From Cellulosimicrobium sp. Marseille-Q4280 (GTDB lineage: Bacteria; Actinomycetota; Actinomycetes; Actinomycetales; Cellulomonadaceae), in the NCBI RefSeq assembly GCF_943181405.1, contig NZ_CALPBY010000001.1, positions 682,001-746,000 on the forward strand: 64,000 bases of DNA. The letters are read 5' to 3'. Position 1 is the stretch's first letter. The number at the start of each line of letters is the position of its first letter. The translations under genes were made by a program, and so were the position numbers. Below the pieces are notes generated by a model. That model had not been told where the DNA came from, did no database searches, and saw only the letters and a list, made by a program, of their open reading frames with translations. Shown one piece after another: positions 1 to 64,000 of this stretch.

Positions 1-661
1 CGAACGACACCCGCTCGGGGTGGGCCACGAGGACGCCGTAGCCCTTGTCGCTGAGGTAGAACGGCACGTTCTTGTACGCGAGGTCGCTCGCCGTCCCGCC
101 GTCCTCGTTCCACACGTCGACGCTCTGCCCGTTCTTGACGAACGCCCCGAACCGCTCCCCGAGCCCGTAGAGGTGCTCCCCCACGCCGAGGGCGAGCTGC
201 TCGTGCACGTGCGAGCGCCCGTCGGACGTCGTCGCGATCCCGATGCTGCGGTCTGTCGACGAGGTGAGCACCGTGCCCTCGGCCTCGAAGTCGACGTGCC
301 ACGGGCCGTCGGTCCGCACGCGCGCGGTGAGCCCGCCCGAGGTGATCGTGGCCTCGGGCGCGCCGATGAGCTCGGGCAGCGCGACCTTGGCGCCGCCCGT
401 CGAGCGGTCGAGACCGAAGTGCGGTCCGCGGTCGCGGCGCCCGCGGTGGTGCTCGATCCGGACGCCGATCACGCCCTCCGCGGGCGCGTCGAAGGTCACG
501 GTGACGACCGGCTGGTTGAGGGTGTCGCCGCGCGTCGCGACGACCGCCGTGGGCGCGTGCACGACGAGGCGCTCGCCCTCGTCGACGACCTCGTCGATCG
601 AGCGCGGGCGCAGCATGCTGACCCCGGGTCGCAGCTGCCAGTACCCGTCGGTGAACTTCAT
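1..661 (-). CDS. GH31 alpha-xylosidase (YicI-like), 3' part cut by window edge
   Basis: This is the N-terminal 220 residues of a glycoside hydrolase family 31 enzyme; the catalytic barrel lies beyond the left edge. The protein opens with MKFTDGYWQLRPG, the signature start of the YicI/XylS alpha-xylosidase branch, and contains YGLGERFGAFVKNGQ near residue 180, the conserved N-domain segment lining the active site in that branch. YicI enzymes release alpha-xylose from the non-reducing end of xyloglucan-type oligosaccharides. The ATG at 661 overlaps the TGA of the GH42 gene by four bases (ATGA), so the two are translationally coupled in one operon. No signal peptide is visible, so the enzyme is probably cytoplasmic. 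Alpha-glucosidase activity is possible until the missing barrel is read. Confidence 0.88.
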   Translation of the reverse strand, partial: MKFTDGYWQLRPGVSMLRPRSIDEVVDEGERLVVHAPTAVVATRGDTLNQPVVTVTFDAPAEGVIGVRIEHHRGRRDRGPHFGLDRSTGGAKVALPELIGAPEATITSGGLTARVRTDGPWHVDFEAEGTVLTSSTDRSIGIATTSDGRSHVHEQLALGVGEHLYGLGERFGAFVKNGQSVDVWNEDGGTASDLAYKNVPFYLSDKGYGVLVAHPERVSF

Positions 662-2715
662 GGCGTCCTTTCGGTGGGATGGTCGACCAGCGCGGCGACG
701 TCGTGCGCGGCGAGGTGCACGGCGTCGTCGACCGGTCGTCCGGTGAGGAGGTCGAGGTGGTGGCCGTCGACGGGCACGGTGACCGGCCCGGCGGTGTGGT
801 TGAGCACGAAGCGCACGTCGCCGCGGCGCACGAGCTCGACACCGGGGGCGTCGCCCGCCCCGGGGAGGACGAGTGCGACGCCGGCGCGGTCGAGCGCGGC
901 ACCGAGGACGTCGCCGAGGAGGTCCTCGTCGGGGACGGTCGCGACGTACCAGGCGTCGCCGGCCCCGTACGCGTGCCGGGTCACGGCGGGACCGCCGGCG
1001 AGATGACCGTCGGCGAAGGTCGCGAGGACCGCGGCGCCCTCGGCCTCCAGGAGCTCGCCCAGCACGCCGGCCCGCGGGGCGGGGCCCGCGGAGAGGTCTG
1101 CCGCGACGTCGAGACCCACGCCGTCGTCCGGGAGCGGGACCCACTCCTCGCCGCTGACGCCGAGGACGTCGCGCAGGAGCGCCGGGAAGCGCCCGGTGCG
1201 CACGTGCGCGTTCTCGTCCGCGACGCCGGTGAACGGCCCGACGACGAGCGTCGTCCCCGCGTGCGTCGCCGTACGCAGCGCGTCCGCCGCGGCCTCGTCG
1301 AGGAGGTAGAGCTGCGGGACGAGCACGGCCCGGTAGCCGGAGACGTCGCGCCCGGCCGGGACGAGGTCGCACGCGACGCCGCGCGCCCACAGCACGCGGT
1401 ACCAGGCGCGCAGCTGCTCGAGCGCGTCGAGGCGGTCCGTGGGGCGGGCGACCTCGCCGCTCGCCCACCACGACGGCCAGTCGACGACGACGGCGACGTC
1501 CGCCGCGACCCGTCCCCCGACGACCGGGGCGAGGCGGGCGAGGTCCGCGCCGAGGCGTCGCACGCCACGGTGCACGCGGGTCTCGGGTCCGGCGTGCGGG
1601 AGCATCGCCGAGTGGAAGCGCTCGGCGCCGCTGCGCGACGCGCGCCACTGGAAGAAGCACACGCCGTCCGCGCCGCGGGCGACCGCCTGGAGCGACTCGA
1701 GCCGCGAGCGCTCGGGGGACTTCGGGAGGTTGTGGGGGCGCCAGCTCACCGCGCTCGTCGCGGACTCCATGAGCAGCCACGGCGCGCCGTCGCCGAGCGA
1801 GCGCATCAGGTCCTGCGTCAGTGCGGCGTCGGCCGGTGCGCGCGGGTCGCCCGGGTCCGGGTACGCGTCGTCCGCGACCACGTCGACGTCCTCGGCCCAC
1901 GTCCACGGGTCGATGCCCGGGAAGAAGCCCATGAAGTTGGTCGTGACCGGACGCTCGGCGTCGTAGGTGCGGATCAGGTCCCGCTGCTCGCGATAGAGGG
2001 CGAGGAGCTGGTCGGAGCAGTACCGGCGCCAGTCCAGCGCCTGCGACGGGTTGACGTGGTAGACCGTGCGGCGCGGGGGCACGATCTCGGACCAGTCGGC
2101 GTAGTGCTGCGACCACACCGTCGTGCCCCACGCCGCGTTCAGCGCCTCGACGGTCCCGTAGCGACGCTCGAGCCAGGCGCGGAACGCGGCGGCCGACTCG
2201 TCGCCGTAGCAGACCTGGCCGAACTCGTTCCCGACGTGCCACATGCGCACCGCGGGGTGCGCGGCGTACCGCGCGACGAGCGCGTCGGTGATCGCGAGCG
2301 CGTGCTCGCGGTACACGCGTGACGCGGGGCTGAACTGGTTGCGCGAGCCCGCCACGAGCCGCACGCCGTCCGGGTCGACCGGCAGCGTGTCGGGGTGCAG
2401 GACGCCGAGCCACGGCGGCGGCGAGGCCGTGGGCGTCGCGAGGTCCACGCCGACACCGTGCTCGCCGAGCACGTCGAGGACCTCGTCGAGCCACGCGAAG
2501 TCACGGGCCCCCGGCGACGGCTCGTAGCGCGCCCAGGAGAAGACGCCCACGGTCACGAGGTTCACGTGCGCCTCGCGCATGAGGCGCGCGTCCTCGCGCC
2601 AGACGTGCGCGGGCCACTGCTCCGGGTTGTAGTCGCCCCCGAAGCGCATCCCGTCCGGCGTGAGGGCCGCGAACCCCCGGCCGTGCGGGGATGCGTCGAT
2701 CGCGTTCGTCGGCAC
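658..2715 (-). CDS. GH42 beta-galactosidase
   Basis: A full-length 685-residue family 42 beta-galactosidase, close to the usual size. FGGDYNPEQWP at residues 25-35 is the family's N-terminal signature. The acid/base Glu is E164 in WHVGNEFG and the nucleophile is E317 in LLMESATSAVSW. The trimerisation and beta-sandwich domains follow. Start is a GTG at 2713-2715 preceded by a good GGAGG site around 2723-2730. No signal peptide is seen, so it acts on imported oligosaccharides. It is the first gene of the GH42-GH31 operon and has a promoter with an overlapping LacI-type operator directly upstream. In this setting it probably removes beta-galactosyl side residues so that the alpha-xylosidase can act. 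Activity on other beta-galactosides or alpha-L-arabinopyranosides is known in the family. Confidence 0.93.
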   Translation of the reverse strand: MPTNAIDASPHGRGFAALTPDGMRFGGDYNPEQWPAHVWREDARLMREAHVNLVTVGVFSWARYEPSPGARDFAWLDEVLDVLGEHGVGVDLATPTASPPPWLGVLHPDTLPVDPDGVRLVAGSRNQFSPASRVYREHALAITDALVARYAAHPAVRMWHVGNEFGQVCYGDESAAAFRAWLERRYGTVEALNAAWGTTVWSQHYADWSEIVPPRRTVYHVNPSQALDWRRYCSDQLLALYREQRDLIRTYDAERPVTTNFMGFFPGIDPWTWAEDVDVVADDAYPDPGDPRAPADAALTQDLMRSLGDGAPWLLMESATSAVSWRPHNLPKSPERSRLESLQAVARGADGVCFFQWRASRSGAERFHSAMLPHAGPETRVHRGVRRLGADLARLAPVVGGRVAADVAVVVDWPSWWASGEVARPTDRLDALEQLRAWYRVLWARGVACDLVPAGRDVSGYRAVLVPQLYLLDEAAADALRTATHAGTTLVVGPFTGVADENAHVRTGRFPALLRDVLGVSGEEWVPLPDDGVGLDVAADLSAGPAPRAGVLGELLEAEGAAVLATFADGHLAGGPAVTRHAYGAGDAWYVATVPDEDLLGDVLGAALDRAGVALVLPGAGDAPGVELVRRGDVRFVLNHTAGPVTVPVDGHHLDLLTGRPVDDAVHLAAHDVAALVDHPTERTP

Positions 2716-2764
2716 CGTCGCCTACCTCCGTCGTGTCTCACGACGACGCGGCAGGGATGCCATC

Positions 2765-2810
2765 GTCGAAGCGTTTCAACACGCTAGCCTGTGACCTACG
2801 CCCTTGTCCA
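2765..2810 (-). promoter_or_regulatory. Promoter and LacI-type operator of the GH42-GH31 operon
   Basis: On the minus strand a -35 box TGGACA (2805-2810) and a -10 box TAGCGT (2781-2786) are spaced by 18 bases. The palindrome GTTGAAACGCTTCGAC (2765-2780) abuts the -10 and covers the expected start point. A bound repressor would block initiation. The palindrome resembles the sites at 3019, 8101 and 8247. Confidence 0.75.
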
Positions 2811-3018
2811 GGACGCCGCCGGGCGATCCCCGAGGATCACCCGCAGGCCGCGACGTCGTCGTCCCGACCCACCCTCGGAACAGCGCGATCGTCCCGACGA
2901 GCAGAGGATCTGCCCCATGACCGGCGCCGTCGCCGACCACCTCCCACCGAGCCCGGGCGACGCGCCGTGGGCCCCGGACCGCGAGCTCCTTCAGGCACGC
3001 TCGCACGCCCGGAGGATC

Positions 3019-3028
3019 GAAGCGCTTC
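3019..3028. promoter_or_regulatory. Probable LacI-type operator upstream of the repressor gene
   Basis: GAAGCGCTTC is a perfect 10-base palindrome inside the context TCGAAGCGCTTCCC, matching the core of the operators at 2765 and 8101. It lies about 175 bases before the lacI start, so it suggests autoregulation. The rest of the 486-base divergent gap (2716-3201) is GC-rich without a reading frame I can support. A weak TTCAGG (2990-2995) and GAGGAT (3012-3017) pair could be the repressor promoter. Confidence 0.55.
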
Positions 3029-3201
3029 CCTCGGTCGTCGACGGCCCTGGCGGCCCGGCCACCGGACGGTGCACCGTCCGCGAGCGCCGTCGACCGAGGT
3101 CCGACGCCCCGAGCGCCGCGCCAGGCGCTACCGTGTCCCCCGAGCGATCGCGCGGTCGAGCCGGTCTCGACCGCCGCGATCCCGTCAGCTGAGGAGAAGC
3201 A

Positions 3202-4206
3202 GTGGCCACCATCGAGGACGTCGCACGGACGGCCGGGGTCTCCGCGTCGACCGTCTCCTACGTGCTGTCGGGCAAGCGCAGCATCTCCGCCCCCACGCGC
3301 CGTCGCGTCGAGAAGGCGATCCAGCAGCTCGGGTACCGCCCCCACGCCGGGGCGCGCGCGCTCGCCTCGTCCCGGACCAACGTCCTCGCCCTCATGGCGC
3401 CGCTGCGCGCCGGCGTCGACGTCAACGTCATCATGCAGTTCGTCTCGGGCGTGCTCCTGCGCGCCCGCGAGCACTCCCACGACGTCCTCCTGCTGACCCA
3501 GGACGACGTGTCCGGCGCGGAGCGTGTCGGCTCCGGGTCGATGGTCGACGGGATCGTCGTCATGGACGTCGAGGCGCACGACGAGCGGCTGCCGAGCCTC
3601 GCGCGCCTGCGCCAGCCCGCGGTCCTCATCGGGCTGCCCGCCGACCCCGGGACGCTCAGCTGCGTCGACCTCGACTTCGAGGCCGCCGGACGGCTCGGTC
3701 TCGAGCACCTCGCCCGCCTGGGCCACCGCCGGGTCGCGTTCCTCGGGCCGCCGCCCGAGGTCGTCGCGCGCCACACCTCGTACGCTGACCGCGTGCTGCG
3801 CGGCTTCACGGTCGCCGCGCGCGACGAGGACGTGCACGCGCGCACCGTCGAGACCCCGACGGCCCGCGACGGGGTCGTCGCGTCCGTCGACGCGCTGCTC
3901 GAGCAGGAACCGCACCTGACGGCCCTCCTCGTGCACAACGAGGCCGCGCTGCCCCACGTCCTGGCACGCCTCGCGGAGCGGGGCCGCCGCGTCCCCGACG
4001 ACCTCTCGGTCGTGACGATCAGCCCGGCGGACGTCGCGGCGGCCCAGGTGGTCCCCGTCACGGGCATCGACATCCCCGCGGAGCGCATCGGCCACGTCGC
4101 GGTGGACATGGTCATGGCCCGCATCGAGGACGACGAGCCCGCCGAGACCCGGTTGCTCACGCCGGTCCTCACCGAGCGCGGGTCGACGCGCGCGGCTGCC
4201 CGCTGA
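3202..4206 (+). CDS. LacI-family transcriptional repressor
   Basis: This is a 334-residue LacI/GalR regulator of normal length. Residues 1-24 form the helix-turn-helix (IEDVARTAGVSASTVSYVLSG). A hinge helix follows around RPHAGARALASSR, and residues 60-334 are the periplasmic-binding-protein-like sensor domain. Start is GTG at 3202 with AGGAG at 3192-3196. It sits between the divergent GH42-GH31 operon and the convergent transporter operon. Four palindromes of the LacI half-site type occur only near the genes of this island, so it most likely represses the island and itself. The inducing sugar cannot be read from sequence; a mono- or disaccharide released during xyloglucan breakdown is a reasonable guess. 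Confidence 0.92.
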   Translation: MATIEDVARTAGVSASTVSYVLSGKRSISAPTRRRVEKAIQQLGYRPHAGARALASSRTNVLALMAPLRAGVDVNVIMQFVSGVLLRAREHSHDVLLLTQDDVSGAERVGSGSMVDGIVVMDVEAHDERLPSLARLRQPAVLIGLPADPGTLSCVDLDFEAAGRLGLEHLARLGHRRVAFLGPPPEVVARHTSYADRVLRGFTVAARDEDVHARTVETPTARDGVVASVDALLEQEPHLTALLVHNEAALPHVLARLAERGRRVPDDLSVVTISPADVAAAQVVPVTGIDIPAERIGHVAVDMVMARIEDDEPAETRLLTPVLTERGSTRAAAR

Positions 4207-4210
4207 CGCG

Positions 4211-4244
4211 GCCCCGCACCACGACCGCAGCCCCGCACCACGAC
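4211..4244. repeat. 15-base direct repeat in a convergent gap
   Basis: GCCCCGCACCACGAC occurs at 4211-4225 and again at 4230-4244, just after the lacI stop. The remaining gap to 4315 carries a 12-base palindrome CCGGTCGACCGG at 4281-4292 and other GC-rich dyads that may end transcription from both sides. No coding sequence is apparent. Confidence 0.6.
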
Positions 4245-4315
4245 GAGCGGCCGACCGGCCGGCGCAGGGGCGTGCGCCGTCCGGTCGACCGGCCCGTCGG
4301 GCTGCCGGGCCGTGC

Positions 4316-5311
4316 TCAGCCCTTGATGGCCCCGAAGATCACGCCCTTCGTGAAGTGGCGCTGCACGAACGGGTAGACGAGGAGGATCGGGACCACTGCG
4401 AGCACCATGATCGCCATCTTGACCGGCAGGCCCGTGACCGCACCCGTCGCGACGTCGACCTGGCCCGTGCCGCTGCCCGGGAGCGTGACGCCCTGCAGGA
4501 CGTACGAGCGCAGCACGAGCTGCAGGGGCCACTTCGCGTTGTCGTTGATGTAGAGCATCGCGTTGAAGAAGGCGTTGAAGTAGCCGACGCCGTAGAACAG
4601 CGCGACCACGCTGATCGCCGCCTTCGACATCGGGGCGACGATCTGCCCCATGATCCGCCAGTCCCCTGCCCCGTCGATCCGGGCCGCGTCCGTGATGGAC
4701 GCGTCGATGTTCATGAAGAAGTTGCGCAGGATGAGGACGTTGAACGCCGAGACCGCCCCGGGGAGGATGAGCGCCCACAGGCTGTCGATGAGGCCGAGGT
4801 TGCTCACGAGCAGGTACGTCGGGATCATGCCGGCGCCGAAGAACATCGTGATGAGGAAGACGAACAAGATCGTCCGGTGCCCCAGGCTCGACGGCCGCGA
4901 GAGCCCGTAGGCCGCGAGGACCGAGACCACCGTGGAGAGCACGGTGCCGATCGTCGTGACGACGATGGAGACCATCGCGGCCCGCGTGACGATGCCGCCG
5001 GACAGGATCTGCTGGTAGGCCGCGGTCGTGAAGTCGCCGGGGACGACGACCATCCCGCCCGAGCGGTTGATGTCGGCCTGCGTCGAGAACGACGTGAGGA
5101 CGACCGTGTAGAGGGGGAAGAGGACGACCAGCACGATGAGGAGGAGCGCCAGCCCCTTCCCGGCCTGGCCGAACGGGCTCGGCGTGCCCTCCCACGCCGC
5201 GCGGTGCGGCGAGCGGCGCCGCCGGCGACGAGCCGCCGTCGGCGGAGCCGGGAACGGCACAGCGTCGGGGTGGCTCAGGGGCCCCTGCCCCGTGTCGTTG
5301 GTGATGCTCAT
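4316..5311 (-). CDS. Carbohydrate ABC transporter permease (LplC-type)
   Basis: A 331-residue inner-membrane permease of the MalG/LplC kind. An Arg-rich cytoplasmic N-tail of about 50 residues precedes six predicted membrane spans, starting with LALLLIVLVVLFPLYTVVL. The EAA loop that contacts the ATPase is visible as DAARIDGAGDWRIMGQIVAP around residue 210. The C-terminus (FVQRHFTKGVIFGAIKG) is typical of the LplC/YtcP branch, which handles oligosaccharides. The ATG overlaps the stop of the preceding permease gene by four bases. No ATP-binding subunit is encoded here, so the pair must use a shared MsiK-type ATPase from elsewhere, as is common in actinobacteria. Confidence 0.93.
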   Translation of the reverse strand: MSITNDTGQGPLSHPDAVPFPAPPTAARRRRRRSPHRAAWEGTPSPFGQAGKGLALLLIVLVVLFPLYTVVLTSFSTQADINRSGGMVVVPGDFTTAAYQQILSGGIVTRAAMVSIVVTTIGTVLSTVVSVLAAYGLSRPSSLGHRTILFVFLITMFFGAGMIPTYLLVSNLGLIDSLWALILPGAVSAFNVLILRNFFMNIDASITDAARIDGAGDWRIMGQIVAPMSKAAISVVALFYGVGYFNAFFNAMLYINDNAKWPLQLVLRSYVLQGVTLPGSGTGQVDVATGAVTGLPVKMAIMVLAVVPILLVYPFVQRHFTKGVIFGAIKG

Positions 5312-6357
5312 GATTTCTTGTACACCCCTGCCTCACCGAAGACGTGCGCGAGCTTGTTCGCGCCGAGGACGAGCGCGAGCGAGACGAGACCCTTGACGAG
5401 CCCGGCCGCCGCGGCGAATGCCCAGTCGCCGTTGACGACGCCCTGGTAGTAGACGAAGGTGTCGATGACCTCCGACACCTCGGAACCCACTGCGGCGCGC
5501 TGCAGGATGAGCTGCTCGAACCCGACCGTGAGCGCGTCGCCCAGGCGCAGGATGAGGAGCAGGACGATCGTGGGCCGCAGCGCGGGCAGCGTGATGTGCC
5601 ACGTGCGGCGCATCCGGCCCGCCCCGTCCATCGCCGCCGCCTCGTGGAGCGCCGGGTCGACCGTGCTCAGGGCGGCGAGGAAGATGATGATCCCCCAGCC
5701 CGCGTCCTTCCACACCGACTGCATGGTGATGAGGACGAGGAACGTGTCGGGGTTCGTCATGAGGTCGAACCCGGCGTACCCGTGCTCGGCGAGGACCCGG
5801 TTCACGAGCCCGGCGCCGCCGAAGAGCTGCTGGAAGATCGTCACGACGAGCACCCACGAGAAGAAGTGGGGCAGGTAGACGATCGACTGGATGGTCGTCC
5901 GGATCGCGGGCGTGATGACGCTGTTCAGCAGGAGCGCGAGCGCGATGGGGATCGGGAAGTAGAAGACGAGCTGGAACGCCGTGATGGCGAGCGTGTTGCC
6001 CACCGCCTCGAGGAACAGCGGGTTCGTGAAGACCCGCTCGAAGTTCCACCAGCCGACGAACGGCGAGTCGAGGATGCCGACGTAGGGCGAGTAGTTCTGC
6101 CACGCGATGACGTTCCCGAGCATCGGGACGTAGGCGAACACGACGAGCAGCAGCACGCCCGGCAGCGTCATGAGGAGCAGCGACCGGTCGCGGCGCAACC
6201 GCGCCCGCCACGACAGACGACGCTGCCCGGCCGCGTCCGGTCGTGCCGGCCGCGCCGTGCGGGCCCTCCGGCCCGGCGTGCCCGCCGGGCCGGAGGGGTC
6301 CTTCGTCGCCGCGTCCGCGCTCGGCGCGTCCGTGACGTCGGAGATCTCGGTGCTCAC
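5308..6357 (-). CDS. Carbohydrate ABC transporter permease (LplB-type)
   Basis: This is the partner permease of the MalF/LplB kind, 349 residues from the GTG at 6357. That start lies 7 bases after the binding-protein stop. The open frame extends back to 6432, but this would overlap the binding-protein gene by 68 bases and add unrelated sequence. A long Pro/Arg-rich cytoplasmic tail leads into SLLLMTLPGVLLLVVFAYVP, the first membrane span. The EAA loop reads HEAAAMDGAGRMRRTWHITLP. The LplB/LplC pair forms the translocation channel for the sugar delivered by the lipoprotein encoded just upstream. Confidence 0.92.
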   Translation of the reverse strand: MSTEISDVTDAPSADAATKDPSGPAGTPGRRARTARPARPDAAGQRRLSWRARLRRDRSLLLMTLPGVLLLVVFAYVPMLGNVIAWQNYSPYVGILDSPFVGWWNFERVFTNPLFLEAVGNTLAITAFQLVFYFPIPIALALLLNSVITPAIRTTIQSIVYLPHFFSWVLVVTIFQQLFGGAGLVNRVLAEHGYAGFDLMTNPDTFLVLITMQSVWKDAGWGIIIFLAALSTVDPALHEAAAMDGAGRMRRTWHITLPALRPTIVLLLILRLGDALTVGFEQLILQRAAVGSEVSEVIDTFVYYQGVVNGDWAFAAAAGLVKGLVSLALVLGANKLAHVFGEAGVYKKS

Positions 6358-6364
6358 GACGAGC

Positions 6365-8008
6365 TCACTCGCCGTCGGTCTCTGCCGACCCGCCGTCGAG
6401 GATCTCCTGGTAGTACGCGCGCAGCTCCTCACCGCCCGACGTCCGCCAGGTCTCGACCGCCGCGTCGAGGTCGTCGAGGGACTTGCGCCCGCGGGCGATG
6501 TCCTTCTCCAGGTCCTCGAACGGCTGGCCGAGCGACGCGTACTGCGCCGGCTCGGTGATCTGCAGACCGTAGAAGAGCGGCTCCTCGACGTAGGGCGCGG
6601 CGTCGGCCATCCACGTCGTGAAGTCCTCGACGAAGCCCGGGTACTGGACCTTGGCGTTCACCATGGGCGGGCCGACGAGGAAGATGTACGACGGCTGCAC
6701 CTCGGTCGCGGCGAGCTCGGTGGCGACGGGGAGGCGGTTGTCGTCGAGCGTGTAGTGCACGTCCTCGACGCCGTAGTTGACGAGCTGGTACTCGGCGGTG
6801 CCGAACGGCGAGGCGAGGAAGTCGGCCGCGGAGAGGAGCTCCTCGATCGCGCCCTCGGTGTCGGTCTTCTTGAGGTACGAGCACATGCTCGCGGCGCCGC
6901 CCTTGAAGATCTTCGGCTCGCCGCCGTCGGCCGCGATGAGCGGGAGGGGCTGCTGCGAGAACTCGGGGTTCGACGGCAGGTTGCGGCCGAGCGCCTCGTG
7001 CCACGCCCCGACGCCGTCCGAGGTCACGAGGACCTGGCCGGACTCGAACCGCTCCTTGCCGTCACCGGACTCGGCGACCGCGTCGGGGTGCACGGCGCCG
7101 GACGCGTAGAGCGTCGCGATCCACTCGAGCGCGTCGCGGTACTCCTGCGTCTCGACGCGGTGGACGAGGTTGCCCTCCTCGTCCTGCGTCCACTTCGGCA
7201 CAACGGAGAACATCTGCGTCGCGAGGATCCACAGGTCGTTGCTCCCCCACTGGCGAGCGTCGGCGTCGCTGAGCGACGAGACGAACTCGAGCGCCTCGTC
7301 CGCGTCCGTCGGCAGCTCCGTGCCCTCGGGCAGGAGGTCCGCGCGGTAGAACGTCGCGTCGTTGACCAGCTCGCCGGGGAGCGGCAGGCCGTAGAGCTTG
7401 CCGTTCCACATGCACGCGCGCCACGCGTCCGTCGGGATGTTCGCGAGGTTGGGGTAGGCCTCGACCTTGTCGCCCTCGAGGTACGGCGTGAGGTCGGTGA
7501 AGATCGTGTCGACCGCCTGGCCGAAGCGCGGCGGGACGTTCCACGACGGGATGGTGACCCAGTCCGCGACGTCCTTCGGCGAGGCCAGCACGGCGGCGAG
7601 CTTGTCCCCGTAGGTGTTGCCGTCGGAGATCTGGAACGTGAGGTCGGTGCCGATCGCCTCGTTCACCGCGTCGAAGTACTGGTTGCCCTCGGTCGGGGGG
7701 ATGGTCCCCCACAGCGGCGTCATGACGGTGTACGAGCCACCGGAGCCGGGCGGGGAGTCGAAGACCTGCACGAACTCCTCGGGCACCGTCTCGAAGCCGG
7801 CCGTCGAGCCCTCGACGCTCGGGAAGTCCGGCTCGACGTACTCGACCGGGACGTGGTTCGGGAGCACGGCGTCGTTGCCCACCTGCTGGTCCGGGTCGGC
7901 GACGTTGCCGCCGCCCCCGCCGCTGCACGCCGCCGTGAGTGAGACCGCTCCCACAGCCGCGAGGACGGCGCTCCAGCGCCGGCCGTTTCCGTGCCTGAAT
8001 GCCCTCAT
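6365..8008 (-). CDS. Lipoprotein sugar-binding protein of the ABC transporter (LplA-type)
   Basis: A 547-residue extracellular solute-binding protein. Residues 1-27 are a lipoprotein signal peptide with Arg-rich N-region and the lipobox LTAAC, giving a lipidated Cys28. A Gly-rich linker (SGGGGGN) follows. The length above 500 residues and the context of LplB/LplC permeases match the LplA group, which binds oligosaccharides larger than disaccharides. It is the first gene of a three-gene operon with a promoter and operator at 8101-8147. Ligand is inferred from the neighbouring GH31, GH42 and GH3 enzymes as a branched plant-wall oligosaccharide; the sequence itself does not prove it. Confidence 0.92.
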   Translation of the reverse strand: MRAFRHGNGRRWSAVLAAVGAVSLTAACSGGGGGNVADPDQQVGNDAVLPNHVPVEYVEPDFPSVEGSTAGFETVPEEFVQVFDSPPGSGGSYTVMTPLWGTIPPTEGNQYFDAVNEAIGTDLTFQISDGNTYGDKLAAVLASPKDVADWVTIPSWNVPPRFGQAVDTIFTDLTPYLEGDKVEAYPNLANIPTDAWRACMWNGKLYGLPLPGELVNDATFYRADLLPEGTELPTDADEALEFVSSLSDADARQWGSNDLWILATQMFSVVPKWTQDEEGNLVHRVETQEYRDALEWIATLYASGAVHPDAVAESGDGKERFESGQVLVTSDGVGAWHEALGRNLPSNPEFSQQPLPLIAADGGEPKIFKGGAASMCSYLKKTDTEGAIEELLSAADFLASPFGTAEYQLVNYGVEDVHYTLDDNRLPVATELAATEVQPSYIFLVGPPMVNAKVQYPGFVEDFTTWMADAAPYVEEPLFYGLQITEPAQYASLGQPFEDLEKDIARGRKSLDDLDAAVETWRTSGGEELRAYYQEILDGGSAETDGE

Positions 8009-8100
8009 CGACGTCGCACTCCTTCGTGACCTCGGGAGGGCTGCCGCTCTGCCGCCCTCCGGTGCCCGGGCCCCCGGGCAGCCTCGACATGCTCGGTGAT

Positions 8101-8147
8101 GTCGAAGCGCTTCAACGGAGAGTACGGGCTGCCTCGGCCCAGTGCAA
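8101..8147 (-). promoter_or_regulatory. Promoter and LacI-type operator of the transporter operon
   Basis: On the minus strand TTGCAC (8142-8147) and TACTCT (8119-8124) are spaced by 17 bases. The near-perfect palindrome GTTGAAGCGCTTCGAC (8101-8116) begins two bases after the -10. The architecture is the same as at the GH42 promoter, which supports shared control by the LacI protein encoded at 3202. Confidence 0.75.
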
Positions 8148-8246
8148 GACTCGTCAGGTCACCGTCCGGTCTCGGTACGGCCGCCGCTGTCCGGCCCGAG
8201 ACGTGTGGCACCATGGGCGCGATGCGTCGCACGGTCGCGACGCGGC

Positions 8247-8263
8247 GTCGAACCGTTTCGAAC
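8247..8263. promoter_or_regulatory. Probable LacI-type operator in front of the GH3 gene
   Basis: GTCGAACCGTTTCGAAC is an imperfect palindrome with TTCGAA arms, 39 bases before the GH3 start. It differs from the other three sites in its centre (CCGTTT rather than GCGCTT) but keeps the half-site ends. I could not identify a convincing -35/-10 pair for this gene. Confidence 0.55.
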
Positions 8264-8302
8264 ACGAATTCGACGTGATCCCGTGCCAGGAAGGACGATG
8301 CC

Positions 8303-11300
8303 GTGCCGCCCGAGGCGATCACCGACGTACCCCCGTACCTGCGCGAGGAGCTGCCCGTCCCGGTCCGGGCGGCAGACCTCCTCGAGCGGCTCACGCCCGA
8401 CGAGCGGCTGGCCCTGCTGCACCAGCACGCCCCGGCCGTCGACCGCCTCGGGCTCGCGCCGTTCCGCACCGGCACCGAGGCGCTGCACGGCGTCTCGTGG
8501 CTCGGCACGGCGACGGTCTTCCCCCAGCCCGTCGGCCTCGCGGCGACGTGGGACCCCGAGCTGCTGCGCCGCGTCGGCGAGGCCGTCGGCACCGAGGTGC
8601 GCGCCAAGCACGCGGCGGACGCGACCGTGAGCCTCAACGTGTGGGCCCCGGTCGTCAACCCCCTGCGGCACCCGCGCTGGGGCCGGAACGAGGAGGGCTT
8701 CTCCGAGGACCCGCACGTGACGGCCTGGCTCGCGAGCGCCTACGGGCGCGGCCTGCGCGGGGACCACCCGCGCGTGTGGCGGACGGTCCCGACGCTCAAG
8801 CACCTCCTCGCGTACTCGAGCGAGACCGACCGCGCCGTCACGAGCTCGCACGTCCCGCTGCGCCTCCTGCACGAGTGGGAGCTCCCGGCGTTCCGCGGCC
8901 CGCTCGCCGACGGGACGGCCGGCGCGGTCATGCCCGGGTACAACCTCACGAACGGCCGGCCCAACCACGTCGCGCGCGGTCTCCTCGACGAGATGCGCTC
9001 GTGGACCGACGGATCGATCGCCGTGGTCTCCGACGCCGCGGCGCCCACGAACCTCGTCGTCGGCGAGCGGTACTTCCCCGACCACGTCGCCTCGCACGCC
9101 GCGTCGCTGCGCGCGGGCGTGGACTCCTTCACGGACAACGACGCCGACCCGCACCTCACGCTCGAGCGCCTGCGGGTCGCGCTCGAGCAGGGGCTGATCT
9201 CGCAGGACGACGTCGACCGGGCGGCGCTGCGGGTCCTCGAGCTGCGCCTGCGCACGGGCGAGCTCGACGTCGCCGACGACCCCTGGTCCGGGGTCGGGCC
9301 GGACGCTCTCGACCTGCCGGCGCACCGGGCGCTCGCGCGCGAGGCCGTCGCGCGCTCGGTCGTCGTGCTGCGCAACGACCCTGCCGGCACCGGGGCGCCC
9401 GTGCTGCCGCTCCCGGCGGCCCCGGCGCGGGTCGCGGTCGTCGGACCGCTCGCGGACCGCGTGCTGCACGACTGGTACTCCGGGACCCCGCCGTACACGA
9501 CGTCGGTGGCCGCGGCCGTCGCCGCGCGCTACCCGGACGCCGAGGTCACGGTCGCCGACGGCTCCGACCGCGTCGCGCTGCGCTCGACCACCACGGGCGC
9601 CTACCTCGAGGTCGGCGACGACCCGGCGGTCGTCACCGCGAGCTCCGCGACCGCCGGCGCGAGCGCCCACCTGGACGTCACCGACTGGGGCGACGGCGTG
9701 CTCACGCTGCGCTCGGTCGCGACCGGTCGCCTGCTCAGCGGGGCCTCGTGGATCGTGTCGGCCGACGCCGACCGCGTGGGCGGCTGGGTCGTCCAGGAGA
9801 GCTTCCGGCGTCACCTGCACGGCGACGGCACGTGGTCCCTGCAGCACGTCGCCTCGGGACGGTGGCTGCGCGTGCAGCACGGCTCGGGCCTGCTCGTCGC
9901 GGAGGCCTCCGGGCCGGACGGGGCCGAGCGCTTCGTCTGGCGCACGGTCCGCGCGGGCCACGAGGCAGTCGCGCAGGCCGCGTGCGACGCGGACGCCGTG
10001 CTCGTCGTCGTGGGCAACGACCCGCATCTCGCGGGCCGCGAGACCGAGGACCGTCCGCACCTCGCCCTGCCGTCGGCGGCCGAGGAGGTGTGGCGCGCGG
10101 CGCGGGACGTCTCCGAGCGCGCCGCCCTCGTCGTCATGTCGAGCTACCCGTACGTCCTCGGTCCGGCGACGCACGACGCCGCCGCGGTCGTCTGGTCGTC
10201 GCACGGCGGCCAGGAGCTCGGCCCCGGGCTCGTCGACGTCCTGTCCGGCGACGCCGAGCCGTCGGGTCGCCTCGCGCAGTCGTGGCCGGCCGCCGAGGAC
10301 CAGGTCGGCCCGCTGCTCGAGTACGACGTCCAGCGTGCGGGGGCGACGTACCGGTACGCGGACCGCGAGCCGGCGTTCGCGTTCGGGCACGGCCTGACGT
10401 ACTCCCGCGTGACGTACGCGTCGGTCGGGCTCGACCGCGGCAGCGTCGACGCCCCGGCCGCCTGGTCGGCGCGCGCCGTGCCGGACGCGGGTCGGGTGGT
10501 GGCGCGCGTCGTCGTGCACAACGGCGGCGACCGCCCCGCGGAGGAGCTGGTCCAGCTCTACGCCCTCGCCCCCGCGGGCCTTCCCGTGCCCGCGCCGCGA
10601 CGCGTGCTCGTCGCGCACGCGCGCGTGCGGCTCGACGTCGGCGAGCGCCGGGAGGTGACGCTCGCCGTCGACCTCGCGCGCCTCGCGGTGTGGGACGTGA
10701 CGGCGACCCCCGCCGACGACCGGCTCGCCGACCTGCTCGCCGGCGCCGACCCCGACCTGCACGTCGGGGCGTTCCGTGTGCAGGGGGCTACCTACGTCCT
10801 CGCCGCGGGCCCGTCGAGCGCCGAGCTCCCCGTCCGCGCGACGCTCCGGGTCGACGGCGTCGACCCGGCTCCCCGTCACGGTCCGGGCCTGCGCCTCCTG
10901 GCCCACGCGTTCAGCGCGTACGACGGGGTCGTGACCGCCGAGAGGACGGCCGAGGCGGGGTGGGCCGTCGACGTGGCGCCGGGACGCCGCGACGGGTGGG
11001 TCGCGTTCGACCGGGTGGACCTCACCGGCGTGGGGACGGTCGTGCTCGACGTCGCCCGGACCGGGCCGGGTGCGGCACGCCCCGTGCAGGTCGAGGTGCG
11101 GGCGTCGGGGACGGACGACGCGTGGGTCGCGCTCGCGGTCGTCGAGCCCGGACAGGTCGCCGGGAACGACGGCGACACCCCGGTGCGCCACCGGTGGCAC
11201 GAGGTCGCGGGCGGTGTCGACGGCCCACCCGCGCGACAGGCCGACGGCCCGGCCCACGGCCGGGCCGAGGCCCACGACGTGCGCGTGGTCGTGCCCGCAG

Positions 11301-11350
11301 GCGTACGGCTCGGGGCGGTCCGCTTCGCGGGGACCGCGTCGGACGGCTGA
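8303..11350 (+). CDS. GH3 beta-glucosidase with inserted beta-trefoil-like domain and C-terminal carbohydrate-binding-like domain
   Basis: A 1015-residue family 3 glycosidase. The barrel domain has K166-H167 and the nucleophile D244 in VVSDAAAPTN. The second GH3 domain starts near residue 345 (SVVVLRNDP) and resumes near 550 (DAVLVVVGNDP). Between them, residues 423-548 form an inserted domain with three repeats of the type LRSTTTGAYLEV, LRSVATGRLLSG and LQHVASGRWLRV, as in fascin-like or beta-trefoil folds. A fibronectin-like domain follows the GHGLTYS motif, and residues 880-1015 resemble a CBM6-type beta-sandwich. No signal peptide is seen. Start is GTG at 8303 with AGGAAGGA at 8288-8295; the nearby ATG at 8298 is out of frame. 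It probably cleaves the glucan backbone after side chains are removed. Confidence 0.88.
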   Translation: MPPEAITDVPPYLREELPVPVRAADLLERLTPDERLALLHQHAPAVDRLGLAPFRTGTEALHGVSWLGTATVFPQPVGLAATWDPELLRRVGEAVGTEVRAKHAADATVSLNVWAPVVNPLRHPRWGRNEEGFSEDPHVTAWLASAYGRGLRGDHPRVWRTVPTLKHLLAYSSETDRAVTSSHVPLRLLHEWELPAFRGPLADGTAGAVMPGYNLTNGRPNHVARGLLDEMRSWTDGSIAVVSDAAAPTNLVVGERYFPDHVASHAASLRAGVDSFTDNDADPHLTLERLRVALEQGLISQDDVDRAALRVLELRLRTGELDVADDPWSGVGPDALDLPAHRALAREAVARSVVVLRNDPAGTGAPVLPLPAAPARVAVVGPLADRVLHDWYSGTPPYTTSVAAAVAARYPDAEVTVADGSDRVALRSTTTGAYLEVGDDPAVVTASSATAGASAHLDVTDWGDGVLTLRSVATGRLLSGASWIVSADADRVGGWVVQESFRRHLHGDGTWSLQHVASGRWLRVQHGSGLLVAEASGPDGAERFVWRTVRAGHEAVAQAACDADAVLVVVGNDPHLAGRETEDRPHLALPSAAEEVWRAARDVSERAALVVMSSYPYVLGPATHDAAAVVWSSHGGQELGPGLVDVLSGDAEPSGRLAQSWPAAEDQVGPLLEYDVQRAGATYRYADREPAFAFGHGLTYSRVTYASVGLDRGSVDAPAAWSARAVPDAGRVVARVVVHNGGDRPAEELVQLYALAPAGLPVPAPRRVLVAHARVRLDVGERREVTLAVDLARLAVWDVTATPADDRLADLLAGADPDLHVGAFRVQGATYVLAAGPSSAELPVRATLRVDGVDPAPRHGPGLRLLAHAFSAYDGVVTAERTAEAGWAVDVAPGRRDGWVAFDRVDLTGVGTVVLDVARTGPGAARPVQVEVRASGTDDAWVALAVVEPGQVAGNDGDTPVRHRWHEVAGGVDGPPARQADGPAHGRAEAHDVRVVVPAGVRLGAVRFAGTASDG

Positions 11351-11391
11351 GCCGCACGGCGCGACGGGCGGGACGCGCCGACGAGCAGGAC

Positions 11392-11426
11392 CGCCGGGAG
11401 GGACCGGACCGATCTCCCTCCCGGCG
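11392..11426. terminator. Bidirectional hairpin between GH3 and nagA
   Basis: A perfect 12-base stem, CGCCGGGAGGGA (11392-11403) and TCCCTCCCGGCG (11415-11426), with an 11-base loop lies in the convergent gap. There is no T-tract, which is common for actinobacterial terminators. Confidence 0.7.
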
Positions 11427-11432
11427 CGCCGG

Positions 11433-12704
11433 TCAGCGGTCCGTGACGTCCGCGCCGCCCCGCAGGACGAGCCGGACGCGCAGGTCGGCGTCGGTCACGA
11501 CGACGTCGGCCCGCCGGCCGGCGACGAGGCCACCCACGTCGTCGCGGCCGAGCACCTGCGCGGGCGTCCAGGACGCTGCGCGGACGGCGTCGACGAGCGG
11601 CACGCCCGACGCCACCGTCTCGCGCACGACGTCGAGCAGGTGGAAGGTCCCGCCCGCGATCGCCCCGCCGTCGGTGAGCCGTGCGACGCCGCCCGCGACG
11701 GTGACGTGCACCGGCCCGAGCTCGTACGCGCCGTCGGCCATCCCGGCGGCAGCCATGGCGTCGGTGACGAGCGCGACGGCGTCCGGACCCGCAGCTGCCC
11801 CGCCGTCGACGCCTGCGCCGACGAGGTCCATGACGCTGCGGGTCGTGCCGGGCGCGAGGTGCGTGCCGTCGGCGACGAGCTCGACGACCATCTCCCCGCG
11901 GGCCGCGGCCGCGAGGCACGCGGCGATCGGGCCGGGCTCGCGGTGGTGGAGCGGACGCATGCCGTTGAAGAGATGGGTCGCGGTGAGGCGCGCGGTCGGG
12001 CGCCCGGCCGCGGCGAAGGCCGCGCGGGCCGCGGCGATCGCCGCGTCGGTCTGCTCGGTGCTCGCGTCCGTGTGCCCGATGGACGGGACCGCGCCCACCT
12101 CGACGAGCGTCTCGATCACCCCGCCCGGCCCGACGACGCCCGATACCTCCGGAGCGACGGTCATCGTGCGCAGGTGACCGCGCGCGGCGGCCGCGATCGC
12201 GCGGACGAGGGCGGGGTCGCCGTCGAGCATGTCGTGCGGGTTCTGCGCGCCGCAGCGCACCACGGACAGGAACGGTCCCTCGAGGTGGATCCCCGCGAGC
12301 TCACCCGCGTCCGCGAGGTCCGCGAGCGTCGCGGCGCGCTCCAGCAGGACGTCGCGCGGCGCGGTGACGAGCGACGCGACCAGGCTCGTGGTGCCGTGGC
12401 GCAGGTGCTCCCGGGCGGCGACGCGCGCCTCGTCGGCGCTCGTGGCGTCGGGGAAGCTCGCCCCGCCGCCGCCGTGGTCGTGCAGGTCGACGAGCCCGGG
12501 CAGGATCGTGACCTCGTCCGCCGGAGCTGTCGCGGGGTACCCCGCCGCCTCTGCGTCGGCGCGCGGTCCCACCCAGGCGAGGCGCTCGCCGTCCACGACC
12601 ACGACCCCGTCGTCGAGCACCCCGTCCGGGGTGACGACACGACCGCTGAGGACGATCGGGGCCGGGTGCTCGCCGGGACGCGGCGCTGGGTGCTCGTGAG
12701 CCAT
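11433..12704 (-). CDS. nagA: N-acetylglucosamine-6-phosphate deacetylase
   Basis: A 423-residue amidohydrolase that converts GlcNAc-6-phosphate to glucosamine-6-phosphate and acetate, in the cytoplasm. Metal and substrate motifs are present in order: LVDLHDHGGGG, the metal-binding Glu in GIHLEGPFLS, His in SIGHTDAS, ATHLFNGM, and the catalytic Asp in LVTDAMAAAG. Length is slightly above the usual 380-400. ATG at 12704 is chosen because a CACAAT box lies six bases upstream on the minus strand and no Shine-Dalgarno is seen, suggesting a leaderless message. No nagB is in the window. It ends against the GH3 gene at the convergent hairpin. Confidence 0.92.
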   Translation of the reverse strand: MAHEHPAPRPGEHPAPIVLSGRVVTPDGVLDDGVVVVDGERLAWVGPRADAEAAGYPATAPADEVTILPGLVDLHDHGGGGASFPDATSADEARVAAREHLRHGTTSLVASLVTAPRDVLLERAATLADLADAGELAGIHLEGPFLSVVRCGAQNPHDMLDGDPALVRAIAAAARGHLRTMTVAPEVSGVVGPGGVIETLVEVGAVPSIGHTDASTEQTDAAIAAARAAFAAAGRPTARLTATHLFNGMRPLHHREPGPIAACLAAAARGEMVVELVADGTHLAPGTTRSVMDLVGAGVDGGAAAGPDAVALVTDAMAAAGMADGAYELGPVHVTVAGGVARLTDGGAIAGGTFHLLDVVRETVASGVPLVDAVRAASWTPAQVLGRDDVGGLVAGRRADVVVTDADLRVRLVLRGGADVTDR

Positions 12705-12751
12705 GCGGCCATTGTGGCGCACTTCGTACACCCGGCGCACAAACTCCCCGG

Positions 12752-13273
12752 TCAGGCGCCGCGAGACCGCAGGAGCCGCGCCGCACCCCGGCCGAGATGG
12801 CCCGCGAACACGCGCTGGAACGTGGGCACGGCCCACGAGATCGGGCGCAGCCACCACAGCACGGGTCTGCTGAAGACCTCGACGCGCCACCACAGGTCGC
12901 CCGCGTCGTCGCGCTCGACGGCGAAGAGCTCCTCCCCCACGAACGCGTGCCCGGGGAGCGTCCCGTAGCCGAACGCGACGCGGTCCTCGCCGCGCTCGAC
13001 CCAGACGACCTCGCAGCACTCCCGCAGCACGATCGGACCGACGCCGAGCAGCGTGGTCACCCGACCACCAGGGGCCGCGACGGGGGCGTCGGCCTCGACC
13101 CGGACCCGCGCCGCGGCGTGGACCTGCCACGCGAGGAGCTGCTCGCCCAGCCACACGAGGTCCTGCGGCGGGTGCGCACGCCGTGACAGCCGTCGACGCA
13201 CGGTGAGGTACCGGTAGCCCGCGGGGCGGTCCCCCGTGCGCGTGGCCCCGACCTCGGGGTAGGTGAACGTCAT
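12752..13273 (-). CDS. DUF1990 family protein
   Basis: A 173-residue protein of the DUF1990 family. Family hallmarks are the start TFTYPEVGATR, the middle segment VTTLLGVGPIVLRECCEVVWV and the closing GYGTLPGHAFVGEELFAVER. Its biochemical function is unknown. The ATG at 13273 overlaps the stop of the YndJ-like gene (ATGA). DUF1990 and YndJ proteins are found next to each other in several Gram-positive genomes. The stop is 47 bases before nagA, so run-through transcription into nagA is possible. Confidence 0.85.
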   Translation of the reverse strand: MTFTYPEVGATRTGDRPAGYRYLTVRRRLSRRAHPPQDLVWLGEQLLAWQVHAAARVRVEADAPVAAPGGRVTTLLGVGPIVLRECCEVVWVERGEDRVAFGYGTLPGHAFVGEELFAVERDDAGDLWWRVEVFSRPVLWWLRPISWAVPTFQRVFAGHLGRGAARLLRSRGA

Positions 13274-14271
13274 CGTGTCCTCCAGGTGTCGGCCCTCTGC
13301 CGGGCGGGACGGTCCGTCGCGCGGTCGCGGACGAGAAGTCGCAGCCCGAGCAGGCTGCACAGCACGAACCCGAGCGCGTTCGCGACCCCGTGGGTCGCGG
13401 CCATGACGTCGAGGCTCGGGTGCGGGAGGTCGAGCGCCTCGCCCGCTGCCCACCACACGGCGAGCAGCATCGAGAGCGCGACGACGACGGCGCCTCCACC
13501 GACGAGCGCACGAGCAACGGGGTCACGCCCGCCCGGGGCGAGCGACCGCACCGCGGCGAGCGACCGCACCGCGGCGAGGGCGGTGGCCCAGAGCGCGGCC
13601 GTGAGCACGAGCGCGCCCAGCAGCTCGGCGACGTCGCCGACGAAGTAGCCGACGAGCACGAGGAGCGTGCCGACGGGGACGCCCCAGGCGCCGACGACCG
13701 CACCCGCGTCGTCGGGCGCGAGGTGCGCGACCGTCCCCGCGACGAGCGCCGCGCCGAAGCCCGCGTACAGCATGTGCGGCACGGTCAGCGCGAGATAGGT
13801 GCCCGAGAAGCCGAGCAGCCCCCAGCCCGCCCTTTCCGCGACGAGCGCGCTCGCGCCCACGGCCGGTGTCGCGAGCGCGACGACCGTCGCGAGGTCGGCG
13901 CCGAGGGCAGACCACCACGCGAGCCGGTGGCCGTGCTCGTCCGACGACGCTGTCGACGCGGGCACCGGCGGGCCGCTCGGCAGCTGAGCGCGGCGCGAGG
14001 TGATCGTCCGCCGCACCGCCCCGAGCGCGACGCGGGCGGCGGCGCCGAGCAGCACGACCGTGGCGGCGGCGAACGCCGCAGCGAGCACCGCGGCAACCGG
14101 CCCGCGTGGCAGCACGAGGCTCACCGCGCCCGCGAGGCCGGCCAGCGGCCACGCGATGCTGCGCGGCGCCGGCACCGGCGGCGCACCTAGCAGCCGCAGC
14201 CCCAGCGGGAGGACCACGACCAGCCCGAGCACGACGAGCGCCGTCACCACCGCCATGCCGCCGGCGCTCAT
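13270..14271 (-). CDS. YndJ-like multi-pass membrane protein
   Basis: A 333-residue integral membrane protein with about nine hydrophobic segments. The first spans are MAVVTALVVLGLVVVLPLGL and SIAWPLAGLAGAVSLVL. The C-terminal HGVANALGFVLCSLLGLRLL resembles the end of YndJ proteins, which supports the family call together with the adjacent DUF1990 gene. Function is unknown. Both ends overlap neighbours by four bases, tetR upstream and DUF1990 downstream, so the three form one translational unit. A tandem hexapeptide SLAAVR (two copies) marks a recent 18-base duplication inside a loop. Confidence 0.75.
   Translation of the reverse strand: MSAGGMAVVTALVVLGLVVVLPLGLRLLGAPPVPAPRSIAWPLAGLAGAVSLVLPRGPVAAVLAAAFAAATVVLLGAAARVALGAVRRTITSRRAQLPSGPPVPASTASSDEHGHRLAWWSALGADLATVVALATPAVGASALVAERAGWGLLGFSGTYLALTVPHMLYAGFGAALVAGTVAHLAPDDAGAVVGAWGVPVGTLLVLVGYFVGDVAELLGALVLTAALWATALAAVRSLAAVRSLAPGGRDPVARALVGGGAVVVALSMLLAVWWAAGEALDLPHPSLDVMAATHGVANALGFVLCSLLGLRLLVRDRATDRPARQRADTWRTR
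13538..13573. repeat. 18-base tandem duplication inside the YndJ-like gene
   Basis: GCGAGCGACCGCACCGCG occurs twice head-to-tail (13538-13555 and 13556-13573). It keeps the frame and adds six residues. Confidence 0.9.
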
Positions 14272-14954
14272 GCCCGGTCACCCACGACGTCGGGGTGGAC
14301 CGACCGCACGAGGCGCAGCGCGTCGTCGACGACGCCTCGCGCAACCGGGAGCCGGGCGAGCCGGACCACGTTCCCGACGAGCCCCGACCCTCCGGCGACG
14401 AGCCGGCGCGTGCGGGCGAAGCCCGGCGAGGTGTCGTGGACCCAGAAGAGCGTGACGCCGAGCTGGGCGAGCCACAGCAGCTCGGGCAGGTCGGCCCGCA
14501 GCCGCGCCGGGACCGCCGGCTCTGCTCCGGCCACGACCTCCTCGAACAGCTCGCGCGACTGTTCGCGGGCCCCGGTCGACGCGCCCGAGAACGGGCTGGC
14601 GTCGGAGCCGGGCCGGATCGCCACGGACACGAACTCGGCGCCGAAGGCGTGGAACGGAGCGAACGCGTCGACCGACGCGCCCCAGACGCCGCGCACCCGC
14701 TCGGCGAGCGTGCCCCCGGCCGCGAGGACCGGCGCCGCGAGCGTCGCGTGCTCGCGCTGCACGTCGAGGTAGAGCTCCTGGACCAGCGCGTCCTTCGACG
14801 GGAAGTGGTAGTACGCGTTCCCAGTGCTCACGCCTGCCTCGACGGCGATCGCGCGCATCGTCGTGCGCTCGTACCCGACGTCGCGCAGCATGCGGATGGC
14901 GACCTCCCGCACGTGCGCCCGCGTGCGCTCGGACTTGGCCGTCGCACCGCTCAC
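14268..14954 (-). CDS. TetR-family transcriptional regulator
   Basis: A 228-residue TetR regulator. The N-terminal helix-turn-helix reads TTMRAIAVEAGVSTGNAYYHF at about residues 35-55. The rest is an all-helical ligand domain of unknown ligand. GTG at 14954 is chosen because the frame upstream crosses the palindrome at 14977-14988 and low-complexity DNA. The stop overlaps the YndJ-like start (ATGA), so the regulator heads its own operon. A perfect TGAACATGTTCA dyad 23 bases upstream is very likely its operator, giving autoregulated control of the membrane protein and DUF1990. Confidence 0.88.
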   Translation of the reverse strand: MSGATAKSERTRAHVREVAIRMLRDVGYERTTMRAIAVEAGVSTGNAYYHFPSKDALVQELYLDVQREHATLAAPVLAAGGTLAERVRGVWGASVDAFAPFHAFGAEFVSVAIRPGSDASPFSGASTGAREQSRELFEEVVAGAEPAVPARLRADLPELLWLAQLGVTLFWVHDTSPGFARTRRLVAGGSGLVGNVVRLARLPVARGVVDDALRLVRSVHPDVVGDRA

Positions 14955-14976
14955 CGCGCCACCCGGACCACATTTC

Positions 14977-14988
14977 TGAACATGTTCA
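14977..14988. promoter_or_regulatory. TetR operator palindrome
   Basis: TGAACATGTTCA is a perfect 12-base palindrome, AT-richer than its surroundings, just upstream of the tetR start. Similar TGAACA-type dyads are bound by several actinobacterial TetR proteins. Confidence 0.7.
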
Positions 14989-14995
14989 AAACTTA

Positions 14996-15332
14996 GCAGA
15001 CGAAGAGCGCACAGCCCCACCACGAAGGAAGAACCCACGCGATGCCGAGGCGAGGAGGACCTGTCGGGTGCCCCACGAGGACGGTCGAGGGCGAAGGTGA
15101 GAGCCGAGGCGCGACGCCAGAGGGGGATCGGTGGCGAGGGCGAGGAGCGGCGAAGGTGAGGAGCGACGAGGGCGGACGGGACGGGTCCCGGCGGGTCGTG
15201 GCGGGGCTTGCGGGGGGGGCCCGGGGAAGAAGGGTCGGGGGGGAGAACCCGCCGGGACCGCCCCCCCCCCACCACCGCCGCGACCACCACCACGACCACC
15301 CGCGACCACCCCGCCGCGGGCCGGACGACGGC
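14996..15332. other. Intergenic low-complexity G/C-run region
   Basis: This 337-base gap between tetR and nucS has no supportable gene. Between 15200 and 15330 it carries runs of eight G (15212-15219), seven G (15237-15243) and ten C (15261-15270), then CCACCACCACG-type repeats. The plus strand has the spacing expected of G-quadruplex DNA. The open frames crossing it are shadows. Confidence 0.7.
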
Positions 15333-16028
15333 TCAGAAGAGGCGCGAGTCCACGTCGTCGACGCCACGCATCGCGTCGTAGTCGAGCACGAGGCACCCGA
15401 TGCCCCGGTCCGTCGCGAGCACGCGAGCCTGGGGCTTGATCTCCTGCGCCGCGAACACACCCCGCACCGGCGCGAGCAGCGGGTCGCGGTTGAGGAGCTC
15501 GAGATAGCGGGTCAGCTGCTCGACGCCGTCGATGTCACCACGGCGCTTGATCTCCACCGCGACCGTCGCCCCCGTGGAGTCCTTCGCGAGGATGTCGACC
15601 GGGCCGATCGCCGTCGGGTACTCACGACGGACCAGGGTGTGCCCGCCCCCGAGGAGCTCGATCTGCGCGGCGAGCATCTCCTGCAGGTGGGCCTCGACGC
15701 CGTCCTTGACGAGCCCCGGGTCGACGCCGAGCTCGTGCCGGCTGTCGTGCAGCACCTCGTGGAGCTCGATCTCGAGCCGGTCGTCGCTCTTGGTGTGCTG
15801 GACGGCCCAGACCTCGCTCACCCCGCGCTCGCGCGCCTCGGGAGTGGGCTCGAGCGCCGCGAGCGAGCACGGCGGGCTCATCCAGTTCAGCGGCTTGTAC
15901 GACCCGCCGTCGGAGTGCAGGAGCACGCTCCCGTCGGCCTTGACGAGGAGCACGCGGGTCGCGAGGGGCAGGTGGGCCGACAGCCGGCCCGTGTAGCGGG
16001 CGGAGCAGCGGGCGACGACGAGGCGCAT
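15333..16028 (-). CDS. nucS: Mismatch-specific endonuclease NucS (EndoMS)
   Basis: A 231-residue NucS. It starts [16 protein letters not shown], as in actinobacterial NucS, and the C-terminal nuclease domain has D145 in GPVDILAKD and E159/K161 in [10 protein letters not shown], the PD-(D/E)XK site. The enzyme cuts both strands at mismatches and replaces MutS/MutL repair in most actinobacteria. The C-terminal tail (DSRLF) fits the clamp-binding end described for the family. The start ATG at 16028 has GGAGG about 12 bases upstream. It closes the ATP synthase cluster after DUF2550, a typical actinobacterial position. Confidence 0.95.
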
Positions 16029-16071
16029 GGGGCGGCGGGTCCTCCGGGTCGGGGGGCGAGGAGGGTATCGG

Positions 16072-16491
16072 TCAGACGACGACGTCACGCCTGCCCGGTG
16101 GAGCGGCCTCGAGCCACGAGGCGAGGCCTTCGTACGCACCGCGGGACATCGTCAGCTCGAAGTCCTGGTCCTGGTAGCGGCAGCGCACGAGGTACGTGTC
16201 CGGTCGGGACTCCGCGGTCGTCAGCGGCTCCCGCCCGGTGATGAGCAGGTCGTGGCGCGACCAGGTCCGGGCGGGACGCAGGGAGAGGGACCAGCTGCGC
16301 CACCAGTCGATGCGCCCGACGCCGTAGTGCGCGATCCCGAGGGTCCACGACCCGTCGCCGCCCGCCGGACGGGCGCCGCACTCGAAGGAGCCGACGCGGT
16401 GCGAGAGCGCGCGCAGACGGAACGCTCCCAGCCCGGCCACCACCAGGACCGCGAGCAGCAGTCCGAGGGCGATCCAGGCGGGGAGCGTCAT
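16072..16491 (-). CDS. DUF2550 membrane-anchored protein
   Basis: A 139-residue protein with one N-terminal membrane span ([19 protein letters not shown]), then a small soluble domain with SFECGARP and [22 protein letters not shown]. This matches the DUF2550 family, which regularly sits directly after atpC in actinobacteria. Its role is unknown; the position suggests a link to ATP synthase or only conserved gene order. The gap to atpC is 19 bases, so it is co-transcribed with the atp operon. Confidence 0.87.
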
Positions 16492-16510
16492 GGTCGTGCG
16501 GTCCCGGTGA

Positions 16511-16780
16511 TCAGCGGCTCGGTACGGACTCGACCGAGTCCGCCACGATCGTCACCTGGTTCGAGTCCACCGAGATGAACCCGCCCGTCACGTGGATCTC
16601 GGCGGGGGCTCCCTGTCCGCCCTTGATGCGGACCTGGCCCTCGCGCAGGACCGAGAGCAGCGGCGAGTGGTCCGCGAGGATGCCGATCTCGCCGTCCGCC
16701 GCGGGAGCGCTCACCTGCTGCGCGGTGCCCGACCAGATCTTGCGGTCTGCCGACACGAGGTCGACGTTCAGCTCTGCCAC
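16511..16780 (-). CDS. atpC: F1 ATP synthase epsilon subunit (short form)
   Basis: Epsilon subunit of the F1 central stalk, 89 residues. It contains the whole beta-sandwich (LNVDLVSADRKIWSG, then GEIGILADHSPLLSVL) but ends after VTIVADSVESVPSR. The C-terminal helical hairpin of longer epsilon subunits (about 120-135 residues), which can insert into F1 and inhibit hydrolysis, is therefore absent. Short epsilons occur in several Micrococcales. It follows atpD after a 170-base gap with a hairpin. Confidence 0.95.
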   Translation of the reverse strand: MAELNVDLVSADRKIWSGTAQQVSAPAADGEIGILADHSPLLSVLREGQVRIKGGQGAPAEIHVTGGFISVDSNQVTIVADSVESVPSR

Positions 16781-16827
16781 TGCAACTCCTCCATGCCCGG
16801 CGCTCGGTCCGGATCGGGTCCGGACAC

Positions 16828-16853
16828 CGTCCCGGCGCTCCGTGGCCGGGACG
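16828..16853. other. Hairpin in the atpD-atpC gap
   Basis: CGTCCCGGC (16828-16836) and GCCGGGACG (16845-16853) form a perfect nine-base stem with an eight-base loop. It lies in the largest gap inside the atpA-atpC run and could lower epsilon expression or stabilise the upstream message. Confidence 0.5.
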
Positions 16854-16950
16854 ACGTCCGTCGACGTTCCCCACGGTCCGTGGACGGACCGCGTGATGAC
16901 GGTGCCGCGAGGTCGGACCGAGCCGGCCCGACCCCGCGACGCACGTCAGG

Positions 16951-19426
<2,476 letters not shown>

Positions 19427-19428
19427 GC

Positions 19429-21060
19429 TCAGCCCCTCTTCTGGCGGACGATCTGCTCCTGCTCGACGTCCACGCCCTCGTCCTCCGCCGCGTCCCCGCC
19501 GACCAGCGGCGAGCCGTCGGCCTTGAGGAAGCCGGCCCGCACGGCGTCGACCGCCGAGGCGAGCTGCGCCTCGGTGTCCTCGGCCAGCTTGCCGGTGTCG
19601 GCGATCACCGAGAGCACGTCCGTGTTGCGGCGCAGGTGGTCGAGCATCTCGGACTCGAAACGGCGCACGTCCTCGACGGGGACGTCGTCCAGCTTGCCCT
19701 TGGTGCCCGCCCAGATGGACGCGACCTGCTCCTCGACCGGGTACGGCGTGTACTGGCCCTGCTTGAGCAGCTCCATGAGGACCGCGCCACGGGCGAGCTG
19801 ACCGCGCGAGGCCGCGTCGAGGTCGGACGCGAACATCGCGAAGGCCTCGAGCGAGCGGTACTGCGCGAGCTCGAGCTTCAGCGTGCCCGAGACCTGCTTC
19901 ATCGCCTTGACCTGCGCGGCACCACCGACGCGGGACACCGAGATGCCTACGTCGACGGCCGGGCGCTGGTCGGCGTTGAACAGGTCGGACTGGAGGAAGA
20001 TCTGCCCGTCCGTGATGGAGATGACGTTCGTCGGGATGTACGCCGAGACGTCGTTCGCCTTCGTCTCGATGACCGGCAGACCCGTCATCGAGCCCGCGCC
20101 CAGCTCGTCCGACAGCTTCGCGCAACGCTCGAGGAGACGGGAGTGCAGGTAGAAGACGTCACCGGGGTACGCCTCGCGGCCCGGCGGGCGGCGCAGGAGG
20201 AGCGACACGGCACGGTACGCCTCGGCCTGCTTCGACAGGTCGTCGAACACGATGAGGACGTGCTTGCCCTGGTACATCCAGTGCTGGCCGATGGCCGAGC
20301 CGGTGTACGGCGCGAGGTACTTGAAGCCGGCCGGGTCGGACGCGGGAGCCGCGACGATGGTCGTGTACTCGAGCGCGCCGGCCTCCTCGAGGGCGCCGCG
20401 CACCGCGGCGATCGTCGAGCCCTTCTGGCCGATCGCGACGTAGATGCAGCGGACCTGCTTCTCGGGGTCGCCGGTCTCCCAGTTGGCCTTCTGGTTGATG
20501 ATCGTGTCGGTCGCGATCGCCGTCTTGCCGGTCTGGCGGTCGCCGATGATCAGCTGGCGCTGGCCGCGGCCGATCGGGATCATCGAGTCGATCGCCTTGA
20601 GGCCGGTCTGCAGCGGCTCGTGGACCGACTTGCGGGCCATGACGCCGGGGGCCTGGAGCTCCAGCGCGCGACGGTCCTCGGTCTCGATCTCGCCGAGACC
20701 GTCGATGGGGTTGCCCAGCGGGTCGACGACGCGACCCAGGTAGCCCTCGCCGACCGGGACCGACAGGACCTCGCCCGTGCGACGGACCTCCTGGCCCTCC
20801 TCGATGCCGGTGAACTCGCCGAGGACGACGACACCGATCTCGCGGACGTCGAGGTTCAGGGCGAGACCGAGGGTCCCGTCCTCGAAGCGCAGCAGCTCGT
20901 TGGCCATCGCGCCGGGCAGACCCTCGACGTTGGCGATGCCGTCGGCGGCCAGGGAGACCCGGCCCACCTCCTCGGACACGGCGCCCTCGGGCTCGTAGGA
21001 CTTCACGAAGCTGTCCAGAGCGGCCCGGATCTCCTCCGGCCGGATCGTCAGCTCAGCCAT
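19429..21060 (-). CDS. atpA: F1 ATP synthase alpha subunit
   Basis: Non-catalytic nucleotide-binding subunit, 543 residues. It has the P-loop [13 protein letters not shown], the arginine-finger region [11 protein letters not shown], and the N-terminal [19 protein letters not shown]. The C-terminus has an acidic extension ([16 protein letters not shown]) typical of actinobacteria. It lies 116 bases after atpH and two bases before atpG. Confidence 0.98.
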
Positions 21061-21176
21061 TGCTCTTCTCCTGTCGTAACCGCGCCTCGTGGTTCGGGTG
21101 CGGTCGAACGTGTGTGGGTTGTGCGGCCGGTGGCCGGCGGTCGGTCGTCGGTCGGGAGATCGTCGGCTCGCGGGCG

Positions 21177-21991
21177 TCAGCTCACGAGTCGCCGACGAGC
21201 GTCGGCGAGACGGGACAGGACGGTGGAGTCCACGACGTCGGCACCCACCTGCACGCGCAGCCCGCCGAGCACGGCCGGGTCGACCGTGACGTTGAGCTGC
21301 ACGGCGCGGCCGTACGCCCGCTCGAGCAGCGCACCGAGGCGGGTGAGCTGCGCGGTGTCGAGGACGACGGCCGACGTGACCGAGGCCACGAGGCGCTGGC
21401 GCCGCTCGGCCGCGATGTCGCCGAACCAGCCGAGCGTGGGCACGAACCGCCGGCCGCGCAGCGCACGCGTCGCGTGCTGGGCGAGCACCGCCGTCACGCG
21501 GTCGACCTTCCCGTCGAGCAGCGTGGCCACGAAGGCCGCGCGCCGCTCCGGGTCGGTCCCGGCGTCGGAGAGGACCTGTCGGGCCTCGCGCTGCCCGACG
21601 AGCGAGCGCGACACGCGGAAGAGCTCGTCCTCGACCTTCTCGAGGGCGCCCCGCGACTCGGCCGAGGCGAGCACCGCGTCGAGGCCGAGGCGCTCGATCG
21701 CGTCGCCCAGGTCGCGCTCGTGCGACCAGCGCGAGCGGACGACGCCCGCCACGAGGTCGACGACGCGGCCGTCGAAGCCCGAGCCGAGGACCGCCGCCAC
21801 GAGCGCGGCCTTGTCGTCGCCCGACCGCGAGGGGTCGGCGAGCCCGCGCCGCAGCGGCGCCGACGCGTCGAGCGCCGCGGTGACGGCGAACAGCTGCTCA
21901 CCCAGGGTGAGGCCGTCCTCCCCCGCCGACCGCAGGACCGGTTCGAACCGCTCCCGGGCCCGGTTCAGGGACTCTCCGCTCGTACCGCGCA

Positions 21992-21992
<1 letters not shown>
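21177..21992 (-). CDS. atpH: F-type ATP synthase delta subunit
   Basis: Peripheral-stalk delta subunit, 271 residues, long compared with about 180 in most bacteria but usual for actinobacteria, where an insertion lies in the N-terminal half. The conserved C-terminal part reads [33 protein letters not shown]. The stop codon is at 21177. The ATG at 21992 overlaps the last base of the atpF stop codon (TGATG arrangement). Confidence 0.95.
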
Positions 21993-22938
<946 letters not shown>

Positions 22939-23787
22939 TCAGTGCTCCTCCTCGAGCGACATGTTGATGTACACGGCCGCGAGGAGCGCGAAGATGTAGG
23001 CCTGCAGGAACGCCACGAGGATCTCGAAGAGCGTGATCGCGAAGCCGCCGACGAGCGTCAGTGCGCCGAAGGCCTTCATCGCGGGCACGGCCTCGAACAC
23101 GAAGTACTGCGTCGCTGCGAAGCACAGGACGAGCATGATGTGCCCGGCGATCATGTTGGCCGCGAGTCGGATGGCCAGCGAGGCGGGCCGGATCACGAGG
23201 ATCTGCAGCAGCTCGATCGGCGTGACGATGAGGTAGATCGGCCACGGGATGCCCGGGGGGAAGAGGTTGTTCTTCAGGTAGCCGCCGAGGCCGTGCTTCT
23301 TGATGCCGACCGCCCAGTAGGTGACGAACACCCACAGCGCGAGCATGATCGGGAGACCGATGCGGGACGAGCCCGCCAGGTTGAGCCCGGGGATCACGCT
23401 CGTGATGTTGAACGCGAGGACGGCGAAGAAGATCGTCGCGATCATCGGGACGAACCGGCGCGCGTTCTCCTTCCCCATGATCTCCTCGACGATCTGGACG
23501 CGCACGAAGTCGATGAGCATCTCGAGGGCGTTCTGGAACCGTCCGGGGACGAGCCGCGCGCGACGCGCCCCGATGACGAAGATCGTCAGCAGGACGACGG
23601 TCGCGACGACGCGGATGATCCAGATGCGGTCGATCTGGAAGATCGTGTCCTCGAAGAGGATCGCCGGGGGGAAGAAGTCGGCGATGGACGGCGCGTGGAA
23701 GCCACCTTCGCTCTCTGAAGCAGCGAGGAGCACGGGGGTCGCAAGCGTGGACAGGGTGGACTCCCAATGGTCGTGTGGTCCGGGCAC
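22939..23787 (-). CDS. atpB: F0 ATP synthase subunit a
   Basis: Stator subunit a, 282 residues from a GTG at 23787. The essential Arg of the proton half-channel is in ASLAIRLAANMIAGH, and the last helix has FLQAYIFALLAAVYINMSLEEEH. Five to six membrane spans are visible. The start is uncertain: there is no strong ribosome site, and a second in-frame GTG (VLLAASESEGG) lies about 19 codons downstream. It is the first of the eight core subunit genes, with a probable promoter at 23842. Confidence 0.94.
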   Translation of the reverse strand: MPGPHDHWESTLSTLATPVLLAASESEGGFHAPSIADFFPPAILFEDTIFQIDRIWIIRVVATVVLLTIFVIGARRARLVPGRFQNALEMLIDFVRVQIVEEIMGKENARRFVPMIATIFFAVLAFNITSVIPGLNLAGSSRIGLPIMLALWVFVTYWAVGIKKHGLGGYLKNNLFPPGIPWPIYLIVTPIELLQILVIRPASLAIRLAANMIAGHIMLVLCFAATQYFVFEAVPAMKAFGALTLVGGFAITLFEILVAFLQAYIFALLAAVYINMSLEEEH

Positions 23788-23841
23788 TCACCACGCGATC
23801 GTGGGCACGCCGTCGGACCTGGCCGTCATGGATTCGCCGCT

Positions 23842-23877
23842 AGCCTAACGTATGGATCGGCGTGCTCACGCCGATCC
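23842..23877 (-). promoter_or_regulatory. Hairpin and -10 box upstream of atpB
   Basis: A perfect ten-base stem GGATCGGCGT/ACGCCGATCC (23854-23863, 23868-23877) with loop GCTC lies in the atpI-atpB gap. Immediately after it on the minus strand is TAGGCT (23842-23847), a good actinobacterial -10. The hairpin may partly end atpI transcription while a new promoter serves the atp core genes. Confidence 0.5.
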
Positions 23878-23950
23878 TGGGGTGCTTGTGACTTTTTGCT
23901 CATGCGCCCCGGGCAACCGTCGCAGCGGGGCGCGGGGCGCCTCGCGAGGG

Positions 23951-24490
23951 TCAGGCGCGCGGCTCGACGTACGGGATCCTGCCGCGGTTCACGGCCCGGT
24001 AGTCCATCACCGCGGAACCGATCACGCCGACGAGCAGGACGCCCGCGAACACCCACCGGTCGTAGAAGTCCAGGCCCCGCAGCACGACGAGGACGGCGAT
24101 CAGGACGACCATCTTGACGAGCCAGCTCCCCATGACGACGGCCGCCGTCGTCGTGGGGCTCGAGTCGACGGTGCGGAGCATCGCCCAGACGGTGGTGGCC
24201 GAGAAGACGAGGGCCACCGCGACGCCGAGCAGCGCGCCCCAGACGCCCGGCACGCCCGCGACCAGCGCACCGACCGCGACGCCCAGCACCGTGAGCGCCC
24301 CGAGGAGCACCAGGACGTCGCGCAGCGCGGTGCGGAAGACCGCGCGCACGGCCTGACCGTGGGGCCCGATCGTCTGCTCGTCGGCGCCGACCGTCCGCTC
24401 GTCGGCGCCCCGGCTCGGCTCGTCGGGCCCCTGCGCGGAACGGGCGGTCTCGTCGTCGGGGCGCGCGGGCTCGGGCAGGTTCGTGGACAT
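23951..24490 (-). CDS. AtpI-like small membrane protein
   Basis: A 179-residue protein with a 45-residue acidic, Pro-rich cytoplasmic tail and four membrane spans ([78 protein letters not shown]). Position directly before atpB and the SWLVKM segment fit the AtpI/uncharacterised ATP synthase-associated family, proposed to help c-ring assembly. Only one base separates it from the sugar-phosphotransferase gene upstream. The family call rests mainly on context. Confidence 0.75.
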   Translation of the reverse strand: MSTNLPEPARPDDETARSAQGPDEPSRGADERTVGADEQTIGPHGQAVRAVFRTALRDVLVLLGALTVLGVAVGALVAGVPGVWGALLGVAVALVFSATTVWAMLRTVDSSPTTTAAVVMGSWLVKMVVLIAVLVVLRGLDFYDRWVFAGVLLVGVIGSAVMDYRAVNRGRIPYVEPRA

Positions 24491-24491
24491 C

Positions 24492-25715
24492 TCAGGCTTC
24501 CTTCGAGGGGAGGGTCGGGCTGGTCGCGACGGTCGGAGCGGTCGGACCGGTCGGCACCGTGGGCTGCGCGGCGGTCGTCGGCTCCTGGTCGTCGAGGAAC
24601 CGGCCGCGGGTGCGCAGCGGGCCGAGCGTGAGGAGCAGCGCGACGACGGCCGCCACCCCGAGCCCGATCGCCACCGTGCGCACGTCCCAGTAGACGAGGG
24701 CGACGGCGCCGAACGCGAACACCGCGGTCCAGACGTAGAGGATGAGGACCGCGCGCCGGTGCGAGTGCCCGATCGCGAGCATGCGGTGGTGCAGGTGCAT
24801 GCGGTCGGGGTGGAAGGGCGACTTGCCCGCGAGCACCCGGCGCACGACGGCCATGCCCATGTCGAGCAGGGGCAGCAGGATGACGGCGAGCGGCAGGAGG
24901 AGCGGGATGTACGCGGGCAGGGTCGCGGCCCCGGACGTCACGCCGGGATCGATGTTCCCGGTGACGACGATGGCCGCGCCGGACAGGACGAGGCCGAGCA
25001 CCATCGACCCCGAGTCCCCCATGAAGATGCGCGCCGGGTTGAAGTTGTGCGGCAGGAAGCCGACGCACACGCCCACCAGGGCCGCCATGACCAGCGTCGC
25101 GAGGCTCGAGTAGTCGTCGGGGTTCGTGCGCAGCGTCAGCACGTAGGAGTAGAGGAAGAAGGCGGTCCCGCCGATCGCCACGAGGCCTGCGGCGAGACCG
25201 TCCAGACCGTCGACGAAGTTCACCGCGTTCATCGCGACGACCACGACGAGGATCGTCACGGCGAGCTGCATGCGCGACGACGGCAGCGTCAGGAGGTCCC
25301 CGGTCGGGAGCGTGTAGAGCACGACGCCCTGCGCCGCCATGAGGCCCGCGGCGAGCACCTGCCCGGCGAGCTTGGTCATCCAGTCGAGGTCCCAGATGTC
25401 GTCGGCGACGCCCAGCAGGCACACGATCGCCGCGGCACCGAGGATGCCCCACACCCGGCTGTCCACGTAGGGCACACCACCGACGTCCCGCACGAAGACA
25501 CCTTCGAGGAACGGCATCTGCGAGGCGAGCACGACGGCGACGACGAGCCCGAGCAGCATCGCGACGCCCCCGAGCCGCGGCGTCGGGATCGTGTGCACGT
25601 CGCGCGCGCGCACCGCGGTGATCGCGCCCGTCCGCATCGCCACCCACCGGGCGAAGGGCGTCGTCAGGAACGTCACCGCGGCGGCGACGAGCATGACGAG
25701 CAGGTAGACCCTCAC
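24492..25715 (-). CDS. MraY/WecA-family undecaprenyl-phosphate sugar-1-phosphate transferase
   Basis: A 407-residue multi-pass membrane enzyme that transfers a UDP-sugar-1-phosphate to polyprenyl phosphate, the first step of cell-wall glycopolymer synthesis. Catalytic motifs are in order: GVADDIWDLDW, NFVDGLDGLAAG, ARIFMGDSGS and HPDRMHLHHRML; the last fits the WecA/TagO branch rather than MraY. A Pro/Thr-rich cytoplasmic tail ends the protein. GTG at 25715 overlaps the tsaC stop by four bases. In mycobacteria the equivalent gene (rfe/wecA) holds the same position before atp genes and makes the decaprenyl-PP-GlcNAc linker for arabinogalactan. Confidence 0.93.
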   Translation of the reverse strand: MRVYLLVMLVAAAVTFLTTPFARWVAMRTGAITAVRARDVHTIPTPRLGGVAMLLGLVVAVVLASQMPFLEGVFVRDVGGVPYVDSRVWGILGAAAIVCLLGVADDIWDLDWMTKLAGQVLAAGLMAAQGVVLYTLPTGDLLTLPSSRMQLAVTILVVVVAMNAVNFVDGLDGLAAGLVAIGGTAFFLYSYVLTLRTNPDDYSSLATLVMAALVGVCVGFLPHNFNPARIFMGDSGSMVLGLVLSGAAIVVTGNIDPGVTSGAATLPAYIPLLLPLAVILLPLLDMGMAVVRRVLAGKSPFHPDRMHLHHRMLAIGHSHRRAVLILYVWTAVFAFGAVALVYWDVRTVAIGLGVAAVVALLLTLGPLRTRGRFLDDQEPTTAAQPTVPTGPTAPTVATSPTLPSKEA

Positions 25716-26440
25716 CCGCCGTTCGCCTCCGGCGCGCTCTCCGTGGTCTCGTCGCCGGCCTCGTCGCGTGCAGGGTCCGGGGTCGCAGCGCTCGCGTCCT
25801 CGGGCCCGTCGACGGGCGCGATCTCGCGCAGGCGCTCGAGGGGGACGGCACCGGCCCGCACGACGCGCAGCGTGCCCGACGTCGCGTCGACGATCGTCGA
25901 CGCCACTCCCCCGGGCGCGACGCCGCCGTCGAGGTAGACCGCGACGGACTCCCCGAGCTGGGCGCGCGCGTCGTCGACGTCGAGCGCGGCGGGACTGCCG
26001 GTCCTGTTCGCGGACGACACCGCGAGCGGCCCCGTGCGCCGCAGGAGGGCGAGCGCCGCCTCGTGGTCCGGCATGCGCAGCGCGACCGTCCCGTGCGTCT
26101 CCCCGAGGTCCCACGCGAGCGACGGCTGAGCCTTGAGGATGATCGTGAAGCCGCCCGGCCAGAGCTCCTCCACGAGGCGGCGCGCGTCGTCGGGCACCTC
26201 GGTCGCGAGGCCGTCGAGCGTCCGCGCGTCGGGGACGAGCACAGGAGGCGGCATCTGCCGGCCGCGGCCCTTCGCGCCGAGGAGCGCGGCGACGGCGTCG
26301 GCGTCGAACGCGTCGGCGCCGATGCCGTAGACGGTGTCGGTGGGCAGGACCACGAGGCCGCCGCGGGAGACCGCGTTGACCGCCTCGTCGATCCCGGGGC
26401 CCCAGCTGTTGGGGTCGGTCACGGGGTGGACGGAGCTCAC
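25712..26440 (-). CDS. tsaC: L-threonylcarbamoyladenylate synthase (Sua5/YrdC/YciO family)
   Basis: A 242-residue YrdC-domain protein that makes threonylcarbamoyl-AMP for the t6A37 modification of ANN-decoding tRNAs. The N-terminal RGGLVVLPTDTVYGIGADAF and the later PLAVSSANRTGSPAALD are family signatures. A 40-residue acidic tail follows the domain. The GTG at 26440 overlaps the prmC stop by four bases. Placement after prfA-prmC is conserved across actinobacteria. Confidence 0.93.
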   Translation of the reverse strand: MSSVHPVTDPNSWGPGIDEAVNAVSRGGLVVLPTDTVYGIGADAFDADAVAALLGAKGRGRQMPPPVLVPDARTLDGLATEVPDDARRLVEELWPGGFTIILKAQPSLAWDLGETHGTVALRMPDHEAALALLRRTGPLAVSSANRTGSPAALDVDDARAQLGESVAVYLDGGVAPGGVASTIVDATSGTLRVVRAGAVPLERLREIAPVDGPEDASAATPDPARDEAGDETTESAPEANGG

Positions 26441-27528
26441 GGGTCCAGTCTTCCACGCTCGTCGGCCCGCTCGGCGCCGCGCGCCGCGAGGGTGTCCGCG
26501 CGGCGCGCGACCACCATCCGGTCGCGACCGGTGAGGTCCGTCAGGGTGCGGACGTCGACGAACGCCCCGGTCGCCTCGACCATGGCGCGAGCCGCCGCGG
26601 CCTGGACCTCGGCGTGCTCCATGACGTACACCCCGCCCGGGCGCAGGAGGCGGACCGCGGCGGCGGTCACCCCGCGCGGCACCTCGAGCCCGTCCGCGCC
26701 GAGGCCGTAGAGGGCGACCGCCGGGTCGTGCTCCGCGACCTCGGGGTCGCGCGGGACGGCGTCGGGTGGCACGTACGGCGGGTTGGACACGACGACGTCG
26801 CACGCGCCGTCGAGCCCGCCGGCGGCCGGGGTGCCCGCGAGGGCGCGGCGGGCGTCGCCGCGCACGAGCTGCACGACGGCGCCCGTCACCTCGCGCACGG
26901 CCGCGACGTTGCGCGCCGCCCACGCGTGCGCGTCCGCGTCGAGCTCGACCGCGTGCACCTCGGCGCCCGGCACCTCGCTCGCCACGGCGAGCGCGATCGC
27001 GCCGGAACCCGTGCACAGGTCGACCACGACGGCGCGTCCCTCCCGCGCGACGACCACGGCGGCCTCGTCGACCGCGACCTGCGCCACCTGCTCCGTCTCG
27101 GGCCGCGGCACGAAGACCCCCGGCCCGACGGCGAGCTCGAGGTGCCGGAACGGCGCGCTCCCCGTGAGGTGCTGCAGCGGGACGCGGTCCGCGCGCCGGG
27201 CGACGAGGTCCGCGAAGACCCGCACCGCGTCGTCGGGCAACGGACGGTCGAGCACGACGAGCCGCCGCACCTCGCCCGTGGACACCGCGAGAGCGTGTCC
27301 GAGCAGGATCTCTGCGTCCGCTCGCGAGCTCGTCACACCGCTCTCGGCGAGCGTGGCCGCGGCCCACCGCACCCACGGCGAAGGACGGGGGTCCGACGGC
27401 GGAGGCGAAGCCGTCAAGCCGTAGCGGAGCGAGCGCAGCGAGCGTGAGCGAGGCGAGCCGCCGCCGTCGGACCCCCGTCCGTCCGAGCCGCCGTCGGGCG
27501 CGCGTCCACCCACGACCGCCTCAGGCAT
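26437..27528 (-). CDS. prmC: Release factor glutamine methyltransferase PrmC (HemK)
   Basis: Methylates the Gln of the GGQ motif in release factors. The SAM motif [16 protein letters not shown] and the substrate-binding NPPY in [11 protein letters not shown] are present. From the ATG at 27528, which overlaps the prfA stop, it is 363 residues, with about 50 extra N-terminal residues rich in Gly, Ser, Arg and Pro that are encoded by a large inverted repeat. A GTG at 27372 ([13 protein letters not shown]) gives 311 residues, closer to the normal 280-300. Neither start has a clear ribosome site; overlap with prfA favours the longer form, similarity the shorter. Confidence 0.93.
27383..27480. repeat. 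Large inverted repeat in the 5' part of prmC
   Basis: Perfect 20-base arms lie at 27383-27402 and 27461-27480 (GGACGGGGGTCCGACGGCGG and its complement). They flank 58 bases that themselves contain GAGCGAGCGCAGCGAGCG-type repeats. A partial third copy follows at 27481-27500. It has the look of an intergenic palindromic element inserted near the prfA-prmC junction. Confidence 0.8.
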
Positions 27529-28612
27529 CGCCGGCAGCCGCGAGCCGCGCGGCCTCGTCCGCGTCGATCGCCGACCGGACGACCGGGTCGAGGTCGCCGT
27601 CGAGCACGTGGTCGAGGTTGTACGCCTTGTACCCCGTGCGGTGGTCCGCGATGCGGTTCTCGGGGTAGTTGTACGTCCGGATGCGCTCGGAGCGGTCGAC
27701 GGTGCGCACCTGCGACCGGCGCAGGTCGGCCGCCTCCGCCGCCGCCGCCTCCTGCTGGGCGGCGAGCAGGCGCGCGCGCAGGACGCGCATCGCCTGCTCG
27801 CGGTTCTGCAGCTGCGACTTCTCGTTCTGCATCGACACGACGATGCCGGTCGGCACGTGCGTGATGCGCACGGCCGAGTCCGTCGTGTTGACGGACTGCC
27901 CGCCCGGCCCGGACGAGCGGTAGACGTCGATGCGCAGGTCGTTCGGGTCGATCTCGACCTCGCCGGCGTCCTCGACCTCGGGGAACACCAGCACGCCCGC
28001 GGCCGACGTGTGGATGCGGCCCTGCGACTCCGTCACGGGGACGCGCTGCACGCGGTGCACGCCGCCCTCGTACTTGAGGTTCGCCCAGACGCCGAGCTCG
28101 GGCGCGGTCGGGGCGGACCGTGCCTTCACGGCGACCTGGACGTCCTTGTAGCCGCCGAGGTCGGACTCCGTCGCCTCGATGACCTCGGTCTTCCAGCCGC
28201 GCCGCTCGGCGTACCGCAGGTACATGCGCAGGAGGTCGCCCGCGAACAGTGCCGACTCCTCGCCGCCCTCGCCCGCCTTGATCTCGAGGATGACGTCGCG
28301 GCCGTCGTCGGGGTCGCGCGGGACGAGCACGCGACGCAGCCGTTCGGCCGCCTCGTCGGCCACCGCGCGCAGCGCGGGGAGCTCCGCGGCGAAGCCCTCG
28401 TCCTCGTCGGCGAGCTCGGCCGCGGCCTCGGCGTCGTCGGACGCGTCACGCCACGCCCGGTAGGCGCCGACGACCTGGTTGAGCTCGGCGTAGCGCCGGC
28501 CGAGGGAGCGGGCCCGCGCCGCGTCGGCGTGCACGGCCGGGTCGGCGAGCTGTGCCTCGATCTCCGCGTGCTCGGCGAGGAGCGGCCGCGTCGCGGCGAA
28601 CTGGTCGGTCAC
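27521..28612 (-). CDS. prfA: Peptide chain release factor 1
   Basis: RF1, 363 residues, ends translation at UAA/UAG. The peptidyl-hydrolysis motif GGQ is in [19 protein letters not shown], and the codon-recognition region [16 protein letters not shown] follows. Start GTG 28612 is supported by GAGGAG seven bases upstream; the frame extends back into the rpmE region but that part is not conserved. The GGQ Gln is the target of PrmC, encoded next. Confidence 0.96.
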
Positions 28613-28647
28613 GAGGGCTCCTCGGGGCAGCGGGGACGTGCAGGGCC

Positions 28648-28671
28648 GTGCAGACGTGCAGACGTGCAGAC
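28648..28671. repeat. Three tandem 8-base repeats in the prfA leader
   Basis: GTGCAGAC occurs three times without gaps (28648-28655, 28656-28663, 28664-28671), ending 36 bases before the prfA start codon on the minus strand. Confidence 0.85.
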
Positions 28672-28728
28672 TCCTGCTGGCACGTGCGGCGTGCGAGCGG
28701 TGTCGCGGGAAGGCCCCGGACAACGCGA

Positions 28729-28795
28729 CAGCGCCGGCGGTCCGAGCTCGTCGACTGCCCCTGGAGAGGTTGTCGGACTCGGACCACCGGCGCTG
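28729..28795 (-). terminator. Stem-loop downstream of rpmE
   Basis: CAGCGCCGGCGGTCCGAG (28729-28746) pairs with CTCGGACCACCGGCGCTG (28778-28795) with one mismatch; the loop is 31 bases. It begins nine bases after the rpmE stop on the minus strand and probably ends or attenuates rpmE transcription before prfA. Confidence 0.65.
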
Positions 28796-28803
28796 CGGGG
28801 GTG

Positions 28804-29022
28804 CTACTTGTCGGCGTCCTTCTTGCCGTAGCGCGCCTGGAACCGGGCCACGCGGCCACCGGTGTCCAGGATCTTCTGCTTGCCCGTGTAGAACGGGTGG
28901 CAGGCGCTGCACACGTCCGAGCTGATCTTGCCGGACGTCTCCGTGCTGCGCGTCACGAAGGTGTTGCCACAGGTGCACGTCACCTCGGTGACGACGTACT
29001 CGGGGTGGATACCAGACTTCAC
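28804..29022 (-). CDS. rpmE: 50S ribosomal protein L31
   Basis: L31, 72 residues, of the zinc-binding (C+) type: Cys residues in TCTCGNTF and [13 protein letters not shown] form the zinc knuckle. The starting codon is GTG at 29022 with AAGGAG upstream. The C-terminus [18 protein letters not shown] is typical. C+ L31 can be replaced by a zinc-free paralogue under zinc limitation; no paralogue is in this window. Confidence 0.97.
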
Positions 29023-29115
29023 GATTGCTCCTTGGGTGAGATGCCTCCGGGTCAGGCCGGGTCACCCCGTGCCTGTGAACCGCAGGCGGGCCCGCGTGAC
29101 GCAGGCCGACGAACC

Positions 29116-29144
29116 ATTGTGCCAGAACGCGGGACCGTGCCGAA
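29116..29144 (-). promoter_or_regulatory. Probable rpmE promoter
   Basis: On the minus strand TTCGGC (29139-29144) and CACAAT (29116-29121) are spaced by 17 bases, about 95 bases before the rpmE start. Confidence 0.5.
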
Positions 29145-29159
29145 ATCTTCCCGGCACGG
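29135..29159 (-). terminator. Stem-loop downstream of rho
   Basis: CCGTGCCG (29135-29142) and CGGCACGG (29152-29159) form an eight-base stem with a nine-base loop, 45 bases after the rho stop. It overlaps the -35 of the rpmE promoter. Confidence 0.5.
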
Positions 29160-29203
29160 CCCCGTGAAGAGCCTCGGCCGCGGGCGCGGCCCGGAGGCGG
29201 GTG

Positions 29204-31297
29204 TCAGATCGTGCGACCGACGTTCTCGTCGTCCGCGAGACCGCTGGGCGTCGTCTTCTGCACGTGCAGCAGGAACTCGACGTTCGTCGCGGTCTTCTTC
29301 AGCTGGCCGAGCAGCAGCTCGATCGCCTGCTGCTGGTCGAGCGCACCCATGACGCGGCGCAGCTTGTAGACGATGCGCAGCTCGTCCTGCGAGAGCAGCA
29401 CCTCCTCGCGGCGCGTGCCGGACGCGTTGACGTCCACCGCCGGGAAGATGCGCTTGTCGGCGAGGTTGCGCGACAGGCGGAGCTCCATGTTCCCCGTGCC
29501 CTTGAACTCCTCGAAGATGACCTCGTCCATCTTGGACCCGGTCTCCACGAGCGCGGACGCGAGGATGGTGAGCGAGCCACCGTTCTCGATGTTGCGCGCG
29601 GCACCGAAGAACCGCTTCGGCGGGTAGAGCGCCGAGGCGTCCACACCACCGGAGAGGATGCGGCCCGACGCCGGCGCCGCGAGGTTGTACGCGCGGGACA
29701 GCCGCGTGAGCGAGTCCAGCAGCACGACGACGTCCTGGCCCAGCTCCACGAGACGCTTCGCGCGCTCGATGGCCAGCTCGGCGACGATCGTGTGGTCGGA
29801 CGCCGGGCGGTCGAACGTCGAGGCGATGACCTCGCCCTTGACCGTCCGCTCCATGTCCGTGACCTCTTCGGGCCGCTCGTCCACGAGCACCACCATGAGG
29901 TGGACCTCGGGGTTGTTCGCGGTGATCGCGTTGGCGATCTGCTGCATGATGATCGTCTTGCCGGCCTTGGGCGGCGCGACGATGAGGCCGCGCTGACCCT
30001 TCCCGATCGGGGCGACGATGTCGATCACGCGCGGGGTGAGGCGCGTGGCCTCCGGGTTCTCCAGGCGCAGCCGCTCCTGCGGGTACAGCGGCGTGAGCTT
30101 CGTGAAGTCGGGGCGCTCGCGCGCCTCGTCGGGCGACATGCCGTTCACGGAGTCGAGGCGCACGAGCGCGTTGAACTTCTGGCGCGCCGTGTTGGCCGCG
30201 TTCTCGCCGTCGCGCGGCTGGCGCACGGCACCGACGATCGCGTCGCCACGACGCAGGCCCGACTTCTTGACCTGGCCGAGCGAGACGTAGACGTCGTTCG
30301 CGCCGGGCAGGTAGCCGCTCGTCCGGACGAACGCGTAGTTGTCGAGGATGTCGAGGATCCCGGCCACGGGCAGCAGCACGTCGTCGTCGGCCACCTCGAT
30401 GTCGTCGAGGCCCGCGACGTCCGGGCCCTGGCGACCGCGACCACGCTTGCGGTCCCGCTCCCGGCCACGGTCGCGACCACGGCGACGGCGCCCGCCGCGC
30501 TCGTCGTCGAGCAGGGCCTGACGGTCCGCTGCACGCTCGCCGCGCTGGGCAGCCTGGTCGCCCTGGCGCGGAGCCTGCTGCCGCTCGGCCTGACGCTCCT
30601 GCTGGCGGTCGGGCTGCCGCTCGCCGCGCTGGGCGGCCACCTCGGCCGTGCCGTCGCCCGACGGCGCGCCGGCGCCCCGGCCCGAGCGGCGCGACCCGCG
30701 CTCGCCCGTCACGAGGCCGACCGCCGCCGCAGCACGGGCGGCGCGCTCGTCGGGCGTCTCGCCGTCCTCGCGCGGACGCACGCCCTGCTCGCCGAGCGCC
30801 TCGGCGACCGCAGCGGCGGCCTCGGGACGCACGTCGCGGGAGCGGTCGCGCCGCGAGCCGTTGCTCCGCGCGTCGTCGGCGCGGACGGGCAGGTCGAGCA
30901 CGGGGGCGGCGCTGCGGTCCTCGCGGCTCGCCGCCGCGGGCGCGTCGGAGCGCGTCTCGGTGGTCTCGGCCGCGGCGCTCGCGGGCCGGTCCGCGCGGCG
31001 GCTGCGCGCCCGCGCGGGACGTGCCTCGGCGCCGTCCTGGGACGCTGCGGCCGGAGGCGTGTCGTTCTGGGGCGCCGCGCCCGCGGCACGTGCGGGGGCG
31101 CTCTGCTCGCCGGTGCGAGCACGGATGACGTCCACGAGGTCGCTCTTGCGCATCTTGGACGTGCCCTTGACCCCGAGCTGCGAGGCGAGCGCCTGGAGCT
31201 CCGGGAGACGCAGCGCGCTCAGCGCGCCGGTCCGGGCCTGACCGCCTGCAGCGGCCGTACCGGTCGCGCTGCTCGTGGCGGTGTCGATGGTGTCTGT
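29204..31297 (-). CDS. rho: Transcription termination factor Rho with long N-terminal insertion
   Basis: Hexameric RNA helicase that ends untranslated transcription, 697 residues against about 420 in E. coli. The N-terminal Rho-N domain ([28 protein letters not shown]) is followed by roughly 240 residues rich in Arg, Gln, Ala and Asp, including runs such as [17 protein letters not shown] and [20 protein letters not shown], before the RNA-binding domain ([17 protein letters not shown]). The ATPase has the P-loop [18 protein letters not shown] at 31297 is preferred because GGGGAAGGG lies just upstream; another GTG at 31330 would add 11 residues. Such insertions are known in high-GC actinobacteria and strengthen RNA binding. 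Confidence 0.97.
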
Positions 31298-31569
31298 CAC
31301 GAAGGACCCTTCCCCCTCGTTTGCGCCCACCTCTCAGAGGGTGGGCCGCGGGTGGTCGACGCCCGGCGCGTGACGGCCGGAGCGCAGGTGTTACCACGCG
31401 TCAGTGGTACGACGACGTCAGCTGACGTGGGCTGGATGGCCTTCTCTCGGGCGGTCCTCACCTCGGCCGCACGGGACGGCGGTCGAGATGTGCGCGACGG
31501 GACGCCTGACGGGGCGCCCGACGGTACGGGAGAACGTGACCGAAGGCTGACCCCATCCTAGCACCGGGA
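31298..31569 (-). promoter_or_regulatory. Long rho leader with structured elements
   Basis: The 272-base gap between thrB and rho holds a -10-like TAGGAT (31555-31560, minus strand) right after thrB, implying a leader of about 250 bases. It includes a 14-base palindrome ACGTCAGCTGACGT (31415-31428) and a small hairpin TACCAC/GTGGTA (31392-31397, 31404-31409). Long leaders are usual for autoregulated rho genes. Confidence 0.45.
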
Positions 31570-32505
31570 CTACGCCGTCCGGAGCCGCTCGGCGACCACG
31601 CCGCGCTGGTCGATCTCGATCGCGCGGACCTCCCAGTCGGCCGCCCCGCCGACGAGCTCGGCGACGACCTGGCCCACCCTGTCCGGTCCGGCCGCGTCGT
31701 CGAGCACGAGGACCGTGGGCCCCGCGCCGGAGACCGTCGCGGCGAGCCCTTCGGCACGCAGCGCCTGCACGAGCTCGAACGTCGACGGCATGACGTCGGA
31801 CCGGTAGCCCTGGTGCAGCCGGTCCTCGGTCGCCTCGAGCAGGAGGTCGGGCCTGCGGGTGAGCGCCTCGACGAGGAGGGCCGCGCGCCCGGCGTTGAAC
31901 GCGGCGTCGGCGTGCGGCACCGTCTGCGGCAGGACGCCGCGGGCGCGGCTCGTCGCGAGCCGCGCCGAGGGGACCAGCACCGTCGCGCGCACGTCGGGGT
32001 GCACGTCCAGGCGGGCGGCGCGCGCCCCGCCCGTCGTGCCGGTGAGCCATGCCACGGTCGCCCCACCCAGGAGGGCGGGCGCGGCGTTGTCGGGGTGCCC
32101 CTCGAGCTCGCTCGCGAGGTCCAGGACCGTGGCGTCGTCGAGCGCCGTCGGGTCCGCGACGAGCGCACGCGCCGCGACGATGCCCGCGACCGCGGCCGCG
32201 GCGGACGAGCCGAGGCCTCTCCCGTGCGGGATCCGGTTGACGCACGACAGATGCAGGCCGGTCTGGGGGGCCCCCGCGACGTCGAGCGCGGTGCGCAGCG
32301 CGCGCACGACGAGGTGGCTCTCGTCACCGGGGACCTCGCCCGCCCCCTCGCCCACGACGTCGACCACGACCGCGTCGGACGCGAGCGCCCGCACCTCGAT
32401 CAGGTCGTGGAGCGCGAGCGCGAGGCCGAGCGCGTCGAAGCCGGGCCCGAGGTTCGCGCTCGTCGCGGGGACGCGGACCCGCACGTGGTCGGCGCCGAGC
32501 TGCAT
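31570..32505 (-). CDS. thrB: Homoserine kinase
   Basis: A 311-residue GHMP kinase that phosphorylates L-homoserine, the step before threonine synthase. The ATP-binding motif is PHGRGLGSSAAAAVAG, the N-terminal motif VPATSANLGPGFDALG, and the third motif TVSGAGPTVLVL. ATG at 32505 overlaps the thrC stop by one base (TGATG). It completes the hom-thrC-thrB operon. Confidence 0.96.
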   Translation of the reverse strand: MQLGADHVRVRVPATSANLGPGFDALGLALALHDLIEVRALASDAVVVDVVGEGAGEVPGDESHLVVRALRTALDVAGAPQTGLHLSCVNRIPHGRGLGSSAAAAVAGIVAARALVADPTALDDATVLDLASELEGHPDNAAPALLGGATVAWLTGTTGGARAARLDVHPDVRATVLVPSARLATSRARGVLPQTVPHADAAFNAGRAALLVEALTRRPDLLLEATEDRLHQGYRSDVMPSTFELVQALRAEGLAATVSGAGPTVLVLDDAAGPDRVGQVVAELVGGAADWEVRAIEIDQRGVVAERLRTA

Positions 32506-33620
32506 CAGCCGAGACCGAGCGCGTCGGCGATGGACACGACGTCGGCACCGACGCGCGTCGGCACGACCTCGCCGCCGTCCGCCGTGCGCAGCGCCCACTG
32601 CGGGTCCTTGAGCCCGTGGCCCGTGACCGTGACGACGATCCGCGCGCCGGCAGGGACGAGCCCGCGCTCGGCGCGCGCGAGGATCCCGGCGACGCCGGCC
32701 GCCGACGCGGGCTCGACGAACACGCCGACCTCGCTCGACAGGACGCGGTGCGCCGCGAGGATCTGCTCGTCGGTGACGGCCTCGATGACGCCGCCCGACT
32801 CGTCGCGCGCCGCCTCGGCGAGCTCCCACGACGCGGGGTTGCCGATGCGGATCGCGGTCGCGATCGTCTCGGGCTCGGTGATCGGGTGGCCCGCGACGAT
32901 CGGCGCGGCGCCCGCGGCCTGGAAGCCCCACATCTGCGGGACGCGCGTCGCGACGGCGGGCAGCCCCTCGCCCGGGTGCCCCGGTGCCCCCTGACCCGCG
33001 TACTCGCGGAACCCGCGCCAGTAGGCCGTGATGTTGCCCGCGTTGCCGACGGGCAGCGCGTGGATGTCCGGGGCGTCGCCGAGCGCGTCGACGATCTCGA
33101 ACGCGCCGGTCTTCTGGCCCTCGATGCGATCGGGGTTGACCGAGTTCACGAGCTCGATCGGGTGCGTGTCGGCCAGCTTGCGCGCAGCGACCAGGCAGTC
33201 GTCGAAGTTGCCGTCGACCTGCAGGAGGCGCGCGCCGTGCGCGATCGCCTGGCTGAGCTTGCCCATCGCGATCTTGCCGTCGGGGACGAGCACGGCGCAC
33301 AGCATGCCCGCGCGCGTCGCGTACGCCGCGGCCGACGCCGACGTGTTGCCGGTCGACGCGCACACGACCGCCTTCGCGCCGCGCGCCGCCGCGGCGGAGA
33401 TCGCCGTCGTCATGCCGCGGTCCTTGAAGGACCCTGTCGGGTTCATGCCCTCGACCTTGACGAAGACCTGCGCGCCGGTGCGGTCGGACAGCGCGGGCGC
33501 CTCGACGAGCGGCGTGCCGCCCTCCCCCAGCGTCACGACGCGCTCCGACACGTGCGCGGGCAGGCGGTCGGCGTACTCGGCGATGATGCCGCGCCACTGA
33601 TGGGCCATCCGGCCGGTCAT
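32505..33620 (-). CDS. thrC: Threonine synthase
   Basis: PLP enzyme converting O-phosphohomoserine to threonine, 371 residues, the shorter class found in actinobacteria. The PLP lysine is in [11 protein letters not shown], the phosphate-binding loop is [12 protein letters not shown], and [13 protein letters not shown] is conserved. ATG at 33620 starts one base after the hom stop codon; an internal Met at position 5 is an alternative start. Confidence 0.96.
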
Positions 33621-33621
33621 C

Positions 33622-34977
33622 TCAGGCTCCTTCGACTCTCAGGACGGACGTGACGGTGCGGACGGGCTCGAGTCCCGCGACGGCCTCGACGGTCGCCGCG
33701 AGCGCCGACTCCGGCGCGGTGTGCGTGGTGATGACGAGCTGGGCGACCGCCGGCCCGGCCGCGCCGCCCTCGACCGGCTCGGTGGCCTCGGGCGTGCCGG
33801 GCTGGCGCACGGCCTCGATCGACACGCCGTGCGCGGCGAGCGCCTGTGCGACCTGCGCCAGGACGCCGGGACGGTCGTCGACCTCGAGCCGCACCTGGTA
33901 GCGCGTGAGCGCGGCGCTGGGGGGCAGGATCGCGAGCTCGGCGTAGGTGGACTCCTGCGGGCCCTTGCCACCGAGCACGCGGTGGCGCGCGGCGGAGACG
34001 ACGTCGCCGAGGACCGCCGACGCGGTGGGGGCGCCACCCGCGCCGCGGCCGTAGAACATGAGCTCGCCCGCCGACTCGGCCTCGACGAACACGGCGTTGA
34101 ACGAGCCGCGCACGTTCGCGAGCGGGTGCGACGTGGGCACGAGGGCGGGGTGCACCCGCACGGAGACCCCCGCCGCGTCGCCCTCGGTCGCGCCGGAGCG
34201 CAGCTCCGCGATGGCGAGCAGCTTGATGACGTGGCCGGTCTGCGCGGCCCACGCGACGTCGTCGGCGGTGACGGACATGATGCCCTCGCGCGCGACGTCG
34301 TCCAGCGAGACGCGCGTGTGGAAGGCGAGGCTCGCGAGGATCGCCGCCTTGGCCGCGGCGTCGTAGCCCTCGACGTCGGCCGTCGGGTCGGCCTCCGCGA
34401 ACCCGAGGTCCTGGGCCTCCCGGACGGCCTCCGCAAGGCTCATGCCCGTTGTGGTCATCTGGTCGAGCACGTAGTTCGTGGTCCCGTTGACGATGCCCAG
34501 CACGCGGCGCACGTGGTCGCCCGCGAGGGACTCGCGCACCGGGCGCACGATGGGGATCGCGCCCGCGACGGCGGCCTCGAAGTAGATGTCGACCCCGGCG
34601 TCGTCGGCGGCCTTGTAGAGCGTCGGGCCGTCCTCCGCGAGCAGCGCCTTGTTCGCCGTGACGACGGCCGCGCCCGCACCGATCGCGCGGAGCAGCAGGT
34701 CGCGCGCCGGCTCGATGCCGCCCACGACCTCGACGACGATGTCCGCGCGCTCGACGAGCGCCGCGGCGTCCTCGGTGAGCAGCGAGCGGTCGATCGCCGC
34801 GTCGCGCGGCGCGGCCGCGTCCCGGACCGCGATCCCCACGAGCTCGAGGCGCGCGCCGACGCGCGACGCGAGGTCGTCCGCCTGCTGCGTCAGCAGCCGC
34901 GCGACCTGCGTCCCGACGACGCCGCAGCCCAGGAGGGCGACGCGCAGGGGCGGGTGGGGCACGGCAGCAGCGGGCAC
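33622..34977 (-). CDS. hom: Homoserine dehydrogenase with ACT domain
   Basis: A 451-residue NAD(P)-dependent enzyme reducing aspartate semialdehyde to homoserine. The Rossmann motif [15 protein letters not shown] lies at residues 15-29. [11 protein letters not shown] and the substrate segment [19 protein letters not shown] mark the catalytic domain. The C-terminal ACT domain starts near [19 protein letters not shown] and is the site of threonine feedback inhibition in this type. GTG start at 34977 with AGGAAGG upstream. It is first in hom-thrC-thrB. Confidence 0.96.
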
Positions 34978-35060
34978 GACGGACCTTCCTCAGGCAGTCA
35001 GGGGCGAAGCGGATCCGGCGCGCCTGGACGGGCACCGGCACCGCGCCGACAGGATACGGG

Positions 35061-35077
35061 CGCCCGGCCACCGGGCG
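35061..35077 (-). terminator. Small hairpin between lysA and hom
   Basis: CGCCCGG (35061-35067), loop CCA, CCGGGCG (35071-35077). A -10-like TATCCT (35051-35056, minus strand) follows directly, so the gap may hold both the lysA end and the hom promoter. Confidence 0.4.
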
Positions 35078-35119
35078 CGCCCGCGCCCACGGGTCGGGAA
35101 CCGCGCCGGCACGAGCCGC

Positions 35120-36502
35120 TCAACCCTGGTCGAGCGCGAGGAGGTCGTCGACCGTCTCGCGCCGCACGAGCACGCGTGCGGTGCCGTCCGAGACGGCGAC
35201 GACCGGGGGCCGGGTCAGCAGGTTGTAGTTCGACGCCATCGACCGCCCGTAGGCCCCGGTCGCCGGCACGGCGAGGAGGTCACCCGCCCGCACGTCGCCC
35301 GGCAGCATCACCTCGTGCACGACGATGTCGCCGCTCTCGCAGTGCTTGCCGACGACGCGCGCGAGGACGGGCGCCGCGACGGAGGCCCGGCCGACGACCT
35401 CGGCGTGGTACTGCGCGCCGTACAGGGCGGGACGGATGTTGTCGCTCATCCCGCCGTCGACGGACACGTAGGTCCGGACGCGGCCGTCGTCGAGCGCCAC
35501 CGGCTTGACCGTGCCGACCGTGTAGAGCGTGAGCCCCGCGGGTCCGACGATCGCGCGACCGGGCTCGATGGAGAACCGCGGGAGCGGGGTGCCGAGCCGG
35601 GCCGCGACCGCGTCCACCGCCCCTGCCACGTCCTTCGCTATCCGCTCGGGGTCGAGCGCGACCTCGCCGGGGAGGTAGGCGATGCCGTAGCCGCCGCCGA
35701 TGTCCACCTCGTCGACGAGCACGCCGGTGCGGGCCGCCAGGTCGGCGCGGAGCTCGAGCACCGCGCGGGCCGCGACCTCGAACCCCGTCGGGTCGAGGAT
35801 CTGGGACCCGATGTGCGAGTGGATCCCGAGCAGGTGCAGCTCGGGGCGGCGCACGACGTCGAGCAGCGCGGTCATGGCCGGCGAGTCCCCGGGTGCGTCG
35901 GAGTCGACGCCGGAACCGCGCGGCGCGGCGATCGACAGCCCGAACTTCTGGTCCTCGTGCGCCGTCGAGATGTACTCGTGCCCGCCGGCGTGCACGCCCG
36001 TCGTCACGCGGACCATGACCGGCGCGACGACCCCGCGCGCGCGGGCGGCCGCGGCGACACGGTCGATCTCCACGAGCGAGTCGACGATGATGCGCCCGAC
36101 GCCGACCTCGAGCGCGCGGTCGAGCTCCGCGTCGGACTTGTTGTTCCCGTGCAGGCCGATCTCGGTGCCCGGGATGCCCGCACGCAGCGCGACCGCGAGC
36201 TCCCCGCCCGACGCCGTGTCGACCCGCAGGCCCTCCTCGCGCGCCCAGCGCGCGACGGCGACCGTCAGCAGCGCCTTGCCCGCGTAGTACACGTCGACGT
36301 CGGTCCCGACGGCGCGGAAGGCCGTCTCGAACGCCGTGCGGTAGGCACGGGCCCGGGCACGGAAGTCCGTCTCGTCGAGCACGTACGCGGGCGTGCCGAC
36401 CTGCGCGGCGAGCTCGTGGACGCCGAGGCCCGCGACCTCGACCACGCCGTCGTCACGACGGCGCACGCCCCTCGACCACGGCTCGCCGGGGTGCATGCTC
36501 AC
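35120..36502 (-). CDS. lysA: Diaminopimelate decarboxylase
   Basis: PLP enzyme making L-lysine from meso-diaminopimelate, 460 residues. K76 in [16 protein letters not shown] binds [12 protein letters not shown] holds the phosphate; [13 protein letters not shown] and KHCESGDIV (catalytic Cys from the partner subunit) are intact. A GTG at 36502 overlaps the argS stop (GTGA) with GGAG upstream; an ATG two codons later is possible. It also lowers the pool of diaminopimelate used for peptidoglycan. Confidence 0.95.
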
Positions 36503-38184
36503 ATGCGCTCCGGTGCGGTCACCCCGAGCAGGCCCAGGCCGTTGGCCAGGACCTGGCGCACCGCGTCGTTGAGCCACAGCCGCGTGCGGTGCGTGTCCGT
36601 GACGTCCTCGTCGGGGTACGGGAGCACGCGGCGGTCCTTCTGCTGATACCACGTGTGGTAGTCACCGGCGAGGGCCTCGAGGTAGCGCGCGACGCGGTGC
36701 GGCTCGCGCAGCTCGGCGGCCTGGGCCACGATGCGCGGGAACTCCGTGAGGCGCCCGATCAGCGCCGCCTCCGTCGGGTGGTCGAGCAGCGACGGGTCGA
36801 ACCCGTCCGCCCGGGCCACCGCGCGGTCGGCCGCGTTGCGGTCCACCGCGCAGGTGCGCGAGTGCGCGTACTGCACGTAGTAGACCGGGTTCTCGTTGGT
36901 CGCCCGCGTGAGCAGGTCCAGGTCGAGGTCGATGCTCGAGTCGGCGGACGAGCGCGTCAGCGAGTAGCGCGCGGCGTCGACACCGACCGCGCCCACGAGG
37001 TCGTCGATCGTGAGCACCGTGCCGGCGCGCTTGGACATGCGCACGGGCTCGCCGTCCTTGACGAGGTTGACGAGCTGACCGATGAGGATCTGGAGGTTCC
37101 TGCCCGGCTCGTCGCCGAACGCCGCGCACACGGCCATCATGCGGCCGATGTACCCGTGGTGGTCCGCGCCGAGCATGATGATGACCTCGTCGAAGCCGCG
37201 CTCGCGCTTGTCCAGGTAGTACGCGATGTCTCCCGCGATGTAGGCGGCCTCGCCGTCGGACTTGATGACGACGCGGTCCTTGTCGTCGCCGAAGTCCGTC
37301 GTGCGCAGCCAGGTCGCGCCGTCCTGCTCGAACACGTGACCGGTCTCGCGCAGCCGCGCGACGGCGCGCTCGACCGCGCCGGACTCGTGGAGCGAGTCCT
37401 CGTGGAAGTACAGGTCGAAGTCGACGCCGAAGTCGTGCAGCGACGCCTTGATCTCGCCGAACATGCGCTCGACGCCCCGGGCCCGGAACGCCTCGCGCGC
37501 CTCGTCGTCGGGCAGTGCGCGCGGGTCCGGCTCCCCCGCCGCGAGCGCGTCCGCGACGACCGCGTCGGCGATCTCGGTGATGTACTGGCCCCCGTAGCCG
37601 TCCTCCGGCGCCTCCTCACCGCGAGCGCGGGCGAGGAGCGAGCGCGCGAACCGGTCGATCTGCGCGCCGTGGTCGTTGAAGTAGTACTCGCGCGCCACCT
37701 CGGCGCCGCTCGCCTCGAGCACGCGCGCGAGCGAGTCGCCGACTGCCGCCCAGCGCACACCGCCGATGTGGAGCGGCCCCGTGGGGTTCGCCGAGACGAA
37801 CTCGAGGTTGACGCGCTTGCCTGACTCCGAGTCGCCGCGGCCGTACGCGACACCCGACTCCACGATCGTGCGGGCGAGCTCCCCCGCAGCACCCGCCTCG
37901 AGCGTGATGTTGAGGAAGCCCGGCCCCGCGACGTCGACCGCCTTGACGCCCGGCGTCGCGGCGAGGCGCGTCGCGAGGTCCTCGGCGAGCGCGCGCGGCG
38001 TCGTGCCCGCCTTCTTCGCGAGCTGCAGCGCGACGTTCGTGGCCCAGTCGCCGTGCTCGCGCTGGCGAGGTCGCTCGACGTGCACGGAGGCCGGGACGGC
38101 CTCGGCAGGCAGGGCGAGGGTGCCGTCGGCGACGGCGGCGGCCAGGGCAGCGCTCAGCGCTTCGGAGAGCTCGTCGGGGGTCAC
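36499..38184 (-). CDS. argS: Arginyl-tRNA synthetase
   Basis: Class I synthetase, 561 residues. The HIGH-type motif is [20 protein letters not shown] near residue 135, and the KMSKS region reads [18 protein letters not shown]. An N-terminal tRNA-binding Add-1 domain and a C-terminal DALR helical domain are present. It starts at a GTG (38184) with no Shine-Dalgarno but a TAGGAT box six bases before, so the mRNA is probably leaderless. A tRNA-Arg gene lies 148 bases away on the opposite strand. Confidence 0.97.
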
Positions 38185-38190
38185 GGGAGA

Positions 38191-38196
38191 ATCCTA
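38191..38196 (-). promoter_or_regulatory. -10 box of a probable leaderless argS promoter
   Basis: TAGGAT on the minus strand ends six bases before the argS GTG, which places the expected transcript start at or next to the start codon. Confidence 0.6.
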
Positions 38197-38331
38197 CCGA
38201 CGCACCACCCCGGGCCCGTCGCTGGTCGCGGTGGACGGCGGTCCCCCGGCGCGCGCGAACCGGTTGCCGACACCCTCCGGCGGGCTGGTAGTCTCGTGCA
38301 TCGCGCCGCCGGGTCATCCCGAACGGCGCAC

Positions 38332-38404
38332 GCCCTCGTAGCTCAGTGGATAGAGCGTCTGCCTCCGGAGCAGAAGGTCGTAGGTTCGAATCCTATCGAG
38401 GGCA
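38332..38404 (+). tRNA. tRNA-Arg (anticodon CCG)
   Basis: A complete 73-base cloverleaf. The acceptor arms GCCCTCG (38332-38338) and CGAGGGC (38397-38403) pair perfectly, with discriminator A at 38404. The D arm contains GCTCAGTGGATAGAGC, the anticodon stem-loop is TCTGC-CTCCGGA-GCAGA giving anticodon CCG (reads CGG), and the T arm holds GGTTCGAATCC. CCA is not encoded. Confidence 0.97.
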
Positions 38405-38455
38405 CCTCAGCCCCACAGGCGTCGGCATCTCCCGGACGCCGGCCCCGCACTTCGT

Positions 38456-38461
38456 TACGGT
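38456..38461 (+). promoter_or_regulatory. -10 box of a probable leaderless CYTH gene
   Basis: TACGGT ends six bases before the ATG at 38468; no Shine-Dalgarno is present. Confidence 0.5.
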
Positions 38462-38467
38462 GTCCCC

Positions 38468-39100
38468 ATGACCGACGGCGGCTACGGGGACTTCGAGTTC
38501 GAACGACGCTTCCTCGTGCGCGACATGCCGGAGGAGCTGCGCGACGCGCCCGCGCTGATCGTGCAGAGCTACTACCTCGCCGACGAGGGGTACGCGCTGC
38601 GCCTGCGGGCCACGGCCCCCGGTGTCGACGCACCCATGGACGCCGGCACGGACGCGGTCACGCTCCTCGACCGCTACGCCTCCGAGGTCGACCTGTGCAC
38701 GCTCACCGTGAAAGGCCCGATGGCGGGAGGCACGCGGTACGAGGCCGAGCGCGAGGTCGACGTCGCCGTCGGGCTGCAGATGATCCGGCGCGGCGGGTCG
38801 CGCATCGTGAAGACGCGCTGGTCGGTGTGGCTCGGCGACGACGGCTGGGTCGTCGACGTGTTCGGCGGGGCGGACCACCCGCTCGTCGTCGCGGAGTGCG
38901 AGCGCTCCGGCCCCGTCACCGACCTGCAGATCCCCGCGTTCTGCGTCACCGAGCTCACGGACGACCCCCGGTTCTCGAACGACGCGCTCGCCAGCCGGCC
39001 CTTCGCCGGGTGGCGCACGGCCTACGCGGCCGAGCTCGCGGCGTCGGGCCCGCGCTTCCTCCAGGACTTCGGGCGCAACGAGCGCCTCGCCGGCCCGTAG
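38468..39100 (+). CDS. CYTH-domain protein
   Basis: A 210-residue CYTH (CyaB/thiamine triphosphatase-like) protein. The family's ExExRF signature appears as FEFERRFLV at residues 9-17, and alternating charged residues follow in YALRLRATA, LTVKGP, YEAEREVD and RIVKTRWSVWL. These line a tunnel that binds triphosphates with divalent metal. Substrate here is unknown; inorganic triphosphate, thiamine triphosphate and nucleotides are known for the family. Single gene between tRNA-Arg and an opposing hypothetical gene. Confidence 0.85.
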   Translation: MTDGGYGDFEFERRFLVRDMPEELRDAPALIVQSYYLADEGYALRLRATAPGVDAPMDAGTDAVTLLDRYASEVDLCTLTVKGPMAGGTRYEAEREVDVAVGLQMIRRGGSRIVKTRWSVWLGDDGWVVDVFGGADHPLVVAECERSGPVTDLQIPAFCVTELTDDPRFSNDALASRPFAGWRTAYAAELAASGPRFLQDFGRNERLAGP

Positions 39101-39143
39101 CCGCAGGGCTCGGTCTCGGCCTTCCGGCCGTCGTGGCCGGGTG

Positions 39144-39746
39144 CTAGCGGGAGAGCGCGTCCGCGGCGGCGCACACGGCCGCGACGTCGGCGCGGACGGA
39201 CCGGTGGTCCACCGGGACCCACCCCGGCTCGTGGCCGAAGAGAACCGCCCACGGGAGCAGCACCGGCGAGACGTGCGCGCGGTCCGCGTCGCGTCGTCGG
39301 GCCTCGGCCACCTCCTGCTCCACGGTGTCCTCGAGCGCGACGAGGTCGGCGCGCAACGCCTGCCCCTTCTCGGTCAGGTGGTCGCCGCGCCCCCCGGCGA
39401 GGTAGCCCTCCCGCCGCGCCGCGCGGGTGACGCGGGCCGCAGCAGCCCTCAGCCGCTCCCGGAGGCCCGCGTCATCGGGGTCGAGCCGCACGCGCACCCC
39501 GGGGAGGCAGGGGTCACCGAACAGCGCCACGAGGACGTCGGGCTCGTGCCCGGTCGCCCGCGACGGGTCGACGACCTCGAGGACCGGCACGACGGCCGGG
39601 GTCGGGTCGGGAGGCACCTCGGGTCGTCCTGGGGACGCGTCACGGATCTCGCGCACGACGCCGTGGAGCGCGAGGGCGAGGACCTGCGCCGCGAGCGCGT
39701 GCTCGGGACGGCGCAGGACGACCGCGGCGAGCAGGAGGTCCGCCAT
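39144..39746 (-). CDS. Hypothetical protein with DUF2207-like C-terminal segment
   Basis: A 200-residue protein I do not recognise with certainty. It begins with a helix-rich region (LLLAAVVLRRPEHALAAQVLALALHGVV) that reads like a small helical domain, then two segments resembling the cytoplasmic end of DUF2207 proteins: YLAGGRGDHLTEKGQALRADL and LLPWAVLFGHEPGWV. The membrane part of DUF2207 is absent. TATGGT lies six bases before the ATG and no ribosome site is present, so the gene may be leaderless. Ends convergent to the CYTH gene. Confidence 0.6.
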   Translation of the reverse strand: MADLLLAAVVLRRPEHALAAQVLALALHGVVREIRDASPGRPEVPPDPTPAVVPVLEVVDPSRATGHEPDVLVALFGDPCLPGVRVRLDPDDAGLRERLRAAAARVTRAARREGYLAGGRGDHLTEKGQALRADLVALEDTVEQEVAEARRRDADRAHVSPVLLPWAVLFGHEPGWVPVDHRSVRADVAAVCAAADALSR

Positions 39747-39752
39747 GCTCCG

Positions 39753-39758
39753 ACCATA
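39753..39758 (-). promoter_or_regulatory. -10 box of a probable leaderless hypothetical gene
   Basis: TATGGT on the minus strand ends six bases before the ATG at 39746. Confidence 0.5.
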
Positions 39759-39781
39759 GCCGGGCCGGTCCGCACGGCGGG

Positions 39782-40597
39782 TCAGGCGCCGCCCATCTCC
39801 TCGACGCCCTCGGTGAACTCGAAGTGCCACGGCTCGTAGGCGCCGCCCCCGCCGCGCTTCGCCCACGGCGGGTTGGCCCAGCCATAGGTCTCGCCGTTCG
39901 CGTTGAGCCACGCGTACACGTCGCGCGACCCTGTCTCGATCGAGCACAGGTCGATGGCGAGGCCCCAGCCGTGCATCGACGTGCCGGGCCGGGCGGCGAA
40001 GCCGCCGCGCGTCGACTTGAGGGAGACCTGCGTGGAGAGGGTCCGGTACGACGAGACGAGGCACAGGTCGCGGCCGAAGCTCGCGCGGAACGCCTCGTTG
40101 AGCGCGGACAGCGCGACGGCGGCGTCGGGGCGGAGGAAGTCGCCGGCCTGCCACAGCTCGCACAGCTCGTGCTGGTCGAGGTTGCCGTTGGTCCCCGTGG
40201 GGCGGACGGTGGGGTCGCACCCGGGGAGGGGTTCGCGCTCGAACGACCGGGACGCGGCGTCGCTGCGCGCCGCGGTGCGCGGTGCGGCCGCGACGTTCTC
40301 CGAGAGCGCGGGGACGGTCGAGGCGGCCGTCGCGAGATCGAGGGCGCTCGGGCCGGCCGGACGCGCGTCGGGCTCGAAAGGTGACCTGGCCCCCAGGCCG
40401 TCGTCGGCGCCGGCGGACAGCGGCATCGCGATCGTCGCCATGGCGAGGGTGCTGAGCACGGCGACCCGGGGGACCCAGCGGTGCTGGCCCGGCACCTGGG
40501 CCTGGCTGCGACGCGGTCGACGCGGACCGTGCTCGGCCTCGCGACGTGCGCGGCGGGACTCGAGGGCGGGGACGTCGTCGGTCTGCTGCGACTGCAC
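39782..40597 (-). CDS. D-alanyl-D-alanine carboxypeptidase-like M15 peptidase
   Basis: A secreted or membrane-tethered cell-wall peptidase of the M15B (VanY/DacB-like) group. About 40 basic residues precede a hydrophobic segment (VAVLSTLAMATIAMPLSAGAD), a signal peptide or anchor. After a low-complexity linker, the catalytic domain shows LVSSYRTLSTQVSLK, the zinc ligands His and Asp in SMHGWGLAIDLC, and the third ligand in EPWHFEF. GTG at 40597 has GGAAGG about 15 bases and AGGTGG seven bases upstream; the frame also offers an ATG at 40642 and a TTG at 40678. It trims peptidoglycan stem peptides. Confidence 0.88.
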   Translation of the reverse strand: MQSQQTDDVPALESRRARREAEHGPRRPRRSQAQVPGQHRWVPRVAVLSTLAMATIAMPLSAGADDGLGARSPFEPDARPAGPSALDLATAASTVPALSENVAAAPRTAARSDAASRSFEREPLPGCDPTVRPTGTNGNLDQHELCELWQAGDFLRPDAAVALSALNEAFRASFGRDLCLVSSYRTLSTQVSLKSTRGGFAARPGTSMHGWGLAIDLCSIETGSRDVYAWLNANGETYGWANPPWAKRGGGGAYEPWHFEFTEGVEEMGGA

Positions 40598-40796
40598 CCG
40601 CCACCTGCCTTCCCCGCTCGGAACGGACGTCGGACCGACCATGGCCGGCCGGTGAACGACACTGGCGACCGCGGTCAATCACGGAACAGTAACGAAGGCC
40701 TCCGGCGTTGCCAAGTCCCCTGGTCAGGGCTGCGGGAAGGTTCCCACACCACCCGGCCACCCCGACACCGCCACCCGGGGCCCTGCTGTGGCAGCC

Positions 40797-41837
40797 TCAG
40801 TGTGGCCGCCGCTGCATCGCGTCCCGCACCTCGCCGACGAGCTCCTCGAGGATGTCCTCGAGGAACACCACGCCCAGCGAGCCCTGCGGACCGTCGACGC
40901 GCGCAAGGTGAGCGCCCGAGCCCTGCATGGCGCGCAGCGCGTCCTCCACCTCGTCGTCCGGTGCCGAGACCGCGAGCGCCCGCACGCGCCAGCCCGGTAC
41001 CGGGTCGTGACGCGTCGTGTCGTCGGCGTAGAGGACGTCCTTGACGTGGAGGTACCCCACGAGGTCGCCCGACGCGTCCGCGACGGGGAACCGCGAGAAC
41101 CCGGTGCGGGCGACGAGACGCTCGAGCTCGTCCGGCGTGCACCCCTCGACGACGGTCACGAGGTCGGCGACGGGGACCATCACGTCGCTCGCGGTGCGCT
41201 CGGAGAACTCGATCGCACCCGACAGCAGGCCCTGCTCGTCCCGCAGCACGCCCTCTGCCTGGGAGTGCTCGACGATCGACTGGACCTCCTCGGCGGTGTA
41301 GGCCGACGCCACCTCGTCCCGGGGCTCCACGCCCGACCACCGCACGACGTGGTTCGCGACCCAGTTGAGCGCGACGATGACCGGACGCAGCACCCTGCCG
41401 ATCCACACGAGCGGCGGCCCGAACCACAGCACGGCCCGGTCCGGCCCGGCCACGGCGAGGTTCTTGGGCACCATCTCGCCGAGCACCACGTGCAGGTAGA
41501 CGACGACGGCCAGCGCGACGACGAACGCGATCGGGTGCGCGAGCGACGAGCTCACCCCGAGGGCGTGCAGGGGGTCCTCGATGAGGTGCGCGAGCGCCGG
41601 CTCGGCCACGACACCCAGACCGGTCGAGCACACGGTCACGCCGAGCTGGGCGCACGCGAGCATGAGCGAGACGTTCTCCATCGCCCACAGCACGGTCTGC
41701 GCACGCCGGTCGCCCCGTGCCGCGAGGGGTTCGATCCCCGAGCGCCGGGCCGAGATGACCGCGAACTCCGCGCCGACGAAGAAGGCGTTGCCCACGAGGA
41801 GCACGAGGCCGAGGAGGAGCGCGGTGGACGAGCTCAT
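40797..41837 (-). CDS. CNNM/CBS-domain membrane protein (CorC/HlyC family), short form
   Basis: A 346-residue protein with an N-terminal CNNM domain of about four spans (STALLLGLVLLVGNAFFVGAEF and VVVYLHVVLGEMVPKNLAVA) and two CBS domains (DVMVPVADLVTVV; LVGYLHVKDVLY; GVVFLEDILEELVGEV). The C-terminal CorC/HlyC transporter-associated domain is missing, unlike in its upstream partner. CNNM proteins move or sense Mg2+/Co2+. ATG at 41837 overlaps the stop of the partner gene (ATGA), so the two are made together and may form a heteromer. Confidence 0.9.
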   Translation of the reverse strand: MSSSTALLLGLVLLVGNAFFVGAEFAVISARRSGIEPLAARGDRRAQTVLWAMENVSLMLACAQLGVTVCSTGLGVVAEPALAHLIEDPLHALGVSSSLAHPIAFVVALAVVVYLHVVLGEMVPKNLAVAGPDRAVLWFGPPLVWIGRVLRPVIVALNWVANHVVRWSGVEPRDEVASAYTAEEVQSIVEHSQAEGVLRDEQGLLSGAIEFSERTASDVMVPVADLVTVVEGCTPDELERLVARTGFSRFPVADASGDLVGYLHVKDVLYADDTTRHDPVPGWRVRALAVSAPDDEVEDALRAMQGSGAHLARVDGPQGSLGVVFLEDILEELVGEVRDAMQRRPH

Positions 41838-43204
41838 GCGCCCACCTCCGCGGGCGCCGGACGGACGTTGACGCGCTCGACGCGACGACCCTCCATCGCC
41901 TCCACCCGGACGACGACGCGGTCCGTGCCCTCACCCACGACGATCTCGTCGCCCGTCACGGGCACGCGCCCGAGGCGGGACATGACGAGTCCGCCGAGCG
42001 TCTCGTAGGCGGCGTCCTCGGGGACACGGAGCCCGGTCACCTCGGTGAGCTCGTCCGGGCGCAGGACGCCCGGGACGAACCAGGAACCGTCCGCACGCCG
42101 CGCGGCGCCGGAGCGGCGCCGGTCGTGCTCGTCCGCGACGTCGCCGACGAGCTCCTCGACGACGTCCTCGAGCGTCACGACGCCGGCGGTCCCTCCGTAC
42201 TCGTCGACGACGACCGCCATCTGCAGCCCGAACCCGCGCAGCTCGACGAGCAGCGGGCCGAGGCGGACCGTCTCGGGGACACGAGGGGCGTCCACCATGA
42301 GCGCCGCGGCCGGCACGTCGGCGCGGCGCTCGTGCGGGACGGCCACCGCCCGGCGCAGGTGCACGAGGCCGACGACGTCGTCCCGGTCGTCGCCGATGAC
42401 CGGGAACCGCGAGTGGCCGGTGCGACGGGCGGCGTCGACGACGTCGGCCGCCGTCGCGTCGCGGTCGACGACGACCATGCGCATGCGGTCGGTCATGACG
42501 TCCACGGCCGAGAGCGTGTCGAGCTCGATCGAGTTCGTGAGCAGCGTGGCGACGGACACGTCGAGCGTGCCCTCCTGCGCCGAGCGACGCACGAGGGCGG
42601 CGAGCTCCGTGGCGGACCGCGCGCCCGACAGCTCCTCGCGCGGCTCGACCCCCACGCGCCGCAGGATGGCGTTCGCCGACCCGTTGAGCACGGCGATCAC
42701 CGGGCGGAAGAGCTTGGTGAACTGGCGCTGCAGGGGCACGACCTGCCGGGCCGTCGCGTAGGGGGCGCTCAGCGCGAAGTTCTTGGGGATGAGCTCGCCG
42801 ACGACCATCGAGAAGGCGTTGACGGCGACGAGGGCGAGGACCCCGGCGAGGACGCCCGCGACGGCCTGGCTGAGCGGGGTGCGCCCGAGCCCGTCGGAGA
42901 GGAGGGAGAGGAGCGCGGGCTGCGCGGTGTAGCCGAGCAGGATCGTGGTGAGCGTGATGCCCACCTGCGCCGAGCTCAGCTCGGTCGACAGGTGCTTGAG
43001 CGCGGCGCGGACGCTGCGGTCGCGCCGGTCGTCGCGTCCGTCGGGTCTGTCGCCCTCCTCGTCGGACGGCTCGTCACCGGCACCGACGACGGCCGGGTCG
43101 AGGGTGACCAGGGAGAACTCCCCGGCCACGAAGACGGCGGTTCCTGCGGTGAGGAGCACCCCGAGCGCGACCATGACCCAGTCGCCTACCACGAGGTGCT
43201 CCAC
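41834..43204 (-). CDS. CNNM/CBS-domain membrane protein with CorC/HlyC domain
   Basis: A 456-residue member of the same family. CNNM spans include WVMVALGVLLTAGTAVFVAGEFSLV, and VVGELIPKNFALSAP is the conserved loop. Two CBS domains (DVMTDRMRMVVVDRD; VVGLVHLRRAV; GVVTLEDVVEELVGDV) and a C-terminal CorC/HlyC domain (WFVPGVLRPDELTEVTG) complete it. Residues 45-62 are an acidic/Arg insertion in a loop. Start is GTG at 43204 or, with GGAG at proper distance, GTG at 43192. A TAGCAT -10-like box lies at 43238-43243 on the minus strand. Confidence 0.91.
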   Translation of the reverse strand: MEHLVVGDWVMVALGVLLTAGTAVFVAGEFSLVTLDPAVVGAGDEPSDEEGDRPDGRDDRRDRSVRAALKHLSTELSSAQVGITLTTILLGYTAQPALLSLLSDGLGRTPLSQAVAGVLAGVLALVAVNAFSMVVGELIPKNFALSAPYATARQVVPLQRQFTKLFRPVIAVLNGSANAILRRVGVEPREELSGARSATELAALVRRSAQEGTLDVSVATLLTNSIELDTLSAVDVMTDRMRMVVVDRDATAADVVDAARRTGHSRFPVIGDDRDDVVGLVHLRRAVAVPHERRADVPAAALMVDAPRVPETVRLGPLLVELRGFGLQMAVVVDEYGGTAGVVTLEDVVEELVGDVADEHDRRRSGAARRADGSWFVPGVLRPDELTEVTGLRVPEDAAYETLGGLVMSRLGRVPVTGDEIVVGEGTDRVVVRVEAMEGRRVERVNVRPAPAEVGA

Positions 43205-43332
43205 GGATATCGGGAGGTGCTCTTCATCGTGCGCAGCATGCTAGCGCCCGGGCGCGTCGGCGTCCCCGGGGCCGGTCGCCGGTCGTCCGCAAATCCGGCC
43301 GACCTGGGCTGACGTGTGCCACGCTGTACCCC

Positions 43333-44124
43333 ATGGCAGATCCGAGGGCAGCGAGCGCATTCCCCAGCGGCGCGGGTGCAGGGCCGACCACGAGCCGCAC
43401 CCCCGCTCCCCCGACCGGACCGGCCGGCCAGCAGAGCGCGACCGTGCTCGTCGTCGAGGACGAGCCGGCGATCGCGACGGCGATCGCGCAGCGCCTGAGC
43501 GCCGAGGGCTGGCGCGTCGAGGTCGCGCGCGACGGGCTGTCCGGCGTCGACGCCGCGACCCGCCTGCGTCCCGACGTCATCGTGCTGGACGTCATGCTGC
43601 CGGGCATCGACGGGCTCGAGGTGACGCGCCGCATCCAGGCCGAGCAGCCGGTGCCCATCCTCATGCTCACCGCGCGCGACGACGAGACCGACATGCTCAT
43701 CGGGCTCGGCGTGGGCGCGGACGACTACATGACGAAGCCGTTCTCGATGCGCGAGCTCGTCGCGCGCATCAAGGCCCTCCTGCGGCGCATGGACCGCGCG
43801 GCGCAGGCGGCGAGCACGACACCCGCGGAGCCTCCCATGGCCGTGGGCGACGTGACGATCGACAAGGCCCAGCGTCGCGTGTACCGCGCCGGGGAGGAGG
43901 TGCACCTGACACCCACGGAGTTCGAGCTCCTCGTCATGCTCGCGAGCTCGCCCAAGACGGTGCTCACGCGCGAGCGCCTCCTCGCCGAGGTCTGGGACTG
44001 GGCCGACGCGAGCGGGACCCGCACCGTCGACTCGCACATCAAGGCGCTGCGGCGCAAGCTCGGCGCGGACCTCATCCGGACGGTGCACGGCGTGGGCTAC
44101 GCGTTCGAGCCGCCCGCCGGATGA
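43333..44124 (+). CDS. OmpR-family response regulator
   Basis: A 263-residue DNA-binding response regulator. A 35-residue Pro/Ala-rich extension precedes the receiver domain (TVLVVEDEPAIATAI), with phospho-acceptor D86 in DVIVLDVMLPG and the switch Lys in DYMTKPFS. The winged helix at the C-terminus reads HLTPTEFELLVML and TVDSHIKALRRKLG. An internal GTG at the receiver start is a possible alternative. It overlaps the kinase gene by ATGA. Overall most like MtrA/MprA-type actinobacterial regulators; the target genes are unknown. Confidence 0.93.
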   Translation: MADPRAASAFPSGAGAGPTTSRTPAPPTGPAGQQSATVLVVEDEPAIATAIAQRLSAEGWRVEVARDGLSGVDAATRLRPDVIVLDVMLPGIDGLEVTRRIQAEQPVPILMLTARDDETDMLIGLGVGADDYMTKPFSMRELVARIKALLRRMDRAAQAASTTPAEPPMAVGDVTIDKAQRRVYRAGEEVHLTPTEFELLVMLASSPKTVLTRERLLAEVWDWADASGTRTVDSHIKALRRKLGADLIRTVHGVGYAFEPPAG

Positions 44125-45296
44125 CGACGCCCACCGGTGGGCAGGATCTCTCGGGTCCGTCCCGCAACCCGCCGCACCGGTCCCACACGATCCGGCCCCA
44201 CCTGCCCGACGTCCGGCCGCTCGACTCGTTCCGCTCGCTGAAGATCAAGCTGGGCGTGCTCGTCGCGGCGACGGTGACGCTCGCCGTGCTCATCACGTGG
44301 ATCGGGCTGCAGAACCAGCTCGGCCCGTCGCGCACCTTCCCCCTCGCGATCGTCCTGTCGCTCCTGCTGACCCAGCTCCTGGCGCGGGGCATGACGTCCC
44401 CGCTGCGCGAGATGACCGCCGCCGCCCGCGCGATGGCCGACGGCGACTACACCCGCCGTGTCCGGGCCACGAGCCGCGACGAGGTCGGGCAGCTCGCGGT
44501 CGCGTTCAACGTCATGGCGGAGGACCTCGCGACGAGCGACCAGGTGCGGCGCGAGCTCATCGCCAACGTGTCGCACGAGCTGCGCACGCCGATCGCCGCG
44601 CTGCAGGCGCAGCTCGAGAACGTCGTGGACGGCGTGACGCAGCCGACGCCCGCGACGATGGAGATGGCGCTCGCCCAGACGGAGCGCCTCACGCGCCTCG
44701 TCGCCTACCTGCTCGACCTGTCGCGCATCGAGGCCGGCGCGGCGGCGCTGAACATCACCGAGATCGAGGTCGGCGACTTCCTCGAGGAGAACGCCGAGGC
44801 GGTCTCCATGGTTGAGGCGGCCAAGGGCCTGCGGTACGTCGTCGACGTCACCCCGCCGGACCTCGTGCTCGAGGCCGACAGGGAGCGCCTCCACCAGGTG
44901 GTCGTGAACCTGCTCCAGAACGCGATCCGCCACTCTCCCCCGAACGGCGAGATCCGGCTCGAGGCGTACCCGGTCGACGACGAGGTCGTGATCGAGGTCG
45001 TCGACGAGGGTCCGGGCATCGCGAAGGAGGACCGCGAGAGGATCTTCGAGCGCTTCGCGCGGGCGAGCGCGACGGGGTCGCACCCGACGGGGTCGCACCC
45101 GACGGGGTCGCACCCGACGGGTGGCGGCTCGACCGGCGGTACCGGGATCGGGCTCGCGATCGTCCGGTGGGCCGTCGACCTGCACGGCGGCCGCATCGAG
45201 GTCGCCGACTCCCGTCGGGGTGCGACGATGCGGGTGACCCTCCCGGCGAGGGCCGGAGACCTCGCGCCGTCCCCCCTGGACGACGACGCGCTGTGA
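44121..45296 (+). CDS. Sensor histidine kinase
   Basis: A 391-residue membrane kinase. Two membrane spans at about 43-62 and 73-90 are separated by only some ten residues, so it has practically no external sensor and may sense within the membrane. HAMP follows (TSPLREMTAAARAMADGDY). H152 in IANVSHELRTPIAAL is the phosphorylated His; NLLQNAIRHSPP, VDEGPGIAKEDRERIF and GGTGIGLAIVRW are the N, G1 and G2 boxes. The lid between G1 and G2 contains three exact TGSHP repeats (residues 318-332). It is coupled to the response regulator by ATGA. Confidence 0.94.
   Translation: MTTPTGGQDLSGPSRNPPHRSHTIRPHLPDVRPLDSFRSLKIKLGVLVAATVTLAVLITWIGLQNQLGPSRTFPLAIVLSLLLTQLLARGMTSPLREMTAAARAMADGDYTRRVRATSRDEVGQLAVAFNVMAEDLATSDQVRRELIANVSHELRTPIAALQAQLENVVDGVTQPTPATMEMALAQTERLTRLVAYLLDLSRIEAGAAALNITEIEVGDFLEENAEAVSMVEAAKGLRYVVDVTPPDLVLEADRERLHQVVVNLLQNAIRHSPPNGEIRLEAYPVDDEVVIEVVDEGPGIAKEDRERIFERFARASATGSHPTGSHPTGSHPTGGGSTGGTGIGLAIVRWAVDLHGGRIEVADSRRGATMRVTLPARAGDLAPSPLDDDAL
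45071..45115. repeat. Three tandem 15-base repeats in the kinase ATP lid
   Basis: GACGGGGTCGCACCC is repeated exactly three times (45071-45085, 45086-45100, 45101-45115), and a fourth copy starts before diverging. It keeps the frame and encodes TGSHP units. Confidence 0.95.
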
Positions 45297-45588
45297 CCAC
45301 GCCGAACCGGTGAGATGCGTCACACACCGACCGCCCCATACCCCGTGATGGCCTGGAATTCCGCGCTCTTGCCCGGAGTCGAGGAGGGCGTTGCACCGCG
45401 TTTGCCTCGCGCAGACGCGACGTGAAGAACCTTGGCACGGCTCGCGCGGGAACGTCCCCCGCGGCCCTGCGAGCGGGGCCCGAGGGCCTAGGCTGGTGTG
45501 GTCCGGATGCCGGACGAGTCTGTGCCGGGGCGCGTCGTCGTCTAGCCGTCACGCGCCGACACGACTGTGACCGTACAGCGACCTGTGT
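45297..45588 (+). promoter_or_regulatory. Leader region of kgd
   Basis: This 292-base gap has no gene. TAGGCT at 45489-45494 is a plausible -10 about 95 bases before kgd, without a good -35. A near-match to the SigR promoter (GGAAT, 18 bases, GTC) lies at 45355-45380. Neither is conclusive. Confidence 0.35.
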
Positions 45589-48500
45589 GTGAAAGTGGGC
45601 GATCCTCGCGTGTCCCCGAAGGCTGAGTCAGAGGCGATCAGCGACGTCAGCTCCGTGTTCGGAGCGAACGAGTGGCTGGTCGACGAGCTCTACGAGCAGT
45701 ACCTCAAGGACAAGAACGCGGTAGACCCCGCGTGGTGGGACTTCTTCGAGGACTACCGTCCGACGGAGCGCGACGACACGGGCGACGAGCCCGCACCGTC
45801 TGCGGCACCGGCGTCGGCGTCCACGAACGGCAGCCCCGCGCAGAGCGCGCCCGCTGCCCCGGCACCGGCCGCCCGACCCGCGGAGGCCACGAAGCCCACG
45901 CCGGTGACGGACGGCTCCGCCGCGGCCGAGGCCGCGCAGCGCGTCAAGGCCCCGAAGCTGCCCGCGGACCCCGCGGTCAACGCGGCGGTCGAGGCCGTGC
46001 GTGCGCACAAGCCCGTCGCGACGGCGCAGCCCGCCACCGCGCCGTACGCGCAGGTCCCGGCACGCAAGGTCGCCGCTGCGCCGGACGAGCAGACGGAGGC
46101 CGTCGACGACGTCCAGAAGCTGCGCGGCCCCGCCGCGCGCGTCGTGACGAACATGGAGTCGAGCCTCCAGGTCCCGACGGCGACGTCCGTGCGCGCCGTC
46201 CCGGCCAAGCTCATGGTCGACAACCGCATCGTCATCAACAACCACCTCGCTCGCGGTCGTGGTGGCAAGATCTCGTTCACGCACCTCATCGGCTTCGCGC
46301 TCGTCGAGGCGCTGGCGGACATGCCGGCCATGAACTCGAGCTACACCGAGCTCGACGGCAAGCCGGCCGTCAGCCAGCCGGCCCACGTGAACTTCGGCCT
46401 CGCGATCGACCTCGCCAAGCCGGACGGCACGCGCCAGCTCCTCGTCCCGAGCGTCAAGAAGGCCGACACGATGGACTTCGCCCAGTTCTGGGCGGCCTAC
46501 GAGGACCTCGTGCGACGGGCGCGCGGCGGCAAGCTGGGCGTCGACGACTTCGCCGGCACGACGATCTCGCTGACGAACCCCGGCGGGATCGGCACGGTGC
46601 ACTCGGTGCCGCGGCTCATGCAGGGCCAGGGCACGATCATCGGCGTCGGCGCGATGGACTACCCGGCGGAGTTCGCCGGGGCCTCGACCGAGCGCCTCGC
46701 GCGTCTCGGCATCTCGAAGGTCCTGACGATCACGTCGACCTACGACCACCGCATCATCCAGGGTGCCCAGTCCGGCGAGTTCCTGCGCATCCTGTCGCAG
46801 AAGCTGCTCGGCGAGGACGGCTTCTACGACCGCGTGTTCGCCGCGCTGCGCATCCCCTACGAGCCGGTGCGGTGGGTCCGCGACAACACGACGGACGCCG
46901 AGATCGAGGCGGCCAAGCCCGCCAAGATCGCCGAGCTCGTCCACTCCTACCGCTCGCGCGGTCACCTCATGGCGGACACCGACCCGCTCGCGTACCGCCA
47001 GCGCAAGCACGGCGACCTCGACATCCAGAACCACGGGCTCACGCTCTGGGACCTCGACCGCACCTTCCCCACGGGCGGGTTCGGGGGGAAGACGAAGTCG
47101 TCGCTGCGCGACATCCTCGGCCTCCTGCGCGACTCCTACTGCCGCACGGTCGGCGTCGAGTACATGCACCTCGCGGACCGCACGCAGCGCAAGTGGCTGC
47201 AGGAGCGTCTCGAGTCCGGCTACGCCCGCACGCCGCGCGAGGACCAGCTGCGCATCCTGCGCCGGCTCAACTCCGCCGAGGCGTTCGAGACGTTCCTCCA
47301 GACGAAGTTCGTCGGGCAGAAGCGCTTCTCGCTCGAGGGCGGGGAGTCCCTGATCCCGCTGCTCGACGCGATCCTGTCGAAGGCCGCCGAGAACGGCCTC
47401 GACGAGGTCGGCATCGGGATGGCGCACCGCGGTCGCCTCAACGTGCTCGCGAACATCGCCGGCAAGAGCTACGCGCAGATCTTCGCGGAGTTCGAGGGCA
47501 ACCTCGACCCGAAGAGCGTGCAGGGCTCCGGCGACGTGAAGTACCACCTCGGGACCGAGGGCACGTTCACGGCCGAGTCCGGCGCGACGACGAAGGTCTA
47601 CCTCGCGGCCAACCCGTCGCACCTCGAGGCCGTCGACCCGGTGCTCGAGGGCATCGTGCGCGCCAAGCAGGACCGCATCGACCTCGGGGGCGACGGGTTC
47701 TCCGTGCTCCCGATCCTCATCCACGGCGACGCGGCCTTCGCCGGTCAGGGCGTGGTGCCCGAGGTGCTCAACCTCGCCCAGCTGCGCGGCTACCGCACCG
47801 GCGGCACCGTGCACGTCGTCGTCAACAACCAGGTCGGCTTCACCACGGGCCCGTCGTCGTCGCGCTCGACGACGTACGCGACCGACGTGGCCAAGGGCTA
47901 CCAGGTGCCGATCTTCCACGTGAACGGCGACGACCCGGAGGCGTGCGTGCGCGTCGCCGAGCTGGCCTTCGCGTTCCGCGAGCAGTTCGACCGCGACGTC
48001 ATCATCGACCTCATCTGCTACCGCCGCCGCGGTCACAACGAGGGCGACGACCCGTCGATGACCCAGCCGCTCATGTACAACCTCATCGAGGCGAAGCGCT
48101 CGGTGCGCAAGCTCTACACCGAGAACCTCGTCGCGCGCGGCGACATCACGCTCGAGGAGGCCGAGCACGTCCTGCAGGACTACCAGGCGCAGCTCGAGCG
48201 GGTCTTCACGGAGACGAAGGAGGGCGGCTACACGCCGTCGGCCTCGAAGGAGCCCGTGGCGGGCCTGGAGCGCCCGGAGTCGCAGCTCGAGGACGCCGGC
48301 ACGATGGTCGGCTGGCGCACCGCGGTCGACCCGGACGTCGTCGAGCGCATCGGTCAGGTGCACGTCGCGCCGCCCGAGGGCTTCACCGTGCACCCCAAGC
48401 TCGCGCAGCTCCTCGAGAAGCGCCGGCAGATGTCCGTCGAGGGCGGCATCGACTGGGGCTTCGGCGAGCTCCTCGCGTTCGGCTCGCTCCTCGCCGAGGG

Positions 48501-49461
48501 CACGCCCGTGCGCCTCGCCGGTCAGGACTCGCGCCGCGGCACGTTCGTGCAGCGCCACGCCGTCCTGCACGACCGCGAGACCGGCGCCGAGTGGACCCCG
48601 CTGCTCTACCTCTCCGCCGACCAGGCGAAGTTCTGGGTCTACGACTCGTCGCTGTCCGAGTACGCGGCGCTGGGGTTCGAGTACGGCTACTCCGTCGAGC
48701 GTCCCGACGCCCTCGTGCTCTGGGAGGCGCAGTTCGGGGACTTCGTGAACGGCGCCCAGACCGTCATCGACGAGTTCATCTCGTCGGCGGAGCAGAAGTG
48801 GGGCCAGTACTCCTCGGTCGTCATGCTGCTCCCCCACGGCTACGAGGGCCAGGGACCGGACCACTCGTCCGCACGCATCGAGCGCTTCCTGCAGCTCGCG
48901 GCCGAGGACAACATGACCGTCGCGCAGCCCTCGACCCCCGCGTCGTACTTCCACCTGCTGCGCCGCCAGGCGTACGACCGCCCGCGCCGTCCCCTCGTCG
49001 TCTTCACGCCGAAGCAGCTGCTGCGCCTCAAGGCGGCCGCGTCCCCGGTCGAGGAGTTCACGCAGGGCACCTTCCGGCCCGTGATCGCCGACGCCGCGGC
49101 CGACCCGGCCAAGGTCGACCGCGTGCTCCTGTGCACGGGTCGCGTCTACTACGACCTCCTCGCCGAGCGCACCAAGCGCGGGGACGAGAGCACGGCGATC
49201 GTCCGCCTCGAGCAGCTCTACCCGCTCGACGTCGACGCGATCCGCGCCGAGATCGCCCGGTACGGCGACGCCGAGGTCGTGTGGGTCCAGGACGAGCCGG
49301 AGAACCAGGGTGCCTGGTCGTTCGTCCACATCAACCTGCCGGACGACCTGCCGCGCGTGCGCGTCGTCTCGCGTCCGGCGTCGGCCTCCACGGCGGCCGG
49401 CACGGCGAAGAAGCACCAGGCCCAGCAGGCGGTGCTCCTCGAGCAGGCGTTCGCCCGCTGA
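45589..49461 (+). CDS. kgd: Multifunctional 2-oxoglutarate decarboxylase/dehydrogenase/ligase Kgd (OdhA)
   Basis: A 1290-residue fusion typical of actinobacteria. Residues 20-60 ([21 protein letters not shown]) are the E1 N-terminal helix, followed by an Ala/Pro linker. Residues 180-420 are an E2-type acyltransferase core without a lipoyl domain, with [15 protein letters not shown] as active-site segment. Residues 440-1290 are the thiamine-diphosphate E1 ([36 protein letters not shown]). It decarboxylates 2-oxoglutarate in the TCA cycle and is inhibited by the FHA protein GarA/OdhI in relatives. GTG 45589 starts the protein; GTG 45610 is an alternative that begins nearer the conserved part. 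Confidence 0.97.
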
Positions 49462-49489
49462 CGACCGACCGGCTCGCCGGGACCTGAGC

Positions 49490-49531
49490 ACGACGAAGGC
49501 CCCCCTCCCACGGGAGGGGGGCCTTCGTCGT
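49490..49531. terminator. Strong intrinsic hairpin after kgd
   Basis: A perfect 19-base stem (49491-49509 with 49512-49530), extended by an A-T pair, contains a six-C tract and a very tight turn. It lies 29 bases after kgd and 27 before the convergent aldo/keto reductase stop, so it serves both genes. Confidence 0.9.
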
Positions 49532-49557
49532 CGGCTCCGTCCGGCCGGGCCTGACCC

Positions 49558-50553
49558 TCACCAGCGGTCGTGGACCGCCGCCCGGATGTGCTCGTCGTAG
49601 ATCTCGCGGATGCCGGACGCGAAGAGCGGGCCGAGCACCTCGGCCGATCCCGCGACGGCGTTGGACCGCGCCTGCTCGACGTTGCGCGCGCCCGGGATGA
49701 CCGTCGTGACGCCGGGCTGCTGCCAGATCCACGCGATGGCCGCCTGGGCGGGGGTGAGGTCCTGCGCGACCGTGTCGCGCACGAGGTCGGAGAACTGGTG
49801 CGCCGCCTCGACGCCGGTCTCGAAGTCCACCCCGGCGAACGTCTCGCCGACGTCGAACGCGCTGCCGTCACGGTTGTAGGTCCGGTGGTCGTCGTCCGCG
49901 AACGTCGTGTCGCGCGTGTACTTGCCGGACAGCAGGCCGGACGCGAGCGGGACGCGCGCGATGATGCCCACGCCGGCCGCGGACGCCGCCGGCAGCACCT
50001 CGTCCAGGGGCTTGAGGCGGAACGCGTTGAGGATGATCTGCACGCTCGCGACACCGGGCCGCGCGATGGCGGTGAGCGCCTCGTCGACCGTCTCGACGCT
50101 CACGCCGTAGGACGCGACCGCGCCGTCGGCGACAAGGGTGTCGAGCGCGTCGTAGACCTCGTCGCGCGAGTAGACGGCCGTGGGCGGGCAGTGCAGCTGG
50201 ACGAGGTCGAGCCGCTCGGTCCGCAGGTTCGCGCGCGAGCGGTCGGTCCACTCGCGGAACTTCGCGAGCGTGAAGTTGTCCGGGTCCTGCGCGTCCCGGC
50301 GGCCCATCTTCGTGGCGACGGTGATCCCGTGGCCGGGGTTGTCGGCGAGGTACGAGCCGATGATCTGCTCGCTGCGGCCGTCGCCGTACACGTCCGCGGT
50401 GTCGAAGAAGGTCACGCCGGCCTCTGCGGAGGCGTCGAGCACCGCGCGGGCGTCGCCCTCCTCGACGTCGCCCCAGTCGGCGCCGAGCTGCCACGTCCCG
50501 AGTCCCACCACCGAGACGAGCCGTCCCGTGCGTCCGAGCACACGTCGTTCCAT
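49558..50553 (-). CDS. Aldo/keto reductase
   Basis: A 331-residue NADPH-dependent oxidoreductase of the YhdN/general stress type. The catalytic tetrad is D51, Y56 (FFDTADVYGDGRSE), K82 (VATKMGR) and H121 (DLVQLHCPP). The C-terminal cofactor motif TTVIPGARNVEQARSNA is present. ATG at 50553 has GAGGAGG about seven bases upstream. The aldehyde substrate cannot be predicted. It stands alone, divergent from the epimerase gene and convergent with kgd. Confidence 0.93.
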   Translation of the reverse strand: MERRVLGRTGRLVSVVGLGTWQLGADWGDVEEGDARAVLDASAEAGVTFFDTADVYGDGRSEQIIGSYLADNPGHGITVATKMGRRDAQDPDNFTLAKFREWTDRSRANLRTERLDLVQLHCPPTAVYSRDEVYDALDTLVADGAVASYGVSVETVDEALTAIARPGVASVQIILNAFRLKPLDEVLPAASAAGVGIIARVPLASGLLSGKYTRDTTFADDDHRTYNRDGSAFDVGETFAGVDFETGVEAAHQFSDLVRDTVAQDLTPAQAAIAWIWQQPGVTTVIPGARNVEQARSNAVAGSAEVLGPLFASGIREIYDEHIRAAVHDRW

Positions 50554-50655
50554 CGTTCCTCCTCGTGCTGCGTCGGGCGCGCAGGCGCACGTGCCCGGGC
50601 ACCGAGTCTGACGGGCGCGGGCCCATCGTGCACCCGCGCACGCCGAGTACCGTAT

Positions 50656-51576
50656 GTGAGCGTGAACACCGACGCACCTTCCGGCGCACAGCTGCGCATC
50701 GCCCACGGCGACCACGTCGCCACGATCACCGAGGTCGGAGCGGCGGTGCGCGAGTACGCAGTCGCCGGCCGGCCGGTCTTCGTCCCGTTCGCCGAGGACG
50801 AGGTTGCCCCCGCGTTCAACGCCGCGGTGCTGCTGCCGTGGCCCAACCGCCTGCGCGACGGCCAGTACGAGATCGACGGCACGAGGTACCAGGTACCCGT
50901 CACCGAGTTCGCGCGCAGCACGGCGCTCCACGGGCTCGCGTGCTGGCAGCGGTGGACCGTCGTCGAGCACTCCGGCTCCGCGGTGACGCTCGAGCTGCGC
51001 CTCGTCCCCACGCCCGGCTACCCGTTCGCGCTCGTGTCGCGCGTCGAGTACTCGCTGAGCGACGCCGGGCTGCGCGTGCACGTCCGCACGACCAACGCCG
51101 GCCGCGGCACGGCGCCGTACGGGATCGGCTTCCACCCGTGGCTCTCCCCGGACGGCGCGGACCTCGACGACTGCACGATCCGTCTCGACGCCGTCTCGCG
51201 CGTCACGACCGACGACCGCCTGCTGCCCACCGGGACGGAGCCGGCGTCCGGCTCCTTCGACCTGCAGGAGACGCGCTCCCTGCGGGGTGTCGACCTCGAC
51301 GACGCGTACGTCGACGTGACGCGCGACACGGACGGTCTGTCGTGGATCCGGCTCGGCGCCCCGGACGGGCGCACGGCGGCCGTGTGGATGGACGCGTCGA
51401 TGGACACGTGGCAGATCTGCACCGGCGACCACGTGGGCGACGCCGCGTTCCGCCGCTCGGGCGTCGCGGCGGAGCCGATGAGCTGCATCGCCGACGCCTT
51501 CCGCACCGGGGAGCGGCTCGTGCGCCTCGCGCCGGGCGACTCGCACGAGGTGACGTGGGGCGCGACCCTCCTCTGA
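50656..51576 (+). CDS. Aldose 1-epimerase family protein
   Basis: A 306-residue galactose-mutarotase-fold protein. Conserved features are VLLPWPNRLRDGQYEIDGTRYQ, the His of TALHGLACWQRW, YGIGFHPWLSP with the second His, and the C-terminal EPMSCIADAFRTG. These match the YihR-like branch that equilibrates sugar anomers. The frame offers GTG at 50656 and GTG at 50662; a TACCGT box at 50648-50653 makes a leaderless start at the second likely. There is no ribosome site. Confidence 0.88.
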   Translation: MSVNTDAPSGAQLRIAHGDHVATITEVGAAVREYAVAGRPVFVPFAEDEVAPAFNAAVLLPWPNRLRDGQYEIDGTRYQVPVTEFARSTALHGLACWQRWTVVEHSGSAVTLELRLVPTPGYPFALVSRVEYSLSDAGLRVHVRTTNAGRGTAPYGIGFHPWLSPDGADLDDCTIRLDAVSRVTTDDRLLPTGTEPASGSFDLQETRSLRGVDLDDAYVDVTRDTDGLSWIRLGAPDGRTAAVWMDASMDTWQICTGDHVGDAAFRRSGVAAEPMSCIADAFRTGERLVRLAPGDSHEVTWGATLL

Positions 51577-51671
51577 GCGCGGGCCGGTGGCCCGTGCGCG
51601 ACGGTCGCGCCGGGCGCCGACACGCCGGGCGGACGGCCCGGGATCGACCGCGGCTCCCGACGTCGGGGAGA

Positions 51672-52295
51672 ATGACCCCTGTGGAGGACGCAGCACGTCG
51701 AGAAGTCCGGATCTGCGTCGTCGGCGACGAGCTGAGCGCCGGCGTCGGGGACGCCAAGGCCCTGGGGTGGTCGGGGCGCGTCGTCGCGCGCACGCGCTTC
51801 GGCCAGCCCGTCTACGTCTTCCCGCTCGCGATCCCCGGGGAGACGACGACGGCCCTCAGCCAGCGCTGGGAGGCGGAGACCGCGCGGCGGTTCTCCCCCG
51901 AGCCCGACGTCGACAACCGGCTGGTCATCGGACTCGGTCGGCACGACCTCGACTCGGGCCTCTCCGTCGCGCGGTCCCGGCTCAACCTCGCGAACGTCCT
52001 GGACGTCGCGGAGTCGCGCCGCCTGCCGACGTTCGTCGTCGGGCCGCCGCCCGGCCACCCGCAGGACGCGGACCGGCTCGCCGAGCTCTCCAACGCGTTC
52101 GCGGACGTCGCGAACCGTCGTCGCGTGCCCTACGTCGACACGTTCAGCCCGCTCGTGACGCACGAGCAGTGGCTCGCGGACCTCGCCCAGAGCGGCAACG
52201 GGTTCCCTGGCCAGGCCGGTTACGGCCTCATGGCGTGGCTCGTGCTGCACACGGGCTGGCACGCCTGGCTCGGCCTGCCCGACGACGCGCCCTGA
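51672..52295 (+). CDS. SGNH-hydrolase-fold protein with degenerate active site
   Basis: A 207-residue protein laid out like a GDSL/SGNH hydrolase, but the catalytic residues are replaced. Block I reads VVGDELSAGVGD, so the Ser of GDSL is Glu20. Block III reads IGLGRHDLD where GxND is expected, so Asn is His91. Block V reads GNGFPGQAGYGLMA in place of DGxHP, so the Asp-His pair is Asn176 and Phe178. Block II Gly (PLAIPGETTT) remains. It may be a non-catalytic binding protein or use another mechanism. ATG 51672 or GTG 51681 could start it. It is convergent with the DUF4097 gene. Confidence 0.75.
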   Translation: MTPVEDAARREVRICVVGDELSAGVGDAKALGWSGRVVARTRFGQPVYVFPLAIPGETTTALSQRWEAETARRFSPEPDVDNRLVIGLGRHDLDSGLSVARSRLNLANVLDVAESRRLPTFVVGPPPGHPQDADRLAELSNAFADVANRRRVPYVDTFSPLVTHEQWLADLAQSGNGFPGQAGYGLMAWLVLHTGWHAWLGLPDDAP

Positions 52296-52329
52296 GCAGC
52301 GCCGTCGGGCAGGCCGGGCAGGCTGCGCC

Positions 52330-53145
52330 TCAGCCGCGCGAGACCGTGAGGTCGCCGGACACCGTGCTCGCGGACACGTAGGCGCCGCCCGCGGTGGGGG
52401 TCTCGACGGGGCGGTCGACGTGGTCGACCGACGTCGTGCGCTGCGCGGAGCTCTCGAGGCGCACGCCGTCGAGCACGGCCTTTCCGGTGACGCTGCGCGC
52501 CTTGAGGTTGACCGGCGCCCCGGCACCCAGGCGCACGGCGACGTCGCCGGAGACGGTGCGCGCGTCGACGAGCGGCGTGCTCTCGCGCGCGACCACCTCG
52601 ACGCCGCTCGTCACGGTCGTGACCGACACGCGGCCGAGCGAGCCCGCGACGTTCACGGCGCCCGACGCCGTGCTCACGCGCACGTCGCCGACGTGCTCGA
52701 CGACGTCCACGGGCGCCGAGGCGGTCTTCACGGAGACGGGGCCCGTCGTGCCCTGGACGCGCACGGGACCGGTCGCGGTCGTCACGGACAGGTCGGCCGT
52801 GGTGCCGGTGACGGTGGTGGCGGCACGCGCCGTCGTCACCTTGACGGGCACGTCGGCAGGGACGGTGACGCGCACGACGGCGCGGTCCTTGTCGCGCAGT
52901 CCCTTCGCGCGGTCGACGACGCCCTCGATGCCGGCGAAGTCGTACCCGATGCGCAGCTCGCCGTCGTGCGCGCTGACCTGCAGGGGACGCTCGGTGACGT
53001 CGCCGATCTCGACGTGCGCCCCGTCGGCGCGGTTCGGGTCCGCGACGACGTCGACGGAACCGTCGGTCAGCTGGACGACGACGCGGCGTACCTCGGCGAC
53101 GTCGAGGGTCTGCGGGGTGGCGACCACCCAGGTCTCGGTGCTCAT
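52330..53145 (-). CDS. DUF4097 beta-strand repeat protein (second copy)
   Basis: A 271-residue protein built of short repeated beta-strands (VKVTTARAATTVTG, VSVKTASAPVDVVE, VRVSTASGAVNVAG, VSVTTVTSGVEVVA), the right-handed beta-helix pattern of DUF4097/DUF4098. There is no signal peptide or membrane segment, so it is cytoplasmic. ATG 53145 is set by GAGGAGAG just upstream; the frame continues upstream but that stretch is low-complexity. It follows padR after 113 bases and is a distant paralogue of the DUF4097 protein at the operon start. Confidence 0.85.
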   Translation of the reverse strand: MSTETWVVATPQTLDVAEVRRVVVQLTDGSVDVVADPNRADGAHVEIGDVTERPLQVSAHDGELRIGYDFAGIEGVVDRAKGLRDKDRAVVRVTVPADVPVKVTTARAATTVTGTTADLSVTTATGPVRVQGTTGPVSVKTASAPVDVVEHVGDVRVSTASGAVNVAGSLGRVSVTTVTSGVEVVARESTPLVDARTVSGDVAVRLGAGAPVNLKARSVTGKAVLDGVRLESSAQRTTSVDHVDRPVETPTAGGAYVSASTVSGDLTVSRG

Positions 53146-53258
53146 GCGATCTCTCTCCTCGTTCGGGGTCTGGTGCGGCTTCTGGTGCTGGTCCTGGTGC
53201 GGGATCTCGGTCGGCGTGCGGTCGTGGTGCCGCAGGGGTGCGTCTGATCCACCGTGCG

Positions 53259-53858
53259 TCACGGCAAGGTCGCCCGCACGGCCTTGCGCGCGCTGTCGAG
53301 GACGGTGCGCAGCGTGTCCACGGTGAGCTCGGTGACGACGCTCGACGCGTCGGCGCGGCGCAGGTCGGCGCGCACGTCCTCGCGGAAGCGCTGCACGAGC
53401 GCCTCGGCCTCCATGCGCCAGGCGTACGACTCGCGCCGGCGAGGGTCGGGCTCGCCCTCGCGCGGACGCGCGCGCGCCGACTGCGCGGCGGCGGCGAGCT
53501 CGGCGCGCAGCCCTTGGAGCGAGCCCTGGACCTCGGCGCGAAGCGCCTGCGCGCGCTGCCGGACGGTCTCGGCGATGCCGTGCTCGAGCTGTGCGACGTC
53601 GCCGCGTCGCGCCTCGATCTCGGCACGACCGGCGGGCGTGAGCTCGTACGTCGTCTTGCGTCCCTCGACGCTGCGCCGCACGAGCCCTTCGTCCTCGAGC
53701 CGTCCCAGGCGTGGGTAGATGGTCCCTGCGCTCGGGCGGTACGTGCCACCGAAGCGTTCGGTGAGCTCGGTGATGAGCTCGTACCCGTGCTTGGGCCCGG
53801 CGTCGAGCAGGGCGAGGAGGTACAGGCGCAGCTCGCCGTGGGCGAAGACCGTGGCCAT
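53259..53858 (-). CDS. PadR-family transcriptional regulator
   Basis: A 199-residue PadR regulator. The N-terminal winged helix reads [23 protein letters not shown], then GTIYPRLGRLEDEGLVRRSVEGRKTTYELTPAG. The C-terminal half is a long charged coiled coil of PadR-s type for dimer formation. ATG 53858 overlaps the stop of the first DUF4097 gene by one base (TGATG). Two identical CGATATATCG palindromes upstream of the operon are its likely operators, giving autorepression. Confidence 0.93.
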   Translation of the reverse strand: MATVFAHGELRLYLLALLDAGPKHGYELITELTERFGGTYRPSAGTIYPRLGRLEDEGLVRRSVEGRKTTYELTPAGRAEIEARRGDVAQLEHGIAETVRQRAQALRAEVQGSLQGLRAELAAAAQSARARPREGEPDPRRRESYAWRMEAEALVQRFREDVRADLRRADASSVVTELTVDTLRTVLDSARKAVRATLP

Positions 53859-54781
53859 CAGCGGTCCACCGGGCCGCTCGCGGCCGCGCGTGCGCGGGCT
53901 CCGGGCGTTCCCCAGGCCGGGCCGTCGCCGGTCGCGCGCCCGGGTGCGTCGGTCGAGGAGCGCTCCGCGTCCTCCTCGAAGGAGCCGCGCAGCACGGTCA
54001 CGTTCCCGGAGACGGCGGACACCCGGACGGACGCCGCCGGTCCGTGCTGCGCCGGTCGGCTGAACGAGCCCGCCGCGCTCCGCTGCTCCGTCCCGTCGAC
54101 GAGCAGCCGGCCGCTCACGCACCGGATCGCGTAGGACATGGCGTCGGGGTCGGGGAGCCGGACGAGCACGTCGGCGGAGACGGCGCTCACGCTGACCTCG
54201 GAGGGCGTCGTGCGGGTGTCGACCGTCACCGCGCCCGAGACGGACTCGAGCCGCAGCGAACGCAGCGCCCCCGTCGCCGTGAGCCCACCCGAGACGGACT
54301 CCATGCGGACCGTGCCGTCGTGCTCGCTCGCGGAGACCTCGCCCGAGACCGTGTCGACGCGCAGCTCGCCCGCCGTGCGGCTGGTCATGACCGAACCGGT
54401 GACCGTGCCCACGCGCACACCGTTCCGGAGACCTGCGACGAGACCCTCGCCCTGCACGGTGACGACCTTGGCGTACGTGGTCGCCGGGACGGCCACGTGC
54501 ACGTCGGCCGCGTCCTTGCCGGTGTAGGTGCGAAAACGCTCGAGGAAGCCCTTCCAGCCGGCCTCGTACGAGCCGTAGCCGATCCGCAGGGTCGTGCCGT
54601 CCACCGCGACCTCGAGCGCGCGCCCGGTCACGGAGTGCACCTCGACGACGACGTCGGTCTGGGCGGGGTCCTCGTGGGCGACCACGTCGATGCGACCGCC
54701 GATGACCGTCGCGTCGAGCAGCGCGACGTGCTCGACCCCGATCGTCCGCGGACCGGTGACGGTCCAGCTCTCGTGCGTCAT
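53858..54781 (-). CDS. DUF4097 beta-strand repeat protein (first copy)
   Basis: A 307-residue DUF4097 protein. After MTHESWTVTGPRTIGVEHVAL the chain consists of repeated strands such as GELRVDTVSGEVSASEH, GTVRMESVSGGLTATG and LRLESVSGAVTVDTR, forming a beta-helix. It carries an extra 40-residue disordered, Ala/Pro-rich C-terminal tail. No export signal is present. ATG 54781 has GAGGACGG upstream. It is the first gene of the DUF4097-padR-DUF4097 operon. DUF4097 genes commonly accompany PadR or anti-sigma genes; the molecular role is unknown. Confidence 0.87.
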   Translation of the reverse strand: MTHESWTVTGPRTIGVEHVALLDATVIGGRIDVVAHEDPAQTDVVVEVHSVTGRALEVAVDGTTLRIGYGSYEAGWKGFLERFRTYTGKDAADVHVAVPATTYAKVVTVQGEGLVAGLRNGVRVGTVTGSVMTSRTAGELRVDTVSGEVSASEHDGTVRMESVSGGLTATGALRSLRLESVSGAVTVDTRTTPSEVSVSAVSADVLVRLPDPDAMSYAIRCVSGRLLVDGTEQRSAAGSFSRPAQHGPAASVRVSAVSGNVTVLRGSFEEDAERSSTDAPGRATGDGPAWGTPGARARAAASGPVDR

Positions 54782-54867
54782 CCTGCGCCGTCCTCTCGTC
54801 CGCCGGGGCCCGCCCCTGAGGCAGTCCGCGGTGCTGCCCGCGCGGGGGTTCACCCTCGCGCAAAGTT

Positions 54868-54907
54868 GCGATATATCGCGTTCTCCGAGACACGATATAT
54901 CGCGTTC
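54868..54907. promoter_or_regulatory. Two identical PadR operators
   Basis: CGATATATCGCGTTC occurs at 54869-54883 and 54893-54907, 24 bases apart. Each contains the perfect palindrome CGATATATCG, and the first extends to GCGATATATCGC. These AT-rich cores stand out in a GC-rich region 87-126 bases before the DUF4097 start and about 120 before bL37 on the other strand. Confidence 0.8.
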
Positions 54908-55028
54908 AGGCGGAGGGCAAGGGATGACGTGTGGGACCATGGGAGGCGGACCGACACGCAGAGGGCGGCCGTTCCCGCCGAGATCCCTCGAGGACGGCGG
55001 CACTCCCCGAGACCATCAGGAGAACATC

Positions 55029-55103
55029 ATGAGCAAGCGCGGACGCAAGCGTCGCAGCCGCAAGGGCAACGGCGCGAACCACGGCAAGCGCCCCAACGCC
55101 TGA
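55029..55103 (+). CDS. 50S ribosomal protein bL37
   Basis: A 24-residue, highly basic protein beginning MSKRGRKRRSRKGNG and ending ANHGKRPNA. Length, Lys/Arg content and the NHGKRPN end match bL37, the small actinobacterial large-subunit protein seen in mycobacterial ribosome structures. AGGAG at 55018-55022 lies seven bases before the ATG, and a strong terminator follows 13 bases after the stop. Its transcription may be touched by the PadR sites upstream. Confidence 0.88.
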   Translation: MSKRGRKRRSRKGNGANHGKRPNA

Positions 55104-55115
55104 GGCACGCACGCG

Positions 55116-55154
55116 CGAAGGGCCCGGACCGACGTCGTCGGTCCGGGCCCTTCG
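55116..55154. terminator. Strong intrinsic hairpin after bL37
   Basis: An 18-base perfect stem (55116-55133 with 55137-55154) with loop GTC lies between bL37 and the convergent rsrA stop, so it can end both transcripts. Confidence 0.88.
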
Positions 55155-55190
55155 TCGTACGGGGAGCCGGCTGCGCGGGCCCCGCCGGAC

Positions 55191-55526
55191 TCAGCGCGTC
55201 TCGACCACCGTCGTGGTCGTCGTCATGACGATGAGCTGCGCGTGGATCCGTGCGCGCAGGCTCGGCGGTGCCTGCTCGTGGCACGAGCGACGCACGAGCC
55301 GCTTCACGAGCTCCTCCACGCTCAGCTCGGCGAGGCACGGCGAGCAGTGCGCCACGTGGGCGCGCATCCGCAGCTCGTCGTCGGAGGTCATCTCCGAGTC
55401 GAGGTACTCGTAGAGGTGCAGCAGAGCGTGCTCGCACTCCGACTCCCCCTCGGTCGAGTGCGGGATCGGCGTGACCGTCTCGTCGGTCGCCCGCAGGCCC
55501 GGCGTCCGGCTCTCTGACGTGCTCAC
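55191..55526 (-). CDS. rsrA: Mycothiol-system zinc anti-sigma factor RsrA
   Basis: A 111-residue redox-sensing anti-sigma factor of the ZAS family. Zinc ligands are C31, H57, C61 and C64 in the HxxxCxxC motif HVAHCSPC. Oxidation of these thiols (disulphide stress) releases SigR. A second Cys region ([10 protein letters not shown]) matches RsrA proteins. The ATG overlaps the sigR stop by four bases, giving equal synthesis of the pair. Confidence 0.93.
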
Positions 55527-56251
55527 GACTCACCTCCAGGAGCCTTCGCCCCTACCAGTCCTCGCTGCGCGGCGTAGTCGGCCAGCAGCTCGCGCAGCTG
55601 GCGCCTGCCCCGGTGCAGGCGGGACATGACCGTACCGATCGGTGTCCCCATGATCTCCGCGATCTCCTTGTACGGGAAGCCCTCGACGTCCGCGTAGTAC
55701 ACGACCATGCGGCGGTCCTCGGGCAGCTCCTGCAGCGCGCGCTTCACGTCCGTGTCCGGCAGGCGGTCGAGCGCCTCGGCCTCCGCCGAACGCAGCCCCT
55801 GCGACGTGTGCGACGCGGCGCGCGCGATCTGCCAGTCCTCGACGTCCTCGGCCTGGGACTGCTGCGGCTCGCGCTGCTTCTTGCGGTACGTGTTGATGAA
55901 CGTGTTCGTGAGGATCCGGTACAGCCACGCCTTGAGGTTGGTCCCCGGGCGGTACTGGTGGAACGCCGCGAACGCCTTGGCGAACGTCTCCTGCACGAGG
56001 TCCTCTGCGTCGGACGGGTTGCGCGTCATGCGCAGCGCCGCCGAGTACAGCTGGTCGAGGTACTGCAGCGCGTCGCGCTCGAACCGCGCGGCCCGTGCGG
56101 CGTCGTCCTCCGCGGCCGGCGCACGGTTCGTGTCGGTGTCGTCGTCCGTACCGGTGGTCGCGGAGACGTCGTTCTCCGTCCCCTCGGGCAGCGCGGAGGT
56201 CGGCGTCGCGGACGGCGCCGTCTCGGGGCTCCCGGGGATCTGCTCAGTCAT
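55523..56251 (-). CDS. sigR: RNA polymerase sigma factor SigR (ECF, thiol-oxidative stress)
   Basis: ECF sigma factor, 242 residues from ATG 56251. Region 2 runs [30 protein letters not shown] and [22 protein letters not shown]; region 4 holds [33 protein letters not shown]. The 50-residue acidic Thr-rich N-tail is not conserved. The frame stays open upstream to a GTG at 56464, adding 71 codons, which could encode a longer isoform like sigma-R-prime of Streptomyces. A consensus SigR promoter lies within that extension. Confidence 0.95.
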
Positions 56252-56413
56252 CGACAACGAGCCTAGTCCCCTGTTCGTCAGGTTGTTCGCTGGGACGGAC
56301 CTCGCGGCAGGACCGGCCGAGAAGGCCGCCACGAGTGCCTCGTCCGGGGAGGCCGGGGCGACCGCCTGAGCGGCGGTCGACCGGGCGTCGAGCAGGATGG
56401 TCACGAGGTGTGC

Positions 56414-56440
56414 AACCACCGTGCGCGGCGGCCCATTCCC
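56414..56440 (-). promoter_or_regulatory. SigR autoregulatory promoter
   Basis: On the minus strand GGGAAT (56435-56440) is followed after exactly 18 bases by GTT (56414-56416), the SigR consensus. Transcripts would start near 56408 and cover the short sigR form with a leader of about 155 bases. Confidence 0.85.
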
Positions 56441-56478
56441 GCGGGCAGGCACCTGGTGTGCCACGAGCCGGACATCGC

Positions 56479-56484
56479 TAGCGT
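56479..56484 (+). promoter_or_regulatory. -10 box of a probable leaderless ferritin gene
   Basis: TAGCGT ends seven bases before the ATG at 56492; no ribosome-binding site is present. Confidence 0.6.
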
Positions 56485-56491
56485 GGCGACC

Positions 56492-57037
56492 ATGACCACG
56501 ACCGAGATCCCGTCACGCTTCCTCACCCTCCTGCGCGAGCAGGTCGCGCACGAGCTCGACGCGCACCAGCAGTACATCGCCATCGCGGTGTGGTTCGACT
56601 CCCACGACCTGCCCCAGCTCGCCGCGCACTTCTACCGCCAGTCGGTCGAGGAGCGCAACCACGCGATGATGATCGTGCAGTACCACCTCGACCGGGACCT
56701 GCCCGTCGTCATCCCCGGCACCGGCGACGTGCGCAACGACTTCTCGTCCGTCGTCGAGCCGCTCCAGCTCGCCCTCGACCAGGAGAAGCAGGTCACGGCC
56801 CAGATCGAGGCGATCTTCCGGGCCGCGCGCGAGGAGGGCGACGCGCTCGGCGAGCAGTTCCTCCTGTGGTTCCTCAAGGAGCAGGTCGAGGAGGTCGCGT
56901 CGGCGACCACCCTGCTCACCGTCGCGCAGCGCGCCGGGGACAACCTGTTCGACCTCGAGAACTACGTCGCGCGCGAGACGATCGGCGACTCGGGAGAGTC
57001 CGCGGACGCGCCCGAGGCCGCCGGCGGAGCGCTCTGA
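56492..57037 (+). CDS. Ferritin (BfrB/Ftn-like)
   Basis: A 181-residue four-helix ferritin that stores iron as a mineral core. Di-iron ligands appear as Glu in [12 protein letters not shown], the ExxH pair in SVEERNHAM, and Glu in [12 protein letters not shown]. No haem-ligand Met at the bacterioferritin position is evident, so it is a non-haem ferritin. It diverges from sigR with a short spacer, and such pairing suggests linkage of iron storage to oxidative stress. Confidence 0.92.
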
Positions 57038-57070
57038 GGGCACCTCGTGTCCTGATCGCACCACCAGGTG

Positions 57071-57140
57071 AGGTGAGGGAGGGCGCGCGCGATCTACCAC
57101 CCGCCCGGCCCGCCACGATCGCGCGCGCCCTCCCTCACCT
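57071..57140. terminator. Long hairpin after the ferritin gene
   Basis: Perfect 24-base arms at 57071-57094 and 57117-57140 enclose a 22-base loop. They contain GCGCGCGC and GAGGGAGG tracts. It starts 33 bases after the ferritin stop. No further coding sequence is seen in the 240-base gap up to 57277. Confidence 0.85.
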
Positions 57141-57277
57141 CCCCCTCGCCCGTCGTCTCGCCCTCGTCCCGTCTCTCCCTCGTCTTCCGCGGTTCTCAGG
57201 CCCTCAGCACCCGTCGCCGGTGGCGCGCGGACCGCGGGCGCGGCAGGCTGGAGCGACACGCGACCGAAGGAGTACCG

Positions 57278-57958
57278 ATGCTGCTGCGTCACCTCGCGAG
57301 GCCCATGCTGGCCTCCTGGTTCGTCTACGACGGCGTCCAGACCGCCCTCAAGCCGGCCGAGCACGTCCGCGCCGCACGCAGCGGCATCGAGATCGTCGAG
57401 AAGGGCGCCGGCGTGGAGGCCCCGCTGAGCGACGCGCAGGTCACCGCCCTCGTCCGAGTCCACGGCGTCGCCACCGCCGTCGCGGGCCTGTGCCTCGCCG
57501 TCAGCAAGGCGCCCCGCACGGCGGCGCTCACGCTCGCTGCGCTCACCGTCCCGCTCGCCGTCGTCAACCAGCCGTTCACCGGTGGTGAGGCCACCCGCAC
57601 GGAGCGCACCCGCAAGTTCGTGGCCAACATCGGGGCGATCGGTGCCGCGCTCATCGCCGGGGCCGACTACGAGGGACGGCCGGGAGTGCAGTGGCGGCTC
57701 GAGAAGGCACGCCACGACCTGGCCCGGGCCAAGCAGGCGAAGCAGGACGCCGTCGTCACGAGCGCCAAGGGCACGGCGAAGAGCGTCAAGGGCACGGCGA
57801 AGGGCGTCACGGGTTCCGCGAAGCAGGCGTCCGCCGACGCCGGGCGCGCTGCGCGGCGGGCCGCCAAGGCCGCACGCGAGGCCGCCGAGCACGCCGCGAG
57901 CCTCACGTCGGGGGTCGTGCACGACGCCGGCGCGGCCGTGCGCTCCAAGGTCGCCTGA
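57278..57958 (+). CDS. DoxX-family membrane protein with Lys/Ala-rich tail
   Basis: A 226-residue protein. Residues 1-140 are a DoxX domain with four membrane helices ([68 protein letters not shown]). From about residue 150 the chain is a Lys/Ala/Thr-rich, helix-forming tail ([38 protein letters not shown]) like histone H1 or PhaP-like proteins. A 16-base direct repeat (57766-57781, 57787-57802) shows the tail grew by duplication. GAAGGAG precedes ATG 57278. DoxX proteins can form membrane oxidoreductase complexes with thiosulphate or mycothiol partners. Confidence 0.85.
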
Positions 57959-58135
57959 GCCTGCCGGACCCGGGGGTCGTGCGCCCACGGCGGGGCTGTC
58001 GTGGCACACGGACCCGGGCTCGGCGCAGGGCGTGCCGCGCAGACCAGGGTTCGGTGGTGCGGTGCTCGGCCGGGGTGAACCCGCGTCGCGCGTCCAGCGC
58101 CCGGGAGGGTCCGGCGTCAGGCCCTGCACCTCCAC

Positions 58136-58141
58136 TAGCCT
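58136..58141 (+). promoter_or_regulatory. -10 box of a probable leaderless aroA gene
   Basis: TAGCCT ends seven bases before the ATG at 58149; there is no Shine-Dalgarno. Confidence 0.6.
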
Positions 58142-58148
58142 GGACGCC

Positions 58149-59531
58149 ATGACCGACGCGCACCTCGCCGCCCCTGCCCCCGCCGACGCGGACGGCTGGG
58201 CCGCGCCGACGGCCGCCGGCCCGCTCGCCGCGACCGTCGAGGTGCCGGGCTCGAAGTCGTTGACGAACCGCCTGCTCGTGCTCGCGGCCCTCGCGGACGG
58301 CCCGGGCGTCCTGCGCGGCGCGCTGCGCAGCCGCGACGCCGATCTCATGGCGGCCGGGCTGCGCGCGCTCGGCGTGGGCGTGACCGAGGGCTCGTCCCCC
58401 AGCGAGCTGCACGTCGTCCCGGGCGCTCTGCGCGGGCCGGCGGACATCGACTGCGGCCTCGCCGGCACGGTCATGCGGTTCCTCCCGCCCGTCGCCGCGC
58501 TCGCCGACGGGACCGTGCGGTTCGACGGCGACGAGGGCGCCCGCGTGCGGCCCATGGGACCGGTCCTCACGGCGCTCCGCGCGCTCGACGTGAGCGTCAC
58601 GGACGACGGCAGCGGTACGCCCACCACGCTTCCCTTCACGATCCGCGGTCGCGGCAGGGTGCGCGGAGGCTCGGTCGACGTCGACGCGTCGGCGTCGAGC
58701 CAGTTCGTCTCGGGGCTCCTGCTCGCTGCCGCGCGGTTCGACCAGGGCCTCACGCTGCGCCACGTCGGCACCACGCTGCCGAGCATGCCGCACATCGACA
58801 TGACGGTGGAGGTCCTGCGCGAGGTCGGCGTCGTGGTCGACGACTCGCGGCCCGCGATCTGGCGCGTCGAGCCGGGCCCGATCACCGCGCGCGACGTCCA
58901 GGTCGAGCCGGACCTCTCGAACGCCGGGCCGTTCCTCGCCGCCGCGCTCGTCGCGGGCGGTACCGTCCGCGTCCCCGGCTGGCCGACGACGACCACCCAG
59001 CCCGGCGCGATGCTGGGCGAGCTCCTCTCGTCGATGGGCGGCACCGCGAGCCTCGACGGCGGGGTCATGTCCGTGACGGGGACCGGCGAGATCCGCGGCG
59101 TCGACGTCGACCTCCGCGCGGCGGGCGAGCTGGCACCGACGATCGCCGCCCTCGCGGCGCTCGCCGACTCCCCGAGCCGCCTGCGCGGCATCGCGCACCT
59201 GCGGGGGCACGAGACCGACCGCCTGGCCGCGCTCGCCACCGAGATCACCCGTCTGGGCGGGCAGGCGGAGGAGACGCGCGACGGGCTCGTCATCACGCCG
59301 CGTCCCCTGCACGGCGCGACGTTCCGCACGTACCACGACCACCGGATGGCGACGTCGGCCGCGCTCCTCGGCCTGCGCGTCGCGGGGGTCGCGGTGGAGA
59401 ACGTCGAGACCACGGCGAAGACGCTGCCGGGCTTCGCGGGCATGTGGGAGCGGATGCTGGCCGGCGACGCCGCGCACACGTCCTCGCCGAGCCTGCCGAC
59501 CGGACCCGTCGAGGGGGTGGCGGCCCGCTGA
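58149..59531 (+). CDS. aroA: 3-phosphoshikimate 1-carboxyvinyltransferase (EPSP synthase)
   Basis: A 460-residue enzyme joining PEP and shikimate-3-phosphate in the chorismate pathway. Landmarks are [20 protein letters not shown], the PEP-site segment [52 protein letters not shown] and [12 protein letters not shown]. The segment GLAGTVMRF departs from the E. coli LGNAGTAMR. A 20-residue disordered N-tail precedes the fold. Its stop overlaps the rsgA start (TGATG). Confidence 0.97.
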
Positions 59532-60580
59532 TGGCACGCCGCGTCCCCGACGAGTCGGACTTCCGGTCCCGCCCCGGCAAGCGGGGCAGCCGACCGCGCA
59601 CCAAGCAGCGCCCCGACCACGCGGACGCGGTGACGGGGTTCGTCACGGGGGTGGACCGCGGGCGGTACACGCTGCTCGTCGACGCGGACGGGCCCGACGA
59701 GCGGGTGGTCGTCGCGATGAAGGCCCGGGACATCGGGCGCACGCGCGTCGTGTGCGGCGACCGGGTCGACCTCGTCGGTGACGTGAGCGGCGACGACGGC
59801 AGCCTCGCGCGCATCGTCCGGATCCAGGAGCGCAGCGCCGTCCTGCGGCGCACCGCCGACGACACCGACCCGTACGAGCGCGTCATCGTCGCCAACGCGG
59901 ACCAGCTCGTCGTCGTGACCGCCCTCGCCGAGCCCGAGCCGCGCACGCGCATGATCGACCGGTGCGTCGTCGCGGCGTACGACGCCGGCATGGACGTCCT
60001 GCTGTGCCTCACCAAGGCGGACCTCGCCGACCCGGCGCCGCTGCGCGCGCTCTACGAGCCGCTCGGCGTGTCGGTCGTCGAGACGCGGCGCGTCCCCGAC
60101 GGGCTCGCCGCGAGCGGCTGGGCGATCGAGCCGCTCGACGCGGTCCGCGCCGCCCTCGCCGGACGCGCATCAGTGTTCGTCGGCCACTCGGGCGTCGGCA
60201 AGTCGACGCTCGTCAACGCGCTCGTGCCCGACGCGCGGCGGGCGACGGGGGTCGTGAACGACCACACGGGCCGTGGACGCCACACGTCGACGTCCGCGGT
60301 CGCGCTGCGTCTGCCCGGCGGCGGCTGGGTGATCGACACCCCCGGCGTGCGGTCGTTCGGGCTCGCGCACGTCGAGGTCGGGAACTTGCTGCGCGCGTTC
60401 GACGACCTGGACGAGGTCGCCGAGGCGTGCCCGCGCGGGTGCACGCACCTCGACGACGCGCCCGACTGCGCGCTCGACGAGTGGGTCGAGGCGTCGCCCG
60501 ACGACGAGACGCGTGCGGCGCGGGCCGCACGGCTCGAGTCCTTCCGCCGCGTGCTGGCGTCGCGCACCGGCGCGGCCTGA
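59531..60580 (+). CDS. rsgA: Ribosome small-subunit GTPase RsgA
   Basis: A 349-residue circularly permuted GTPase that helps 30S maturation. An N-terminal OB-like domain is followed by G4 (LLCLTKADLADP), then G1 (FVGHSGVGKSTLVNAL) and G3 (IDTPGVRSFG), the permuted order. The zinc knuckle is ACPRGCTHLDDAPDC. ATG 59531 overlaps the aroA stop by one base. aroA-rsgA-hisN is a conserved actinobacterial string. Confidence 0.97.
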   Translation: MARRVPDESDFRSRPGKRGSRPRTKQRPDHADAVTGFVTGVDRGRYTLLVDADGPDERVVVAMKARDIGRTRVVCGDRVDLVGDVSGDDGSLARIVRIQERSAVLRRTADDTDPYERVIVANADQLVVVTALAEPEPRTRMIDRCVVAAYDAGMDVLLCLTKADLADPAPLRALYEPLGVSVVETRRVPDGLAASGWAIEPLDAVRAALAGRASVFVGHSGVGKSTLVNALVPDARRATGVVNDHTGRGRHTSTSAVALRLPGGGWVIDTPGVRSFGLAHVEVGNLLRAFDDLDEVAEACPRGCTHLDDAPDCALDEWVEASPDDETRAARAARLESFRRVLASRTGAA

Positions 60581-60604
60581 GCCCGGAGCGGACGGTCGCA
60601 CCGC

Positions 60605-60610
60605 TACGGT
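60605..60610 (+). promoter_or_regulatory. -10 box of a probable leaderless hisN gene
   Basis: TACGGT ends seven bases before the ATG at 60618, in the 37-base gap after rsgA. Confidence 0.55.
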
Positions 60611-60617
60611 GTGAGCC

Positions 60618-61412
60618 ATGACGCCCCCCTCGACGCGGAGCTACGACGACGACCTGCGCCTCGCCCACGTGATCGCCGACCAGGTCGACGGCCACACGAT
60701 GTCCCGGTTCAAGGCGATCGACCTGCACGTGGAGTCGAAGCCCGACTCGACGCCGGTGAGCGACGCCGACCGCGCGGCGGAGGAGATCATCCGCGCCGGG
60801 CTCGGGCGGGCGCGAGGACGGGACGCGATCGTCGGCGAGGAGTACGGCGAGTCCGGGCACGGGTCGCGACGCTGGATCGTCGACCCGATCGACGGGACGA
60901 AGAACTTCGTGCGCGGCGTGCCGGTGTGGGCGACGCTCATCGCTCTCGCGGACGGCGACGAGGTCGTCGTCGGGCTCGTCTCCGCGCCGGCGCTCGGCCG
61001 CCGCTGGTGGGCCGCGAAGGGCACGGGCGCCTGGACGGGCAAGTCGCTCGCTGCGGCGTCCCGACTGCACGTCTCCGCGGTCTCGCGGTGGGAGGACGCG
61101 TCGCTCGCGTACTCCTCGCTCACCGGCTGGGAGGAGCGCGGACGTCTCGACCCGTTCCTAGACCTCATGCGGGGCGCGTGGCGCACGCGCGGCTACGGCG
61201 ACTTCTGGTCGTACATGCTCGTGGCCGAGGGGGCCGTGGACGCCGCGGCCGAGCCCGAGCTCGAGCTCTACGACATGGCAGCTCTCGTGCCGATCGTCAC
61301 CGAGGCGGGTGGTCGGTTCACGTCGCTCGACGGCGCTCACGGCCCGTGGGGCGGCAACGCCGTCGCGACGAACGGCCTCCTCCACGACGAGGTGCTCGGC
61401 CGCCTGGGCTGA
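60618..61412 (+). CDS. hisN: Histidinol-phosphatase HisN (inositol monophosphatase fold)
   Basis: A 264-residue Mg2+-dependent phosphatase. Metal ligands are in VGEEYGESG and the core motif [15 protein letters not shown]; the C-terminal ligand Asp is in [18 protein letters not shown]. This matches actinobacterial HisN, which dephosphorylates L-histidinol phosphate in histidine synthesis, rather than inositol monophosphatase proper. Position beside aroA and rsgA is that of HisN in relatives. Confidence 0.93.
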
Positions 61413-61449
61413 TCCGGCGGCGAGCGCGGAGGCGTCCGGGCGCGCCGTG

Positions 61450-61983
61450 TCAGGCGCGCGGCACGTCCGGGATCTCCGACCAGTCATACCAGAGCAGGTC
61501 GCGCTCGGTGACCCGGTCGAGCGCCGTGTCGAGCGCCGCGTCGGCCTCGGGCCCGTCGCCGTCGGCCGCCGCGAGCACGGCCTCGACGTCGGGGGCCGCC
61601 TCGGGCTCGTCGACGTGCACGCACACGACGGCGACGTCGGGCACGGTCCGCACGACCTGGACCGCGCTCGGGGCCGGGGCGTCCTCCTCGTCGTCGCCCG
61701 GCGCGGGCTCGACGGCCTGCACCGCGCCGTCGGGCACCTCGAGCGTGATGACGAGCCGCTGCCGCGGTGCGTCCGGCCGGGACGCGACGAGAGCGAGAGA
61801 GTCGTCCGCGGCCTCGAGCGCTGCCGCGTACTCCAGCCCTTCCTCGTCCTCGTCCGGGAGCGACCGGACGAGGGCCGACGTCACCGCGTGCGCGCCGCGC
61901 GGCGCCACCGTCCAGAGCGCGGCGTCGGCGGTGATTGTCACGGCGTCGAGCTCGTCGAGCGTGGCAGGCAGGTAGATGCGCAT
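61450..61983 (-). CDS. DUF6912 family protein
   Basis: A 177-residue acidic protein starting MRIYLPATLDELDAV, with a middle repeat-like acidic linker (PAPGDDEEDAPAPSAVQVV) and a C-terminal DLLWYDWSEIPDV. These ends are typical of the actinobacterial DUF6912 family. Function is unknown. It lies four bases after the stop of the CpaE-like gene, so it is co-transcribed or lies in its own unit with a CACACT box six bases before the ATG. Confidence 0.75.
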   Translation of the reverse strand: MRIYLPATLDELDAVTITADAALWTVAPRGAHAVTSALVRSLPDEDEEGLEYAAALEAADDSLALVASRPDAPRQRLVITLEVPDGAVQAVEPAPGDDEEDAPAPSAVQVVRTVPDVAVVCVHVDEPEAAPDVEAVLAAADGDGPEADAALDTALDRVTERDLLWYDWSEIPDVPRA

Positions 61984-61987
61984 GGCC

Positions 61988-63352
61988 TCAGTGTGCCGTC
62001 TGGAGGTGACCGGTGCCGACCACGGGCGCGGACGTCTCGGAGCGTACGTGCGCGGCGAGCCGCGCGAGGGCGCGACGGGCCGGGCTCGCCGGCGCGACCT
62101 CGGCCAGGACCCGGCCCTCGCGCAGCGCGAGGTCGAGCGACCGGTCCTCGGGGACGGCCTGCAGGTCGTCCACACCGGCGTAGCGTGCCAGCGCCTCGCG
62201 CACGGCGCGCTCCGGCCGCGGCCCGACGACTCCCGAACGCACCCGGTTCACCACGACGACCCGCAGCGCTCCGGCCGCTGCACCGGTCTCGTCGAGCTCG
62301 TCGAGCGCGCGCACGAGGCGCTGGAGGGAGACCGGGTCCGCTCCCCCGACCACGACGACCACGTCCGCGGCGCCCAGCGCGCTGAGGGTGGCGGCGTTGC
62401 GCTGCGGAGCCCGCGTGTCGTAGGTCAGGAGCTCGTCGCTCTCGATGCCGAACCCGCAGTCGAGGACGGTCCAGTCCGCGACCGACCGCGCCACGTCCCA
62501 CACGACGTCCAGCGATGGACCGGGCAGCTCCGGCCAGCGCGCGGCCCGGGCCAGCCCGGTGAGGACCTGGAGCCGCGGGACGACGGCCGGCGCGAGCGCC
62601 TGGAGACCGGTCGCGTCGAGCGCTCCGTGCCCCGCGCTGCGGGCGGCGGCCGCGAGCCCCGGCGACTCGTCGAGCATCCCGAGGTGCTGGGCCACCGACC
62701 CGCCGTACGTGTCCGCGTCGACCAGCAGGACCCCGGACTCGGGGCCGGTCGGCGCGACCGCGGGCAGCTCGACCTCCGCGGGACGACGGTCGCGCCGCGA
62801 CCCGCGTCGCGGGGACGATGGCGGTCCCGCGAGCTCGGCGGCGAGGTTCACCGCGACCGTCGTGCGACCGGGCGCACCGGTCGGCCCCCACACGGCCACG
62901 ACCCGCCCGACGCGGCGCGCCGGCTCGACGCCGACCGGTGCCGGTGCCGGTGTTCCGTGCGGGCCCTCGGGAGCCACGGCGACCGGCGGGCGCGCGACGA
63001 CGGCACGGACGGCTTCCAGGAGCGAGTCTGCCGAGGCGGCAAGGTCGACGACGACGTCGACCCCGAGCGCCCGCAGCCTGCTCTCCTCCCACGACCCCGT
63101 CGGCGCCAGACCCACGACGCGGACACCGTGCCCATGGAGCTCGCCGACCACCTCCCGGTCGAAGGCGGGGAGGTCGGCGGACACGACCCCTACCTGCCCC
63201 GCACCCGCCGCCGCCGCGGCTCGCAGCTCGACGACGTCGGCGCAGCGTCGCGTCACCTGGAGACCGGGCACGTCGAGCGCGGTGACGACGTCGGCCTCGG
63301 ACGGTCCTCGGACCGCGCAGAGCACCGTGGCGACGGCTGTCGCCCCGCTCAT
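61988..63352 (-). CDS. CpaE/TadZ-like MinD-family ATPase
   Basis: A 454-residue protein. Residues 1-125 resemble a pseudo-receiver domain (VATVLCAVRGPSEADVV; LPAFDREVVGEL). After a Pro-rich linker, residues 150-454 form a MinD/ParA ATPase with a deviant P-loop WGPTGAPGRTTVAVNLAAEL, VLLVDADTYGGSVAQHLG and DWTVLDCGFGI. This matches TadZ/CpaE, which places the Tad/Flp pilus machine at the membrane. An Arg-rich insertion (SSPRRGSRRDRRP) lies inside the ATPase. The ATG overlaps the SAF-protein stop (ATGA). Confidence 0.87.
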   Translation of the reverse strand: MSGATAVATVLCAVRGPSEADVVTALDVPGLQVTRRCADVVELRAAAAAGAGQVGVVSADLPAFDREVVGELHGHGVRVVGLAPTGSWEESRLRALGVDVVVDLAASADSLLEAVRAVVARPPVAVAPEGPHGTPAPAPVGVEPARRVGRVVAVWGPTGAPGRTTVAVNLAAELAGPPSSPRRGSRRDRRPAEVELPAVAPTGPESGVLLVDADTYGGSVAQHLGMLDESPGLAAAARSAGHGALDATGLQALAPAVVPRLQVLTGLARAARWPELPGPSLDVVWDVARSVADWTVLDCGFGIESDELLTYDTRAPQRNAATLSALGAADVVVVVGGADPVSLQRLVRALDELDETGAAAGALRVVVVNRVRSGVVGPRPERAVREALARYAGVDDLQAVPEDRSLDLALREGRVLAEVAPASPARRALARLAAHVRSETSAPVVGTGHLQTAH

Positions 63353-64000
63353 CCCGCACCGCCCACGGGGACGACGGCGATCGACCCCTCGCCCGCCACG
63401 GCGGCGAGCACCGTGGCGAGGTCCTCGGCCGCGACGAGGACGTGGATCGTCACCGGGCCGCCGGCGACGAAGGTCCCGTCGGCCTCGTCGATCTCTGCCA
63501 CCGTCACGCCCTCGACCAGGGTCGCCGGTTCGACCCCTTGGTTCGGCGCGCCCTGCTCGCCCGTCGCGGACGGCGCCGGCGGCACGTGCCACAGGTCGAC
63601 CTCGGCCCCGGCCACGATGCGGTCCGACAGCCCCGACGTGACAGGCACCGCGACGGCGCGCAGCGCGAGATCGGCGGTGGCACCCAGCGCGCTCGCCGGG
63701 ACCAGCTCGCCGGACTCGACGGTCCGGAGCACCACGGCCTCCTCGGGGACGCCGTCGGCAGCGAGCAGGTAGCCACCCGTCTCGCTGCCGAGCCGGACCT
63801 CCACGACGCGCAGGTCCTCCGCGGTGACCCGGTCACCGGGCGTCAGCACGCCGTCGGCCGCGTACACGGCGTCCGTGTGCCCGGCGGCGCCGACCGCCCA
63901 GGACCCGAGCGCGACGGAGGCGGCGATCACGACCAGGCCGACGAGGAGCCTCGGGTCGCGCCACGTCGGTCGCCGCAGGCGGGTCGCCGTGCGGGCGGGC
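63349..64000 (-). CDS. SAF-domain membrane-anchored protein (CpaB/RcpC-like), 5' part cut
   Basis: The right edge removes the N-terminus; at least 216 residues remain. A cytoplasmic Arg-rich stretch (RLRRPTWRDPR) is followed by one membrane span (LLVGLVVIAASVALGSWAVG), then a SAF domain (GDRVTAEDLRVVEVRLG, ELVPASALG). The C-terminal region resembles CpaB/RcpC assembly proteins of Tad pili but is shorter. Coupled to the CpaE-like gene, it supports a Tad/Flp locus continuing to the right. Confidence 0.82.
   Translation of the reverse strand, partial: PARTATRLRRPTWRDPRLLVGLVVIAASVALGSWAVGAAGHTDAVYAADGVLTPGDRVTAEDLRVVEVRLGSETGGYLLAADGVPEEAVVLRTVESGELVPASALGATADLALRAVAVPVTSGLSDRIVAGAEVDLWHVPPAPSATGEQGAPNQGVEPATLVEGVTVAEIDEADGTFVAGGPVTIHVLVAAEDLATVLAAVAGEGSIAVVPVGGAG

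Follow-up and report, generated by a model that had tools for sequence, protein, structure and literature searches.

Gene content and predicted operators of the island

This locus raises the question of how far one regulator reaches: does the LacI-type protein encoded from position 3202 of the window (the whole analysed stretch of 64,000 nucleotides) run a self-contained switch for the sugar genes around it, as the original prediction had it, or does it serve a wider regulon, and for which sugar? The island comprises the following genes:

1..661, minus strand: GH31 alpha-xylosidase of the YicI type, 767 aa, start at 661, truncated by the window edge
658..2715, minus strand: GH42 beta-galactosidase
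3202..4206, plus strand: lacI-type regulator gene, 334 aa
4316..5311, minus strand: ABC permease (profile score below cut-off)
5308..6360, minus strand: ABC permease
6365..8008, minus strand: ABC solute-binding protein (SBP)
8303..11350, plus strand: GH3 glycosidase

The GH31 gene, the start of which overlaps the end of the GH42 gene, scores 1222 bits with the NCBIfam alpha-xylosidase model (cut-off 606). The 3202 protein does belong to the LacI/GalR family (PF00356 with 66.5 bits and PF13377 with 109 bits, both above cut-off) and combines an N-terminal LacI helix-turn-helix with a C-terminal periplasmic-binding-protein-like domain. Beta-xylosidases are the top PDB matches of the GH3 protein, with isoprimeverose-producing enzymes among the lower ones, and the SBP gave no PDB match.

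All four related palindromes that had been claimed were found (S1 to S4), each before one of the four transcription units GH42-GH31, lacI, SBP-permease-permease and GH3, and the two -35/-10 pairs described beside them read exactly as stated:

2765-2780: S1, predicted operator before GH42-GH31, GTCGAAGCGTTTCAAC
2781..2810, minus strand (2810 to 2781): promoter TGGACA-18-TAGCGT before S1
3019-3028: S2, predicted operator core, GAAGCGCTTC in the context ATCGAAGCGCTTCCC, located in relatives within GH95 coding sequence
8101-8116: S3, predicted operator before the ABC operon, GTCGAAGCGCTTCAAC
8119..8147, minus strand (8147 to 8119): promoter TTGCAC-17-TACTCT before S3
8247-8262: S4, predicted variant operator before GH3, GTCGAACCGTTTCGAA, with a GAACCG half-site

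Palindromes with a central CG near promoters are what is expected of LacI/GalR-family operators, and the sites here conform to this in sequence. Searching the window with the 16-mer GWTGAARCGCTTCGAC and up to 3 mismatches returned 8 matches against 1.84 expected, a number reached in none of 100 shuffles; five of them fall at S1, S3 and S4 (both strands counted) and three elsewhere. S2, which lies 173 bp upstream of the lacI start, is not among these matches, only its core and left arm fitting the pattern.

Conservation of the sites beside repressor orthologues

We collected the neighbourhoods of the best-scoring 40 of 65 LacI matches from other genomes and found that the sites at the island promoters are conserved beside orthologues of the repressor, as one regulator acting on them would lead one to expect. 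Counting the window, at least one site is present in 28 of 28 gaps between the ABC operon and GH3 and in all 25 gaps before GH42, and the pooled gaps (18,687 bases) hold 83 sites versus 0 for the reversed pattern. A TANNNT hexamer lies at most 16 bases before the operator in 26/28 loci for S3 and in 17/25 for S1. The GH3 site had been suspected to be of another kind and the relatives bear this out: the half-site GAAGCG accounts for only 3 of 52 S4 half-sites versus 34/50 before GH42 and 34/52 before the ABC operon, so that S4 is, as judged from its sequence, a conserved variant class of operator.

Most genus mates also encode a LacI homologue of 35-38% identity with TCGAAGCGCTTC just upstream, and the operator is thus not exclusive to the group of the 3202 protein. 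The sites in the relatives L322, L323, L339, L329, L342, L326, L332 and L333 had no clear xyloglucan gene beside them.

Sites elsewhere in the genome

In the 4.86-Mb genome TCGAAGCGNTTC occurs at six places, three of them in the island and three remote, so the sites are not common outside sugar genes and the regulon is not local. One remote place each precedes a GH74 xyloglucanase, a GH5-CBM46 glucanase and a CE7 esterase, the first two being predicted xyloglucan/beta-glucan hydrolases, and the idea of a self-contained local regulon had to be abandoned. The core GAAGCGCTTC was found at nine other places in this genome; among the eight that were covered, all but the one on contig 9, seven fall in a roughly sketched reading frame.

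The site precedes GH74 in all six genes examined (this genome, G017, G018, G019, G267 and G310), two sites lie upstream of a GH5 xyloglucanase-like gene in G310, and a Tessaracoccus GH5-CBM46 gene has one. By contrast, none of 20 CE7 genes in 16 other genomes carries the site, and CE7 is unsupported as a conserved member of the regulon.

The remote GH74, GH5 and CE7 sites could instead belong to another LacI paralogue of similar specificity: the genome has 22 LacI-domain hits, one of which (with the helix VVSYALNDRPG) is encoded on contig 11 some 5 kb away from GH74, GAAACGTTTC adjoins the GH74 site and a TTGAAGCGCTTCAA site precedes the paralogue L029. We nevertheless consider this improbable, given that GVSASTVSYVLSGKRS is repeated in none of the 18 helices that could be read among the 22 and that GH74 (E <= 1e-60) is found in 3/16 other genomes, each of which also has this repressor, but in 0/5 genus mates lacking the repressor orthologue.

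The sugar

In 37 of the 41 neighbourhoods studied, the repressor has a YicI-type GH31 alpha-xylosidase beside it, and for this reason xyloglucan is most likely the sensed sugar. The gene content of a xyloglucan locus is otherwise represented by the beta-galactosidase (GH42, predicted activity) and by the endo-xyloglucanase GH74, which carries the site and, judging from it, would share the control. GH3 and the ABC operon are candidates for two further components of such a locus, a beta-glucosidase attacking the backbone and an importer of xyloglucan oligosaccharides. A GH95 alpha-fucosidase, as required for fucosylated xyloglucan, had no match in this genome at E <= 1e-120; GH95 is located upstream of lacI in 12/41 neighbourhoods.

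S2 and the GH95 gene

In relatives, the counterpart of S2 sits within GH95, where it coincides with rare codons of the EALPxGNG motif. We compared GH95 genes by their position relative to lacI: where GH95 directly precedes lacI, 12 of 16 genes carry the intragenic palindrome, versus 1 of 36 others. For this set 53 matches were listed versus 52 motifs; G312:C35, G302:C39 and G293 were left out, G348 and G247 were added from lacI neighbourhoods, and each duplicate entered a single time. We assigned adjacency by hand from coordinates, G300 being counted as upstream despite its GH95 and lacI lying on two contigs (they are together in its genus mate G258), and G383, G375 and G157, in which GH95 faces lacI tail to tail, being counted as not upstream. 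Four of the 16 genes before lacI miss the palindrome (those of L242, L234, L235 and L246), the one of L242 even though it stands beside a 68% identical LacI.

The palindrome might be mere coding sequence, held by the EALP motif and irrelevant to the regulator, the motif being conserved in GH95 generally and the shared ancestry of related genes meaning that the counts are not independent. We find this unlikely, as all but one of the 36 other GH95 genes lack the palindrome despite having the same motif, and as the codons involved are uncommon, GAA making up 10% of Glu codons and CTT 1% of Leu codons (ten high-GC genes); furthermore, variants of the motif with Phe (for Leu) or Ser (for Ala) still hold the palindrome. 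Among 719 columns of the GH95 alignment of relatives, only two, the Glu and Leu codons of the motif, end in A or T throughout. A rare-codon ramp near the gene start was rejected as the source of GAA and CTT, both occurring together at this motif only in L317 among the 36 genes not upstream of lacI.

In the lac system, a LacI-type operator (O2) is located inside lacZ, besides the promoter operator. The GH95 palindrome of the relatives is likewise within the first gene of the predicted control, additional to the promoter operator and, as far as sequence can tell, constrained at the nucleotide level; unlike lac O2, it coincides with codons of a motif conserved in the enzyme family, has been retained in several genera and persists where the gene is absent, as in this genome.

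Around S2 there is at most a faint relic of GH95: a possible remnant of its N-terminus containing S2 (2947..3054, plus strand) matches nine GH95 proteins with E 3.7e-4, which is weak alone as unrelated frames reach 0.002, yet its position and its IEALP frame agree with the relatives. S2 also bears the Pro-codon flank of the GH95 motif. It is probably not a purpose-made lacI operator; its apparent origin is an operator within GH95, a gene missing from this genome, and autoregulation of lacI through it may still be envisaged.

The competing explanation, a self-contained local switch that responds to a galactoside or comparable sugar through four purpose-made operators, S2 serving lacI autoregulation, agrees with the position of S2 before lacI and with the second site found before lacI in the GH95-less loci L264, L265, L275 and L286. 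It is hard to reconcile with the Pro-codon flank, with the remote sites at GH74 and GH5 and with GH31 being the steadier partner, and we hold it to be quite improbable. The distances between S1 and S2 (182, 197, 198, 216, 227 and 251 bp, and 78 to 90 bp in L264, L265, L270, L275 and L286) show no constant phase, and DNA looping between them with fixed phasing is not proposed.

Proposed model

We estimate at about 0.75 the probability that the 3202 protein is a xyloglucan-use repressor with palindromes at the island, GH74 and GH5-CBM46, S2 being a GH95-derived operator. From the sites, their recurrence, the codon bias and the gene content we infer the binding, repression and induction that follow. 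Without inducer, this LacI/GalR-family protein would bind the TCGAAGCG/CGCTTCGA palindromes where GH42-GH31 (S1), the predicted oligosaccharide ABC operon (S3) and GH3 (S4) begin, as well as those at the distant GH74 and GH5-CBM46 genes, and it would be released most likely by a xyloglucan oligosaccharide or an alpha-xyloside derived from one. In relatives, the intragenic operator, downstream of the GH95-lacI promoter, could restrain fucosidase and repressor jointly; in this genome GH95 would have been lost and S2 left between GH42 and lacI. We also think it rather probable that the repressor's operator is encoded in the EALPxGNG signature of the GH95 it controls, with rare codons and residue changes preserving the palindrome across five genera from two families, and that after loss of the gene (in the window and in G310) it persisted upstream of the repressor gene in a regulatory role.

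Comparison with known systems

The xyloglucan cluster of Ruminiclostridium cellulolyticum is reportedly regulated by XygS/XygR. According to PMC4780118, this cluster resembles the island in having GH31, GH3 and GH42 enzymes that act on xyloglucan oligosaccharides after import, an ABC transporter and extracellular xyloglucanases including a GH74, but it relies on a two-component system and an AraC-like regulator, where the island has a LacI-type protein and palindromic operators. The Xanthomonas XyGUL shares GH74, GH31, GH95, a beta-galactosidase and an esterase for xyloglucan and differs by TonB-dependent transport, GH35 and CE20; no LacI control was found in the available portion of its description (PMC8245568).

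The CelR/CebR operator is TGGGAGCGCTCCCA; the island sites do not correspond to it and are TCGAAGCGCTTCGA-like. According to PMC3377646, which also gives CelR operator variants, actinobacterial CelR regulons are similar in combining a LacI-family protein, an ABC operon, a beta-glucosidase and secreted hydrolases with one CG-centred palindrome, and the CNAA(T/A)CGNTTC-like sites of Cellulomonas flavigena resemble the island core but have A/T where the island has G. In the open-licence literature we found no LacI-family xyloglucan regulon in actinobacteria; among the matches listed for GAAGCGCTTC, no title concerned a LacI regulon, and a search for intragenic LacI-family operators in coding sequence gave no literature match.

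The analysis provides a predicted actinobacterial LacI-family xyloglucan regulon with a defined candidate operator and a short list of targets. The GH95 case offers a way to ask in what manner an operator influences codon choice, and perhaps residue choice, in an enzyme motif; it also bears on whether operators can outlive the genes that contained them.

Palindromes of the sugar island and their conservation

The original prediction had placed related palindromes before the four transcription units of a sugar island, and all four were found in the window, as were both promoter pairs with the spacers it had given (TGGACA-18-TAGCGT at S1 and TTGCAC-17-TACTCT at S3). The features are:

2765-2780: S1, before GH42-GH31
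3019-3028: core of S2, before lacI
3202-4206: predicted LacI-type repressor
8101-8116: S3, before the ABC operon (solute-binding protein, SBP, and two permeases)
8247-8262: S4, before GH3
8303-11350: GH3

The protein of 3202-4206 carries a LacI helix-turn-helix and a periplasmic-binding-protein-like domain, and the palindromes share the core GAANCGNTTC, with TC in front in most cases. Allowing up to three mismatches, the 16-mer of the prediction has 8 matches in the window against 1.84 expected, a number reached by 0 of 100 shuffles, and 5 of the 8 (both strands) lie at S1, S3 or S4; TCGAANCGNTTC occupies 12 distinct places in the genome, 4 of which fall within this 5.5 kb.

The order was covered by 396 genomes, and 63 of them, this one included, have an orthologue of the repressor (E <= 1e-80); named relatives, with 51-69% identity, occur in Isoptericola, Serinibacter, Pseudactinotalea, Actinotalea and a Tessaracoccus MAG. 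Using the best-scoring 40 of the 65 matches outside this genome together with the window (41 neighbourhoods), at least one site was found in all 28 SBP|GH3 gaps (two sites in 26) and in all 25 gaps upstream of GH42. Together these gaps, 18,687 bases, hold 83 sites against none of the reversed pattern; the remaining 738,525 bases hold 50 against 5, the 50 including sites within GH95 and, where a locus has no GH42, sites ahead of lacI. One neighbourhood (L276) has no site near lacI. Judged from sequence, the palindromes look like genuine operators for a regulator of known type.

A putative operator inside GH95 genes and the probable origin of S2

In 12 neighbourhoods (L261, L262, L263, L266, L267, L271, L272, L273, L277, L282, L285 and L288), GH42 and lacI are separated by a GH95 gene that reads towards lacI, and in 11 of them a palindrome is found inside the gene, 182-227 bp from S1, on the E-[A/S]-[L/F]-P codons of the EALPxGNG motif. 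Among 52 distinct GH95 motifs the palindrome is present in 12 of the 16 whose gene immediately precedes a lacI orthologue and in 1 of the 36 others (Fisher 1e-7, relatedness ignored), the exception being a GH95 gene on the far side of the island of genome G267. As evidence to the contrary, four adjacent genes lack it; they stand beside LacI proteins of 68% (L242) or 48-50% identity (L234, L235, L246). In the ten high-GC palindrome-bearing genes, GAA accounts for 10% of the Glu codons and CTT for 1% of the Leu codons, yet the Glu and Leu columns of the motif end in A/T in 10 of 10 genes, the only such columns among 719 gap-free ones (mean 7%). The palindrome is kept where the residue changes, to Phe (TTT) in one gene and Ser (TCG) in five, and its bearers span five genera in two families; we read this pattern as selection on the DNA.

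This genome has no GH95 match at E <= 1e-120. A frame around S2 (2947-3054), ending IEALP, aligns with the GH95 N-terminus at E 3.7e-4, weak evidence by itself because other frames reach 0.002 by chance; the position of S2 is a stronger indication, as is the operator together with the Pro codon flanking it. The 16 bases GGATCGAAGCGCTTCC at S2 are the same in L262, and the locus of genome G310 (L270) is alike, having two sites, no GH95 and VEALP ahead of lacI. S2 most likely derives from a putative operator that lay within a GH95 gene. A second site before lacI, there without the Pro-codon flank, also occurs in L264, L265, L275 and L286; second operators in this position are therefore common, and at present S2 may well serve lacI.

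Remote sites and the probable substrate

The regulon had been described as local and self-contained; by its sites it is wider. Across the 4.86-Mb genome TCGAAGCGNTTC occurs at six distinct places. Three are S1, S2 and S3, and the others precede the genes for a CE7 esterase, a GH5 enzyme carrying CBM_X2 and CBM46, and a GH74-type enzyme carrying CBM2. Matches in the PDB are solved xyloglucanases for the GH74 protein, and 4v2x and other GH5 endoglucanases for the GH5 protein. In a set of 16 other genomes, GH74 (E <= 1e-60) is found only in three of Isoptericola, all with this repressor and with the site upstream of each gene; with further genes in G267 (within the island) and G310, the site precedes 6 of 6 GH74 genes examined, including that of this genome. 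The GH5 gene of G310, with a xyloglucanase as its top PDB match, has two sites upstream, and a Tessaracoccus GH5-CBM46 gene has one about 180 bp ahead of the matched part. None of the 20 CE7 genes in the 16 other genomes has the site, which may be a chance occurrence or a recent gain. Eight sites in relatives (loci L322, L323, L339, L329, L342, L326, L332 and L333) showed no clear xyloglucan gene; the one neighbour compared with Pfam, that at L339, is a tetrahydrodipicolinate succinyltransferase.

A second palindrome, GAAACGTTTC or AAACGTTT, lies about 40 bp or less from the GH74 repressor site (L155:5178-5187, on contig 11 of this genome; L178; L179). About 5 kb from GH74 a LacI paralogue is encoded whose helix reads VVSY; GH74 may have a second LacI-type regulator.

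The GH31 gene of the window, truncated at its edge, encodes a YicI-type alpha-xylosidase, and its start overlaps GH42. GH31, counted by a match over 300 residues, is found with the repressor in 37 of 41 neighbourhoods, including some without GH42, GH3 and ABC matches. In R. cellulolyticum, GH31, GH42, GH3 and an ABC transporter make up the cytoplasmic set for xyloglucan oligosaccharides (PMC4780118). Given this shared set, the same operator at GH74 and GH5, and the GH95 genes of relatives, xyloglucan is inferred as the most likely substrate. The GH3 protein also has a weak internal ricin-type lectin match (residues 506-554; 27.5 bits, whole-protein E 5e-6).

Related operators and the S4 variant

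Most of the 16 genus mates, which have no close orthologue, show two copies of TCGAAGCGCTTC at a distance of 26 bp immediately ahead of a 35-38% homologue (G002:C9:76069/76095, G004:C1:3753272/3753298, G013:C1:1939203/1939229 and others), so this operator is shared by a wider group of LacI proteins; this genome has no such pair. Homologues of 40-43% (L083-L085) have GAAGCGCTTC upstream, and those of 44-45% in G001, G003, G004 and G010 have GAACCGGTTC instead. For Cellulomonas flavigena, a LacI-like core with another centre is reported in PMC3377646.

Elsewhere in this genome, two TCGAATCGATTC palindromes 35 bp apart (L156:6884/6919; C8:205881/205916) have a LacI-domain match (C8:205563-205694) at a distance of about 200 bp and are probably another local LacI operator pair. 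TTGAAGCGCTTCAA (L173:1501; C5:48332) lies between the LacI paralogue L029 and a gene with a secreted or binding-protein-like start; in its arms it is similar to the right-hand arms of S1 and S3, which may allow cross-talk.

At S3, 26 of 28 loci have a TANNNT hexamer within the 16 bases ahead of the core; the count is 17 of 25 at S1 and 3 of 26 at S4. S1 and S3 therefore mostly stand where a repressor would block initiation, and S4 is positioned otherwise. The GH3 site had been noted to differ in its centre, which holds for most relatives by half-site sequence: GAAGCG makes up 3 of 52 half-sites at S4, but 34 of 50 at S1 and 34 of 52 at S3 (S1 and S3 pooled against S4, Fisher 4e-14, the species not being independent), and GAACCG makes up 25 of the 52. 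The half-site seen at S4 is also that of GAACCGGTTC, directly upstream of the 44-45% homologues (G001, L149:8979; G010, L150:8981; G003, L151:10014; G004, L152:8966). These homologues offer a natural pair for studying how one operator base is read.
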